Shown here piece by piece: positions 1 through 42,363 of a DNA stretch of 42,363 bases. The notes beneath the pieces are model-generated. The model worked only from the letters and a program-made list of their open reading frames with translations. It ran no database searches and was not told the DNA's origin. The stretch's first letter is position 1. Every line of letters begins with the position of its first letter. The position numbers and the translations under genes were made by a program. Source of the DNA: a virus; IMG/VR virus record IMGVR_UViG_3300013286_000021, positions 1 through 42,363 of that record. One strand, given 5' to 3'.

Positions 1-1
1 T

Positions 2-691
2 CAATACGGGCTTCAACAAGCACAAACCGGAGCAGAAGCTCAGAAGTCTGTTGCGCAAACGCAAGCAGGTGCTCAACTAGGAACCGCTCAGATCTCGGGT
101 CAATACGGACTTCAGCAAGCACAAACCGGAGCAGAAGCTCAGAAGTCTGTTGCGCAAACGCAAGCAGGCGCTCAAGTTGAAAGTACCCGAATGGCGGGTC
201 AATACGGACTTCAGCAAGCACAGACAGGAGCAGAAGCACAAAAGTCCGTTGCACAAACTTCTGCTGGAGCCCAAACGCAAGTTGCGCAGACTCAAGCAGG
301 TGCCCAAGTGGAAAGCACCCGTATGGCAGGTCAATATGGGCTGGCCCAAGCCCAAACCGGAGCGGAAGCACAAAAAACAGTGGCGCAAACCGAAGCAGGT
401 GCGCAAACACAGGTTGCTAGCACTCAAGCAGGTGCCCAAAAAGATGTTGCAAGTATCCAAGGTGGGTATGGCCTGCAACAAACCCAAACACAGTCCGAAG
501 CACAGAAGGCTATTGCGGAAACAACAGGAAAATATGGTGTTGAACAGACCCGCATGGCTGGGCAGTATGGTGTAGCCCAGACGGCAGAGGCCGGGACACA
601 GCAGCGCCTCACGCAACAGCAGCAACTAGACTATGATAAATACAAATCGCAACGTGATTATCAGTGGTCCCAGCGAGCCTACAAAGCGTAA
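2..691 (+). CDS. 11-residue (hendecad) repeat protein, 5'-truncated
   Basis: The reading frame is open from the first bases of the window to a TAA at 689-691, so the true start lies upstream. The protein is Gln/Ala/Gly-rich and built on an 11-residue unit (units resembling AQTGAEAQKSV, AQTQAGAQ and a QYGLQQ unit). The QYGL landmark recurs at nt 2, 101, 200, 332, 464, 530 and 563; every interval is a multiple of 33 nt. Eleven-residue periodicity is typical of right-handed coiled coils and LEA-like amphipathic helices. The last 30 residues lose the repeat and become Tyr/Gln/Lys-rich. It precedes the terminase genes, so a virion or packaging role is possible, but I do not recognise the family. 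Confidence 0.75.
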   Translation, partial: QYGLQQAQTGAEAQKSVAQTQAGAQLGTAQISGQYGLQQAQTGAEAQKSVAQTQAGAQVESTRMAGQYGLQQAQTGAEAQKSVAQTSAGAQTQVAQTQAGAQVESTRMAGQYGLAQAQTGAEAQKTVAQTEAGAQTQVASTQAGAQKDVASIQGGYGLQQTQTQSEAQKAIAETTGKYGVEQTRMAGQYGVAQTAEAGTQQRLTQQQQLDYDKYKSQRDYQWSQRAYKA

Positions 692-1173
692 CTACCTGGT
701 TAGACCGTCTCAGTGATAAGGACCGGGAATCATTTTTTGCTTTTTGTAAACAAATAAGCTCCCCAATACAAATGTACCTGTACGCCCGCTTCCTTGGGTT
801 TGCAGGTACGATTGTGGAGTGCCACGACTGGGCAAAAGAAAATTACAAAAAACGCAATTTTGCCGCCATCATGGAGGAAGAAATTGACTCCATGCAACAG
901 GACATTGCAAAACTGCGTGAAGCTATTGATATGGGGATGATCAAGCAGGATATGGGTGCTTCCCGTATCGCCATGCTTCAAAAAGAATTGCGCGGAACCA
1001 TCAAGCAATTAAACGATGAAAAGCACCTGACGGATAAGCAGGGACTGATCCTTGCTGGTGCCGACCGTGCTCTGCGGGAGATGCTGTTGATCTTCCGCGA
1101 TGATCCCATTGAAGGACCCCTGCAGGAAGCTTCCATGGCAGTATGGACCAAGATCTTGCAAGAAGAGTCTTGA
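664..1173 (+). CDS. Candidate terminase small subunit
   Basis: This 169-residue, mostly helical protein sits directly upstream of the large terminase, the usual place for TerS, which binds phage DNA and regulates the TerL motor. I see no sequence motif that proves the call. The middle (about residues 75-135) is rich in Glu, Lys, Gln and Met and looks coiled-coil forming, as oligomerising TerS proteins often do. The start is taken as GTG at 664, which overlaps the preceding gene by 28 nt; the next in-frame ATG, at about 772, would remove 36 residues. It could be another helical packaging or head protein. Confidence 0.5.
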   Translation: MVPASLQSVTTWLDRLSDKDRESFFAFCKQISSPIQMYLYARFLGFAGTIVECHDWAKENYKKRNFAAIMEEEIDSMQQDIAKLREAIDMGMIKQDMGASRIAMLQKELRGTIKQLNDEKHLTDKQGLILAGADRALREMLLIFRDDPIEGPLQEASMAVWTKILQEES

Positions 1174-1227
1174 AGCCAACTTAAAGGTTCTTGCGGTATG
1201 CTGATGGCAACACACGGTTAATCTTGA

Positions 1228-4200
1228 GTGGCAGGCACAAGTCTTTACAGCGTTCATCGCAGAACAGCACGTGCTGCTGCAAAGCAACAGGTTGTAAAGA
1301 AGACATCAGATGTTGATGTTGAAAAGGCAAGAACAGATTTTGCTTATTTCTGCGATGTAGTTGGAGATAAGCCCCCTGCCGCGCATCATAAAGAATGGCA
1401 TAAATATCTTTGTACCGGACAAGATACTGAATGTTTGATTGGAATTGGTGGCCCAAACGTAGATATACTTAGCCCCAGGGGTCCATTAGCTGTATCTATG
1501 CCTGTCGCCACCCCCCATGGTTGGCGCCCAATCGGAGATATTGCGTTAGGCGATCTAGTGTTCGCAGAAGACGGCAGCTTGACTGAGGTTATTGATATAC
1601 ATGATTATGAAAAAAGCCAAACATGGAACGTAATTTTTTCAGATGGCTCTTCTGTTGTTTGCGATGAGCAGCATTTATGGAAAGTAAGAAGGATCGGTAC
1701 AGATGCTAAGAATACTTGGCGTTTAATGACATTAAATGAAATTAGGACGCAAAAAATTGTAGGAGTAAAAGGCAATTGGCGGACTGGCGCAAAGGGTATT
1801 ACGGAAACTTGCAAAGAAGGCGAAACACCCTGGCTTGATTCCCGTGGATACGCACGTTATCAAATTCCTATTACTGACCCAGTTCAATATCCGGAATCTG
1901 ATTTACCGCTAGACCCTTATCTACTTGGGGCATTGATTGGGGATGGAGGGCTAACGGAGTCGGCTGGAATTCGGTTTACATCAATGGATGAAGACATTAT
2001 TGAACGTTGCAAAAAATCTTTGCCAATAGGGTATGAAATGATTCCGGTTTTTGGGGCCAAATACGGGTACAGAATTGTCAAAAAAACCAGAAAATTTGGT
2101 GGGCAAAATCAAATTTTAAATTTTTTGCGTGCACTTGGGCTGCAAGGAAAAGGGTCAAAAGATAAATTCATCCCCATCGAATATAAAATTGCTTGCATTG
2201 AAGATCGCGTTGCTCTTTTACAAGGGCTGCTAGATACGGATGGGACGGTGGGAAATAATCGATCAGGTGGTGGGAAGGTTTCCTTCTGCAGTATTTCATA
2301 TCAATTAGTGCTAGATGTAGTGGAGCTAGTCCAATCACTTGGTGGAATTGCCACGATTCATTCTCCGCAGTACAATCAATACCGCATGCGCAATGGGGAA
2401 AAATTACGCACTGAAAATCCTTCTTGGAAAGTAGGCATTAAATTACCCGCATCGATAACGCCGTTCCACGTACAACGCAAAGCGCAAGCCTACAAACCTT
2501 GCACTAAATATTTGCCCTGCCGTTCAATTGTACGCATTGAACCGTCAACACCGGAAAAAGTGCGATGTATAACTGTTTCACATGAAAAACATACATTTTT
2601 GACAAAAGATTATATTGTTAGCAAAAATAGCGCAAAGTCCACCGTTACTGGTTTGTTTTGTGCATGGACAATTGGCGTTCATGCATTAAATAAAAAACCC
2701 CTCAAAATCCTATACATTTCATATACGGTTGATGTTGCCCGCCCCAAAAGTGCTGCCATCAAGCGGATCATTGAAGAAAGCAAAACATACCGTGAAATCT
2801 TCCCGATGGTTAAAATTGCCAAAGGGATCAATAGCAATGAATACTGGAGCATTGACTGGAAATTTGCTGGCGTTAAGTCTACGGGTGAAGAAGAATTCAC
2901 CTTGTGTTGCGCAGGCCTGAAAGGGGCTGTTACGTCCAAGCGTAGCCACCTATGCTTGCCAGGCGCTACACTTGTGCGTACTAAACAAGGCCTGGTTCCA
3001 ATCCATGACATCTATAAAAAGCCCGGAGATCACTTGGTCAGCACTTACAACCCGAGGAAGGGTGCTCTTGAGTGGTCTGGAGTACACGCAGTGTCTAGAC
3101 GCCTTACCGACAGGCTTATCCACGTGGAAACAAGCACTGGAGATCTTATACGGGCAACCCCAGAACACCCTTTTTATATCCCCGGACGCGGAATTATCCC
3201 GGCCCAAGATTTACAAGTTGGGGACCGGATCTTTAGCCTTGCCGATTGCACGCGCCTCCAAAATTCAAACAGAATGCCCGAATTGCCTGAAAATATTTCA
3301 ACCAAATACAAATTGGCGGCAGGTTCTGCAAATCAGCAAAATTCGGATATTCCTTTGTTCAAAAAAATGCGCAGGAGAGTACAAGCGCACATTGGCACCA
3401 CAAGTCTGCCTGGAGTGCACCCAAGTATTTCGTCCTCGAAATTTGAACAGTGTGTACTGCTCGAAAACATGCTCCTCGCAGGCGCACTCAAAACGAATGG
3501 AAGGGAAATGGAATTCCAACTGGCGCCACGGGATGAGCAGGCCGCAACGACCCGCACTTCGGGAATTGGTTTTAAACCGCGACAATATGATCTGCACACT
3601 ATGCGGTATCAAGAAACAACTGTTACCTGTAAAACATCAATACGATCGCAGCAACTTAATTGTTCACCATATCGATGCGAATCCGAAGAACAACGTATTA
3701 GAGAATTTAATTACCTTGTGCAGGCCTTGCCACACCAGCTACCATCAGATGGCACAAAAAGCCAAGATACTGGAGTTACCATTACCGCTCTTTCAGAAGT
3801 TAGCGAGGGAGAGGAGTACGTCTATGACCTTGAAACAGAATCAACAAACCATAACTTCTTTGCGGGCAAAGGTGGATATTGCGTCTCAAATTGCGTGATC
3901 GACGACATTTGTAAGTCCGCCGACGAAATAAAAAACCGCGAAATCCGATTGGCAATGGAGGATAACTGGAACTCAGTTATTACGCCAACAATGTTTGAGG
4001 GTGGCCGGGCCATTTGCCTGGGCACTAGGTTTCGCCATGACGACATGCATGGCACTACATTTATCCCGGAAAAAGATTGGATTCAACTAGTTCAATCTGC
4101 AATTGTTGTAGACGAAGCCGGAGATGAATCTTCCTATTGGCCAGAGATGTGGTCCCTGGAGTACCTACAAGATCGTCGTCGCCAGGCCCCTATTAGTTTC

Positions 4201-4836
4201 AGCTTCCAATACCAAAATCAAATTGTACAAACAAGTGAGTTGTCGCTCTCACCTGATTTAATTATTAAAGGACAAATACCGACTGAATTTGACCGCCTTG
4301 GTATTGGCGTGGATTTATCCGCCGGAGTTAAAGAGAGAAATGACTATAGTGTTTTTGTATTGGGTGGTCGCGTTGGCGATAAAGTTTACATCATCGACTG
4401 CAAACGCATACGTTTGATGGGGAATTTAGAAAAACTTGAAGCGATGATGGAGATGATGTTTGAATGGGGCATCGTCTACAAAGAAGGTACGCGGTACATC
4501 CCGACCGGAACTAGCGTTGATGTATGGTCGGAGGCAGTAGCCTATCAGGCATCCCTGGAGGCTGACTTCAAGCGGATCTGTCTTGTTGAACATGGTCTTT
4601 ACAATGTGCTGTGGCATCCTGTCAAGGGATTCCGCGGCGACAAGGTAGCCCGGTTTCGTGGCATCATGGGTTTATTTGAACAACATAAGATCAGGTTCAA
4701 CAAATACCGTAAATTCCAAGCGTTAACAGATGAAATCATTAACTTTGGTGTTAGTTCTCACGACGATTGCGTCGACGCTCTGGTCTGGCTCTGTAACGGT
4801 TTGATGGCTCGCGGAAAACTAGAACTGGAATACTAA
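1228..4836 (+). CDS. terL: Terminase large subunit precursor with two inteins
   Basis: The 1202-residue precursor should splice to about 507 residues, a normal TerL size. TerL is the ATPase and nuclease that cuts concatemeric DNA and pumps it through the portal. Without intein 1 the Walker A loop reads SPRG/SAKST; without intein 2 the Walker B region reads RSHL/CVIDD. The C-terminal part holds an RNase H-like nuclease: an Asp in GVDLSAG near residue 1032 and a late acidic pair in SHDDCVDAL. The start is a GTG with a weak ribosome site and is uncertain. The gene is followed by a small AbrB-like gene and the portal. Both inteins interrupt ATPase motifs, so activity should depend on splicing. 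Confidence in the terminase call is high; the exact splice junctions are inferred. Confidence 0.95.
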   Translation: MAGTSLYSVHRRTARAAAKQQVVKKTSDVDVEKARTDFAYFCDVVGDKPPAAHHKEWHKYLCTGQDTECLIGIGGPNVDILSPRGPLAVSMPVATPHGWRPIGDIALGDLVFAEDGSLTEVIDIHDYEKSQTWNVIFSDGSSVVCDEQHLWKVRRIGTDAKNTWRLMTLNEIRTQKIVGVKGNWRTGAKGITETCKEGETPWLDSRGYARYQIPITDPVQYPESDLPLDPYLLGALIGDGGLTESAGIRFTSMDEDIIERCKKSLPIGYEMIPVFGAKYGYRIVKKTRKFGGQNQILNFLRALGLQGKGSKDKFIPIEYKIACIEDRVALLQGLLDTDGTVGNNRSGGGKVSFCSISYQLVLDVVELVQSLGGIATIHSPQYNQYRMRNGEKLRTENPSWKVGIKLPASITPFHVQRKAQAYKPCTKYLPCRSIVRIEPSTPEKVRCITVSHEKHTFLTKDYIVSKNSAKSTVTGLFCAWTIGVHALNKKPLKILYISYTVDVARPKSAAIKRIIEESKTYREIFPMVKIAKGINSNEYWSIDWKFAGVKSTGEEEFTLCCAGLKGAVTSKRSHLCLPGATLVRTKQGLVPIHDIYKKPGDHLVSTYNPRKGALEWSGVHAVSRRLTDRLIHVETSTGDLIRATPEHPFYIPGRGIIPAQDLQVGDRIFSLADCTRLQNSNRMPELPENISTKYKLAAGSANQQNSDIPLFKKMRRRVQAHIGTTSLPGVHPSISSSKFEQCVLLENMLLAGALKTNGREMEFQLAPRDEQAATTRTSGIGFKPRQYDLHTMRYQETTVTCKTSIRSQQLNCSPYRCESEEQRIREFNYLVQALPHQLPSDGTKSQDTGVTITALSEVSEGEEYVYDLETESTNHNFFAGKGGYCVSNCVIDDICKSADEIKNREIRLAMEDNWNSVITPTMFEGGRAICLGTRFRHDDMHGTTFIPEKDWIQLVQSAIVVDEAGDESSYWPEMWSLEYLQDRRRQAPISFSFQYQNQIVQTSELSLSPDLIIKGQIPTEFDRLGIGVDLSAGVKERNDYSVFVLGGRVGDKVYIIDCKRIRLMGNLEKLEAMMEMMFEWGIVYKEGTRYIPTGTSVDVWSEAVAYQASLEADFKRICLVEHGLYNVLWHPVKGFRGDKVARFRGIMGLFEQHKIRFNKYRKFQALTDEIINFGVSSHDDCVDALVWLCNGLMARGKLELEY
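1483..2628 (+). other. Intein 1 in TerL Walker A, LAGLIDADG, class 3-like
   Basis: About 382 residues in the terminase frame. It has a block A-like start (MPVATPHGWRPIGDI), a block B with HLW (Trp151 of the precursor), two LAGLIDADG motifs (ALIGDGG near 235-241 and GLLDTDG near 333-339), block F with Cys447 (VRCITV) and a C-terminal SKN followed by Ser+1. The N-terminal residue is not Cys, Ser or Ala if the junction is SPRG/P. Trp in HLW plus Cys in block F is the pattern of class 3 inteins, in which the block F Cys starts splicing; the usual third residue Thr is Ser465 here. The N-junction is inferred because it restores a sensible SPRGSAKST P-loop; a cut after GGPN is the alternative. Confidence 0.9.
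2953..3891 (+). other. Intein 2 in TerL Walker B, class 1, interrupted by out-of-frame HNH
   Basis: About 313 residues in the terminase frame, from Cys576 (CLPGATLVRT) to Asn888 followed by Cys889 of CVIDD. Block A, block B (ATPEHPFYIP, with the conserved TxxH-type histidine) and blocks F/G (EYVYDLETESTNHNFFA, then VSN/C) are clear. The penultimate residue is Ser rather than the usual His, which some inteins tolerate. Between blocks B and F, about 165 residues in this frame show no endonuclease motif and read like random sequence, while the +1 frame of the same DNA encodes zinc fingers and an HNH domain. The intein should splice as a mini-intein with a non-conserved linker. Confidence 0.9.
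3218..3898 (+). CDS. HNH homing endonuclease nested out of frame in intein 2
   Basis: In the +1 frame relative to terL there is an open frame from 2972 to a TGA at 3896-3898. Recognisable protein begins near 3260: two zinc-binding clusters (CPNC with FCSKKC, then CLEC with YCSKTC), an RPALRELVLNRD segment, and an HNH core with CTLC, HHID (nt 3665-3676), NPKNN, NLITLC and CRPCH. This is the organisation of free-standing phage HNH homing endonucleases. No ATG lies just before it; TTG codons at 3218 and 3239 are the nearest possible starts, neither with a strong ribosome site, so the given start is tentative. Expression could also need internal initiation or frameshifting. The last roughly 45 residues are only the shifted reading of the intein's C-terminal splicing blocks. 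Confidence 0.75.
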   Translation: MGTGSLALPIARASKIQTECPNCLKIFQPNTNWRQVLQISKIRIFLCSKKCAGEYKRTLAPQVCLECTQVFRPRNLNSVYCSKTCSSQAHSKRMEGKWNSNWRHGMSRPQRPALRELVLNRDNMICTLCGIKKQLLPVKHQYDRSNLIVHHIDANPKNNVLENLITLCRPCHTSYHQMAQKAKILELPLPLFQKLARERSTSMTLKQNQQTITSLRAKVDIASQIA

Positions 4837-4886
4837 AATTTACGTGCGCTCAAAGTAGGCTGCAATAAAGTATTCTGGAACTAAAC

Positions 4887-4900
4887 TGAGTAATCACTCA
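4887..4900. promoter_or_regulatory. Inverted repeat just before the AbrB-like gene
   Basis: TGAGT-AATC-ACTCA forms a perfect 5-bp inverted repeat ending at the base before the ATG at 4901. It could be an operator or a small RNA hairpin over the ribosome site; with only 5 bp it could also be chance. Confidence 0.3.
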
Positions 4901-5080
4901 ATGAATTACAGCTACTTCCCCATTGAATTGGAACAGGACGGCTACGGCTCGGCTGTTTTCCCTCTCCCCGATGAATTGTGCCACGACATGGGCCTAGTCC
5001 CTGGCGAACGATTTGACATTGAGGTGGAGGATGATGTGATCATGTTCAAGCGGCTTGCTGCTGGTTACGAAATTGAGTAG
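4901..5080 (+). CDS. Small AbrB/MazE-like (SpoVT-AbrB fold) protein
   Basis: This 59-residue ORF fills the gap between terL and the portal. The segment LPDELCHDMGLVPGERFDIEV followed by a short DDVIMFKRL strand matches the pattern of the swapped-hairpin AbrB fold (LPxEL, LGLxxGD, a run of acidic/hydrophobic residues, then a final strand). Proteins of this fold are DNA-binding transition regulators or antitoxins. No partner toxin gene is adjacent. The ATG is preceded by an inverted repeat that could be an autoregulatory site, which is inference. Alternatively it is a small virion or unknown protein with a similar pattern. Confidence 0.6.
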   Translation: MNYSYFPIELEQDGYGSAVFPLPDELCHDMGLVPGERFDIEVEDDVIMFKRLAAGYEIE

Positions 5081-5107
5081 GATGAACACACTGCGATCTA
5101 ACAGGTA

Positions 5108-7408
5108 ATGAGCGAATCGAACTCAATTCTAGATGGAATGCTTCGTGCAGCGGTAAACCGTGAGCCAAACGGTGCCGCAGACACGATGCTTATCAACGCA
5201 CATCTTGCCCAGATGAAGATGTTTGGGGTGAGGCAAGGTGTTGAATTTTATCCTCATCAAGATAACTTCGGTTCGCAGCGATTTGATTTTATTCAGCAAG
5301 TAATAAAATTTAATAAACTGGACGCACGGCTTGATTCCATGTGGGATCGGTTCCTTGCCTACGGTAAGGGGATCTTTTACATCCGCCCCACCAAAAAAAC
5401 ATATCGTTTGTATTGGTTTGATAAGGATGCTTACCGCACTTACTACACCCCAGAGGGCGAACTTGAAGAAGTAGTTATCATTTACCCATACAAGGTAAAA
5501 TCCTCGCGGGGATTTGGAGGAGTAGGTCTTTCCACCGATAAACGGTATATGCGTTTGCGCATTACCGCAACAGAAATTGAAGAATACCACAGCGAGCAAG
5601 AATTAAAATTTGACATGCCGGAGGCTTTTGCGGCATTAAATAAAACAACTGTCGTCAATACGCTTGAGTTTATTCCTTGCGTAGAAGTTTTCAATAATCC
5701 CGATGCTTTTGGAACCGAAGGTAGCGGAGAATTTGAGTGGCTTGCAAACCAAGTTGTCGCTCACGATGAAATGGTTAAAAACATCCGAGCCAACTTGTCT
5801 TTCTTTGGTAATCCAACGCTTCTTTCTTCGCGCCCTAAGCAAGACATCATTGAAAAAGCGGAAGGGGATACAGCGCAACGTCCAAGCATCTCAAGCCAAT
5901 CTGGATTTCAGTCTGAATTCAGTCTTTCCAGTTCTACTTATAAGCAAGATCCAACATCACGCAATGCACCTGGTTATATTGGTCGCCCCGGATCCGGGAT
6001 GCGGGTTCCAAGGGTTATTGCCAACCTGGAGCCAACAGATCGCGTAGGTTTTATTACACCAAATGCAGTTAGCGCAGAGCAATCACGTTATGTAGACCAA
6101 TTGCGTTCAGAAATTCGTCTTGCGCTTGGTGGCATTGATGACCTCAGCATCCAGAACGTAACCGCAACCGAAATTAAATCAGCTTACGGTCGCGTTAGCG
6201 CCACAGCAAAGAAAAAATGCCTCCAGCTTTACACCTACGGCATCTGCCGCTGTTTTGAATTGATAATTTTTCAGGAAGAACAGATCTTCCGTAAAACATT
6301 GGCACAATCGTTAGGTTTGGTCTTCCCCATCCCCCCGGAAGATCCCAATGACCCGAAACAAGAAACAAAATTCCAACGCGCTAAGGTTAAATACGAAAAA
6401 GCCTTGAGAGCAGGAATTGATGATGTAATTAATACAAAACAGATACCGGACGGCGTCCTTGGTTTAGTGCCTGACGGGGATCGCACCACTTGTTGGCGCT
6501 GGATGGGGCCAGTTTACGAGGACACTCCTCAAGATAAACTAAACCAATCAATCTTTACTCGCAACCTACAAGAATTAGGTGTTGATAGCATTGAAGCACT
6601 GAAGTACCTTTTCCCGTCCAAAACTGATGACGAGATTGCAGGAATGCTTTCTGGTTTTCCGTTTAGAATGGTTGGGGAAGTACAAAGGGCTTATTCATCG
6701 TTTATTGACATTGTCAATTTGCAGATGAAGACGCCACATCCGCAGCAACCCAATCTTCCGATGGCTGCGGATCCCCGTCTCAATCTCACTCCTTTCCTTT
6801 ACCGAACTTTAGAGAGTTTACAAAAAGAGGTAACCTATGCAGGCCGATACCGCAGCGCCGATCCAATCGGCACCCCAGTCATACCAGACCCAGCCGACCA
6901 GCTACGCGGCGCCGGTAGCCCAGCAGACGGCAGCTCAAGCTCCGATGGTGGCAACAACGCCGCAGTGGGTGGCACCATACCAGCCGGCATCGGTCCCAGC
7001 CCCGCAAATGCCGGCCCAGATGGGCGTAGCACCCCAATACCAGCCTACTCAATCGTACCCCCAGGGGTATCAGCAGGCTTACCAACAGGCCCCGGTGGCC
7101 CCGCCGGCCCCAGCCCCGGTAGCGGAGAATCCCTACAAAGAGGCATTCAACCGGGTGGTTGGACTCCTGAGTTCGCCGGTCCAATTCCCCTTCCAGGGTC
7201 AACAATCAGCTCCGAGTCAGCTAGCCGCCCCGGCCAACTACAGTTCGCAGCCGGCAACCCAGTACAGCAGCAACCCGTACCAGGCTCCGCTGACCTCTAT
7301 GCCTGGAGCCAGCAGCAACCAGGTATCCTTCAGCAACTCTTCCCCAACCTCGTTGGAAATCAGCCGGGACCAGTTGTTGGCCAACGGGGTAAGCCAAAAA
7401 AGTCTTGA
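5108..7408 (+). CDS. Portal protein with long C-terminal extension
   Basis: This protein of 766 residues lies right after terL and before the scaffold, the standard portal position. The portal ring at the capsid vertex is the DNA channel and TerL docking site. The first 576 residues are ordinary mixed sequence with features expected of a portal: an early Tyr/Lys/Arg-rich wing (FYIRPTKKTYRLYWF), a long helical region around residues 330-420 and an acidic/proline loop (FPIPPEDPNDP). Residues 577-766 are Gly/Pro/Ser-rich low complexity and are read from the same DNA as the start of the scaffold gene in another frame. The extension may be translated as a disordered tail, or the frame may stay open because of its base composition. 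Confidence 0.8.
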   Translation: MSESNSILDGMLRAAVNREPNGAADTMLINAHLAQMKMFGVRQGVEFYPHQDNFGSQRFDFIQQVIKFNKLDARLDSMWDRFLAYGKGIFYIRPTKKTYRLYWFDKDAYRTYYTPEGELEEVVIIYPYKVKSSRGFGGVGLSTDKRYMRLRITATEIEEYHSEQELKFDMPEAFAALNKTTVVNTLEFIPCVEVFNNPDAFGTEGSGEFEWLANQVVAHDEMVKNIRANLSFFGNPTLLSSRPKQDIIEKAEGDTAQRPSISSQSGFQSEFSLSSSTYKQDPTSRNAPGYIGRPGSGMRVPRVIANLEPTDRVGFITPNAVSAEQSRYVDQLRSEIRLALGGIDDLSIQNVTATEIKSAYGRVSATAKKKCLQLYTYGICRCFELIIFQEEQIFRKTLAQSLGLVFPIPPEDPNDPKQETKFQRAKVKYEKALRAGIDDVINTKQIPDGVLGLVPDGDRTTCWRWMGPVYEDTPQDKLNQSIFTRNLQELGVDSIEALKYLFPSKTDDEIAGMLSGFPFRMVGEVQRAYSSFIDIVNLQMKTPHPQQPNLPMAADPRLNLTPFLYRTLESLQKEVTYAGRYRSADPIGTPVIPDPADQLRGAGSPADGSSSSDGGNNAAVGGTIPAGIGPSPANAGPDGRSTPIPAYSIVPPGVSAGLPTGPGGPAGPSPGSGESLQRGIQPGGWTPEFAGPIPLPGSTISSESASRPGQLQFAAGNPVQQQPVPGSADLYAWSQQQPGILQQLFPNLVGNQPGPVVGQRGKPKKS
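6825..6831 (+). promoter_or_regulatory. Shine-Dalgarno site for scaffold gene, inside portal
   Basis: AAGAGGT ends five bases before the ATG at 6837. It is a good ribosome binding site inside the portal coding frame and is the main reason for placing the scaffold start there. Confidence 0.65.
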
Positions 7409-7892
7409 AGTAATTGACCACTTTGGTCCTGATGCTGCTCGTGTTCTAAATGAATACTCCTGTAGCCTTGAGGATCATCTGATCATCACCAACAGCCAAT
7501 TGGTTCAAGCTGTTGGTTTGCTGCAAGAACTGGCAAATGAGCATACAGCTTATGAGGCCATTCTTACCGATCCCGATATCCTCGCTGATTACACCACGCA
7601 GTTCTTCGGTGCAAACGGCCCCTATCCTATCCCCGATGAGGAGCCTAGCTATCGTGCAGTCCCCGGCGTAAATACCGGTTACCGCCCGATGCCAGCTACG
7701 GCTGCCCCTCAGCAGTTTGAGCGCCCTCAGATGCCCGTACCCCCTCAGCCCCAGGCACAGGGCAATCCTGCGGCCTTCTGGGATAGCTTCGGCGCCCTTG
7801 CTGATCAGGATCCCGCAAATGCTTGGCGCTATCTGAGTGCCGCTCAAACCAACCCTGATGTGTTCCGCCAAAAGCTCCTGGTAATGGAGTGA
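6837..7892 (+). CDS. Probable capsid scaffolding protein
   Basis: This protein of 351 residues lies between the portal and the capsid genes, where scaffold genes are found. The N-terminal 190 residues are Gln/Pro/Ala/Ser-rich and disordered. The second half is ordered: an acidic helical stretch (residues about 180-255, with EISRDQLLANGV, GPDAARVLNEY and LLQELANEHTAYEAILTDPDIL), then NGPYPIP, a Pro/Gln linker and a conserved-looking C-terminal end with FWDSFGALAD and NPDVFRQKLLVME. Scaffold proteins are typically acidic and helical with a C-terminal capsid-binding helix. The first 572 nt overlap the portal frame. A strong terminator follows, closing the transcription unit. The role is inferred from position and composition. 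Confidence 0.65.
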   Translation: MQADTAAPIQSAPQSYQTQPTSYAAPVAQQTAAQAPMVATTPQWVAPYQPASVPAPQMPAQMGVAPQYQPTQSYPQGYQQAYQQAPVAPPAPAPVAENPYKEAFNRVVGLLSSPVQFPFQGQQSAPSQLAAPANYSSQPATQYSSNPYQAPLTSMPGASSNQVSFSNSSPTSLEISRDQLLANGVSQKSLEVIDHFGPDAARVLNEYSCSLEDHLIITNSQLVQAVGLLQELANEHTAYEAILTDPDILADYTTQFFGANGPYPIPDEEPSYRAVPGVNTGYRPMPATAAPQQFERPQMPVPPQPQAQGNPAAFWDSFGALADQDPANAWRYLSAAQTNPDVFRQKLLVME

Positions 7893-7935
7893 TACTCGGA
7901 TTCTCAATAAACGCCGTTTATCGAGAAATCAAATA

Positions 7936-7977
7936 AGTGCAGTAGTTCCTTTCTTGCCGGAGCTACTGCACTTTTTT
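7936..7977 (+). terminator. Rho-independent terminator after scaffold gene
   Basis: A 14-bp stem (7936-7949 pairs with 7959-7972, one G-T wobble) with a 9-nt loop is followed by a run of six T. It lies 43 nt after the scaffold stop and is the clearest terminator in the window. Confidence 0.9.
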
Positions 7978-7999
7978 CATGCGTCAGGTTTAATCAGTT

Positions 8000-8010
8000 T
8001 AAAATAAAAG
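8000..8010 (+). promoter_or_regulatory. TARAATAAA motif, possible late promoter
   Basis: TAAAATAAAAG lies 41 nt before the start at 8051, downstream of the terminator, where a new promoter is expected. The same motif precedes five other genes. The resemblance to the T4-type late element TATAAATA is suggestive only. Confidence 0.35.
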
Positions 8011-8050
8011 GTAGCAATACAATCTTGATTAAATTCAGGGGTTAATACAG

Positions 8051-8677
8051 ATGCGTCCGCAACGTGGTGGTCAACAGCCTCAGGGTTACCAAAATATGTC
8101 CCAGGCACCCGCAGGCCAGATGCAAAATATGGGAAGCCAACCTGTTGGCGGTGCTGGCCAGATGGCTGCACAATACGGCGCTCCAGGTGGCGGAATCCTG
8201 GGCAAGGTTTCTCAATTCCTGGCGCAACCAACTGCAGCTGCCCAGCTTGGTGCTCACGGTCAAACCCATTCGGGATCTGCCGGGCATGCTGTAAGCTATG
8301 CAAATAACCCCCACAGCCCCGCCATGCAACGCATGTCAGGTCCTGGCCCCGCTGGTATTCCCCTCACCAATGCAGGCGCCGTGCCTCCAGGTGGCCCTGC
8401 TGGCGCCGTTCCTATGATGGGCCAAGGTGGCCCGATGTCAGATGACCTCCAGGCTGGTTACCTCCACCTGAACCTACCCGGTTCACCTCTCGGTTCGATG
8501 GGTTTGCTCTCAGGTAACGCCACCCGCCGTGCCGAGGTTGTTCAAGATGCAATGTTGAGTAATGAGCAACGCATGATGACCGGCATGATGCCCCAACTGG
8601 GCAATCTACCCATGACCCAGATGCAACAGCAACTTATGATGCAGCAACAAATGGCTGCTCGCGGACAACGCCGATGA
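8051..8677 (+). CDS. Gly/Gln/Met-rich virion-type protein
   Basis: I do not recognise this 208-residue protein. It starts with a disordered Gln/Gly/Pro/Met-rich region, has one ordered patch (GGGILGKVSQFLAQPTAAAQLG, near residues 47-67), more Gly/Pro linker, a segment LQAGYLHLNLPGSPLGSMGLLSGNA around residues 140-160 and a Met/Gln-rich tail. The composition and the place between scaffold and capsid suggest a head-associated or assembly protein. It follows a terminator and is the first gene of a new unit; its stop overlaps the start of the next gene by four bases (ATGA), indicating translational coupling. Confidence 0.65.
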   Translation: MRPQRGGQQPQGYQNMSQAPAGQMQNMGSQPVGGAGQMAAQYGAPGGGILGKVSQFLAQPTAAAQLGAHGQTHSGSAGHAVSYANNPHSPAMQRMSGPGPAGIPLTNAGAVPPGGPAGAVPMMGQGGPMSDDLQAGYLHLNLPGSPLGSMGLLSGNATRRAEVVQDAMLSNEQRMMTGMMPQLGNLPMTQMQQQLMMQQQMAARGQRR

Positions 8678-8973
8678 ACACCGATAAAGCAAAAGCCGCC
8701 AAAGTCAAAGCTCAAGCGGTAAGCGGCAAAAAATCTGCCCCCAAAAAAGCCAGCACGCCTACTGCTGCAGCTGCTGCAAAACACCCAGAAGTAGCGGCTG
8801 CCCTGATGCGTAATGCAATGGCATCTGGTGGATTGACGCCGGAAAGCGCTGGCATTGGTCTTGGACAGCCCGCTGATCTACAACCTGCAGATGGCGCAGT
8901 AAATCCTTTCCAGATGATGGGTCCGGTAAAGCCGAACACCTACAATCCCGGAAACGTGATCGGCGGGTTTTGA
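8674..8973 (+). CDS. Lys/Ala-rich small protein upstream of capsid
   Basis: This 99-residue protein is coupled to the preceding gene by an ATGA overlap. The first 35 residues are Lys/Ala-rich and strongly basic (KAKAAKVKAQAV, KKSAPKKAS), suitable for nucleic-acid or acidic-surface contact; the rest is helical then Gly/Pro/Asn-rich, ending NVIGGF. I do not recognise the family. The capsid gene lies 148 nt downstream. A head-assembly or DNA-contact role would be a guess. Confidence 0.6.
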   Translation: MNTDKAKAAKVKAQAVSGKKSAPKKASTPTAAAAAKHPEVAAALMRNAMASGGLTPESAGIGLGQPADLQPADGAVNPFQMMGPVKPNTYNPGNVIGGF

Positions 8974-9003
8974 TTTTCTTATTAACAGGCGTAAGTAAGT
9001 AGT

Positions 9004-9012
9004 TGCTATAAT
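9004..9012 (+). promoter_or_regulatory. Extended -10 promoter candidate for capsid gene
   Basis: TGCTATAAT is a perfect extended -10 element (TGN followed by TATAAT). No good -35 box lies 17 bases upstream, as is usual for this type. It would give a leader of about 100 nt before the capsid start at 9122. Confidence 0.45.
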
Positions 9013-9046
9013 TTTACTTAATGGGACAGAAGTTCCAGGTTTCTGG

Positions 9047-9089
9047 TGGCAGTTTTTTATTGCCATCAACCCAGGAATCTTCTTCCTGG
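9047..9089 (+). other. Two hairpins in the capsid mRNA leader
   Basis: TGGCA (9047-9051) pairs with TGCCA (9061-9065) around a T-rich loop, and CCAGGAA (9071-9077) pairs perfectly with TTCCTGG (9083-9089) around five bases. Both sit between the promoter candidate and the capsid start. They may stabilise the abundant capsid mRNA. Confidence 0.4.
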
Positions 9090-9121
9090 TGTCAGCTAAA
9101 CCCTTACGCTGAATAACCAAC

Positions 9122-10261
9122 ATGTTCATTGATAATGATTTCCCGAAGCTGTTGGGTGCGGAACTGTACCGCCCCCATCCGGCTTACATCGTGGAAATGG
9201 CGGCTGAGCCCGTCGTTGTTCATGACTTCACCAAACAGCCTGGCCAAACCGTTCAGCTGGACCGGTACCGTTTCTGGGGCAACCCTGGTACCAAGGCCAA
9301 CCGTGAGCGTACCCAGGATCAGACCATTGGTACCGCTAACAGCCGTTCCATTGTGAAGGATAAGGTTCTGGTGTCTCTCCGTGAGTACACCGGTCCTGCT
9401 GACCCGACCAATGCCAACGCTCCCAGCACCTTCAAGATTGCTCGGGAAACGCTGATGACCGCTCAGCGCTTGCTGCTGGACACTGGGAACCTTAATATGT
9501 TCCACCAGTCCATCGGTTCGCTGACCCTGTTGGATGACTACCGCCGCTGGCGTGATCGCGTGCTGCTGGACGAACTGTACAAGTCCTTCTCACGTGGCCA
9601 AGCCTCCGATACCCAAGGTGGTTACTACTACCCCAACAACCACACCAACTCCAGTGGTACCGTCACCACTTATACCGCTACCGAATATGCTTCTGAGCGT
9701 TACAAGTTTAACGTGAAGAGCGACCTTCTGGAAGTTGTTAAAGGTCTCCGTAAGCGTAACGTTCCCGTCTTCCAAGATGGTTACTACCGTTGCATTGCTG
9801 ATCCCTCCTTCATGAAGGATCTGCGTGCTGACCAAGGCTTCCGTGAAGTTGCACGTTACCCCGGCATGGGCCAAGGCAACCCGATGATGGGCGCCATGAG
9901 CCCCAACCAAGCCATTTATGGTGGTGGTCAGTACGGCCAAGCTGCTTTCGTGGCTGGCGAACCGATCATGCCTACCGGCTTTGTGTTTGAAGGTGTGCGT
10001 TTCTTTGAATCGACCAACTTCACCAACCTGACTGTCACCTGTGATATCGGTGATGGTGCTGGCGCCGTGACCCACACCACGCCTCCTGGCCTGTTCTTCG
10101 GTCCCCAGGCTGTTGGTATCGGCATCGGTGGCCCCAATGCTCAAGTCCTCATTAACAACAACGACGACTTCAGCCGCTTTATCATCTTGATTTGGCAGCT
10201 GTACGCCGGTTTTGCTAACCTGAACAAGGACTTCTGCACCACCGCGTTCACCATCGTTTGA
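9122..10261 (+). CDS. Major capsid protein
   Basis: At 379 residues this is a typical major capsid size, and it follows the scaffold region. Codon use changes sharply here to a C-ending, high-expression style (GGTACC, CGTTAC, GACCAAGG), also seen in the next gene, as expected for the most abundant virion proteins. The sequence has an N-terminal arm, a central basic helix (around KGLRKRNVPVFQDGYY, near residue 210) and a glycine/Met-rich loop (MGQGNPMMGAMSP). This may be an HK97-fold capsid, but I cannot place it in a named family. The leader is structured with an extended -10 promoter candidate. A strong Shine-Dalgarno for the next gene follows immediately. Confidence 0.8.
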   Translation: MFIDNDFPKLLGAELYRPHPAYIVEMAAEPVVVHDFTKQPGQTVQLDRYRFWGNPGTKANRERTQDQTIGTANSRSIVKDKVLVSLREYTGPADPTNANAPSTFKIARETLMTAQRLLLDTGNLNMFHQSIGSLTLLDDYRRWRDRVLLDELYKSFSRGQASDTQGGYYYPNNHTNSSGTVTTYTATEYASERYKFNVKSDLLEVVKGLRKRNVPVFQDGYYRCIADPSFMKDLRADQGFREVARYPGMGQGNPMMGAMSPNQAIYGGGQYGQAAFVAGEPIMPTGFVFEGVRFFESTNFTNLTVTCDIGDGAGAVTHTTPPGLFFGPQAVGIGIGGPNAQVLINNNDDFSRFIILIWQLYAGFANLNKDFCTTAFTIV

Positions 10262-10278
10262 TAGGAGGTAACTAACTC

Positions 10279-11139
10279 ATGGCTACTTACAAGACTAGCG
10301 CCGGCACCGTACTTTATCCCGGAACTCAGGTCAACCGCCTGTCCGGTTACAACAACGAAGGTGTCTACGGATGGCCCGGTATTGAGGCGTATGAAATTAT
10401 TGGCTATGTGCCCATTGCCAGCACTACTGCCGCCAAGACCTTCACAACCATCACCGTGCCCTCACCCGATCGTCGTACTGATGACCGCGTGCGTGACAAC
10501 CTGAGTGCGATCACGGTGCCTGCCACCACCGCTGAGCCTTCGTACATCTACGGTGCCTCTATTTCGATCGCCCAAGACATCCCCTCGGGTTCCGGCTATG
10601 GCACCGGTGCACTGCCCGGCTTCCCTGGCGTGCCTGTGACCGCTGACCTTGTTGCCACCACTAGCGATTTGCTGCTGTTCGGCCCTGACAACTCTGGCGT
10701 CCCCGCTGGTGTTTCTACCGCCAACAAAGCACTTGGTATCGGCAACGCTGTTGCTTACCTGACTGCTGCCTCTAGCGCCCTGACCCAGGGTACTTTTGCT
10801 CAGTCTAACGGTAACGCCACCGCCGGTTCACTGCCTTTCGCCAGCTCCGTTACCTCTGGTGGTATCCTCGCTGCTGATTTCTACAGCTCGATGTTCTACA
10901 AGGTCACCTCTAACACCGCTTTTGGTGTTTATAGCGTGCTGACGGCGGCTGCTACGACCGCCAACGGTTCTGGTGTTAGCATCAGCGCCACCGATTTGGC
11001 CAACAACAAAACCGGTTACATCGTGTGCCGTATCAACTACCTCCGTCCTGCAAATGCTGCAGGCTGGAACGAGATCCAGGGCTTCATTGACTTCAAGTCC
11101 CAGATCGGTGGTGATGACGGTGCCGGCGTGAACGGCTGA
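10279..11139 (+). CDS. Abundant-type virion protein (cement or second head protein)
   Basis: This protein of 286 residues starts at an ATG 12 nt after an ideal ribosome site (TAGGAGGT), 17 nt behind the capsid gene. It shares the capsid gene's high-expression codon choice. It is rich in Thr, Ala, Gly and Ser with few charges, mostly predicted beta strand, and ends YLRPANAAGWNEIQGFIDFKSQ before a glycine tail. These traits fit a capsid decoration (cement) protein or other high-copy structural protein; a tail-tube protein is less likely but not excluded. I do not recognise a family. A long hairpin follows the stop. Confidence 0.7.
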   Translation: MATYKTSAGTVLYPGTQVNRLSGYNNEGVYGWPGIEAYEIIGYVPIASTTAAKTFTTITVPSPDRRTDDRVRDNLSAITVPATTAEPSYIYGASISIAQDIPSGSGYGTGALPGFPGVPVTADLVATTSDLLLFGPDNSGVPAGVSTANKALGIGNAVAYLTAASSALTQGTFAQSNGNATAGSLPFASSVTSGGILAADFYSSMFYKVTSNTAFGVYSVLTAAATTANGSGVSISATDLANNKTGYIVCRINYLRPANAAGWNEIQGFIDFKSQIGGDDGAGVNG

Positions 11140-11158
11140 TAGAGGTTAAGTCAGTTAA

Positions 11159-11202
11159 TGTACTGGTAGTTGCATTCATTATTTAAATGCTTTACCAGTA
11201 CA
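11159..11202 (+). other. Hairpin overlapping the HhH gene start codon
   Basis: TGTACTGGTA (11159-11168) pairs perfectly with TACCAGTACA (11193-11202), and an inner GCATT pairs with AATGC. The inner stem contains the ATG at 11187. There is no T-run, so this looks like a translational control or mRNA-end element, not an intrinsic terminator. Confidence 0.55.
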
Positions 11203-11627
11203 AGCTGACGGGCGGTCTCGTTGAAGTTCTTTCGGACTATGGTGACGGGATCGTCATGTGTGTTGATTCGCAGGACGAGGTTCATTATCTTGAAAAAGAG
11301 GACCTCGTCCCGCATCTTTCAGCAACTGTTGAAAAGGACCGTAATACTGAAAGGTTGCGTGAAGTTCTAAAAGAAGACGGCGTGAATCCCCCGGAGCCGT
11401 TGAACAAAGAAACATTTCCTCTTGATGTTCGCTTGAATATCAATACCGCCAGTGCTCGGCAGATTGCAGATACCCTACCTGGCGTTGGATTGAAGACTGC
11501 AAGGGATATCAAAGACCTACAAACTTCGATGCCTGGTGAGAAATTTGTTCGATTGGATCAACTCAAAAGCATCAAGCGAGTAGACTGGGATGAGATTATC
11601 AAAGAGAACTTAGTTCGCGTTGAATAA
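11187..11627 (+). CDS. Helix-hairpin-helix protein (ComEA-like domain)
   Basis: This protein of 146 residues has two parts. The N-terminal 45 residues form a small beta domain (YKLTGGLVEVLSDYGDGIVM). The C-terminal half (about residues 75-140) is a helix-hairpin-helix DNA-binding domain: LNINTASARQIADTLPGVGL, then TARDIKDL and a second weaker unit near FVRLDQLKSIKRVDW. The hairpin LPGVGLKTA is the classical HhH signature that binds the DNA backbone without sequence preference. A DNA-contacting neck or connector role is plausible from its place after the head genes. Its ATG lies inside a hairpin and lacks a clear ribosome site. Its stop overlaps the next start (TAATG). Confidence 0.8.
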   Translation: MLYQYKLTGGLVEVLSDYGDGIVMCVDSQDEVHYLEKEDLVPHLSATVEKDRNTERLREVLKEDGVNPPEPLNKETFPLDVRLNINTASARQIADTLPGVGLKTARDIKDLQTSMPGEKFVRLDQLKSIKRVDWDEIIKENLVRVE

Positions 11628-12106
11628 TGCAACTTGATACCTTCTACCAATCAAAAGTCCGTTGGCACCTGGGGTATAACATCACCTCGGTGCCTGCCGG
11701 TGACCAAGCAAGATTGGCGGAAGCGCTAAATAACATTCAAGATTCATTTTGGTATAGCAAGATTGTAGAGCAGATTGGTCGGTGCGATGAGGCTGAGAAG
11801 CGTACCGACATGACAGGTAGCGTCAATAATACAGAAGTACCCAAAGGCCGATTGGAGAATATTGCTGGTGACGTTACACGTACGATCAGCACCACGGATT
11901 TCAAGGATACATTAAAGACGTGGATTCAAATTTACATGTTTGAAACGGATCGGTTGGCATTGCATCTTTATGTGCCAAATTACCGCAATCCAGAGCAGGC
12001 TCGGTACCGTTTTGAGCGGGAAGGCGCTGAGTTTATTCAGGCTTTACCCGGCCCTGCCGATGTTTCAATTGGAACACGGATTAAATTCATGGAGGATTTT
12101 AGGTAA
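11627..12106 (+). CDS. Head-tail connector or neck candidate
   Basis: This protein of 159 residues is coupled to the HhH gene by a one-base stop/start overlap. It is mixed alpha/beta with many charges, starting with LDTFYQSKVRWHLGYN and ending in GTRIKFMEDFR. I do not recognise the family. Position after the capsid and before tail genes, and the size, fit a head-completion, adaptor or stopper protein. The transglycosylase start follows after two bases. The functional call rests on context only. Confidence 0.65.
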   Translation: MQLDTFYQSKVRWHLGYNITSVPAGDQARLAEALNNIQDSFWYSKIVEQIGRCDEAEKRTDMTGSVNNTEVPKGRLENIAGDVTRTISTTDFKDTLKTWIQIYMFETDRLALHLYVPNYRNPEQARYRFEREGAEFIQALPGPADVSIGTRIKFMEDFR

Positions 12107-12108
12107 CC

Positions 12109-12852
12109 ATGACAGCAAATATTGGGGCATTACAACAAGTTGACCGTCAAGCCATATTTGATTCTGCACAAAGATTAGGCGTACACCCTTATGAATTGGG
12201 TGCAGTCATCAACCAAGAATCTGGTTTTCGCCCAAATGTTCACGGCGGCGCTGGCGGAAATTATTATGGCCTTATTCAATTTGGCCCCAGTGAACAAAAG
12301 CAATATCTTGACCCCAAACAAATAAATAACTATTCAATTGCAAGTCAAATGCCTGCAGTTGAGAATTTCTTGACGGGCAGAGGGTACAAGCCTGGAATGG
12401 GGGTGGCAAAGCTTTATGCAACAATATTGGGGGGTAATCCCAATGCGTCTTTGACCAGCCAAGATGCTTTTGGGACTTCCGTCTCCAGTTCTTTATCTGG
12501 ATTTTCTCCTGGTGGAGCATCTTACAAACAGGCACAGGCCGTATTGGGGGACGCCCTCCCAAGCAACGTGACTGGCTCAACCGCTCCTCCTCCTCCTCTC
12601 GTAACACCTACACCACAACCGCAGCCACAGACAGATCCTGTCACTTTTGCCAACAGTTATGCTGCCCGACTAGGGGACGTTTTGAAAACAATGGCTACCC
12701 CCAAAAATTACGGTAATCTTAGCGGAGATATTGATATAACGCCACTCAGTGTTAAACTTGCGCAACAAAAACAAACCAACACTATTCCCATTGCCTCCTC
12801 AGATGCAATCATATCTGCGTTGATGTCTTCCAGCGGCGGACAATACGTCTAA
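12109..12852 (+). CDS. Virion-associated lytic transglycosylase (SLT-like)
   Basis: This protein of 247 residues has an N-terminal SLT-type lysozyme fold: GVHPYELGAVINQESGF with the catalytic Glu at 37, then a GxYYGLIQFGP block (residues about 48-60), the AxGLxQF-like second motif of the family. Such enzymes cut peptidoglycan glycan strands, usually locally at infection. The domain ends near residue 145; a Pro/Gln/Thr linker and a helical C-terminal tail follow, probably anchoring it in the virion. It begins two bases after the connector candidate, within the structural operon. No signal peptide, which fits a virion enzyme rather than a secreted endolysin. Confidence 0.8.
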   Translation: MTANIGALQQVDRQAIFDSAQRLGVHPYELGAVINQESGFRPNVHGGAGGNYYGLIQFGPSEQKQYLDPKQINNYSIASQMPAVENFLTGRGYKPGMGVAKLYATILGGNPNASLTSQDAFGTSVSSSLSGFSPGGASYKQAQAVLGDALPSNVTGSTAPPPPLVTPTPQPQPQTDPVTFANSYAARLGDVLKTMATPKNYGNLSGDIDITPLSVKLAQQKQTNTIPIASSDAIISALMSSSGGQYV

Positions 12853-12853
12853 A

Positions 12854-12871
12854 CGCTATACTAATATAGCG
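12854..12871. promoter_or_regulatory. 7-bp inverted repeat with -10-like core
   Basis: CGCTATA-CTAA-TATAGCG is a perfect inverted repeat just after the transglycosylase stop and 19 nt before the next ATG. It lacks a T-run. It could be an operator, processing hairpin or weak terminator. Confidence 0.4.
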
Positions 12872-12889
12872 AGCATTTAAATCCATAAG

Positions 12890-13426
12890 ATGGGACAATC
12901 TAACAAAATGGGGGCAACTGGGGGTTCAAGTTTACCTTCACGACAACTCTCCCATAGGTTACCGATGGTAACTGCACCAGATCTTGCTGGAGCATTGCCA
13001 GTATCTGGCGAACAACAAATTAAAGCTAGGCAGGCGTTATCAAATATTGACGTAGGTAACTCCGATAGTATCCGGATGGCGGGGGATATATTTGGCAATA
13101 GCGCAAACCCCAGTACAAATAAATATACGCAACAGGGCGCATCTTATAAGGCGCCTTCAGATACTAGCTCAACTACAGATAGCCAGCCAACCACAGCACC
13201 CACCCCGGCCCCTGCGCCCGCTCCTGCGCCTGATCCTGCACCCGCCCCTGCTCCTGCATGGAATCCTCCTTCAGATGCAACACCAACAGATAATTATGTT
13301 GGTGTACAAAAAAGCGGAGATAATTATTATTACTGGGGGGGTGAGGGTACCGTAACAAATGATCCATACGTAGACCCAAATACAGGCAGACGCTATCAAA
13401 GAACTTACGATAATCAATCAGGCTAA
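12890..13426 (+). CDS. Pro/Ala-linker protein, unknown function
   Basis: I do not recognise this 178-residue protein. The first 90 residues are polar and Ser/Gly-rich with a segment ISNIDVGNSDSIRMAGDIFG-like in character; residues about 105-130 are an alternating Pro/Ala/Thr linker (PAPAPAPAPDPAPAPAPA), and the end holds aromatic YYYWGGEG followed by DPYVDPNTGRRYQR. The architecture, two small parts joined by a stiff linker, is common for virion accessory proteins in this region. The gene downstream starts after five bases. A shared motif RMAGD also occurs in the next small protein, which may be coincidence. Confidence 0.6.
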   Translation: MGQSNKMGATGGSSLPSRQLSHRLPMVTAPDLAGALPVSGEQQIKARQALSNIDVGNSDSIRMAGDIFGNSANPSTNKYTQQGASYKAPSDTSSTTDSQPTTAPTPAPAPAPAPDPAPAPAPAWNPPSDATPTDNYVGVQKSGDNYYYWGGEGTVTNDPYVDPNTGRRYQRTYDNQSG

Positions 13427-13431
13427 TTAAA

Positions 13432-13659
13432 ATGGCACACACTCGCTCCGGCCAAATACAATCATCTTTTTTTGGCCATCGCAACAGGAAGCCAGAAAAT
13501 CGCACTAGGATGGCCGGGGACAAGCTTGGCCAGATTATGGGGGGCGAGGGTCCCAACGTATTCCGAGGCCTACACTTATCTGGGGATTACACCCCCCTTA
13601 TGCCTTCAGCACCACCGGGCGCCATTGATATTGGGGCTGCTGAACAAACACTGCTTTGA
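13432..13659 (+). CDS. Small unknown virion-region protein
   Basis: This 75-residue ORF starts five bases after the preceding stop. It is basic at the N-terminus (HRNRKPENRTRMAGDKLG) and hydrophobic-neutral afterwards. No domain or membrane segment is recognisable. Operon position on the same strand and tight spacing are the main support. It may be a small head or tail accessory protein. Confidence 0.5.
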   Translation: MAHTRSGQIQSSFFGHRNRKPENRTRMAGDKLGQIMGGEGPNVFRGLHLSGDYTPLMPSAPPGAIDIGAAEQTLL

Positions 13660-13669
13660 GTATGGGTAT

Positions 13670-13680
13670 TAAAATAAAAG
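13670..13680 (+). promoter_or_regulatory. TARAATAAA motif, possible late promoter
   Basis: TAAAATAAAAG, identical over 11 bases to the site at 8000-8010 and preceded by a T in both, lies 26 nt before the start at 13706. Confidence 0.35.
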
Positions 13681-13705
13681 CAGTCTTGTACACCGTCTAC
13701 TGGTA

Positions 13706-13867
13706 ATGGCCTCAAAAATGCCCCCTGAACTTCTTGCACATTTCAAGAAAAAGGCAGGAGAAAAAAATGAGGGTAGCAAGGAGCCCAAGGAAAGCGATCA
13801 GGAGAAACGTAAAGAAGCCGTAAAGAAGGCTCGCCTTAAGCTGGAAGAGAAGAACAAGAAGAAATAA
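13706..13867 (+). CDS. Lys/Glu-rich 53-residue protein
   Basis: A small ORF starting MASKMPPELLAHFKKKAG and ending with repeated Lys/Glu stretches (KLEEKNKKK). It is charged, helical and strongly basic overall, likely one long helix. Similar small MPPELLxHFKxK proteins are familiar to me from cyanophage structural regions, though I cannot name a family. It is preceded by the TARAATAAA motif and followed by a 267-nt gap that holds a second copy of that motif (14040-14049) and nothing else I recognise. Confidence 0.65.
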   Translation: MASKMPPELLAHFKKKAGEKNEGSKEPKESDQEKRKEAVKKARLKLEEKNKKK

Positions 13868-14039
13868 ATACTATTGCTTTCTTATGGGATTTGTAACGGC
13901 TTCGTAAGGCGTACACCCCTGACTCAAACGCTTAGAAATAAGCCCCTTGCTAGGGAACGAATCATCTCGGATTTGGCGCGTGTAAAAAATTGCCCACAAA
14001 TTTCGCAGTTTGCTGAAAGATGGGTAGGTGACATGGCTG

Positions 14040-14049
14040 TAAAATAAAG
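14040..14049 (+). promoter_or_regulatory. TARAATAAA motif in gap before tail gene
   Basis: TAAAATAAAG lies in the otherwise empty 13868-14134 gap, 86 nt before the tail protein at 14135. Confidence 0.3.
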
Positions 14050-14134
14050 GGAGTGTTTCGGAGGCCCCTGTCGAATCTTACCATAAGACAGGGTGACATA
14101 GGGTATCAGTTCTACCTCAGTCAATCGGCAGCCC

Positions 14135-14875
14135 ATGATGATAGATCGCCCCGTGCTGAAGAGCACGTTGGTGACTGTTGCATCTGGCCAATCATTTGCC
14201 ACCAGTCTTATTCCTACGGCTGTTGGTAACTCAACGCCGATTATTGACGTAAATACTGCTGGCACAGACAACTCAATTAGTGGTGCGTATATTGACGAAA
14301 TTTGGTTTCAATATAGTCAATTTTCCAACAATTACTTTGCTCCCGTTACTGGCTCAGGCGGTACTTATTCTCAGTCAGGAACGGCTGTTACAATTACTTA
14401 CGCCAACCATAACCTTCAAGTTGGGCAGAAAGTTTACCTTGACTATACAAGTGGTACCGGTGTAGACGAAATCATTACCGTCACATCAATTACGGCAAAT
14501 ACTTTTGTTGGTGTTAGCGCCTCAACATTGACCACCAGCGGCAACGTCACCTTCTATCCTCCTACAGATTTTTGTTTTTATCTGGTCAATGTAAGCAGCA
14601 TTACTAGCACTACTCAATTCTTGCCTTTGTTTACGGTCAGCATCCCAAGTATTTCAGCAAATACTAATTACGGTTTGACTTTGAATGCCATTCTTCCATT
14701 GATAAACCAACCTGTTGTGCATAGTGGGTCAAATTTTACTAGCGCAAATAGCACCGTGGCGCCCAAATCCAGAGGCCTACTAATTGGGAATGGGTCTGCC
14801 CTGTATGTATCAGTAGGCGGCACCACGGCACTTACCAATGGATTTTACGTTAACCTTCAAGGTGGCTACTATTGA
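14135..14875 (+). CDS. Tail/virion protein with HGL-type beta domain
   Basis: This protein of 246 residues is rich in Ser, Thr, Asn and Val with few charges, as in beta-structured phage tail proteins. The N-terminal and C-terminal thirds form one part and an inserted module occupies residues about 75-145: SGTAVTITYANHNLQVGQKV, then TITANTFVG-like and GNVTFYP. That module is a version of a domain (AxxHGLxxGDxVxL ... SxTxFTV) seen four or more times elsewhere in this window. The gene begins the tail cluster and is followed nine bases later by the 813-residue protein carrying three such modules. Likely a virion component, possibly near the tail tip; precise role unknown. Confidence 0.65.
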   Translation: MMIDRPVLKSTLVTVASGQSFATSLIPTAVGNSTPIIDVNTAGTDNSISGAYIDEIWFQYSQFSNNYFAPVTGSGGTYSQSGTAVTITYANHNLQVGQKVYLDYTSGTGVDEIITVTSITANTFVGVSASTLTTSGNVTFYPPTDFCFYLVNVSSITSTTQFLPLFTVSIPSISANTNYGLTLNAILPLINQPVVHSGSNFTSANSTVAPKSRGLLIGNGSALYVSVGGTTALTNGFYVNLQGGYY

Positions 14876-14884
14876 TTCATTGCC

Positions 14885-17326
14885 ATGGCTCGATTTAACG
14901 GGTTTACAGGCAACTTTGGCGAAAGCGTAAACAAAAGTTTCAATAATCCTGGCGACAAGATATCTGCATTAAGTAATTATGGGGTAGCGGATAATCCGTT
15001 TAAGTTTACACCGCAAAAGGATGACTTCAAGAGTCGCATTCGTTTTTACGATAGGGACTCTTTGTGGGCGCGTTGGCGGCGGGGTTATGAGATTTATACA
15101 GTTATGCAGAGTGTATTTGCATCAGCTGCGACTAAACGGGCGGACATAGGTGATTACAGGTCTTATTGCGCCTTTCAGCAATATCCTGGAATATTTATTC
15201 CGGCAAGGATGTTTACTTACCCAAGTTCTTCTGTAGAGACTGGGGAGCATATTGTAGCAATGCGGGATGCCAACGCATTAAATTTTTATGATTTTGGGCT
15301 GCCGATTCTTGGTGTACGTTATCTTGGGGGCGCTGCTGTAGTACCTTATTCGCAATCAGGATTTGCAATTACGGTTTCATATCCAAACCATGGTTATCAA
15401 CTTGGGGACAATATCTACTTATCATTCTTGAGTGGCACAAGCACCACCGCAACCTTAGCAATTGTTTCAAAAACAGCTAATTCGTTTACTTGTACAGCGG
15501 CAATAAGTGCTACAACAGTTGGCAATGTTTCAGCAGCATTATCTACTGCATTTTCCGATTCTCGTTGGACTGAGATAAGAGCACGCCTACGTTATTTGCC
15601 TACCCCCAGCAACTCCCTTATTGGTGAGAGAATAACGGACCGCATTGCAGAGGCTGACCCAGGACTTTCAGTTACGTATTCAAGAACAGGCAGCACGGTA
15701 ACTGTTACTTGTTCTACGCCCCATGGCCTGGCTACTGGAAACGAAATTCGCTTGGACACAACAACCGGCAACGTCATTGCTAGCATCTACCCAATCACTG
15801 TAACGTCAAGTGTTGCTTTTACGCTTACAACAATTGAAACAGGGGTTACCAGTGGCGTGGCAACTGTTTATCGGTTAATTGAAAAGTATAATTACGAAGA
15901 TTATGTGGGTTACACGGTAAAAGCACTTGACATAACAAATAATGAAATCATCTGTCAACGTGTGGACAGCTATGGAGCTACTACTACAGATACCGTTACA
16001 AATGTTGTGGTTCCAGCAAAGCGTGGATTTGCTATTGGCAATTTTCTTACCACGGAATTGCGTTACCAGTGCACTTGCCCAGATTACACAAGGAGAGAAT
16101 CCTACGACCTTTACAGTAGTAACACAAAAAATAGATTCCCTGAAAGTGCCATTACATCTGTCAAACCTGGAACAATATTGAATAAAAATGATACGATAAC
16201 AAATCTTCGGGAAAACATTGGTGTGTTTACTGATTTAGGCTATGTAGCCAGCGGTAATTTTTACCAACTCCCCGATTATGGGGATAAAGAAGAAACTTGC
16301 TATACCGGATTACAGTATTACCAACTCAGGTGGTGCAAACATATTTATGCATCTTTCTTTTCCTTAGCACACGAAGAAGGCAGTGCTCCTCTCAATATTT
16401 CTGGTTCATTTAAGCAAACAGCAAGTACAAATGTAGTTATTACCGCTTTAGGGCATGGATTAACGGTTAACACAAAAGTACAACTTGTGGTCACCAGTGG
16501 GGCGGTCTTAAGTGGCCAATATTTGATTAGCAGCGTACAAGATAGCAATACTTTTACTATTACCTACCCTTACACGCAAACAACTTCCGGGTATTGTTCT
16601 GTTCAAAACTTAAAAGAACACGATTATGTTTCGTCTTGGTTAAAAGAACCCAGCGATCATCCAGTTGGAGATGGGGCCGATTTATTCTACGCAAATCTAA
16701 GGAAAGAGCACACACGTGTTAAACAGGGTGCCGAGCGTTTGGCTATGTTGAGGATGGGCAAAGACTGGAGGGGCTCTTCACAAACAAAAGACTTCAAGAA
16801 CCAGCCACAATCTACCGGAAATTATCAACCCTATCTTCTTACTTCCTTGTTGACAGATAATGTGCAACGTGATGCCAAAGGGAACATTGTCAGCGCAGAT
16901 GGCACCATTCAAAACAGCACACAGCGCCTAATTTCTGTTGTTAGTAAGGCCGTAAACCTTAACCCAACATTAATTGTTAGCACTAAATTTGGATTTCTGA
17001 ATGAGCCTTTAATTAATTACACAAATGACTATCAATTTGGCTTGATAGATGTGGGTCAATATTTAAATGGAGTGACAACGGACCCTTTGAATACTCTTGT
17101 AACAGCAGGATCTTTTGTTATTGGATCTTGGTATATTATTGATGCGGTTGGGGACACAGATTTTACCGCTATTGGTGCTTCTTCTAATGCTCAATATATC
17201 GAATTTCAAGCCACTGGCGTGGGCACCGGTACCGGAATAGCTATTGCAATGAGTACAATAGATTGCAGCACCTATGATCCCCTCACGGCACAACCTACCG
17301 TAATTGATTGTGGGACTTACGATTAG
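14885..17326 (+). CDS. Large tail protein with HGL-type modules and SWIM-like Cys/His
   Basis: This protein of 813 residues holds three HGL-type beta modules at about residues 155-220 (YPNHGYQLGD), 257-325 (CSTPHGLATGNEI) and 500-580 (TALGHGLTVNTKV). The remaining framework has a distinctive Cys/His set: C396-T-C398-P-D-Y and, 86 residues later, W-C484-K-H486-IYA. CxC plus CxH is the SWIM zinc-finger pattern, here with an unusually long spacer. After it come EHDYVSSWLKEPSDHP and a basic helical stretch. The C-terminus has Gly/Thr-rich repeats. Its size and position favour a major tail or baseplate-like component. The zinc-site call is inference from spacing. Confidence 0.7.
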   Translation: MARFNGFTGNFGESVNKSFNNPGDKISALSNYGVADNPFKFTPQKDDFKSRIRFYDRDSLWARWRRGYEIYTVMQSVFASAATKRADIGDYRSYCAFQQYPGIFIPARMFTYPSSSVETGEHIVAMRDANALNFYDFGLPILGVRYLGGAAVVPYSQSGFAITVSYPNHGYQLGDNIYLSFLSGTSTTATLAIVSKTANSFTCTAAISATTVGNVSAALSTAFSDSRWTEIRARLRYLPTPSNSLIGERITDRIAEADPGLSVTYSRTGSTVTVTCSTPHGLATGNEIRLDTTTGNVIASIYPITVTSSVAFTLTTIETGVTSGVATVYRLIEKYNYEDYVGYTVKALDITNNEIICQRVDSYGATTTDTVTNVVVPAKRGFAIGNFLTTELRYQCTCPDYTRRESYDLYSSNTKNRFPESAITSVKPGTILNKNDTITNLRENIGVFTDLGYVASGNFYQLPDYGDKEETCYTGLQYYQLRWCKHIYASFFSLAHEEGSAPLNISGSFKQTASTNVVITALGHGLTVNTKVQLVVTSGAVLSGQYLISSVQDSNTFTITYPYTQTTSGYCSVQNLKEHDYVSSWLKEPSDHPVGDGADLFYANLRKEHTRVKQGAERLAMLRMGKDWRGSSQTKDFKNQPQSTGNYQPYLLTSLLTDNVQRDAKGNIVSADGTIQNSTQRLISVVSKAVNLNPTLIVSTKFGFLNEPLINYTNDYQFGLIDVGQYLNGVTTDPLNTLVTAGSFVIGSWYIIDAVGDTDFTAIGASSNAQYIEFQATGVGTGTGIAIAMSTIDCSTYDPLTAQPTVIDCGTYD

Positions 17327-17338
17327 TAACATTTTTTT

Positions 17339-17764
17339 ATGACTGAACAAATTCTGAATCGGCGTTCTTCGCTTCTATATGACCGCCCACTTCCAACACG
17401 ACTGGGGACTGCAGAGATTGCTGTAAACAATAACCCTGGAGATCCTGGACTTTATTTTGCGGACAATACCGCATCGCCCAGCACAAGGCTCATTAAGGCA
17501 GGTCCCACCTTTGTTGGCAGCACTGCACCCAACTTGCTTCCAACAGGCTATACAGGTCTTTCTAAAGGTGAATCCTGGCTAGATACAGCAAGCACTCAGA
17601 TCTTCAAGATCTACGACGGCTCTGACTGGCAAACTAGCAAGGCTGTATCGTCCATTTCGGCAGGTAAACCGTCAACTCCTGTCAATGGGCAGTTGCATTA
17701 TGACAAAACTTTAAGCAAAATGTATATTTACGAAACGGCAACGACTACTTGGTTGGCGACTTAA
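17339..17764 (+). CDS. Small tail-fibre-type protein
   Basis: This protein of 141 residues contains a segment seen in many phage fibre N-termini (RPLPTRLGTAEIAVNNNPGD, then GLYFADN) and a C-terminal module with GESWLDTASTQIFKIYDGSDWQ and GQLHYDKTLSKMYIYETATTTW. The latter two resemble short beta repeats that display W-ended units in fibre or appendage proteins. It starts 13 nt after the large tail protein and its stop overlaps by four bases with a convergent minus-strand gene. Likely a fibre or fibre-connector; not further identified. Confidence 0.65.
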   Translation: MTEQILNRRSSLLYDRPLPTRLGTAEIAVNNNPGDPGLYFADNTASPSTRLIKAGPTFVGSTAPNLLPTGYTGLSKGESWLDTASTQIFKIYDGSDWQTSKAVSSISAGKPSTPVNGQLHYDKTLSKMYIYETATTTWLAT

Positions 17765-18030
17765 CCGGGCAAACCGCCCGTTCGTATCAAGTAATCCAAG
17801 ATTCGATCTAATTTTTTATGTACAGATTCCATTTCCCTCCTGAAATCTTCTTTTAGGACATAGTCACGGATAACACGATCCTCTAGGGTATCCAAATCAT
17901 CCTCAATACGTTCCAAACGGCGATCAATTTTATTTTGAAAACCGGAAAATGCCCGAGTAATACCGGTAAACGCACCGACAGCCCCGGAGGCAGCTGCAAA
18001 AACAATGTCCAGGCCCACGGGTAAACTCAA
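17761..18030 (-). CDS. Small coiled-coil protein with hydrophobic N-terminus
   Basis: This 89-residue gene is alone on the minus strand inside the plus-strand tail cluster. Residues 4-24 are hydrophobic and Ala/Gly-rich (VGLDIVFAAASGAVGAFTGI), possibly a membrane segment. Residues about 30-85 are a charged heptad coiled coil (IDRRLERIEDDLDTLEDRV, then HKKLDRILDYLI). Membrane segment plus coiled coil resembles small lysis-associated (XhlA-like) or membrane-tethered proteins, although XhlA has the reverse order. The three-glycine end overlaps the stop of the convergent fibre gene by four bases. Its function is unknown. Confidence 0.65.
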   Translation of the reverse strand: MSLPVGLDIVFAAASGAVGAFTGITRAFSGFQNKIDRRLERIEDDLDTLEDRVIRDYVLKEDFRREMESVHKKLDRILDYLIRTGGLPG

Positions 18031-18063
18031 TATGCTTTTTTTATTCTAATAGGTTAAACAATT

Positions 18064-18073
18064 TAGAATAAAC
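18064..18073 (+). promoter_or_regulatory. TARAATAAA motif, possible late promoter
   Basis: TAGAATAAAC lies 19 nt before the GTG at 18092, in the 61-nt gap after the divergent minus-strand gene, where a plus-strand promoter would be expected. Confidence 0.35.
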
Positions 18074-18091
18074 CAAGAAACAAACAAAGTT

Positions 18092-18619
18092 GTGACGGCT
18101 ACCTACAACCCCAATATAGTAGGTGCAATTGAAGCGCTTGTTGACCTAATGTCGGGTAATGGATTTGCAATGATACGCGAACCGTATGCGCCCAATTATA
18201 GGGGTCTTGTTGATGCCATAATTGATCTTAAAGAGGGATTTCCAGCTTATGTTGCTCCAGACGTTGGCTTTAAGGTAACTGCTGGTGAAACAATATCGCA
18301 AGGTTCTGCCGTTTATTTAAACCACACGACCGGGTTGGCCTATTTGGCAATTGCTAATGGAACCGAAAACCAAGCTCACGTTGCAGGCTTTGCCAATCAA
18401 ACACAGACTACAGGAAATTTAATTCAAATCTTGGTAGCAGGTATTTTGGGAACTTCAAGTCTTAACGTAGGAAATCATTATTACCTTTCCGAAAGTACCG
18501 CCGGTTTGATTACAACAATCCCCCCCAGTGGTGCCGGAAAATACGTGACAAGTGTAGGTCAAGCGGTAACAACAGTGAATTTATCTATTCAACTTACCTC
18601 ACCAATTAAATTGAGTTAA
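18092..18619 (+). CDS. Tail/virion beta-domain protein
   Basis: This protein of 175 residues starts at GTG. Residues 65-165 form a compact beta domain: FKVTAGETISQGSAVYLNH, then AHVAGFANQTQ, VAGILGTSSLNVGNHYYLSE and VGQAVTTVNLSIQL. This pattern (GexlxxGxxVyl ... vaGfa ... G ... yylsxxxG) is common in phage capsid-fibre and tail-appendage proteins. It directly precedes the long fibre gene with a two-base gap. Probably an appendage protein; the exact place in the virion is unknown. Confidence 0.65.
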   Translation: MTATYNPNIVGAIEALVDLMSGNGFAMIREPYAPNYRGLVDAIIDLKEGFPAYVAPDVGFKVTAGETISQGSAVYLNHTTGLAYLAIANGTENQAHVAGFANQTQTTGNLIQILVAGILGTSSLNVGNHYYLSESTAGLITTIPPSGAGKYVTSVGQAVTTVNLSIQLTSPIKLS

Positions 18620-18621
18620 CC

Positions 18622-20604
18622 ATGGCAACTAGAAAACCGATTGCCCTGGTAAGTGGCCTGTTCCAGGAAGTTAATACCCCAACAGACAAGCTTGATTTAG
18701 CTGGTAATACGACTACAGATCTCTTTGAAGGCACTAATCTTTATTACACCTCGGCAAGAGTGTTCAATGCTCTTTCGGTTAGTAATAACGGTACGGGATA
18801 TGGAGCCCTGGCGTACAACACTTCAACAGGGTTATTTACCTATACCGTTGTCACCAACACAGATATCCGCAGCAGTTTAAGCATTGCTTCAGGATCAGGA
18901 TTGACGTACAGCAGTTCGACGGGGCAGTTTGGAACAAGCTCTATCCCAAATGCCCAACTTGCCAACAGCGCCATAACAATTGGTAGTAGTTCCGTTTCCT
19001 TAGGAGGAACTGCCAGTACTATTACGGGTCTCACAAGTCTTACCGCTGCAACGGTAACGGGCAGCACCAACGTTATTTTAGGTTCAGCTGGCGCAGCAAA
19101 CAGCATCACTCTTGGTAACACGGGTATTATTTTTGAAGGCGCTACAGCGGATGCCAACAAGACTACGCTAAATGTTGCTGATCCAACTGGCTTACGCGCA
19201 ATTACTTTACCTGATTCAAGCGGTACTGTTGCTCTTCTCAACTCAATCACTGTTGCCAACAGTGGTACAGGTTTTGGCAGCCTTAGTTACAACAGCAGCA
19301 CTGGAATAATCACTTATAGTGTTGTTACTTCGGCCAATATCCGAGGAGTTCACTCCGCTTCTACAACAGGCACAGGGTATGGTTCACTCACTTACAATAG
19401 CTCGACTGGTAATTACGATTTTGCTGTTGTCACTGCTGCCAATATTTGTGGAAGCCTTGGTGTTGCTGTAGGGTCTGGATTAACTTATAACTCCAGTACG
19501 GGAGTATTTGGTACTAGCGCAATACCAAACAGTCAACTAGCTAACTCCAACGTACAGATTGGTAGCACTTCAATAGCCCTTGGCGGTAGCACTAACATTG
19601 TTGCTGGGCTTACTTCTCTTACGGCAACCAGCCTTTATGGGGGTGCATTGGGGGCCGCCAATTCAATATATCTTGACGGTACTGCAAGTTCTCTTGTATT
19701 CCAAGGCAGCGTTGCTAGCGCAAACACAACAAAAATTGTAATTACCAATCCGACCGCTGCACGAACGGTAACCCTTCAGGACGCATCAGGAACGGTCTCA
19801 TTAAGCACCAATAACCTTTCATTTTTTTCGGCAACAACCTCTTCACAACTGGCGGGTGTAATAAGCGATGAAACCGGTTCAGGATCACTTGTTTTTGCTT
19901 CTTCACCATCACTAACCACACCAACAATCGGGGGTGCGGGGGCAAACTTCAGTGGTGCTACGTCCGGCACAACAATTTTATTGGCTTCAGCAACAGCATC
20001 AGGTTCTCTGACGCTTCCTGCCGCTACGGATACGCTAATTGGAAAGGCAACGACGGATACTTTAACCAATAAAACAATTGATACAGCGGCAACTGGGAAC
20101 GTACTAAGGGTTAATGGAACCGGTCTTACCGCTGTAACAGGTACGGGTGCCGTTGTTCTCGCCACATCGCCCACATTGACCACTCCTGTGCTTGGTGCGG
20201 CGTCTGCTACCAGCATCAATAAAGTAACGATTACAGCACCAGGCACTGGTTCAACATTAACGATCGCGGATGGTAAAACCCTGACAGCATCCAATACGCT
20301 GACATTCACTGGAACAGATGGCTCAAGTATTGCATTTGGTGCCGGCGGTACAATTGCTTATCTTGGGAGTAATAATGCCTTTACTGGCGCCAATACGTTC
20401 ACAAATACAACAGGACAGACTTTTCGGCAAACCTCAACACAGGATGGCATTATTTTAAATGGTAGGGCAGGTGGGTCCAGTAGTTATGCAGCAACCCTTA
20501 CGCCTACTACATTGACAACAAATAGAACGTTAACAATTCCAGACGAAACAGGGACTATTGCATCGCAAGACTTTGCCACTGCAATTGCAATTGCGTTAGG
20601 ATAG
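18622..20604 (+). CDS. Long repetitive tail fibre
   Basis: This protein of 660 residues is Ser/Thr/Gly/Ala-rich with almost no charge, the usual composition of trimeric phage fibres. It begins with a conserved-looking head (ALVSGLFQEVNTPTDKLDLAG) and an LFEGTNLYYTSARV unit, a widespread fibre motif. Repeats with SNNGTGYGALAYNTSTG, SGTGFGSLSYNSSTG and TGTGYGSLTYNSSTG follow, then units with SLTTPTIGG and SPTLTTPVLG plus TDTLTNKTIDTA, and a tail of LTIPDETGTIASQDFA. Each stretch repeats with small changes. It is followed four bases later by a Mtd-N-like protein. Probably a long shaft with receptor-binding parts in neighbouring genes. Confidence 0.75.
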   Translation: MATRKPIALVSGLFQEVNTPTDKLDLAGNTTTDLFEGTNLYYTSARVFNALSVSNNGTGYGALAYNTSTGLFTYTVVTNTDIRSSLSIASGSGLTYSSSTGQFGTSSIPNAQLANSAITIGSSSVSLGGTASTITGLTSLTAATVTGSTNVILGSAGAANSITLGNTGIIFEGATADANKTTLNVADPTGLRAITLPDSSGTVALLNSITVANSGTGFGSLSYNSSTGIITYSVVTSANIRGVHSASTTGTGYGSLTYNSSTGNYDFAVVTAANICGSLGVAVGSGLTYNSSTGVFGTSAIPNSQLANSNVQIGSTSIALGGSTNIVAGLTSLTATSLYGGALGAANSIYLDGTASSLVFQGSVASANTTKIVITNPTAARTVTLQDASGTVSLSTNNLSFFSATTSSQLAGVISDETGSGSLVFASSPSLTTPTIGGAGANFSGATSGTTILLASATASGSLTLPAATDTLIGKATTDTLTNKTIDTAATGNVLRVNGTGLTAVTGTGAVVLATSPTLTTPVLGAASATSINKVTITAPGTGSTLTIADGKTLTASNTLTFTGTDGSSIAFGAGGTIAYLGSNNAFTGANTFTNTTGQTFRQTSTQDGIILNGRAGGSSSYAATLTPTTLTTNRTLTIPDETGTIASQDFATAIAIALG

Positions 20605-20608
20605 TATT

Positions 20609-21013
20609 ATGTCAACACAAGTACAATTTCGTAGAGGAACAACGGCTGACATCAGCGGCTTTACCGGAGCCGTTGGAGAAGTTATTTTTGATATTACGAA
20701 GAATACCGTTGTTGTTAATAACGGGGTAAAAGCGGGTGGGTTCCCCCTCTTGCGTGAGGATTGCACAAACATTAGCTTATCTCCAGGTTCCTTGGCTAGT
20801 TGCGCTATTAAATTTGCAAATAGTTCAAACACGGGGATCTACAGTCCTGTTCAAAGTTCTGTTGCACTGGTGTGTAATGGTGTGGCAGGGCTTACAATAG
20901 ATTCATCTGGTGCTATCACCATCCCTGGGAATGTTTCCATTACCGGTAATGTTTCAATTGGGGGAACGTTTACTTCCGCTGACAACCTCGCCCTTATCGT
21001 TGCTTTAGGCTGA
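20609..21013 (+). CDS. Fibre-type protein with Mtd-N-like domain
   Basis: This protein of 134 residues opens with STQVQFRRGTTADISGFTGA, then GEVIFDITKNTVVVNNG. The pattern (VQFRxGTTAxxxxFTGAxxEVxxDxxKNTVVVxDG) matches the N-terminal domain of the Bordetella phage major tropism determinant and of many fibre proteins, where it makes the trimer base. The second half has a short beta unit (TGIYSPVQSSVALVCNG, IDSSGAITIPGN), related to modules in the fibres at 22877 and 41202. There is no C-type lectin domain and no reverse transcriptase nearby, so this is not a diversity-generating system on present evidence. Confidence 0.7.
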   Translation: MSTQVQFRRGTTADISGFTGAVGEVIFDITKNTVVVNNGVKAGGFPLLREDCTNISLSPGSLASCAIKFANSSNTGIYSPVQSSVALVCNGVAGLTIDSSGAITIPGNVSITGNVSIGGTFTSADNLALIVALG

Positions 21014-21014
21014 C

Positions 21015-21374
21015 ATGGCAAATACATTCACAAGAAGTACAAAGTCAAGTTTGGCGCAGTCTACTTCGGGAACAAACGAATCAAATACTGCGACCACATT
21101 TGATATTGTTACGGCTGGGGGCTCGGCAACGCTAATTATTTTGAGTATTCTGGTTTCCAATAAAACAGGAAGCAGCGCCAATAGCAATGTGTATTTATTG
21201 CCCAGTGGCGGTACCGGTGTTTACTTGCTGAAGAATGCTCCAGTACCAGCTGGGTCCTCTTTGGAAATGATTTCCGGTAGTAAGATCATCATGACGGCTA
21301 ACGATATCCTTCGGGCAAGCTCAGACACTGCTACGGCCCTAGATGTAACCATCAGCTATCTGCAACAGACCTAA
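21015..21374 (+). CDS. Small virion beta protein
   Basis: This protein of 119 residues starts one base after the preceding stop and its stop overlaps the next start by one base. It is uncharged and beta-rich, with LAQSTSGTNESNTATTFDIV, an Ile/Leu-rich strand (LIILSILVSNKTG) and YLLPSGGTGVYLLKNAPVPAGS. Small proteins of this type (with a LLxNxxxPxGSSLE-like motif) are common in phage fibre clusters and probably form part of the appendage base. No function can be assigned. Confidence 0.65.
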   Translation: MANTFTRSTKSSLAQSTSGTNESNTATTFDIVTAGGSATLIILSILVSNKTGSSANSNVYLLPSGGTGVYLLKNAPVPAGSSLEMISGSKIIMTANDILRASSDTATALDVTISYLQQT

Positions 21375-22252
21375 TGGCCCTCACTCAAGTTGATGCCAAC
21401 CAGCTGAACTCTAACGTATTTAGTGTTGTCGGCCCATTTCGCAATCGTCTAATCAACGGTGCAATGCAGATTGCACAACGAGGAACATCGGCTACGGTAA
21501 CTGCTGGTACTACAATTCCAACCGCAAGTACCGGCTATCCTACCGTTGATCGTTGGTATGTTTACTCCACTGGTGCGAACGTTACAGCAGCCCAAGTTTC
21601 TGGTTCTGGTGCGGTTAGAAACCGTTTGCAGATCACAGGTGCGGCTTCTGTTACAGCTGTTGGCATTGGCCAACGTATTGAAACACTCAATTCTTATGAT
21701 CTTGCTGGCAGCAATGCTACTCTCAGCGTTGATCTTGCCAATTCGTTGCTGACGACGGTAACCTGGACAGCAAATTATGCTACTTCAACGGATGCTTTTG
21801 GTACCGTTGGTACGGCAACTAAGACACAAATTGCTACGGGAACTTTTACGATTTCTAGTACGGTAACGCGGTACTCAGCAAATATTGCAATTCCCGCAGC
21901 AGCTACAACTGGAATTGAAATTGTGTTTACTGTTGGTGCACAGACTAGTGGGACGTGGACAATCGGTAACGTACAGCTTGAGAGTGGATTGGTGAACAGC
22001 ACTTTTGAACAACGTAGTTATCAACAGGAGCTTGGATTGTGCCAACGTTATTACCAGAAGACAAGCGCTGCTTGGATCGTAGATACCAGTGTTTTAAATC
22101 AAGCCAAGTACCATATTGTCACAATGAGAGCAACGCCAACAGCAGCTGGTGGCGGCGCAGGATATAGCTATAGTGGCAACGGTGAAGTCTTGGTTGAATC
22201 TCAAACATCCAAGGCAACAGCAAACATTACTTACTCTGCGGAGGTTTCATAA
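21374..22252 (+). CDS. Tail fibre with NRLINGAMQIAQRG motif
   Basis: This protein of 292 residues belongs to a widespread fibre family: near the N-terminus, residues 20-45, it has PFRNRLINGAMQIAQRG, followed after a spacer by YPTVDRWYVY. The middle is a beta sandwich resembling carbohydrate-binding modules (TWTANYATSTDAFGTVG, ATGTFTISSTVTRYSANIAIP), and near residue 200 it has GNVQLESGLVNSTFEQRSYQ, which leads into ELGLCQRYYQKT. The C-terminal 70 residues are the receptor-facing or oligomerising part. It overlaps the downstream chaperone gene's start by one base. The family call is confident, the ligand is unknown. Confidence 0.8.
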   Translation: MALTQVDANQLNSNVFSVVGPFRNRLINGAMQIAQRGTSATVTAGTTIPTASTGYPTVDRWYVYSTGANVTAAQVSGSGAVRNRLQITGAASVTAVGIGQRIETLNSYDLAGSNATLSVDLANSLLTTVTWTANYATSTDAFGTVGTATKTQIATGTFTISSTVTRYSANIAIPAAATTGIEIVFTVGAQTSGTWTIGNVQLESGLVNSTFEQRSYQQELGLCQRYYQKTSAAWIVDTSVLNQAKYHIVTMRATPTAAGGGAGYSYSGNGEVLVESQTSKATANITYSAEVS

Positions 22253-22872
22253 TGTATCAGCTAACAAATTCAACCAGCATCTTGCGTTTAGAAGATAATG
22301 CATTGATTCCAGCAGATGAATGTAATTCTGATTACATCATTTATTTGCAGTGGTTAGAAGAGGGGAATGAGCCTAAGCCAGACCCTGGCGTAAAACCCTA
22401 TACATGGGCACAAGCAATCGAAAAACGTGATAAAGCTTTGACAGCGTCAGACTGGACGATGATTCCTGGTTGTACGGTAGATCAGCATGCTTGGGCAGTC
22501 TACCGCCAAATCCTAAGAGATATCCCGCAAACTTTTGCTAATTGCGACCCGATTGGTATTATTTGGCCGGAAAAACCCTCTACGGCTGGACCCAATACTA
22601 AGCCAAAAGAGGATGCGTTTGAACCAGTGGAAACTCCAGCCAACGTGGTGGCCGAACATGAAGCAGAGGTTGTGACGGTTGAGGAAGTGGCCCCCTCCCC
22701 TGCGCTGGCCGCTGCAACGGCCACAGAGCCCGTACAAGTTTTAGATCCCGAGTCAGATCTTGCCCCCGAAACAGATTCTCTTGCGGTTTCAAAATCTGTG
22801 ACCTCCCCTGTTGAGTCTACGGTCGCTACGGAGCCTGCTACAGCTACAATTGATACTACTGAGGTAAAATAA
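22252..22872 (+). CDS. Tail-fibre assembly chaperone (tail APC-like)
   Basis: This protein of 206 residues has residues 50-115 matching the phage tail assembly chaperone pattern: AQAIEKRDKALTASDWTMIP, WAVYRQILRDIPQTF and GIIWPEKP. In this family the R..LL..sDW ... W..YRq.LRDip ... wP.xP series is characteristic; such proteins assist fibre trimerisation. The last 85 residues are an acidic Ala/Val/Thr/Glu-rich disordered tail, an unusual extension. It follows a fibre gene with one-base overlap and precedes another, so its client is probably one of these fibres. Confidence 0.75.
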   Translation: MYQLTNSTSILRLEDNALIPADECNSDYIIYLQWLEEGNEPKPDPGVKPYTWAQAIEKRDKALTASDWTMIPGCTVDQHAWAVYRQILRDIPQTFANCDPIGIIWPEKPSTAGPNTKPKEDAFEPVETPANVVAEHEAEVVTVEEVAPSPALAAATATEPVQVLDPESDLAPETDSLAVSKSVTSPVESTVATEPATATIDTTEVK

Positions 22873-22876
22873 AACC

Positions 22877-23677
22877 ATGTACTTGGGGAATAATCTACAA
22901 GCCGCTTATTCGTCTTATCTTTTAATTGATAGCTTAAGTGCAAGTTTTAATGGCACAACGACATCATTTGCCCTTAAAGTTAACGGTGTTGCTCCTGTTC
23001 CCTTTCCTCTTAACGAACAGAACGTATTGATTTCTGTTGGGGGTGTTCCGCAAAAACCGGATGTTACCGGTGCAGAAGGTTTTAAGTTTTCTGGTACCAA
23101 TATTGTTTTTAGTTCTGCTCCAAAAACCGGAGAAGCATTTTGGGGTGTTGTTCTTGCTGGCGCGGATTATATTAATGTCGGTGTTACTTACCCAGATGGT
23201 ACTGCTGCCACACCCAGTATTACATTTAACTCTACCAAGGCAACGGGTCTTTATCTGTCCGGAATTTCCACTTTAGGATTTACAACGGCTGGTGTATTGC
23301 GTTCAACAATTGATTCAAACGGCAATTTTTCCGTGCTGTCGGCAGGTTCGGCCACTGCACCTTCTGTTGCTGTAGGTACCGGTACAACTTACTCACCGGG
23401 AATCTACAGTCCCGGCACAGACCAAGTAGCCATCTCAACTAATGGCACGGGGCGGTTGTTTGTTGATGCGAGTGGCAGGCTCTTAGTTGGCGGTAGCCCA
23501 GATAGCGGCGGCGCACTGCTTCAAGTGTTTGGTGATCGCATTAGAATTGGCACGGCAAAAACACCAGCATCCGCAACCGCCACAGGCACTGCCGGAGAAA
23601 TCTGCTGGGATGCCAACTACATCTACGTTTGCACTGCTACGAACACATGGAAGCGCGTCGCGATCAGCACATGGTGA
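22877..23677 (+). CDS. Tail fibre with shared C-terminal module
   Basis: This protein of 266 residues starts with a fibre-base domain (ASFNGTTTSFALKVNGVA, then NVLISVGGVPQKP and GTNIVFSSAPKTGEAFWGV), a common phage pattern. The middle has PSITFNSTKATGLYLSGIST, TYSPGIYSPGTDQVAISTNG and RLFVDASGRLLVG; the DNA for the latter (23427-23466) is identical to that in the fibre at 41202. The C-terminal 50 residues (TASATGTAGEICWDANY, YVCTATNTWKRVAISTW) are a widespread fibre end. The HNH endonuclease start overlaps the last seven bases. Confidence 0.75.
   Translation: MYLGNNLQAAYSSYLLIDSLSASFNGTTTSFALKVNGVAPVPFPLNEQNVLISVGGVPQKPDVTGAEGFKFSGTNIVFSSAPKTGEAFWGVVLAGADYINVGVTYPDGTAATPSITFNSTKATGLYLSGISTLGFTTAGVLRSTIDSNGNFSVLSAGSATAPSVAVGTGTTYSPGIYSPGTDQVAISTNGTGRLFVDASGRLLVGGSPDSGGALLQVFGDRIRIGTAKTPASATATGTAGEICWDANYIYVCTATNTWKRVAISTW
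23427..23466 (+). repeat. 40-bp repeat shared with fibre at 41202
   Basis: Forty bases, identical to 41338-41377, encode most of VAISTNGTGRLFVD in the two fibre genes, in the same reading frame. This is the longest cross-gene identity I noticed. Confidence 0.85.
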
Positions 23678-24153
23678 TAACTTGCCCCGCACTTCGGCAA
23701 TGCAACATCTGCAAAGAACATAGGCCGCAGACTGACTTCTACAGGGTCAAGCGAGCTAGTAAAGACATCTTTGGCGTTCCTCGCATTTCACGCTGCCGCC
23801 AGTGCGAAATGCAGAAATACATGGAGCTAGATCCACGGCAGAAAATGGTTTACGCAGCTCGCAACCGTGCTCGCATAGGCGGATTGGAATGCACCATCAC
23901 CAAGAACGACATTGTGATTCCCGAGACGTGTCCGGTGTTGGGAATCCCCTTGGTTGCTCGCATTGGTGCTGGTAGGTCAAACCGCGATCATGTGGAGAAC
24001 TCGCCCAGCTTGGATCGCATCGACAACAGCAAGGGCTACGTTCCAAACAACATTGCCGTGATTTCTATGCGGGCCAACATGATCAAGAACAATGCCACGC
24101 TTGCTGAACTGAAGGCCATCGTGGCCTACATAGAGGCGAGCCAGGCAGACTAG
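23671..24153 (+). CDS. Free-standing HNH-type endonuclease
   Basis: Taking ATG 23671 as start gives 160 residues and a seven-base overlap with the fibre stop; an open frame to 23629 also exists. The N-terminal zinc ribbon is CNICKEHRPQTDFY with CRQCEMQKY. The C-terminal region has CPVLGIPLV, then PSLDRIDNSKGYVPNNIAVI and MRANMIKNNATLAEL. The Cys...DRIDxxxGYxxxN order is a phage HNH/endonuclease-VII-like pattern common in free-standing homing endonucleases. The codon choice is more GC-rich than the neighbouring fibre genes, consistent with recent arrival. It is at the end of the fibre cluster. Confidence 0.75.
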   Translation: MVITCPALRQCNICKEHRPQTDFYRVKRASKDIFGVPRISRCRQCEMQKYMELDPRQKMVYAARNRARIGGLECTITKNDIVIPETCPVLGIPLVARIGAGRSNRDHVENSPSLDRIDNSKGYVPNNIAVISMRANMIKNNATLAELKAIVAYIEASQAD

Positions 24154-24513
24154 TCCTACTCCCTACTTACTTGGAGCCAAGGCGATAAGTCAACGCCACT
24201 AGTGTTCACTAACGCGGACAGTAATCTGCGTATTGTTCAACTTGGTGAACATAATATTTTTGCGCACTAAGGATCTAGTAGGCATATTTTTTACCAATCA
24301 AGTTTGTTTTTGAGCAATGACAGCAGCCAACGCCTCTTGCTATTGCTTTAAATGTAGGGAGCAAATTGGCTGGCTAGGGAAACCGCTCAAAACAGTCCTT
24401 TCTGGCGGGCACAAATACGTGCTGAATCGATTAAAGATGCCATCAAATAAACGGCTTGCACTTGAAAACTGCCGACAAACCCCCTATAATATGAGGGCAT
24501 TCATTGCTATATC
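24154..24513. other. Gap with promoter and doubtful small ORF
   Basis: Between the HNH gene and the coiled-coil protein at 24514 lie 360 bases with no confident gene. The last part contains a sigma-70 type promoter (24462-24490) and a doubtful 66-codon ORF. From 24154 to 24310 I see only AT-rich sequence. Confidence 0.6.
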
Positions 24514-24517
24514 ATGA
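24317..24517 (+). CDS. Doubtful small Cys-containing ORF
   Basis: A 66-residue open frame with an early CYCFKC cluster and a basic middle (LNRLKMPSNKRLALENC). Its stop overlaps the next start as ATGA, which favours translation. Against it, a good promoter lies inside its 3' part and no protein family is recognisable. The single CxxC pair is too little for a zinc ribbon. Confidence 0.3.
   Translation: MTAANASCYCFKCREQIGWLGKPLKTVLSGGHKYVLNRLKMPSNKRLALENCRQTPYNMRAFIAIS
24462..24490 (+). promoter_or_regulatory. Sigma-70 type promoter before coiled-coil/peptidase unit
   Basis: TTGAAA (24462-24467), a 17-nt spacer and TATAAT (24485-24490). Spacing is ideal and the -10 box is perfect. It would start transcription about 24497, leaving a short leader before the ATG at 24514. 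Confidence 0.7.
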
Positions 24518-24705
24518 CCGCCATTGACGCCAAAGTTGACTCCCTGATGGCCAACCTCCAGGAAAAAATCAACACCTACAACGAAACTGTTGTTGCTTTG
24601 GAAAAAACCAAAGAAGAAATTATCTCACTACAAGGCGCCATCAATGCGCTTAAAGAATTTAAATCTGTAGACGTCCCCCCCGTACTCACCGGTACTTCGA
24701 CCTGA
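24514..24705 (+). CDS. Small coiled-coil protein
   Basis: This protein of 63 residues is mostly one amphipathic helix (VDSLMANLQEKINTYNETVV, then EEIISLQGAINALKEF) followed by a short Pro/Val/Thr tail. The pattern resembles the 67-residue protein at 25547, sharing an LExxxxE...LQGAxxx(I/L) stretch, so the two may be paralogues. It is the first gene after a good promoter and lies just upstream of the peptidase. Small coiled-coil proteins in this context may be virion accessory or lysis-associated, but nothing proves either. Confidence 0.7.
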   Translation: MTAIDAKVDSLMANLQEKINTYNETVVALEKTKEEIISLQGAINALKEFKSVDVPPVLTGTST

Positions 24706-24721
24706 GTTTTAGGACACTTAA

Positions 24722-25513
24722 TTGGCCACAATCAAAGCAAAGGTCTGGACGGTTTTCAAAAAAGAACCAAAACCGGCAGACCTTTTGCCTTCTAGCATGA
24801 AGGCGGTAGTCATCAGTAACCGGGAATGGAAAAACTGTCAAATCCTTGACAAGAAAAACAACCACACTTTGGTCAAGCTCCCATTAACCCTAGGGGAGTG
24901 GTGGGTACAAGATGATTATTGGTGGGGTTTAGATGGCCGCCCCACACCATCAAAAGAACTTGCTGTCACAACAGAAGTCGGGCGGTTGCATCTACATGTA
25001 CCTTATTATCAGCAAAAAACAATTGAGGAAGGGGGTTATAGAAGTTCCCTCTACCTATCTTGCGCTTGTGTCGCCATGTACTTGCGACGTGAAGCGTTCT
25101 TAAATCCAGAAGAATATTACGACCGCGTACAAGAATTTGGTGGGCACGAATCCCCCTACGCTAACGTTGACTTGCTACGTAGTGTGGGGATCAAGGCAAC
25201 TTATTACAAGAACGGTGTCCAGGCAGATTTTAAAAGGGCAATTGATCGTTGTTCTCCTATTGTTTGCTGCGTATTAAATGAAGGACGCATGCGAGAGGTA
25301 TGTGGTGAAGGGCATTGGATTACCGTCGTGGGGTACGATGAAAATAAACGGCGTTATATCGTCAATGATCCCCTCGGAAGATTTTTTCATAAAGATGGCG
25401 TATATGAACACACCAATGGTGAAGCCGTAGAGTATTCAGATATCTTCTTTCGCTATAGATGGACTGCAGAAGGATGGGCAACAGGGTGGTATATCGTTTT
25501 TGAAGGCTGGTAA
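24722..25513 (+). CDS. C39-like cysteine peptidase
   Basis: This protein of 263 residues starts at TTG, 16 nt after the preceding stop. The last 175 residues match the C39-like peptidase fold: HVPYYQQKTIEEGGYRSS with a catalytic Cys in SCACVAMYL (C114 or C116), His198 in EGHWITVVGYDE and Asp216 in YIVNDP. The first 85 residues are a separate Trp-rich region (GEWWVQDDYWWGLDG). Enzymes of this type cut peptide bonds; in phages a virion maturation or cell-wall role is possible. No signal peptide or bacteriocin partner is visible. It is bracketed by two small coiled-coil genes. Substrate unknown. Confidence 0.75.
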   Translation: MATIKAKVWTVFKKEPKPADLLPSSMKAVVISNREWKNCQILDKKNNHTLVKLPLTLGEWWVQDDYWWGLDGRPTPSKELAVTTEVGRLHLHVPYYQQKTIEEGGYRSSLYLSCACVAMYLRREAFLNPEEYYDRVQEFGGHESPYANVDLLRSVGIKATYYKNGVQADFKRAIDRCSPIVCCVLNEGRMREVCGEGHWITVVGYDENKRRYIVNDPLGRFFHKDGVYEHTNGEAVEYSDIFFRYRWTAEGWATGWYIVFEGW

Positions 25514-25546
25514 CCGTGTTAATATTAAGCCAGTTCTTAGGTTTTT

Positions 25547-25750
25547 ATGGAATCCTTCATCGACGATCTTGCTTCCGGGCTGAAAGCACAGCTGGAAGCA
25601 CTGGAACAAGAAATCCGAATGGCGGAAACGCAACTAATTAGCAAAAAAGAAGGATTCCTAAAGGTACAAGGTGCCTTGGAACTCATCGGAATCATCAAAC
25701 AAAAGCAAAATCAACAAGAAAGCGAAAACCTTCTAGCAAGTATTGAATAA
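25547..25750 (+). CDS. Small coiled-coil protein, likely paralogue of 24514 gene
   Basis: This protein of 67 residues is almost entirely helix, with heptads AQLEALEQEIRMAETQLISK followed by KEGFLKVQGALELIGIIKQK. The QGALELI segment and spacing recall QGAINAL in the protein at 24514. The start is 33 nt after the peptidase gene. No membrane segment. Function unknown. Confidence 0.65.
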   Translation: MESFIDDLASGLKAQLEALEQEIRMAETQLISKKEGFLKVQGALELIGIIKQKQNQQESENLLASIE

Positions 25751-25784
25751 TATTAAATAATACACCCCCATCCGGGGTACGGTC

Positions 25785-25799
25785 ACTCAATATTTGAGT
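25785..25799. promoter_or_regulatory. Palindrome before the HNH gene
   Basis: ACTCAATATTTGAGT is a perfect 6-bp inverted repeat around TAT, 65 nt before the HNH start. The half-site ACTCA also makes the inverted repeat at 4887-4900 in reversed order. It could be an operator; the match of half-sites may be chance. Confidence 0.3.
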
Positions 25800-25863
25800 A
25801 CAAACGTAGGGCCTGCGACAGGTTTATGCACCGTAACTTGTGTTTAGAGTTTTCGGCTCTCTT

Positions 25864-26280
25864 ATGTTCAATACAGCACACGATTACCTCGCTAATCTTG
25901 TTGTTTTAAGCCCAAAACTTGCCCGCAAACGTTTTAGGCAGCACATTTTTGAGTCTTGGGGTTGGAAATGTGCGTATTGTGACTGTGATTTGAACGAAAA
26001 TACAGCCACCATTGATCACATCCGTCCACGCCACAAAGGAGGTAAGAGTACCAAAGCCAACATGGCAGCATCTTGCGTAAAATGCAACTTCCAGAAGGCA
26101 TCTCGTCCGGTTTTTGATTACTACAACGAAACCCACCCACACTATTCAGAGCAAAGAGCTAGTAAAATAAAGATGTGGGTTGAACAGCAACCAGTTCAAC
26201 TACATTTAACTTCACTATCTACGGAACACGCGGTTCCTTATTTGGATCATGATAGCTACCTATGCTGGACAGCCAGTTAA
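25864..26280 (+). CDS. HNH endonuclease (free-standing)
   Basis: With ATG 25864 the protein has 138 residues; an upstream GTG (25840) is possible. It has the canonical HNH core: KCAYCDCDLNENTATIDHI, then RPRHKGG, the Asn-rich loop KANMAASCVKCNFQKASR. The Cys pairs (CAYC and CVKC) bind structural zinc, and DH within TIDHI gives the catalytic His. It is the common bacterial/phage HNH type that often has homing activity. Its 3' end overlaps the next small gene by 32 nt. Confidence 0.85.
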   Translation: MFNTAHDYLANLVVLSPKLARKRFRQHIFESWGWKCAYCDCDLNENTATIDHIRPRHKGGKSTKANMAASCVKCNFQKASRPVFDYYNETHPHYSEQRASKIKMWVEQQPVQLHLTSLSTEHAVPYLDHDSYLCWTAS

Positions 26281-26503
26281 ACCCCAGCAAGGCAGCGCGG
26301 CACCAGCACCTGGGCAAACCCTGGCGCCACAACAACCGCAATCAAATCCGGCGCAATTTGCGCAAAACTATGCGGCAATTTTGCAAAATACAATAAATCA
26401 ACACAAACAATATCGAGTTGCGTCTGAGTGGGATCACCTGAACAACGGTGCAGAAAGCATGGCCCTGAATGCCCCTGCACAAGCTGCTAACTACAACAGT
26501 TGA
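26249..26503 (+). CDS. Small Gln/Pro/Ala-rich protein
   Basis: This protein of 84 residues has a disordered Gln/Pro/Ala N-terminus (PVKPQQGSAAPAPG, APQQPQSNPAQ) and a helical C-terminal half (FAQNYAAILQNTINQHKQY). It overlaps the HNH gene's last 32 bases, and the next gene starts three bases after its stop. A similar NPxxFAxxYAxxL segment occurs in the transglycosylase (DPVTFANSYAARLGDVL, residues about 176-192), suggesting a shared short virion motif. Function unknown. Confidence 0.55.
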   Translation: MIATYAGQPVKPQQGSAAPAPGQTLAPQQPQSNPAQFAQNYAAILQNTINQHKQYRVASEWDHLNNGAESMALNAPAQAANYNS

Positions 26504-26505
26504 TC

Positions 26506-26793
26506 ATGGCTGACCACGCTAAGGCAAAACGGCTTGCAAAGGCTCACCTCAAGTGCAACTGCCCAAAACGCACCCCAAATCATCCGACCAAAAGCCATGT
26601 GGTGAAAGCTTGCGAAAATGGTAAAGAAAAAATTATTCATTTTGGCCAACAAGGGGTAAAAGGTTCCCCTCATAAGGAAGGAGAATCAGAATCCTATCGG
26701 AAAAGGCGTGAAAGTTTTCAAGCACGTCACGCAGAGAACATAAAAAAGGGTAAGATGTCTGCCGCCTACTGGGCCAATAAGGTAAAATGGTGA
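26506..26793 (+). CDS. Conserved small basic protein (KSHVVKACENGK family)
   Basis: This protein of 95 residues, starting at ATG 26506, has HLKCNCPKRTPNHPTKSHVV, then KACENGKEKIIHFGQQG, a spacer, and KMSAAYWANKVKW at the end. I recognise this as a small protein found in many cyanophages and other aquatic phages, with the same TKSHVVKxxxxGxExxIRFGxQG core; it is listed as a domain of unknown function. The core has two Cys and several His, so a small zinc site is possible. It lies between the Pro/Gln-rich protein and the Dps-like gene. Confidence 0.75.
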   Translation: MADHAKAKRLAKAHLKCNCPKRTPNHPTKSHVVKACENGKEKIIHFGQQGVKGSPHKEGESESYRKRRESFQARHAENIKKGKMSAAYWANKVKW

Positions 26794-26810
26794 TACTGGA
26801 GAGATTCTAG

Positions 26811-27275
26811 ATGGTTAAACCAACCGACAAAAAAGATTCTTGCTACCGTGATCTTGTCCAAACATTGCGGGACAGCACCTACGTATATCACCAAACCACC
26901 ATCGTTCATTGGAATTTGATGGGAGGTAAGTTTTATTCAATTCACAAATTGACCCAGATGATTTATGAAGAAATGCAAGAAGGTATTGATACCATTGCTG
27001 AGCATATACGATCTTTGGACATTAGCGCCCCTAGATCGGTAGAAGATTTGACCTTCTCCTCGTTTCCTAAGTTCACTGAAGATTGCTTTGCGCAAGATAA
27101 ATTGATTGAACAGCTGGCGGCAAACCACGATAAACTTGCTATCAATTTTGAAGCCTTGGCGGCAGCTGCAGATAAAATCAACGATCAATTGACCTTAGAC
27201 TTAGCCGTAGAACGTGGAAGGGCGCATAAAAAATTCCAATGGCTACTGAAAAGTACGTTAAAGTACAAAGAGTAA
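26811..27275 (+). CDS. Dps/ferritin-like iron-binding protein
   Basis: This protein of 154 residues is a match for Dps in length and motifs: VHWNLMGGKFYSIHKL, then EEMQEGIDTIAEHIRSL. The ferroxidase ligands are all present with the exact family spacing: His33, His45 (12 apart), Asp60 (15 on) and Glu64 (4 on). Dps forms a 12-subunit shell that oxidises and stores iron using peroxide and can protect DNA. A ribosome site (GGAGAG) precedes the ATG. It sits in a group of small late genes, so it could be made in the host or packed in the virion. Compared with bacterial Dps the C-terminus is short and the lysine-rich N-tail is brief. The call is strong; the role is inference. Confidence 0.9.
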   Translation: MVKPTDKKDSCYRDLVQTLRDSTYVYHQTTIVHWNLMGGKFYSIHKLTQMIYEEMQEGIDTIAEHIRSLDISAPRSVEDLTFSSFPKFTEDCFAQDKLIEQLAANHDKLAINFEALAAAADKINDQLTLDLAVERGRAHKKFQWLLKSTLKYKE

Positions 27276-27291
27276 GTAAAGGCAAAGGTAA

Positions 27292-27636
27292 ATGAGCTTT
27301 TTTGAAAGCTATCAGCAAACAGTATTCTTTAATTTCCCTGTTCTGACGGCACCTGGAACTACAGATGTTGTAGAGGTCTACACGCCAAACTACTTGTCTA
27401 CTCGCAACTACACATTAAACGTTACCGTTACCAATGTAAACACGAGCGTAGTTGTGCGCCTGGACGGTACAATGGATGGGACAAATTTTGGCGCAATGAT
27501 TTCTAATTCCATTACAGTAAATGGTACTTATGCTTACAACGTAACAGGATTTCCTATGAAAAAATTGCGGGCCAATTTTTTTAGTGAAACTGGCGGCACC
27601 AATGCAAGCGTTCAATTCAGCATTGCCGCTAACTGA
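27292..27636 (+). CDS. Small beta-rich virion protein
   Basis: This protein of 114 residues is uncharged and beta-rich, with FESYQQTVFFNFPVLTAPG, YTLNVTVTNVNTSVVVRLDG and TGFPMKKLRANFFSETGG. The character (LTAPGTTDVVEVYT ... RLDGTxDGTNF ... N ... YxxNVTGFP) resembles small phage neck- or fibre-associated domains. It precedes a 983-residue fibre by 48 bases, suggesting it belongs to that appendage. Function unknown. Confidence 0.6.
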   Translation: MSFFESYQQTVFFNFPVLTAPGTTDVVEVYTPNYLSTRNYTLNVTVTNVNTSVVVRLDGTMDGTNFGAMISNSITVNGTYAYNVTGFPMKKLRANFFSETGGTNASVQFSIAAN

Positions 27637-27645
27637 TAGCATTGG

Positions 27646-27656
27646 TAGAATAAAAG
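27646..27656 (+). promoter_or_regulatory. TARAATAAA motif, possible late promoter
   Basis: TAGAATAAAAG lies 29 nt before the GTG at 27685. The sequence AATAAAAGCA is also shared with the site at 13670-13680. Confidence 0.35.
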
Positions 27657-27684
27657 CAATGTTCTAGCGTTCAGAGGTTTTGTA

Positions 27685-30636
27685 GTGCCGGACACATCTT
27701 TTGAGCATCTTTTTCCCGATAATCAGAATAGATTTTTCAACCCAGTCCCGATCATTGGGGGTGAAACGCTTACGGATCCTGTTGGCAAACTACGTGTTTC
27801 CACCCCACAATCACTGATTGATACGGACTTTGAGTACGGCACTCAGTCAACCAAGTGGGAAACGCTCAACTTATTGAATAATCGCCCCAGTGCATTTTAT
27901 GATGTAACTGCTCCTATCACATTTACAGATGTTACTGGTGCAGGTACTCGTGTTGTTACTGTAAGTGCTGCAGGATCTGGTAGCGGTGTCTTGGTTGTAG
28001 GCACACCGATTTTTGTTCAAAGTACCACTAGTGCTGCGGCCAATGGTTGGTTCCTTATTGATAGCGTTTCGGCGGGCACTAGTTTTACTTACACTGCAAA
28101 TGCTACGGTAGCTTCCGGTTCAATTTTTGATACCACTAAAACGTATATTTTTGCCGGTAATTTTTATACCAATGCGGGAATTCCTGTAGCTACGGGTAGT
28201 TCTGCTGCATTTGTGAATTCAGGAACAACGGTTACTTGTACTACAACCAATAGCCACGGCTTGACGGTTGGTGACGCCATTTTTGTAAGAGGTACCACGG
28301 CCACAACTAACCCCCCCAATGGGGCTTGGATTGTTCAAACTACCCCCACTAGCAATACATTTACATTTACTGTAATTAATACGCCTACCGGGGGAAATAT
28401 TACTGCTGCGGGTGGTGCTACCGGTACGCTATATCCACGTCCCTACGGTTCTGTTATTCACCGTTCTTTTGATGGTGGCGTTGCTTTTTCTGCCGGTTAT
28501 CCTTACTCTGGCAATCAAATCATTCGCCAAACTCGCCGTTATTTTCGTTATCAATCAGGTAAAGGCATTCAATTTAGCACCGGTACCTGCCTAAAGCCTG
28601 TTTTTAACGTTAACTCAATTACGTCCTCAGGTGCTACGGTAACCGTAAACCTTGCAACTCCTCATAATCTAAACGGGAACTTCAATAGTGGTCAAGGAAT
28701 TGCAGTTTCCGCTTCTGCTGGTGCAGCATTCACCAATAATGCCGATATCAACGGTGGCTTAACAATTACTTGTGTGACGACCAATGTACACGGGTTCTTG
28801 CTTGGCGATACTATTGTCGTCAAAGGCACTACTGCTACTACCAATCCTCCAAATGGAACTTGGATAATTTCAAAGATTATTAGCACCACGTCTTTCCAAT
28901 TCATTGCCACAGCCGTCCCAACTGGATCGATCACTGCTACAGCCGGTGCTACTTCCACCTTGTATGCTCAACCTGGTGGTCCTTATGTTACCGTTTCTAA
29001 TTGCACTCAATCTGCATATAACGGTACATTTTTGGTTCAGACAATCCCGTCAGATACTTCTTTCACTTATACAGCTGCTGCTACACCAAGTTCTTCCCCA
29101 GCTACGGGGTTCCCAATCACGGTATCTCCGCAAAGCTGGTATGGATCTAAAAGCAGAATTGGTCTTTTTGAAGAGCAGAATGGTTTCTTCTTTGAATTTG
29201 ATGGTCAAACCTTATATGTTGTAAAACGTAGTTCAGTTGCCCAACTTTCTGGTACCATTGCAGTCAATAATGGCAGTGTTTCCGTAACAGGCACCGGAAC
29301 AACATTTAGTAGCCAGCTTAGCCCTGGGGATTATATTGTTATTCGTGGAATCACCTGCTTAGTTCAATCTATTGTTAGCAATACATCTATTATTATTTAC
29401 CCCGAATATCGTGGTACAAATGTCAGCAATTGCGTAGCAAGTAAGCGTATTGAGGAAAAGTATCCACAATCCATCTGGAACATGGATCGTTGCGATGGTT
29501 CAGGCGCCAGTGGTTTTGTCCTTGACCTAACCAAAATGCAAATGCTGTATATTGATTTTGCGTGGTATGGCGCAGGTGCAATCCGCTTCGGTTTTAAAAA
29601 TCAAAACGGCGAGATTATTTACTGCCACCGTATTCCCAATAGTAACCGTAATACGGAAGCCTACATGCGTTCCGGCAACATTCCCGCACGTTATGAAGCT
29701 AACTTTTTAACTACGTTGACCACCTTGGCAAGTACCTTATCAAGCAGCGCGGTTGATGTTATTACTGTTGCAAGCACCGCGGGATTTCCTCGATCTGGCT
29801 TTATTAGCGTAACGGCTTCAGGCAATACTGGTGCGGTAATTGAATATATTCAATACAACAGTAAAACTGAAACAACGTTCACGGGTTTAACTCGCGGTGT
29901 TACTAATTTGGTTGGGCCAGGGGGATTGACTGCTGGTGGTGGGGGGACGGCGCAGACTTTTACTTACAGTGCAACTGCCCCTATCTCAATTGCATTATTC
30001 TCTGCACAGTTCTCTAGTACGCTATCCCACTGGGGTTCTGCAGTCATCATGGATGGCCGTTATGACGATGATAAGGGCTTCGTTTTCCAAGCAGGCATGA
30101 ATTCTGCCTTGTCAAATCTTGGCAATGGTTTAAGCGCGTTGGTGCTGGCTATCCGACTTGCCCCTAGTGTTGACTCAGGCTTGACGGGGATCCTTGGTGC
30201 ACGCGACCTGATCAATAGGATGCAGCTTACTTTGCGTCAGATGGATGTCTTGAGTACTGGTTCTGGGGCTTCATTCCGAATTGAATTGATTTTAAATGGA
30301 GCTATCACCGGTGCTACACCAAGCTTTGTTGCTGTTGGTGGTTCTAGTCTCTCCCAAACTTATTTCAATACCAATGCAGGGGTTAGCGTATCCGGTGGCG
30401 AAAGTATTTTCTCCTTCTTTACTTATTCACCAGGAGTTACACAACAAGACCTCACATTGGTTCGGGATTTAGGCAACAGTATTCTTGGTGGGGGTACTTC
30501 ATTAAGCATCCCAACAAGTTCTTTAAATCTTTACCCTGACGGACCGGATGTTGTTTACGTCAAGGTAACAAATGTGGGGTCTGTTGCCACCAATAGCATT
30601 AGCTGTCGCCTTTCTTGGACAGAAGCACAAGCCTAA
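27685..30636 (+). CDS. Large tail fibre or spike, HGL-type modules
   Basis: This protein of 983 residues starts at GTG after an AGAGG site. The N-terminus (residues 1-70) is FEHLFPDNQNRFFNPVPIIG, followed by DFEYGTQSTKWETLNL. The middle holds HGL-type beta modules; two are near-copies (VRGTTATTNPPNGAWIV at about residue 202 and VKGTTATTNPPNGTWII at about 379), and others are partial (ATPHNL). From about 500 comes an enzyme-like or capsid-like part: RIGLFEEQNGFFFEFDGQTL, YPQSIWNMDRCDGSGASGFV, LYIDFAWYGAGAIRFGF and YMRSGNIPARYE. This last set is known to me from large phage tail proteins. The gene abuts a minus-strand gene tail-to-tail with no spacer. Confidence 0.75.
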   Translation: MPDTSFEHLFPDNQNRFFNPVPIIGGETLTDPVGKLRVSTPQSLIDTDFEYGTQSTKWETLNLLNNRPSAFYDVTAPITFTDVTGAGTRVVTVSAAGSGSGVLVVGTPIFVQSTTSAAANGWFLIDSVSAGTSFTYTANATVASGSIFDTTKTYIFAGNFYTNAGIPVATGSSAAFVNSGTTVTCTTTNSHGLTVGDAIFVRGTTATTNPPNGAWIVQTTPTSNTFTFTVINTPTGGNITAAGGATGTLYPRPYGSVIHRSFDGGVAFSAGYPYSGNQIIRQTRRYFRYQSGKGIQFSTGTCLKPVFNVNSITSSGATVTVNLATPHNLNGNFNSGQGIAVSASAGAAFTNNADINGGLTITCVTTNVHGFLLGDTIVVKGTTATTNPPNGTWIISKIISTTSFQFIATAVPTGSITATAGATSTLYAQPGGPYVTVSNCTQSAYNGTFLVQTIPSDTSFTYTAAATPSSSPATGFPITVSPQSWYGSKSRIGLFEEQNGFFFEFDGQTLYVVKRSSVAQLSGTIAVNNGSVSVTGTGTTFSSQLSPGDYIVIRGITCLVQSIVSNTSIIIYPEYRGTNVSNCVASKRIEEKYPQSIWNMDRCDGSGASGFVLDLTKMQMLYIDFAWYGAGAIRFGFKNQNGEIIYCHRIPNSNRNTEAYMRSGNIPARYEANFLTTLTTLASTLSSSAVDVITVASTAGFPRSGFISVTASGNTGAVIEYIQYNSKTETTFTGLTRGVTNLVGPGGLTAGGGGTAQTFTYSATAPISIALFSAQFSSTLSHWGSAVIMDGRYDDDKGFVFQAGMNSALSNLGNGLSALVLAIRLAPSVDSGLTGILGARDLINRMQLTLRQMDVLSTGSGASFRIELILNGAITGATPSFVAVGGSSLSQTYFNTNAGVSVSGGESIFSFFTYSPGVTQQDLTLVRDLGNSILGGGTSLSIPTSSLNLYPDGPDVVYVKVTNVGSVATNSISCRLSWTEAQA

Positions 30637-31434
30637 TCAAATAAGGGGCCAACTTCTCCACCATTTGGTAATTATGTACTTGTCTCCTTTTATTGGAGGC
30701 AAGGCTTCATGCAGGGTCTTAGGGTTAACCCTGCCGTTGCGATATAAGTTGCACCAAAATACAACGGTCCCCTCTTTCGGTTTAAATTTACAATTTAAAT
30801 GCTTAAAATAAGTTTCGCCACCCTCTTCTACATCGTTTAAATAAATCATTGTTGTCCAGGTTCGTTGGCCCATCCATTCCGTGTAAGTTTTCAATTCGGC
30901 TGTACCGGGGTGAAAATAATCATTGTGTTCCTTGTAATATTCTCCTGGTTTATATTTTTGTCCTTGAATTGCTTCCCCCAAGAACAAATCCAAATCAAGC
31001 AAATTGCGCAATTTGTTATTTACATCGTTGATGACGGGGTGTTTGAGCTGTAAAAGGCTGGCGGTGCTGCTTGTCCGATAATTGCCAATCAACCCACTGT
31101 CGTCGGGGTCCGCTACAGTTGATCTCCTCTTTTCTTGTTCAATAAGCTCTATTAGATCTTTGCACTCTTTTGGGGTCAAAAAGTTATCGAGGGAGTAGAG
31201 TTTGGTCCTGGAGCCCAGCGGAGAGTGATTGACAGAACCATTAGGAATAGGGCGATTATATAAGTATTCATAATCAATTACATCGGGTTCTTCCTTGAAT
31301 GCCATCGACTTTATCAGCATTGGAATCTCGGCTTTTTCTGCATTGTGTTCTTCCAAGAAGCGTATGACTTGCTTTTTGCTCACCCCAGAGCAGGCGCTGG
31401 CAATGGCGTGACCAAGAAGAAATTCAATATCCAT
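30637..31434 (-). CDS. 2-oxoglutarate/Fe(II) oxygenase, P4H-type
   Basis: This protein of 265 residues has the prolyl-4-hydroxylase-like core in its C-terminal half. It shows GQKYKPGEYYKEHNDYFHPG (His170 and Asp172 as HxD), WTTMIYLNDVEEGGETYF, and KTLHEALPP (His242) with Lys252 in DKYIITKW as the 2-oxoglutarate anchor. All Fe(II) and cosubstrate ligands are present. N-terminal residues 1-65 are a separate helical region; SLDNFLTPKECKDLIELIEQ (residues 81-100) begins the catalytic part. Such enzymes are common in cyanophages; the substrate (protein proline, nucleic acid or small molecule) cannot be told. Its stop abuts the fibre gene, and it is divergent to the following small genes. Confidence 0.9.
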   Translation of the reverse strand: MDIEFLLGHAIASACSGVSKKQVIRFLEEHNAEKAEIPMLIKSMAFKEEPDVIDYEYLYNRPIPNGSVNHSPLGSRTKLYSLDNFLTPKECKDLIELIEQEKRRSTVADPDDSGLIGNYRTSSTASLLQLKHPVINDVNNKLRNLLDLDLFLGEAIQGQKYKPGEYYKEHNDYFHPGTAELKTYTEWMGQRTWTTMIYLNDVEEGGETYFKHLNCKFKPKEGTVVFWCNLYRNGRVNPKTLHEALPPIKGDKYIITKWWRSWPLI

Positions 31435-31489
31435 TTTGTAAGTTGTTGTTGGTTAAAATGTTACAGGATTAAGTAAGTAATGGCAAGTC

Positions 31490-31621
31490 ATGCCCCCTCT
31501 TTTGTTGGTAGCCTTTGTCTTTGCCGGCTCCTATCTGGTAAGCTTCCTCACCTTTAATTATCGTTCTAATCGGCATGAATCATCAAGATGGGAAAGCTTT
31601 TTTAAACCAGTACGTCACTGA
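31490..31621 (+). CDS. Small single-membrane-segment protein
   Basis: A 43-codon frame starting MPPLLLVAFVFAGSYLVSFL has one 18-20-residue hydrophobic segment, then a short basic-polar tail with HESSRWESFF. It overlaps the next gene's start by 47 nt. The ribosome site is poor (GTAAGTAATGGCAAGTC). Small proteins of this form can be holin- or spanin-like, but none of the family marks are present, so I give it low confidence. Confidence 0.35.
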   Translation: MPPLLLVAFVFAGSYLVSFLTFNYRSNRHESSRWESFFKPVRH

Positions 31622-31796
31622 ACGCTTACCGGCTTTTGCCCCCAGGATGTTTGAAGATGGCCCGGATGTACCTTCCTTTGCATCTGACATAAGAGGAACC
31701 ACTACTTCCGTCATCGATGCTAACGGAGCAATTGGGCGGCACCCTTATGTCGGCAGCAGTGGTACGGCGGCGCAACCGCAGCGCTACACCGTTTAA
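31575..31796 (+). CDS. Small unknown protein with FLNQY motif
   Basis: This protein of 73 residues reads NHQDGKAFLNQYVTERLPAF near the N-terminus and DVPSFASDIRGTTTSVIDAN in the middle. The AFLNQY segment recurs in the small protein at 33545 (HFLNQYMQQKR), also followed by a charged/Gln-rich stretch. Otherwise no family is recognisable. The start is an ATG without a strong ribosome site, and the gene is followed by the NblA-like gene after 38 bases. Confidence 0.5.
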   Translation: MNHQDGKAFLNQYVTERLPAFAPRMFEDGPDVPSFASDIRGTTTSVIDANGAIGRHPYVGSSGTAAQPQRYTV

Positions 31797-31834
31797 ATAA
31801 TTGCTGCTAGAATTAATCCAGTATTGGACGGCCA

Positions 31835-32056
31835 ATGAACTCGGAAGTTTCGGGACTGCCCATGGATGCGGAATTTCAAATTCACGCCGCAGCCCTGTAT
31901 GCCAGAGATCTTGACCGTGACGAGCTTGAAACAGCTTTCATTGATCTCTTCCATCAGAAGATGATCGATCGCCAGATGTTCTTGAGTATTCTCAAGGATC
32001 ACGGCATTGACGCTGATATCAACCTCAAATTCCTAACCGAAAGCCAAATTTCTTGA
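31835..32056 (+). CDS. nblA: NblA-like phycobilisome degradation adaptor
   Basis: This protein of 73 residues aligns by eye with NblA. The family core is L-x-x-E-x-x-F-x-I-R, then a helix with F-L-x-x-L-Y-x-Q-M-x-x-R-E-x-x-Y-x-x-L-L-K. Here the equivalents are LPMDAEFQIHA, FIDLFHQKMIDRQMFLSILK. The two-helix hairpin length and the spacing between the motifs match. NblA marks phycobilisomes for ClpC-dependent breakdown, and cyanophage copies have been described that act in infected cells. The remaining ten residues at the end (INLKFLTESQIS) are longer than in cyanobacterial NblA. The start is an ATG that places the motif near the N-terminus. No other photosynthesis gene is visible in the window. 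Confidence 0.6.
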   Translation: MNSEVSGLPMDAEFQIHAAALYARDLDRDELETAFIDLFHQKMIDRQMFLSILKDHGIDADINLKFLTESQIS

Positions 32057-32060
32057 TCCC

Positions 32061-32459
32061 ATGGCCACCACCAACTACGCCATCAAAGGCACCCTCGATA
32101 CCGGCTCCGTAAAGGCTCTTGATAGCGGTACCCTTGTCACTTACTTGGGGCACAATCCCCCTGGTGGTCATCGAGGTTTGAATACCCGTTTTTATAAGTT
32201 GACTTCTAGCGCTACTAACGGCACCCTTAGCTTTACGATTGACCGTTCGATTGGCGTAGAAACCATCAAGCTGTTCCGCCAAGATGGTACTGCTCTGAGC
32301 ATTCCTTCTGGCTACTCATCTTTTGGTAACATCATCAAAAACGGCAAAGGCAAAGGTATTGTGGGTGCCACCACTTCTGGCGCGGGTCAGGTGTATATTG
32401 TGATGTTGACATTAACGGGGTATAGCATTGAGTACAGCGGAAGCGCCAGAGTCGCTTAA
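32061..32459 (+). CDS. Small beta protein, unknown
   Basis: This protein of 132 residues starts four bases after the NblA-like stop. It is Thr/Ser/Gly-rich and beta-structured with GTLSFTIDRSIGVETIKLFR and GQVYIVMLTLTGYSIEYSG. The character suggests a virion appendage or secreted protein rather than an enzyme. The next gene begins 32 bases before its end. I recognise no family. Confidence 0.55.
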   Translation: MATTNYAIKGTLDTGSVKALDSGTLVTYLGHNPPGGHRGLNTRFYKLTSSATNGTLSFTIDRSIGVETIKLFRQDGTALSIPSGYSSFGNIIKNGKGKGIVGATTSGAGQVYIVMLTLTGYSIEYSGSARVA

Positions 32460-33207
32460 CGAAGAGACGGTTTCTTCTTTTTTAAATCAATATGGAATTA
32501 AGTTAATAGTTTTTTATACCGGCATGCGCACTCATGTCGGTATGGAAATGTATCGGCCGTATAAAGATAGTTTTGATAAAGAATGGCGTATTGGTTTTGC
32601 CAGTTCTAAGATGTTTGGCCGACGTGTGGGGCCAGGGTTGCGTGTCACCAAAGAAGATTGTGTCAAGCAACTTGTTGAGGACTTGAAACCATTTGCTGCA
32701 CTGGTAGAACACTATGTACAAATGCCTTTAAATGATAAACGAAAAGGAGCAATTTTAAGTTATGCGCATAGTGTTGGTATCCCCGCATTCAAAGAGTGCC
32801 GCTTACTGGAGTTAATCAATAAACGCGCTGCAAAGAATGACATCATTCGGGAATGGTCGCCTTATATCAATCCGATTTACCGTAATAAATCGCCATTCTT
32901 GCTGCAACGCCGCCGGGCGGAACTCAATATGTTCCTGGCGCACGATAAAGAAATTCCCACATTGTACAAACACAAATGCAAGTTAAAACAATGCTTGCTT
33001 AACGTAGCAGAATGCTACAACCAGACCCCTAATCAGATCAAGGCAATTGAGTATCTAGAGCGGAAGTTGGTGGAATGGGATCAGAATGGGGAAATTCTTC
33101 GTCGGTTTTGGCGGATTTGGAATACTGTTCCAGGAGGTATGGGCTCACCACGGAATTTCTTAAAGTCAACTGATCCAAAAAATCCATCAACTGAAGCTCA
33201 GGGGTAA
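32428..33207 (+). CDS. GH24-type lysozyme, degenerate active site
   Basis: This protein of 259 residues has the framework of T4-type lysozyme: YTGMRTHVGMEMYRPYKD, WRIGFASS, RVTKEDCVKQLVEDLK, then MPLNDKRKGAILSYAHSVGI, PAFKECRLLELIN and FLLQRRRAELNMF. The AxxSYxxxVGxxxF(K)xxxLLxxIN block is diagnostic of GH24. In T4 lysozyme the catalytic residues follow E-x8-D-x5-T; here Glu40 is seven residues before Asp47, and the Thr is replaced by Arg54, so the active site is altered. It may be an endolysin with changed geometry or a wall-binding remnant. The 3' end overlaps an antisense ORF. Confidence 0.75.
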   Translation: MSTAEAPESLNEETVSSFLNQYGIKLIVFYTGMRTHVGMEMYRPYKDSFDKEWRIGFASSKMFGRRVGPGLRVTKEDCVKQLVEDLKPFAALVEHYVQMPLNDKRKGAILSYAHSVGIPAFKECRLLELINKRAAKNDIIREWSPYINPIYRNKSPFLLQRRRAELNMFLAHDKEIPTLYKHKCKLKQCLLNVAECYNQTPNQIKAIEYLERKLVEWDQNGEILRRFWRIWNTVPGGMGSPRNFLKSTDPKNPSTEAQG

Positions 33208-33235
33208 GGTGATAAAGCAACTCGTCATAGTCCAT
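33038..33235 (-). CDS. Small minus-strand protein overlapping lysozyme 3' end
   Basis: This 65-residue frame starts MDYDELLYHLTPELQLMDFL and continues RNSVVSPYLLEQYSKSAK. Its ATG overlaps the stop of the upstream minus-strand gene by 11 nt (ATGGACTATGA), as in translationally coupled genes. It reads more like a real protein than its shadow, but 170 nt overlap the convergent lysozyme gene. One of the two 3' ends may be shorter in reality. Confidence 0.45.
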   Translation of the reverse strand: MDYDELLYHLTPELQLMDFLDQLTLRNSVVSPYLLEQYSKSAKTDEEFPHSDPIPPTSALDTQLP

Positions 33236-33515
33236 TTGTATTACCTTTCCGACGTTTAAAGGCAATTTTCAGGAGAATCAGATAGCCAATCAAATCCATG
33301 ACAACATCCTCATCAGTGTCAAGCAAGCCCGCACCTTTCTGAATCCTATTCAATTTGTCGTCAATTCGCACCAAAATTTGCTCTTCTGCGGATGCCTGGC
33401 TAAAAATCCGTGCAGGGTTCAATGCAGAATCACCGTATTTTTCGTTTTTCCCAAGTAACAGTTCTTTGACTTCGTCGCAAATACTAGCGATTTGAAGTTG
33501 GCTTTGAGCGGACAT
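33225..33515 (-). CDS. Conserved phage protein with KNEKYGDSA motif
   Basis: This protein of 96 residues reads ICDEVKELLLGKNEKYGDSA, LNPARIFSQASAEEQILVRI, then DDKLNRI and DVVMDLIGYLILLKIAFKRR. The pattern is one of a helical phage/bacterial family of unknown role with KNxxYGDS, RIDDKLxRI and a closing DLIGYLxLL helix. The latter arrangement (helices with acidic/basic pairs) recalls MazG-like and nucleotide-modification-associated families, but I would not call it on this alone. It lies divergent to the plus gene at 33545. Confidence 0.7.
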   Translation of the reverse strand: MSAQSQLQIASICDEVKELLLGKNEKYGDSALNPARIFSQASAEEQILVRIDDKLNRIQKGAGLLDTDEDVVMDLIGYLILLKIAFKRRKGNTNGL

Positions 33516-33544
33516 CTGTGTTCAGGGCTGTCAGAATATATTAC

Positions 33545-33823
33545 ATGAAACCACAAGGAAGTCAAGGATACGGTGTCGACAACCGTTATCGTGGCATGAA
33601 GCCAGCGCAAGACAATAGATCCGGGCAGCACTTTTTAAATCAATACATGCAACAAAAACGGCTTGCCGATAAAGATCCTATTGGTGACCAACGACAGCAA
33701 CAGGGCCGCGTGGTTATGCCTGCTATGGGCGGCACTGTTGCGGTGGGTAAAATGCCCAGTAACATGTCAAATACAGATATGCAAGTGAGTTACCGTAACC
33801 CTTTTCGTGTACAGCCGTCTTAG
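33545..33823 (+). CDS. Small Gln/Arg-rich protein with FLNQY motif
   Basis: Taking ATG 33545 gives 92 residues; the frame is open to 33518. It has NRYRGMKPAQDNRSGQHFLN, then QYMQQKRLADKDPIG, QQGRVVMPAMGGTVAVGKMP and ends QVSYRNPFRVQPS. It is basic and disordered in character with a short helical FLNQYMQQK. Its stop overlaps the convergent methyltransferase-like gene by four bases. Function unknown. Confidence 0.55.
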   Translation: MKPQGSQGYGVDNRYRGMKPAQDNRSGQHFLNQYMQQKRLADKDPIGDQRQQQGRVVMPAMGGTVAVGKMPSNMSNTDMQVSYRNPFRVQPS

Positions 33824-34452
33824 CAAATCACGGCACCCAACTCAGAGAATACTTCTTTGAAGCGAGTGGCTTGATCAAAGCCATACTCTAGCCGTGGCAA
33901 ATAAACAAAATACCCCCAAGTTAATGGAGTCCTGGAGAATTCAAAAGTCCTTCCATGGATGAGGTAAGGGCGATCCTTCGGTATGCATACGGGGTAATTC
34001 CAAATTTGTTGGCAAGTGCGAAGTGTCTCATGGTTTGTTGCGTACATAATTGCTTCCGGTATATTACGCAATTTCCATTCACGTTCCAGGCGCAAAAACC
34101 AAGCTTTTGCTGGCGCAGACGAATTACTCCCACTATGCAGACCCCACCTATAAGTACCCCGTATTTTGTTCCATGAACAGCGACCATAAGTTGGCGGGAA
34201 CATATAAGTGACCCCACACCAGGGCTCTTCAATATTCAAACCGTCTTCTTTTGGTGTATAAATTTGTTTGGCCTTAAGAAATTCGTTGTTAACTCGTTCA
34301 GTGGTACATGGATCCAAGTCAATATCACCGAGCACCGCATCAATATACGGTAAATATTCAACGGGAGTCAGCCAATCGGTGTCAAGGGAATAGACATGAG
34401 AGGCTGCTTTATACCGTGCATGCTTTATGCTTGGTGGTAATTTTAAAACCAT
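33820..34452 (-). CDS. Phage DNA adenine methyltransferase-like protein
   Basis: This protein of 210 residues resembles the phage Dam (N6-adenine) family: DWLTPVEYLPYIDAVLGDID, LDPCTTERVNNEFLKA, IYTPKEDGL, then a W-C-GVTYMFPPTYG. In the family the order WxTPxxxxxxxxxxLGxxxLDPCsxxxxxxxxA ... YtxxxDGLxxxW ... NPPY is typical. Here the catalytic NPPY is replaced by FPPTYG, which could reduce or alter activity. The second half has NIPEAIMYATNHETLRTCQQ and WNYPVCIPKDRPYLIHGRTF, the rest of the Rossmann-like fold. It ends a minus-strand operon with three upstream unknown genes. Either a base-modifying enzyme or a related inactive protein. Confidence 0.6.
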   Translation of the reverse strand: MVLKLPPSIKHARYKAASHVYSLDTDWLTPVEYLPYIDAVLGDIDLDPCTTERVNNEFLKAKQIYTPKEDGLNIEEPWCGVTYMFPPTYGRCSWNKIRGTYRWGLHSGSNSSAPAKAWFLRLEREWKLRNIPEAIMYATNHETLRTCQQIWNYPVCIPKDRPYLIHGRTFEFSRTPLTWGYFVYLPRLEYGFDQATRFKEVFSELGAVIC

Positions 34453-34455
34453 TTG

Positions 34456-34872
34456 TCAAAGAAATAGCGGGGACTTTTCTTGATCAATTTTGTAATTAAT
34501 CAAGCGCATTTGTTTTGAGTCTTGGATAATGAATAGGGCGCTTTTGCCTGGTACAAGGGCTTCCGCCTCAACAATAGCTTTCCGCATAACTTCTGCCGGA
34601 CCATCTTGGTCTTCTGATTTAAAGTCATGTTGCGCTTGCAACAGCGCGGGAAGCGTCAAGTAAAAAGCCTGGTTCTCTTGCTCTGCCTCCGGCATGTAGA
34701 TCAAAGCGCCAGGGCCCTCATTCGAGTACATCTTGAGATAATGCTCGGCCATGTCAACGCAAATCCTCTCCAGGACCAATTCAGCCATCTTTTGCTCTGT
34801 TTCCGATGGCGCGGTAAACAATAGCTTTGAAACTTTTTGATTTCTGTCTTTATCCAAGGGTTTTGCTCTCAA
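34456..34872 (-). CDS. Unknown protein upstream of methyltransferase-like gene
   Basis: This protein of 138 residues is helical and acidic, with LLFTAPSETEQKMAELVLER and YLKMYSNEGPGALIYMPEAE. The C-terminal part (ALVPGKSALFIIQDSKQMRL) forms alternate strands and helices. It overlaps the upstream gene by 23 nt and precedes the methyltransferase-like gene by three bases, so it belongs to the same operon. I recognise no domain. Confidence 0.6.
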   Translation of the reverse strand: MRAKPLDKDRNQKVSKLLFTAPSETEQKMAELVLERICVDMAEHYLKMYSNEGPGALIYMPEAEQENQAFYLTLPALLQAQHDFKSEDQDGPAEVMRKAIVEAEALVPGKSALFIIQDSKQMRLINYKIDQEKSPLFL

Positions 34873-35554
34873 CTGGCGACATCATAGCAAGGGCGCGTTG
34901 CTGTTCCAACTCCCCCCGAGTAAATTTGACAAAATGCCCAAGCCCGGAACGCTTCAACGTTTCACGGATTCTTGGCAACGGTTGATAGATAACAACCATT
35001 TTTTGCATGTTTCCAATTTTTTTAATTAGCTTCCCGTTTTCATCGCGTAACTTCATGATTTCATTTTGCCGCAGTAAATATTCAGCCACACATCGGTAAC
35101 GTCGTTTTGTTGCTAGGTCAATATCAGGAAACCGTTCACAGATCGTGGCTGGTTTCATGTCACTGAACGTAATTCGGATTTGATCCGCCAAGGAAAGACC
35201 TAGAACAAGGTCGTTGCTGCTGGTTTCGTACGTTTTTACCAACTCCAGGTAACGACGTAAATCAAGATCCTCAAAACTGCCTGACGGCGGGATGAACATT
35301 TCAACTTGTTGCGCCAGGGACGGTACGAGTTTCTCCTCATAGTTTTCTACTGTAACCTCGTCAATACCCAGTTTATTGAATCGATAACTGAGGTATTGGT
35401 GCCGCCGTGGATCAGGTTCGTCCAAGAGATCAAGACCATCGGGGGAACCCTCTTCATCTGACAGTAGCTCAATCACGGAAAAATTGCTTTGTGACAGTAG
35501 CTTAACAATTTTTCTGTGTTTTGGGAAGGGTTTTGGCCGCCCATTGTTGTTCAT
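34850..35554 (-). CDS. Unknown protein, probable DNA-associated
   Basis: This protein of 234 residues starts GRPKPFPKHRKIVKLLSQSN, a basic segment; next are an acidic Asp/Glu stretch and LPDPRRHQYLSYRF-like basic text. Residues 130-170 contain ATICERFPDIDLATKRRYRC, and residues 180-200 are a Lys/Glu helix (IMKLRDENGKLIKKIGNMQK), looking like a short coiled coil. The basic start and helix pattern suggest DNA or phage-protein contact. Overlaps of 53 and 23 nt with its neighbours mark an operon. No family recognised. Confidence 0.6.
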   Translation of the reverse strand: MNNNGRPKPFPKHRKIVKLLSQSNFSVIELLSDEEGSPDGLDLLDEPDPRRHQYLSYRFNKLGIDEVTVENYEEKLVPSLAQQVEMFIPPSGSFEDLDLRRYLELVKTYETSSNDLVLGLSLADQIRITFSDMKPATICERFPDIDLATKRRYRCVAEYLLRQNEIMKLRDENGKLIKKIGNMQKMVVIYQPLPRIRETLKRSGLGHFVKFTRGELEQQRALAMMSPVESKTLG

Positions 35555-35879
35555 GCTCTATGGCAAGGACCCAAATTTGGTAATCCCGCAATGGTTCCAT
35601 GTCTTTAAAATTCTCCGGCTTTGGTCTATTGCCGTAATTGCAGGCCTCCCATAGGGCCTTGGCCATGTTTTTTTGTTGGCTGGTCATAAGGTATTCCAAC
35701 GCCTTGGTGGACAATGATTCCAAAAGTGCGCTAAACTCCTGCTTAAACGGACTACTGCTATGAAAAAGTCTTTGACTTGGGCCGAGCTTCTCTTGTTGCT
35801 GGTTTTGCTCCCCCCTGGTGTGATCGGTATTCAACATTTGTACGGGTTTGTTTCGGATAGAATCAGCATAGAAGTGCAT
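35502..35879 (-). CDS. Unknown helical protein, first of minus-strand operon
   Basis: This protein of 125 residues begins at ATG 35879, 17 bases from the divergent plus gene at 35897. It reads EFSALLESLSTKALEYLMTS, QKNMAKALWEACNYGNRPKP and DYQIWVLAIEHEQQWAAKTL, mainly helical. The N-terminus is disordered and Gln-rich. No domain is recognised. Its overlap of 53 nt with the next gene supports joint expression, although the real start of that gene could be shorter. Confidence 0.6.
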   Translation of the reverse strand: MHFYADSIRNKPVQMLNTDHTRGEQNQQQEKLGPSQRLFHSSSPFKQEFSALLESLSTKALEYLMTSQQKNMAKALWEACNYGNRPKPENFKDMEPLRDYQIWVLAIEHEQQWAAKTLPKTQKNC

Positions 35880-35896
35880 GTCAAGAGGTAAGCGTC

Positions 35897-36316
35897 ATGG
35901 GCGGTAGTGCTCCAAGCCCCCCAACAGTTGTGATGAGCCCGCCGCCACCACCTCCTACGGTTTATCAAAATAAGAATCCTAAGGAAGCTTATGTGGCTTT
36001 AGCTGATTACGGTAAGCGTTTGTACGATCAAACGCAAGCCGCTATTGCAGAATCAAATACCATAGGCGGAACCCCCGAACAAATTGGCCAGCGTCAACTG
36101 GATACTGAAGCCAGGTCTGCCGCAGCTTACGCTAGTAGCTTACCCCAAGCAGCTTCTCCTTCGCTGAAGCAAGTCTCAGCGGATTTACTACAAAAAGCAA
36201 AAGACCGTGCAGCAGCAGGGCCGCCCGCCAGCGCTGGAACCCCCGCCTATATCCCCCCCTCTTGGGTTTATGGCCAAACTTCGCAAGAAATCAAAGATTC
36301 GCAAAAAACAGCGTAA
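35897..36316 (+). CDS. Pro-rich virion-type protein
   Basis: This protein of 139 residues starts GGSAPSPPTVVMSPPPPPP, then KEAYVALADYGKRLYDQTQA, AAIAESNTIGGTPEQI and ends around PAYIPPSWVYGQTSQEI. Proteins with a poly-Pro N-terminus followed by a helical Ala/Gln part are common in phage head or neck clusters. It stands alone on the plus strand between two minus-strand operons. It is 3 bases from the convergent antitoxin-like gene. Function unknown. Confidence 0.65.
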   Translation: MGGSAPSPPTVVMSPPPPPPTVYQNKNPKEAYVALADYGKRLYDQTQAAIAESNTIGGTPEQIGQRQLDTEARSAAAYASSLPQAASPSLKQVSADLLQKAKDRAAAGPPASAGTPAYIPPSWVYGQTSQEIKDSQKTA

Positions 36317-36319
36317 ATT

Positions 36320-36514
36320 TTAATTTTGGTCTTCATCAGTAAGATCAAAGGCGCAGTTATAAGTTTCCTTTAATACGTCATACGATTCAATAGGTAATAG
36401 AACTACAGACAGACCCTCGTCTGTAGTGATTTGATAGTGAACTTTATCGTCAACTACGCGAGCAATAATCTCGTCAAAATATTCTTCAAATTGGGGCAGG
36501 GAAATGTGTTCCAC
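36320..36514 (-). CDS. Phd/YefM antitoxin-like protein
   Basis: This protein of 64 residues has the Phd/YefM pattern: LPQFEEYFDEIIARVVDDKV, then HYQITTDEGLSVVLLPIESY and a final DVLKETY helix. The motif F...ldeii.rV...k..y.Itt.eg..vVLlPieeY is characteristic of this DNA-binding antitoxin fold. No toxin (RelE, Doc) gene is next to it, so it may be an orphan phage repressor or an antitoxin against a host toxin. It is on the minus strand next to unrelated genes. Confidence 0.7.
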   Translation of the reverse strand: MEHISLPQFEEYFDEIIARVVDDKVHYQITTDEGLSVVLLPIESYDVLKETYNCAFDLTDEDQN

Positions 36515-36553
36515 GGTAGGTGAACGGCTGATGACAGCCTAGCAGGTAAGTTT

Positions 36554-37225
36554 TTATCTCACGGTACCAAAATCAAGAGATGCTGTGACTGGCCCAGTAA
36601 CTGCATCAAAATCCAAGCGATCAATAATTCCTTCCGTAACATATCGCCAATCAGTAATTGATGTTTGCATTGTGATGCTGTACGTTGTTTCCAAATAGCG
36701 AATATCGTTTGTAATTAAAAATACATATTCCCCTGGTTCTAATTGCGTGGAGTTGTAATCACTTGATGCGGTGTCATCACTTTCGTCGTAATTAATGCTG
36801 GCCTGACTGCATACAAAGCCATTGTCATTGATGGGGAGTTCTCGCCTATGCCTACCATCCTCAACTTTGTATATTGCAATAAGAGTATTGCGATTGGTGT
36901 TGGATGTGTACGCAAATTCGCTATAGTCCTGCACAAATTGTACGGACCTAAATCGATTCAAAGTAAAGGTATAAAAAGTAGTTTGAATTCGGCTATTGCC
37001 ACCATGCGTATTTTTTATGGTAAGACTACGGTAAACGTTATCAAAACTACCAATATCAATTGCGGAGTTTAAGTTATCGCCAGGACTTGGCGGCAGTGGC
37101 GTTGAACCAAAGACGCCGGTAGAGCCGAACGCAGTGGGCCCCGTGCCGCCGGTAGGATAAGCTTCTACCTTTCCAAGATTATAGAAACCAAAGTTTTCAG
37201 GAAGGGTCGTTAAGAAGCGGCTCAT
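36554..37225 (-). CDS. Unknown beta-rich protein, possibly PPC-like
   Basis: This protein of 223 residues is Asn/Thr/Ser-rich and beta-structured. Residues 50-190 recall a pre-peptidase C-terminal-type fold: NLNSAIDIGSFDNVYRSL, FYTFTLNRFRSVQFV, TNRNTLIAIYKVEDGR and LEPGEYVFLITND. The GxxxFxFxL ... Y ... LxPGxYxF order fits that family of beta sandwiches. It is on the minus strand outside the fibre cluster. Its start overlaps the previous gene by 29 nt. The domain call is tentative. Confidence 0.55.
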   Translation of the reverse strand: MSRFLTTLPENFGFYNLGKVEAYPTGGTGPTAFGSTGVFGSTPLPPSPGDNLNSAIDIGSFDNVYRSLTIKNTHGGNSRIQTTFYTFTLNRFRSVQFVQDYSEFAYTSNTNRNTLIAIYKVEDGRHRRELPINDNGFVCSQASINYDESDDTASSDYNSTQLEPGEYVFLITNDIRYLETTYSITMQTSITDWRYVTEGIIDRLDFDAVTGPVTASLDFGTVR

Positions 37226-37526
37226 TTTCCATATTTAAGCCGGTGTAGACACAACTTGTTCTACCGCTGGCCACATACATTTCCTCCATAATTTTAGCAC
37301 GTTCGGGATAGCAGCCTTCACCCTCCATTGTTTCAATCAATTCATAACTAAGACGTTTCTCAATACAACGCCGTTCGTTATCCGCTTCTTCCCTGGTGTC
37401 ATACGGCTCTGAATAATGTACTTCTGCTCCAACGGACACCCACGCGAAATAACGAGGATTTGGTACGTGATATGCGGTGGCCAGGGTTTCAGAGCGCTTT
37501 GCTGTGGGCTTAAAAGATGTTGCCAT
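37197..37526 (-). CDS. Unknown small protein
   Basis: This protein of 109 residues has VPNPRYFAWVSVGAEVHYSE, EEADNERRCIEKRLSYELIE and a final acidic end. The first looks like an aromatic strand region, the second a charged helix. It overlaps the upstream HNH-like gene by 17 nt and the downstream gene by 29 nt, so it is read in the same operon. I recognise no family. Confidence 0.55.
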   Translation of the reverse strand: MATSFKPTAKRSETLATAYHVPNPRYFAWVSVGAEVHYSEPYDTREEADNERRCIEKRLSYELIETMEGEGCYPERAKIMEEMYVASGRTSCVYTGLNMENEPLLNDPS

Positions 37527-38079
37527 AACTGAGATCTATTGTAGTGATTTTGGCGTTGGTCGGTTCAGGCTTGATCCCAAATACCCGCAAATGTGCCGGG
37601 TTACAGCATAGCGCAGGACAGCCTTCTTGATGCGCGATCCGTAGTTTACCCGTGTAGCCCCGCGTAACCCAGAACGCAACCCTAGCCGCTGATTGGCTTT
37701 TTGTGCTATGAAATGGGGACGGAAAATACGCAATAGTTTCTGTTTCATTTCTTCGCGTGGCGCCCTCCCAAATCCAGCAATCATCTGGCCCCTTGATGTC
37801 AACTTTTTCCCAAAAAGCTTTAATAATCCAGTAATATTTCAACTTGAAATTCTTGACGTTAAGTTCACATCTGCCTGCCTTAATTTCTTCGACACAATCT
37901 AGGCATTCGTGCATCCGGCCAAAGTTTCCAATGTGCCCTACGCTGCCCCCTTTATGCCAAGGACAAGTTGTCTTCACGGAGTCCAACTGTAATTGCTGGT
38001 GCTTACCTAATTCCTCCCTAAATTTTCTGCGAATTTCCGTTAAGTTTTGTTTCAAAGCATTGTCGTTTTCAATTTCCAC
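37510..38079 (-). CDS. HNH-type endonuclease-like protein with zinc ribbon
   Basis: This protein of 189 residues has an N-terminal helix, then CPWHKGG with HECLDC (a four-ligand zinc ribbon near residues 39-62). The C-terminal half resembles the phage HNH-3 type: GPDDCWIWEGATRR, a loop, SAARVAFWVTRGYTGK and IAHQEGCPALCCNPAHLRVF. The typical CWxWxG ... aHrxa ... H.C.xxxCxNPxHL spacing is met, with His in IAHQE and NPAHL as the active-site pair. Likely a free-standing homing endonuclease or regulator derived from one. It is adjacent to a second such gene and overlaps it by 11 nt. Confidence 0.7.
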   Translation of the reverse strand: MEIENDNALKQNLTEIRRKFREELGKHQQLQLDSVKTTCPWHKGGSVGHIGNFGRMHECLDCVEEIKAGRCELNVKNFKLKYYWIIKAFWEKVDIKGPDDCWIWEGATRRNETETIAYFPSPFHSTKSQSAARVAFWVTRGYTGKLRIAHQEGCPALCCNPAHLRVFGIKPEPTNAKITTIDLSYGNIF

Positions 38080-38605
38080 CGTAGGTCTCCCCCGAGCAAA
38101 TCCTGAGGACTACATGGTAGCGCATGTTGTAGTGCCGGGCAAGGGCAGCAGCCGTCCATTTCCGTGGGTCTTTAGCCTTCAACTGTCGGATCTCCGCTAT
38201 CAACTCAGGGTTTAGGTTACCACCTTTCCTTTTGTTGTCTTCAAGCTTCACGTCACTCCTGGTGCCGAAGTAGTAGTGCTCAGGGTTGATGCACCACTGG
38301 GACTTACAGGCGGCCTTACGGACGGCCACAGGGGTCTCTGCGGTGGCGTACTGGTTGATCAGCGCAAGGACAAGGAAGCGGGCATTCTTGCCCTTGTAGT
38401 AGGGCACCAAGCGCTTACCACCCCCCGCAAAACCTCTGAGGACCGGGTGCTTATGAGATTTGACGCACCAACACTGACCAGGGGCTGCCACTACCTGGAA
38501 GTGCGCCATGGCCTCGGCAACGTAGAGAGCATCCTTCCTGGAGAGGCCGGAGAGAAGAAAAACAGCCCAAAAATCGGTTGCGTAGGTATCACCAACTAAA
38601 CGCAT
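38069..38605 (-). CDS. HNH-like protein with C-terminal helix-turn-helix
   Basis: This protein of 178 residues has an HNH-3-like core in the middle: CWCVKSHKHPVLRGF, KSQWCINPEHYYFGTRSDV (NPEH as catalytic-site motif). The C-terminal part (GNLNPELIAEIRQLKAKDP, then ALARHYNMRYHVVLRI) is a helix-turn-helix of the type fused to homing endonucleases (NUMOD/HTH-like). It begins the minus-strand unit; upstream lies the repeat-rich noncoding DNA. The next gene start overlaps its end. The codon use is GC-richer than neighbours, suggesting transfer. Confidence 0.65.
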   Translation of the reverse strand: MRLVGDTYATDFWAVFLLSGLSRKDALYVAEAMAHFQVVAAPGQCWCVKSHKHPVLRGFAGGGKRLVPYYKGKNARFLVLALINQYATAETPVAVRKAACKSQWCINPEHYYFGTRSDVKLEDNKRKGGNLNPELIAEIRQLKAKDPRKWTAAALARHYNMRYHVVLRICSGETYGGN

Positions 38606-38725
38606 CGCTAGGGGAGGCTAGGGGATATGGGCAGCGTAGGTCAAAAAGCAAGCCGTGTCAATGGGTTTGAAGTTACTGATATTAAATTTCTGGATACCCT
38701 TCCTTTTATTTCTTATAGAAGCAGC

Positions 38726-38815
38726 TAGGGGTGGCACATTGTGAGTAACATTTGTGTGTCACTTTTTCCGGCCCCCAATTGACACACAAATATGACACAC
38801 AGTGTGCCACCCCTA
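38726..38815. repeat. Nested inverted repeat
   Basis: The outer arms TAGGGGTGGCACA (38726-38738) and TGTGCCACCCCTA (38803-38815) match over 13 bp. The inner arms ATTTGTGTGTCA (38750-38761) and TGACACACAAAT (38780-38791) match over 12 bp. A further direct TGACACACA starts at 38793. All matches are perfect. Confidence 0.9.
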
Positions 38816-38969
38816 ACCGCTACATGGGAAAACAAAACGACCCCAATCCATCAATACACTATAGGTCACAAAAAAATCCAGTCCCTGACAGCGTTTTGCG
38901 GCACTAGCCAGTACAAGACCCCTGCACCCCTAACGATTTTGGCCGTTTTTCAGGGGAGTTAGGGGAGTT

Positions 38970-38985
38970 ATTTGTGTGTCAATTG
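38970..38985 (+). repeat. Third copy of the 12-bp element
   Basis: ATTTGTGTGTCAATTG repeats the reverse complement of 38776-38791 over 16 bases and is preceded by GGGGAGTTAGGGGAGTT, related to the outer arms. It lies about 180 bases after the nested repeat. Confidence 0.8.
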
Positions 38986-38991
38986 CCCCTT

Positions 38992-39234
38992 TCAGCCCTC
39001 TTCTCCCCCGTTTTCGCCCTTGGTTTTGGCGGTTTTGGCTGTTCCGGGTTTCAGTGCCATCTGGTCAAACGTCTCCGCGTACCCGGTTGCACAGTGGTGT
39101 ACGTCCGTCAGCCGGCAGATCGCCTGGCTTGGTGTGCAGATCCGATAGGTCAAATGCCCACCACCATCTACATATTGTTCTATTGTTGTCCCATTCTTCA
39201 AAGTAGAGATCAGTTCCACAGCGGTTGTAATCAT
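38992..39234 (-). CDS. Putative small protein, minus strand
   Basis: A frame of 80 residues from ATG 39234: ITTAVELISTLKNGTTIEQY, VDGGGHLTYRICTPSQAICR and a Lys/Gly/Glu-rich disordered end. The sequence reads more like a protein than the plus-strand ORF it overlaps. It is divergent from the gene at 39275, with a 40-base gap holding a minus-strand TATAAT (39248-39253). No family recognised. Confidence 0.4.
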   Translation of the reverse strand: MITTAVELISTLKNGTTIEQYVDGGGHLTYRICTPSQAICRLTDVHHCATGYAETFDQMALKPGTAKTAKTKGENGGEEG

Positions 39235-39274
39235 TGCCGGTGATACAATTATAGGAAAAGGTAGAGTTAAAATC

Positions 39275-40510
39275 GTGCCACTTCCTGGTTTGCAAATAGC
39301 AAGATCCCCATTTGGTCCGCTTAGCCAATACACCCTTCAAACTGGAACAGGTGCTCCGGGAATGGCTCCTGCAGGTGCTTTAGTTCGTTATAATCCCGGT
39401 GCTTTAGTTCGTTATAATCCCGGTGCTTTAGTTCGTTATACTGGGGGAACTTTGAGTGCAGGAGCACCCTCATCCGCAATTATTCCAGGGGCTGCTGGAA
39501 TGGCTAAAAATCCTTTATTAGCCTTGCTTGGCCAAGCAGCGGGGCCTGCATCGCTGGCTTACGAAACACCCGGTTCAAGTCCTGGTGGGGGTATGACGCA
39601 AAATGAATTTAAACAATATGCCGCAGAAAATCGATTTCGTACACCGGCTTTAATTGCTCCGACAGATACAGGGCGCGGTTTAGCCAATCTCCCATCTAAT
39701 TACAAAGCACAAGAGGCAGCAGCAACCGCGCAGGCTAATCAATTCCAGAAATCTTATGGGGCAGGTTGGCAACAATTACTGGGTTTACCAGCAAACTACC
39801 AACCCGGAGCCGCAGCAGCGCCCTCTCGTGGCCAAGCCCCCGCTGCAGGTGCCGGCCCCAATGGACCCAACCCCAACGCCCTAATCCAAGGTCAAGACGG
39901 CATCGGTGAAGAGTACCGTCAACGCATGAACGCCTACAACAACCAAGCAATCCTTGCCCGTCAAGCCCTTCAAGGCTACGATCCGTCCAAAGGCCCCCTC
40001 CCCGGTGCCGCACAGGAAGCCCAAGACCAAGGCATGGAGATCTGGAGGGGCCTCTACGGCGGCACAAAAATGGGGCAACCTGGCGGTGCTGTTGGTACGT
40101 TCAACCCCCTGATGCAGGCCCGTGGTGACGTACCGTCAATGGAGGAGCTATGGAAGGGTATCGGTGGCGGAGCACCCACCACTGGCCCTAGCAACGATGC
40201 GATCAAGGCTGCAATGGCAAAAGGTGCAGCACCCGGCGGTTTCTATCCTGCTTCAGCTGGTCCCGTACCAACTGCAACATCTGGTTTTGATACAAGCTTT
40301 GATCCTGCAGCAGAAGCACAAGCTCAACAGTTTCGTACCGCATCACAAGCCGGGGTGGGAACAGAAGCATCTACTGCATTGCAGCGGGCCGGGGATTTTG
40401 TACAAAATTACAAACTAGGTGCCTTAAACCCCAATAATTACAGCCTACCTTCTGCAGATTATCTTAAGAATTTCGACTGGAACGCTGACTACAGCTCAGT
40501 CTTCAAATAA
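39275..40510 (+). CDS. Gly/Ala/Pro-rich virion-type protein
   Basis: This protein of 411 residues starts at GTG (39275); an ATG at 39362 is an alternative. It has a low-complexity N-terminus with three GALVRYNP repeats (8 residues each) near residues 34-56, a mid-part with Asn/Gln/Ala helices (EEYRQRMNAYNNQAILARQA) and a C-terminal ordered end (QRAGDFVQNYKLGALNPNNY, DYLKNFDWNADYSSVFK). Composition and place just before other Pro/Gly-rich proteins and a fibre suggest a virion or internal protein. The codon use in 39830-40240 is more C-rich than the rest, perhaps a mosaic. Family not recognised. Confidence 0.6.
   Translation: MPLPGLQIARSPFGPLSQYTLQTGTGAPGMAPAGALVRYNPGALVRYNPGALVRYTGGTLSAGAPSSAIIPGAAGMAKNPLLALLGQAAGPASLAYETPGSSPGGGMTQNEFKQYAAENRFRTPALIAPTDTGRGLANLPSNYKAQEAAATAQANQFQKSYGAGWQQLLGLPANYQPGAAAAPSRGQAPAAGAGPNGPNPNALIQGQDGIGEEYRQRMNAYNNQAILARQALQGYDPSKGPLPGAAQEAQDQGMEIWRGLYGGTKMGQPGGAVGTFNPLMQARGDVPSMEELWKGIGGGAPTTGPSNDAIKAAMAKGAAPGGFYPASAGPVPTATSGFDTSFDPAAEAQAQQFRTASQAGVGTEASTALQRAGDFVQNYKLGALNPNNYSLPSADYLKNFDWNADYSSVFK
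39374..39440 (+). repeat. 24-nt tandem repeat (GALVRYNP)
   Basis: Two full and one partial (19-nt) copy of GGTGCTTTAGTTCGTTATAA plus TCCC, encoding GALVRYNP. The copies are identical, so the expansion is recent. Confidence 0.9.
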
Positions 40511-40540
40511 TTTAATCATTTCTTAACCTGCGCACGTAAC

Positions 40541-41011
40541 ATGACCTCCTACTACGCTGAACAATTTGCCGGAGACAATTACTTTGGGCAATCCGGGACC
40601 AGTATCCCCTCCTTTGGTGTTCAAGGCGGCTACACAGGTGGTTCTAGTACAGATGTACCACCGTACTTTGGCGGTTATGTTGCCAACGCACCAGCACCTG
40701 GCACAGGATCAAGCCCATACCAACTATTTGACCAAGATCTGATTGAAAAAATGTCAAAACCCGGACAATTACCAACCCCCGGCGCCAAAGAATTTCTTCG
40801 TGGTGTCCTCGATAGGTTAAAGTCTAACTCAGGGCCACAAGCCGCCAATTTTATGGGTGCCTCCGGTAGTGCAATCCCAGGTGCCGCACAACCCACCCGC
40901 CAACCTATTCTTCCTGGTGAGCAACAAAACTTAATTCAAAGTGTTTATGGTCAGCCAGCCACTCAACAACGCTATATTCAACCAGGGATTTTGCAACTGC
41001 CCCCCGCCTAA
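40541..41011 (+). CDS. Gly/Pro/Gln-rich virion-type protein
   Basis: This protein of 156 residues is disordered and Gly/Pro/Gln-rich with aromatic starts (SYYAEQFAGDNYFGQSG). The middle has one helical patch (GAKEFLRGVLDRLKSN) and the end NLIQSVYGQPATQQRYIQPG. It follows the larger Gly/Ala protein by 30 bases. Possibly of the same appendage or head group. No family recognised. Confidence 0.55.
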   Translation: MTSYYAEQFAGDNYFGQSGTSIPSFGVQGGYTGGSSTDVPPYFGGYVANAPAPGTGSSPYQLFDQDLIEKMSKPGQLPTPGAKEFLRGVLDRLKSNSGPQAANFMGASGSAIPGAAQPTRQPILPGEQQNLIQSVYGQPATQQRYIQPGILQLPPA

Positions 41012-41013
41012 CC

Positions 41014-41196
41014 ATGCCGACCCATCTCATCCGCAGTTGGATCGCAGAACTTGCCAAGAAATTGCGTAATTCTGACGCTTACTCCGATTGGGATTTTGGC
41101 ATGGAACCCATTCCTGGCGATAAAACATGGTCAAAATGCGACCAACAATGTAAAGCTTGCGATTGTAGAATAAAGAAATCAGAAGATAACGAGTAG
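41014..41196 (+). CDS. Small Cys-containing protein
   Basis: This protein of 60 residues starts two bases after the preceding stop. It has a helix with SWIAELAKKLRNSDAYSDWD and a C-terminal Cys cluster (KCDQQCKACDC), which could bind zinc or form disulfides. A TARAATAAA motif lies inside its 3' end (41166-41175). Function unknown. Confidence 0.5.
   Translation: MPTHLIRSWIAELAKKLRNSDAYSDWDFGMEPIPGDKTWSKCDQQCKACDCRIKKSEDNE
41166..41175 (+). promoter_or_regulatory. TARAATAAA motif, possible late promoter
   Basis: TAGAATAAAG lies 27 nt before the fibre start at 41202, inside the coding end of the small upstream gene. Confidence 0.3.
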
Positions 41197-41201
41197 CAGC
41201 A

Positions 41202-42363
41202 GTGTCGCAAACAAAGGCCCAACTTCTTGATGGTAGTGTAGTTTCCGTTTCATTCGGTGCGGGTAGTGCAGCAGCACCTAGCATTAACTACTCTGCAGAT
41301 AGCACAACCGGTATCTATTTTCCGGGTTCGGGGCAAATAGCCATCTCAACTAATGGCACGGGGCGGTTGTTTGTTGACTCCAGTGGTCGGGTAGGCATAG
41401 GAGTTTCAGGGCCTAGCTACTTGTTGGATCTTGACGGCACAACTTCCGCTTCAGTTCTACAGCTTAATTCCAATAACGCTACTTATGGCGTCAGTGCCAA
41501 CTTCAAGTACAACGGTTCCGTTATTGGCGGAATGGGATCAGCCAAAGGAATTGACAGTACGCTCGCTCTTACTGATCTAGGTATCAATGGCGTAGCAAAC
41601 ATCGACTTGTGTACTAACTACACCAAACGCGCCCGCATCGACAGCTCCGGCAGGCTCTTAGTTGGCACGATTAGTAACTCTGGCGCCAACCTCCTGCAAG
41701 TGAATAGTGATGCTTTAGTAAATGGACTAACCGTAGGACGTGGCGCTAGTGCAATCAGCTCCAATACAGCAGTAGGCAACGGGGCATTAAATTCCAACAC
41801 CACTGGTTACAACAACACTGCTAATGGATACCAAGCCCTCTTCTCCAACACCACTGGCATCCAGAACACTGCTAATGGACTCGGTGCCCTCCCCAACAAC
41901 ACCACTGGCAGCTACAACACTGCTAATGGATACCAAGCCCTCAACGCCAACTCCACTGGCAGCTACAACACTGCTAATGGACAACAAGCCCTCTACTCCA
42001 ACACCACTGGCAGCAGCAACACTGGTATTGGATACCAAGCCCTCTTATTCAACACCACTGGCAGCTACAACACTGCTAATGGATACCAAGCCCTCTACTC
42101 CAACACCACTGGCAGCTACAACACTGGTATTGGACTCCAAGCCCTCTACTCCAACACCACTGGTGCCAACAACACTGCTAATGGATACTATGCCCTCTAC
42201 TCCAACACCACTGGCAACTACAACACTGCTAATGGACAACAAGCCCTCAACTCCAACACCACTGGCAGCTACAACACTGGTATTGGACTCCAAGCCCTCT
42301 ACTCCAACACCACTGGTGCCAACAACACTGCTAATGGAGTCGCTGCCCTCTTCTCCAACACCA
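41202..42363 (+). CDS. Tail fibre/spike with 17-residue repeats, 3'-truncated
   Basis: The frame starts at GTG 41202 and is open to the window end, so the C-terminus is missing. The N-terminal part has VSFGAGSAAAPSINYSADST, IYFPGSGQIAISTNGTGR, LFVDSSGRVGIGVSG and IDSSGRLLVGTISNSGANLL, modules shared with the fibre at 22877. From about residue 190 come at least 11 units of the 17-residue type NTTGSYNTANGYQALYS, with ANG or GIG and YQAL, LQAL or QQAL variants. Repeats of this kind occur in phage fibres and in the heads of trimeric autotransporters, and form left-handed beta-rolls. The product likely binds the host surface. Confidence 0.8.
   Translation, partial: MSQTKAQLLDGSVVSVSFGAGSAAAPSINYSADSTTGIYFPGSGQIAISTNGTGRLFVDSSGRVGIGVSGPSYLLDLDGTTSASVLQLNSNNATYGVSANFKYNGSVIGGMGSAKGIDSTLALTDLGINGVANIDLCTNYTKRARIDSSGRLLVGTISNSGANLLQVNSDALVNGLTVGRGASAISSNTAVGNGALNSNTTGYNNTANGYQALFSNTTGIQNTANGLGALPNNTTGSYNTANGYQALNANSTGSYNTANGQQALYSNTTGSSNTGIGYQALLFNTTGSYNTANGYQALYSNTTGSYNTGIGLQALYSNTTGANNTANGYYALYSNTTGNYNTANGQQALNSNTTGSYNTGIGLQALYSNTTGANNTANGVAALFSNT
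41338..41377 (+). repeat. 40-bp repeat shared with fibre at 22877
   Basis: Identical to 23427-23466, in frame in both genes. Confidence 0.85.
41780..42363 (+). repeat. 51-nt tandem repeat of fibre
   Basis: At least 11 units of about 51 nt (17 codons) with core AACACCACTGGCAGCTACAA and variable ANG or GIG bases. Some units are almost identical, so unit gain, loss or exchange is likely. The repeat also creates long antisense open frames, which are not genes. Confidence 0.9.

Follow-up and report, generated by a model that had tools for sequence, protein, structure and literature searches.

A putative mobile intein of a viral terminase gene with an HNH endonuclease gene in the overlapping +1 frame

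Homing endonucleases and their host frames

The textbook mobile intein carries its endonuclease as one domain of the spliced protein. In fractured genes, the host gene is in two pieces, with split inteins flanking a free-standing homing endonuclease gene; group I introns can hold an internal endonuclease ORF read apart from the host frame. Here we describe intein 2 of the terminase large subunit (TerL) gene in a viral sequence (IMG/VR record IMGVR_UViG_3300013286_000021; below, the window, i.e., the whole analyzed stretch of 42,363 nt). As in fractured genes, the endonuclease is separated from the splicing domain, but the two genes overlap within an unbroken host ORF; unlike a group I intron, intein 2 would be removed at the protein level, and its host frame is open throughout and encodes a HINT domain.

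TerL inteins with the endonuclease in the same polypeptide are among those described in mycobacteriophages (Kelley et al., 2016, PMC5050341). Intein 2 shares with such canonical TerL inteins the site in the TerL ATPase motifs and the class 1 splicing residues, and differs from canonical HNH and LAGLIDADG inteins in that its endonuclease lies in the +1 frame rather than in the same polypeptide. The Walker B intein Gaia TerL1-e, for which splicing data have been published, was considered as a tested member of the present type and rejected, being of the in-frame LAGLIDADG type.

An HNH read out of frame in phage methylases, without a splicing domain, is described for ShiLan (2025; PMC11855218). 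The likeness is that a host ORF stays open while a second frame, sporadically, encodes a zinc-finger HNH, and the ShiLan HNH is about 35% identical to that of Gordonia phage Clown over 125 residues. The ShiLan HNH, however, is in the +2 frame of its host (from coordinates) and is separated from the TerL set by a long branch, and intein 2 is not of this type, since it has a complete splicing domain in the other frame. PMC11855218 also cites a preprint by Gosselin et al. (2025; doi 10.1101/2025.01.02.630785) on actinobacteriophage inteins with "non-canonical architecture"; because the citation concerns overlapping actinobacteriophage frames, that work may cover Clown-like cases. In the literature searched, Gosselin et al. 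(2025) aside, we found no description of an intein with an endonuclease in an overlapping frame; priority for such an intein is not secure.

Two open frames at the Walker B site

The TerL reading frame is uninterrupted from end to end (Table 1). The terminase-frame translation of 2953–3897 matches Pfam Intein_splicing (1.3e-11) and the N-terminal and C-terminal intein profiles TIGR01445 and TIGR01443; profile searches reveal no nuclease domain in this frame of the same span, which sets it apart from canonical inteins with an in-frame endonuclease. These matches bear out the first-pass annotation, which had placed the splicing blocks in the terminase frame and seen no nuclease motif there. Of the element proposed at 2953–3898, the start is retained and the end is revised: the spliced part stops at Asn (3891), and 3898 is the end of the HNH stop codon.

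All class 1 intein residues are present (C1, T69, H72, N313, and C+1) and conserved in relatives. The penultimate residue is Ser in the window (VSN/C), Ala or Leu in near groups, and His in most others; His before the C-terminal Asn is usual in class 1 inteins, though not obligatory, and variation is tolerated. Among the inteins with an overlapping HNH, Intein_splicing matches 39 of the 40 aligned, and all 54 with both blocks located start with Cys and end with Asn followed by Cys (once by Ser). The splicing part is modeled by AF2 as a HINT fold with pLDDT >90 (alignments for the structure models comprised the window and viral contigs only), and the Foldseek comparison of the intein 2 model with solved inteins gives DnaB, RecA, and others, with E down to 1.3e-6. 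By its residues, predicted fold, and clean insertion, intein 2 appears to be a class-1-type intein, and splicing is predicted.

Over more than 900 nt, neither the terminase frame nor the HNH frame is interrupted by a stop, and the remaining frame is full of them. A search of the +1 frame against HNH profiles, as proposed at first pass, gives matches to Pfam HNH (5e-5, over the cut-off) and to phrog_1271, HNH endonuclease (4e-26); Pfam HNH_3 is matched by 36 of 41 +1-frame HNH sequences. In these 41 sequences, C78, C81, C95, C99, C140, H164, H165, N177, H186, and H190 are invariant (residues counted from nt 3176), and the H-N-H and zinc-binding residues are invariant or at least 90% conserved, so that the two zinc clusters and the full HNH core claimed earlier for this frame find support in both profiles and conservation. 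Of the earlier limits of the HNH region, nt 3240–3800, the first was set too late, selection on the HNH frame beginning near 3070, within the N-terminal splicing domain. The model of the HNH protein is good except at the ends (mean pLDDT 79); Foldseek yields only weak matches, the best (E 0.008) to HNH-type folds.

Table 1. Coordinates of the features of the TerL gene, intein 2, and the overlapping HNH frame
Feature	Position (nt)	Strand	Remarks
TerL (terminase large subunit) ORF with two inteins	1228..4836	+	phrog_38 1.8e-66; Terminase_6C 2e-8
Intein 2, terminase frame, Cys1 to Asn313	2953..3891	+	directly before Walker B; extein SKRSHL / CVIDD
Intein 2, N-terminal splicing region, blocks A and B, T69-x-x-H72	2953..3240	+	TIGR01445; T69/H72 conserved; AF2 HINT fold
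Terminase-frame linker, stop-free, disordered	3283..3804	+	AF2 pLDDT about 40; composition like that of free HNHs
Intein 2, C-terminal splicing region, blocks F and G	3805..3891	+	TIGR01443; V290, D292, N301, F302, N313 conserved
Cys+1, C-extein residue 1	3892..3894	+	
+1-frame ORF (mechanical) encoding the HNH protein	2972..3898	+	stop 3896-3898
Candidate TTG start of the HNH ORF (tentative)	3068..3070	+	GTG 3062 alternative; purine-rich GAGGAAGGG upstream
Dual-coding zone, splicing residues 40-82 and N-terminal HNH ORF	3070..3198	+	both frames constrained
HNH frame, zinc cluster 1, C-x2-C...C-x3-C	3275..3370	+	
HNH frame, zinc cluster 2, C-x2-C...C-x3-C	3407..3472	+	four Cys invariant, 41 sequences
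HNH frame, HNH core with own zinc pairs and HH...N...H motif	3593..3745	+	

Elsewhere in the window, intein 1 (1483–2628) lies exactly in Walker A (SPRG/SAKST) and carries an in-frame LAGLIDADG endonuclease; the nearest relatives are empty there. Its first residue, Pro instead of Cys or Ser, suggests a class 3 intein. Tandem repeat arrays occupy both contig ends (1–439 and 41793–42363), with units of 99/132 bp and 51 bp.

Constraint on the two frames and production of the HNH protein

The comparison of synonymous and non-synonymous change in both frames, proposed in the first-pass annotation, was done in relatives. In the window group, the synonymous codon difference is about 57% in the exteins, 0.36 in intein residues 1–40, 0.21 in residues 41–80, and 0.16 in the linker; it rises again past the element, and five further sets drop similarly inside the intein. 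In the dual-coding zone, the terminase-frame value is about 0.05–0.21, compared with about 0.57 in exteins. Substitution classes (counts pooled over pairs without the window, window pairs being counted separately) place the constraint at residues 1–38 mainly on the terminase frame in the S-EIV1-like sets. At residues 40–82, changes silent in the terminase frame and altering the HNH occur in L028–L037 at a rate of 0.012, against 0.25 at synonymous extein sites; in the linker of L020–L021, HNH-silent changes reach 0.155 per possible change versus 0.014–0.017 for HNH-changing ones. HNH coding continues through the C-terminal splicing block in the window group.

Judged by these substitution patterns, the HNH is under strong purifying selection, and both proteins are shown to be constrained at once around block B and, in the window group, also in blocks F/G. 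Purifying selection in both frames, as in overlapping genes, is thus seen at residues 40–82, and in the linker it acts mainly on the HNH. The terminase-frame linker reveals no sequence selection of its own, its composition being that of free HNHs read in that frame; by the same patterns, the linker sequence is a by-product of the HNH code. The HNH would dictate the middle part, where the terminase frame only has to remain open. The HNH-silent position differs at 0.52 in the HNH region, and extein third positions at 0.39 to 0.59; as these values are close, the element is not merely young.

Intein 2 is, with high probability, mobile, with its homing endonuclease encoded by an overlapping gene in the +1 frame. 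In the terminase-frame precursor, the HINT domain would excise itself and rejoin TerL at Walker B, as the intact blocks and the fold indicate. The HNH protein would be read from the same nucleotides via separate, probably internal, initiation near intein residue 39, a start placed there because the constraint begins there (about nt 3070). It would then cut intein-free TerL at the insertion site, and the element would be copied in.

The candidate TTG is not kept throughout the relatives (L030 has TTA), and no start codon or Shine–Dalgarno sequence for the HNH is conserved throughout the about 55 loci examined. In a contig where the intein resides in the gene for the DNA polymerase III alpha subunit, DnaE (L080), a stop is followed immediately by ATG, with a strong Shine–Dalgarno sequence, GGAGGT, 5 nt upstream. 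We infer separate translation of the HNH and favor internal initiation over frameshifting, since the stop, ATG, and GGAGGT of L080 are suitably placed for it. Programmed +1 ribosomal frameshifting near residue 39 would instead produce a TerL-N/intein-N/HNH fusion and no separate protein. The invariable +1 position of the HNH frame, the abrupt onset of constraint near residue 39, and the lack of a start codon or Shine–Dalgarno sequence conserved across the family agree with it; however, a slippery sequence at the boundary was not recognized, the L080 stop stands directly ahead of the Shine–Dalgarno-equipped ATG, and the HNH frame of L044 is interrupted by a stop at +259, past the zone where the constraint starts in others. 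We therefore consider frameshifting unlikely and retain internal initiation.

Apparent mobility, loss, and recurrence in other viruses

The site is empty (SKRSHL-C/L directly before Walker B) in 71 of 74 close TerL relatives, including L181–L184 with 97–98% extein protein identity; Clown is occupied, and Wizard and YungMoney are empty at the same site. HNH distances are more closely tied to those of the splicing domain (partial 0.26) than to those of the extein (0.06), hence the HNH and the splicing domain seem to travel as a unit. Intein 2 looks mobile, its sporadic distribution pointing to homing. The location within the terminase gene could also suggest that the HNH aids DNA packaging rather than homing, and phage HNH proteins can indeed aid terminases, some being encoded beside them (PMC11855218); yet the HNH is absent from these 71 relatives and a similar arrangement is found in a DnaE gene, making a packaging role improbable compared with homing.

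The first-pass annotation had expected the endonuclease and splicing to be lost or kept independently. This is partly borne out by L070 (988–1626), where a 378-nt in-frame deletion has removed the zinc clusters and an HNH-frame stop has been gained, both splicing blocks remaining intact; however, the two parts are not fully independent, because residues ~40–82 are constrained in both frames. In L009, a small intein is located at the corresponding site. Decay of endonucleases is common in fixed inteins, and both this and the decayed copy in L070 would fit an HNH that is a dead remnant pushed out of frame during such decay. Nevertheless, 41 sequences show no variation at the zinc and catalytic residues, HNH-changing substitutions are strongly suppressed, and the core lacks HNH-frame stops; hence, we regard a dead remnant as very improbable and an intact homing endonuclease as the preferred reading.

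We ran a profile of the HNH frame over IMG/VR and checked every match for an overlapping host ORF. At least 58 distinct viral host ORFs have an overlapping HNH (57 TerL-like and the DnaE of L080), in +1 in all; this is a lower bound, since the best 80 of 225 matches were taken. Among more distant homologues, a +1 HNH is also found in TerL of Synechococcus phage S-EIV1, of Clown, and in contig L008. The junction in the TerL-like cases is directly before the Walker B aspartates wherever both ends are covered. In the seven closest copies (viral contigs), the intein spans exactly 945 nt with both frames open; L002 and L003 are 67–68% identical to the window at the amino acid level in the HNH frame and 56% in the terminase frame. 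The median pairwise extein identity among TerL proteins with overlapping HNHs is 24%. No HNH overlapped by a long host ORF in another frame was found among the best 80 matches in 84,980 prokaryote genomes, and the HNH of L080 has no further relatives among viral contigs. In a quick tree with weak support, read without five exact duplicates of overlapping HNHs labeled "free", the overlapping HNHs mostly cluster together, apart from free-standing ones.

Several individual loci are of separate interest. In L080, the DnaE/PolIII alpha gene extends over 1108–5832 and the +1-frame HNH over 3815–4285. In the TerL gene of L078 (2966–5515), an intein near this Walker B site, at almost the same position, has its HNH in frame and is a canonical counterpart of the overlapping form. 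Between the window and L011, the HNH core (3613–3732) is 85–92% identical at the DNA level and the upstream linker only about 50–68%, a contrast that suggests recombination inside the element.

Host-frame stops are avoided in the overlapping HNHs. Synonymous-codon shuffling of the HNH core predicts a mean of 8.9 terminase-frame stops, with 0 observed and none of 500 shuffles stop-free. Wobble T before AA, AG, or GA, which creates a host-frame stop, is seen in 0 of 1712 cases across 59 overlapping HNH cores, compared with 2181/5380 elsewhere in these cores and 638/1555 in the stop-making context of 80 free-standing HNHs; the zero is partly definitional, as overlapping loci were recognized by their open host frame, and its controls are the free-standing HNHs and 632 third-frame stops. 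An ordinary in-frame HNH shifted by two compensating sequencing or assembly errors, for which the sole argument is that in-frame HNH inteins do occur in TerL (L078), has a negligible probability: the offset recurs unchanged in two isolate genomes as well as in 58 distinct host ORFs, inteins of the closest group are identical in length, and host-frame stops are synonymously avoided. The earlier view that a frameshift error is unlikely, with both frames open for >900 nt, has thus been upheld: error is excluded because relatives share both this HNH and its +1 frame, and a search for relatives with the HNH brought into the terminase frame by a one-base difference found all overlapping relatives to be +1.

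An overlapping +1-frame endonuclease gene looks like a widespread, little-noticed mobile-intein design, since more than 50 diverse viruses have this arrangement, always in the same frame; it is probably an ancient architecture, in which the endonuclease is not fused to the intein but overprinted on it in +1, in at least two kinds of host gene (TerL and DnaE). If so, endonuclease production would be uncoupled from splicing while both genes stay physically locked. Because such inteins appear endonuclease-free to normal annotation, the number of immobile inteins counted in phages may be an overestimate. The element would also provide a natural case of dual coding, in which selection is measurable in both frames, and it raises the question of how ribosomes start on the inner gene.
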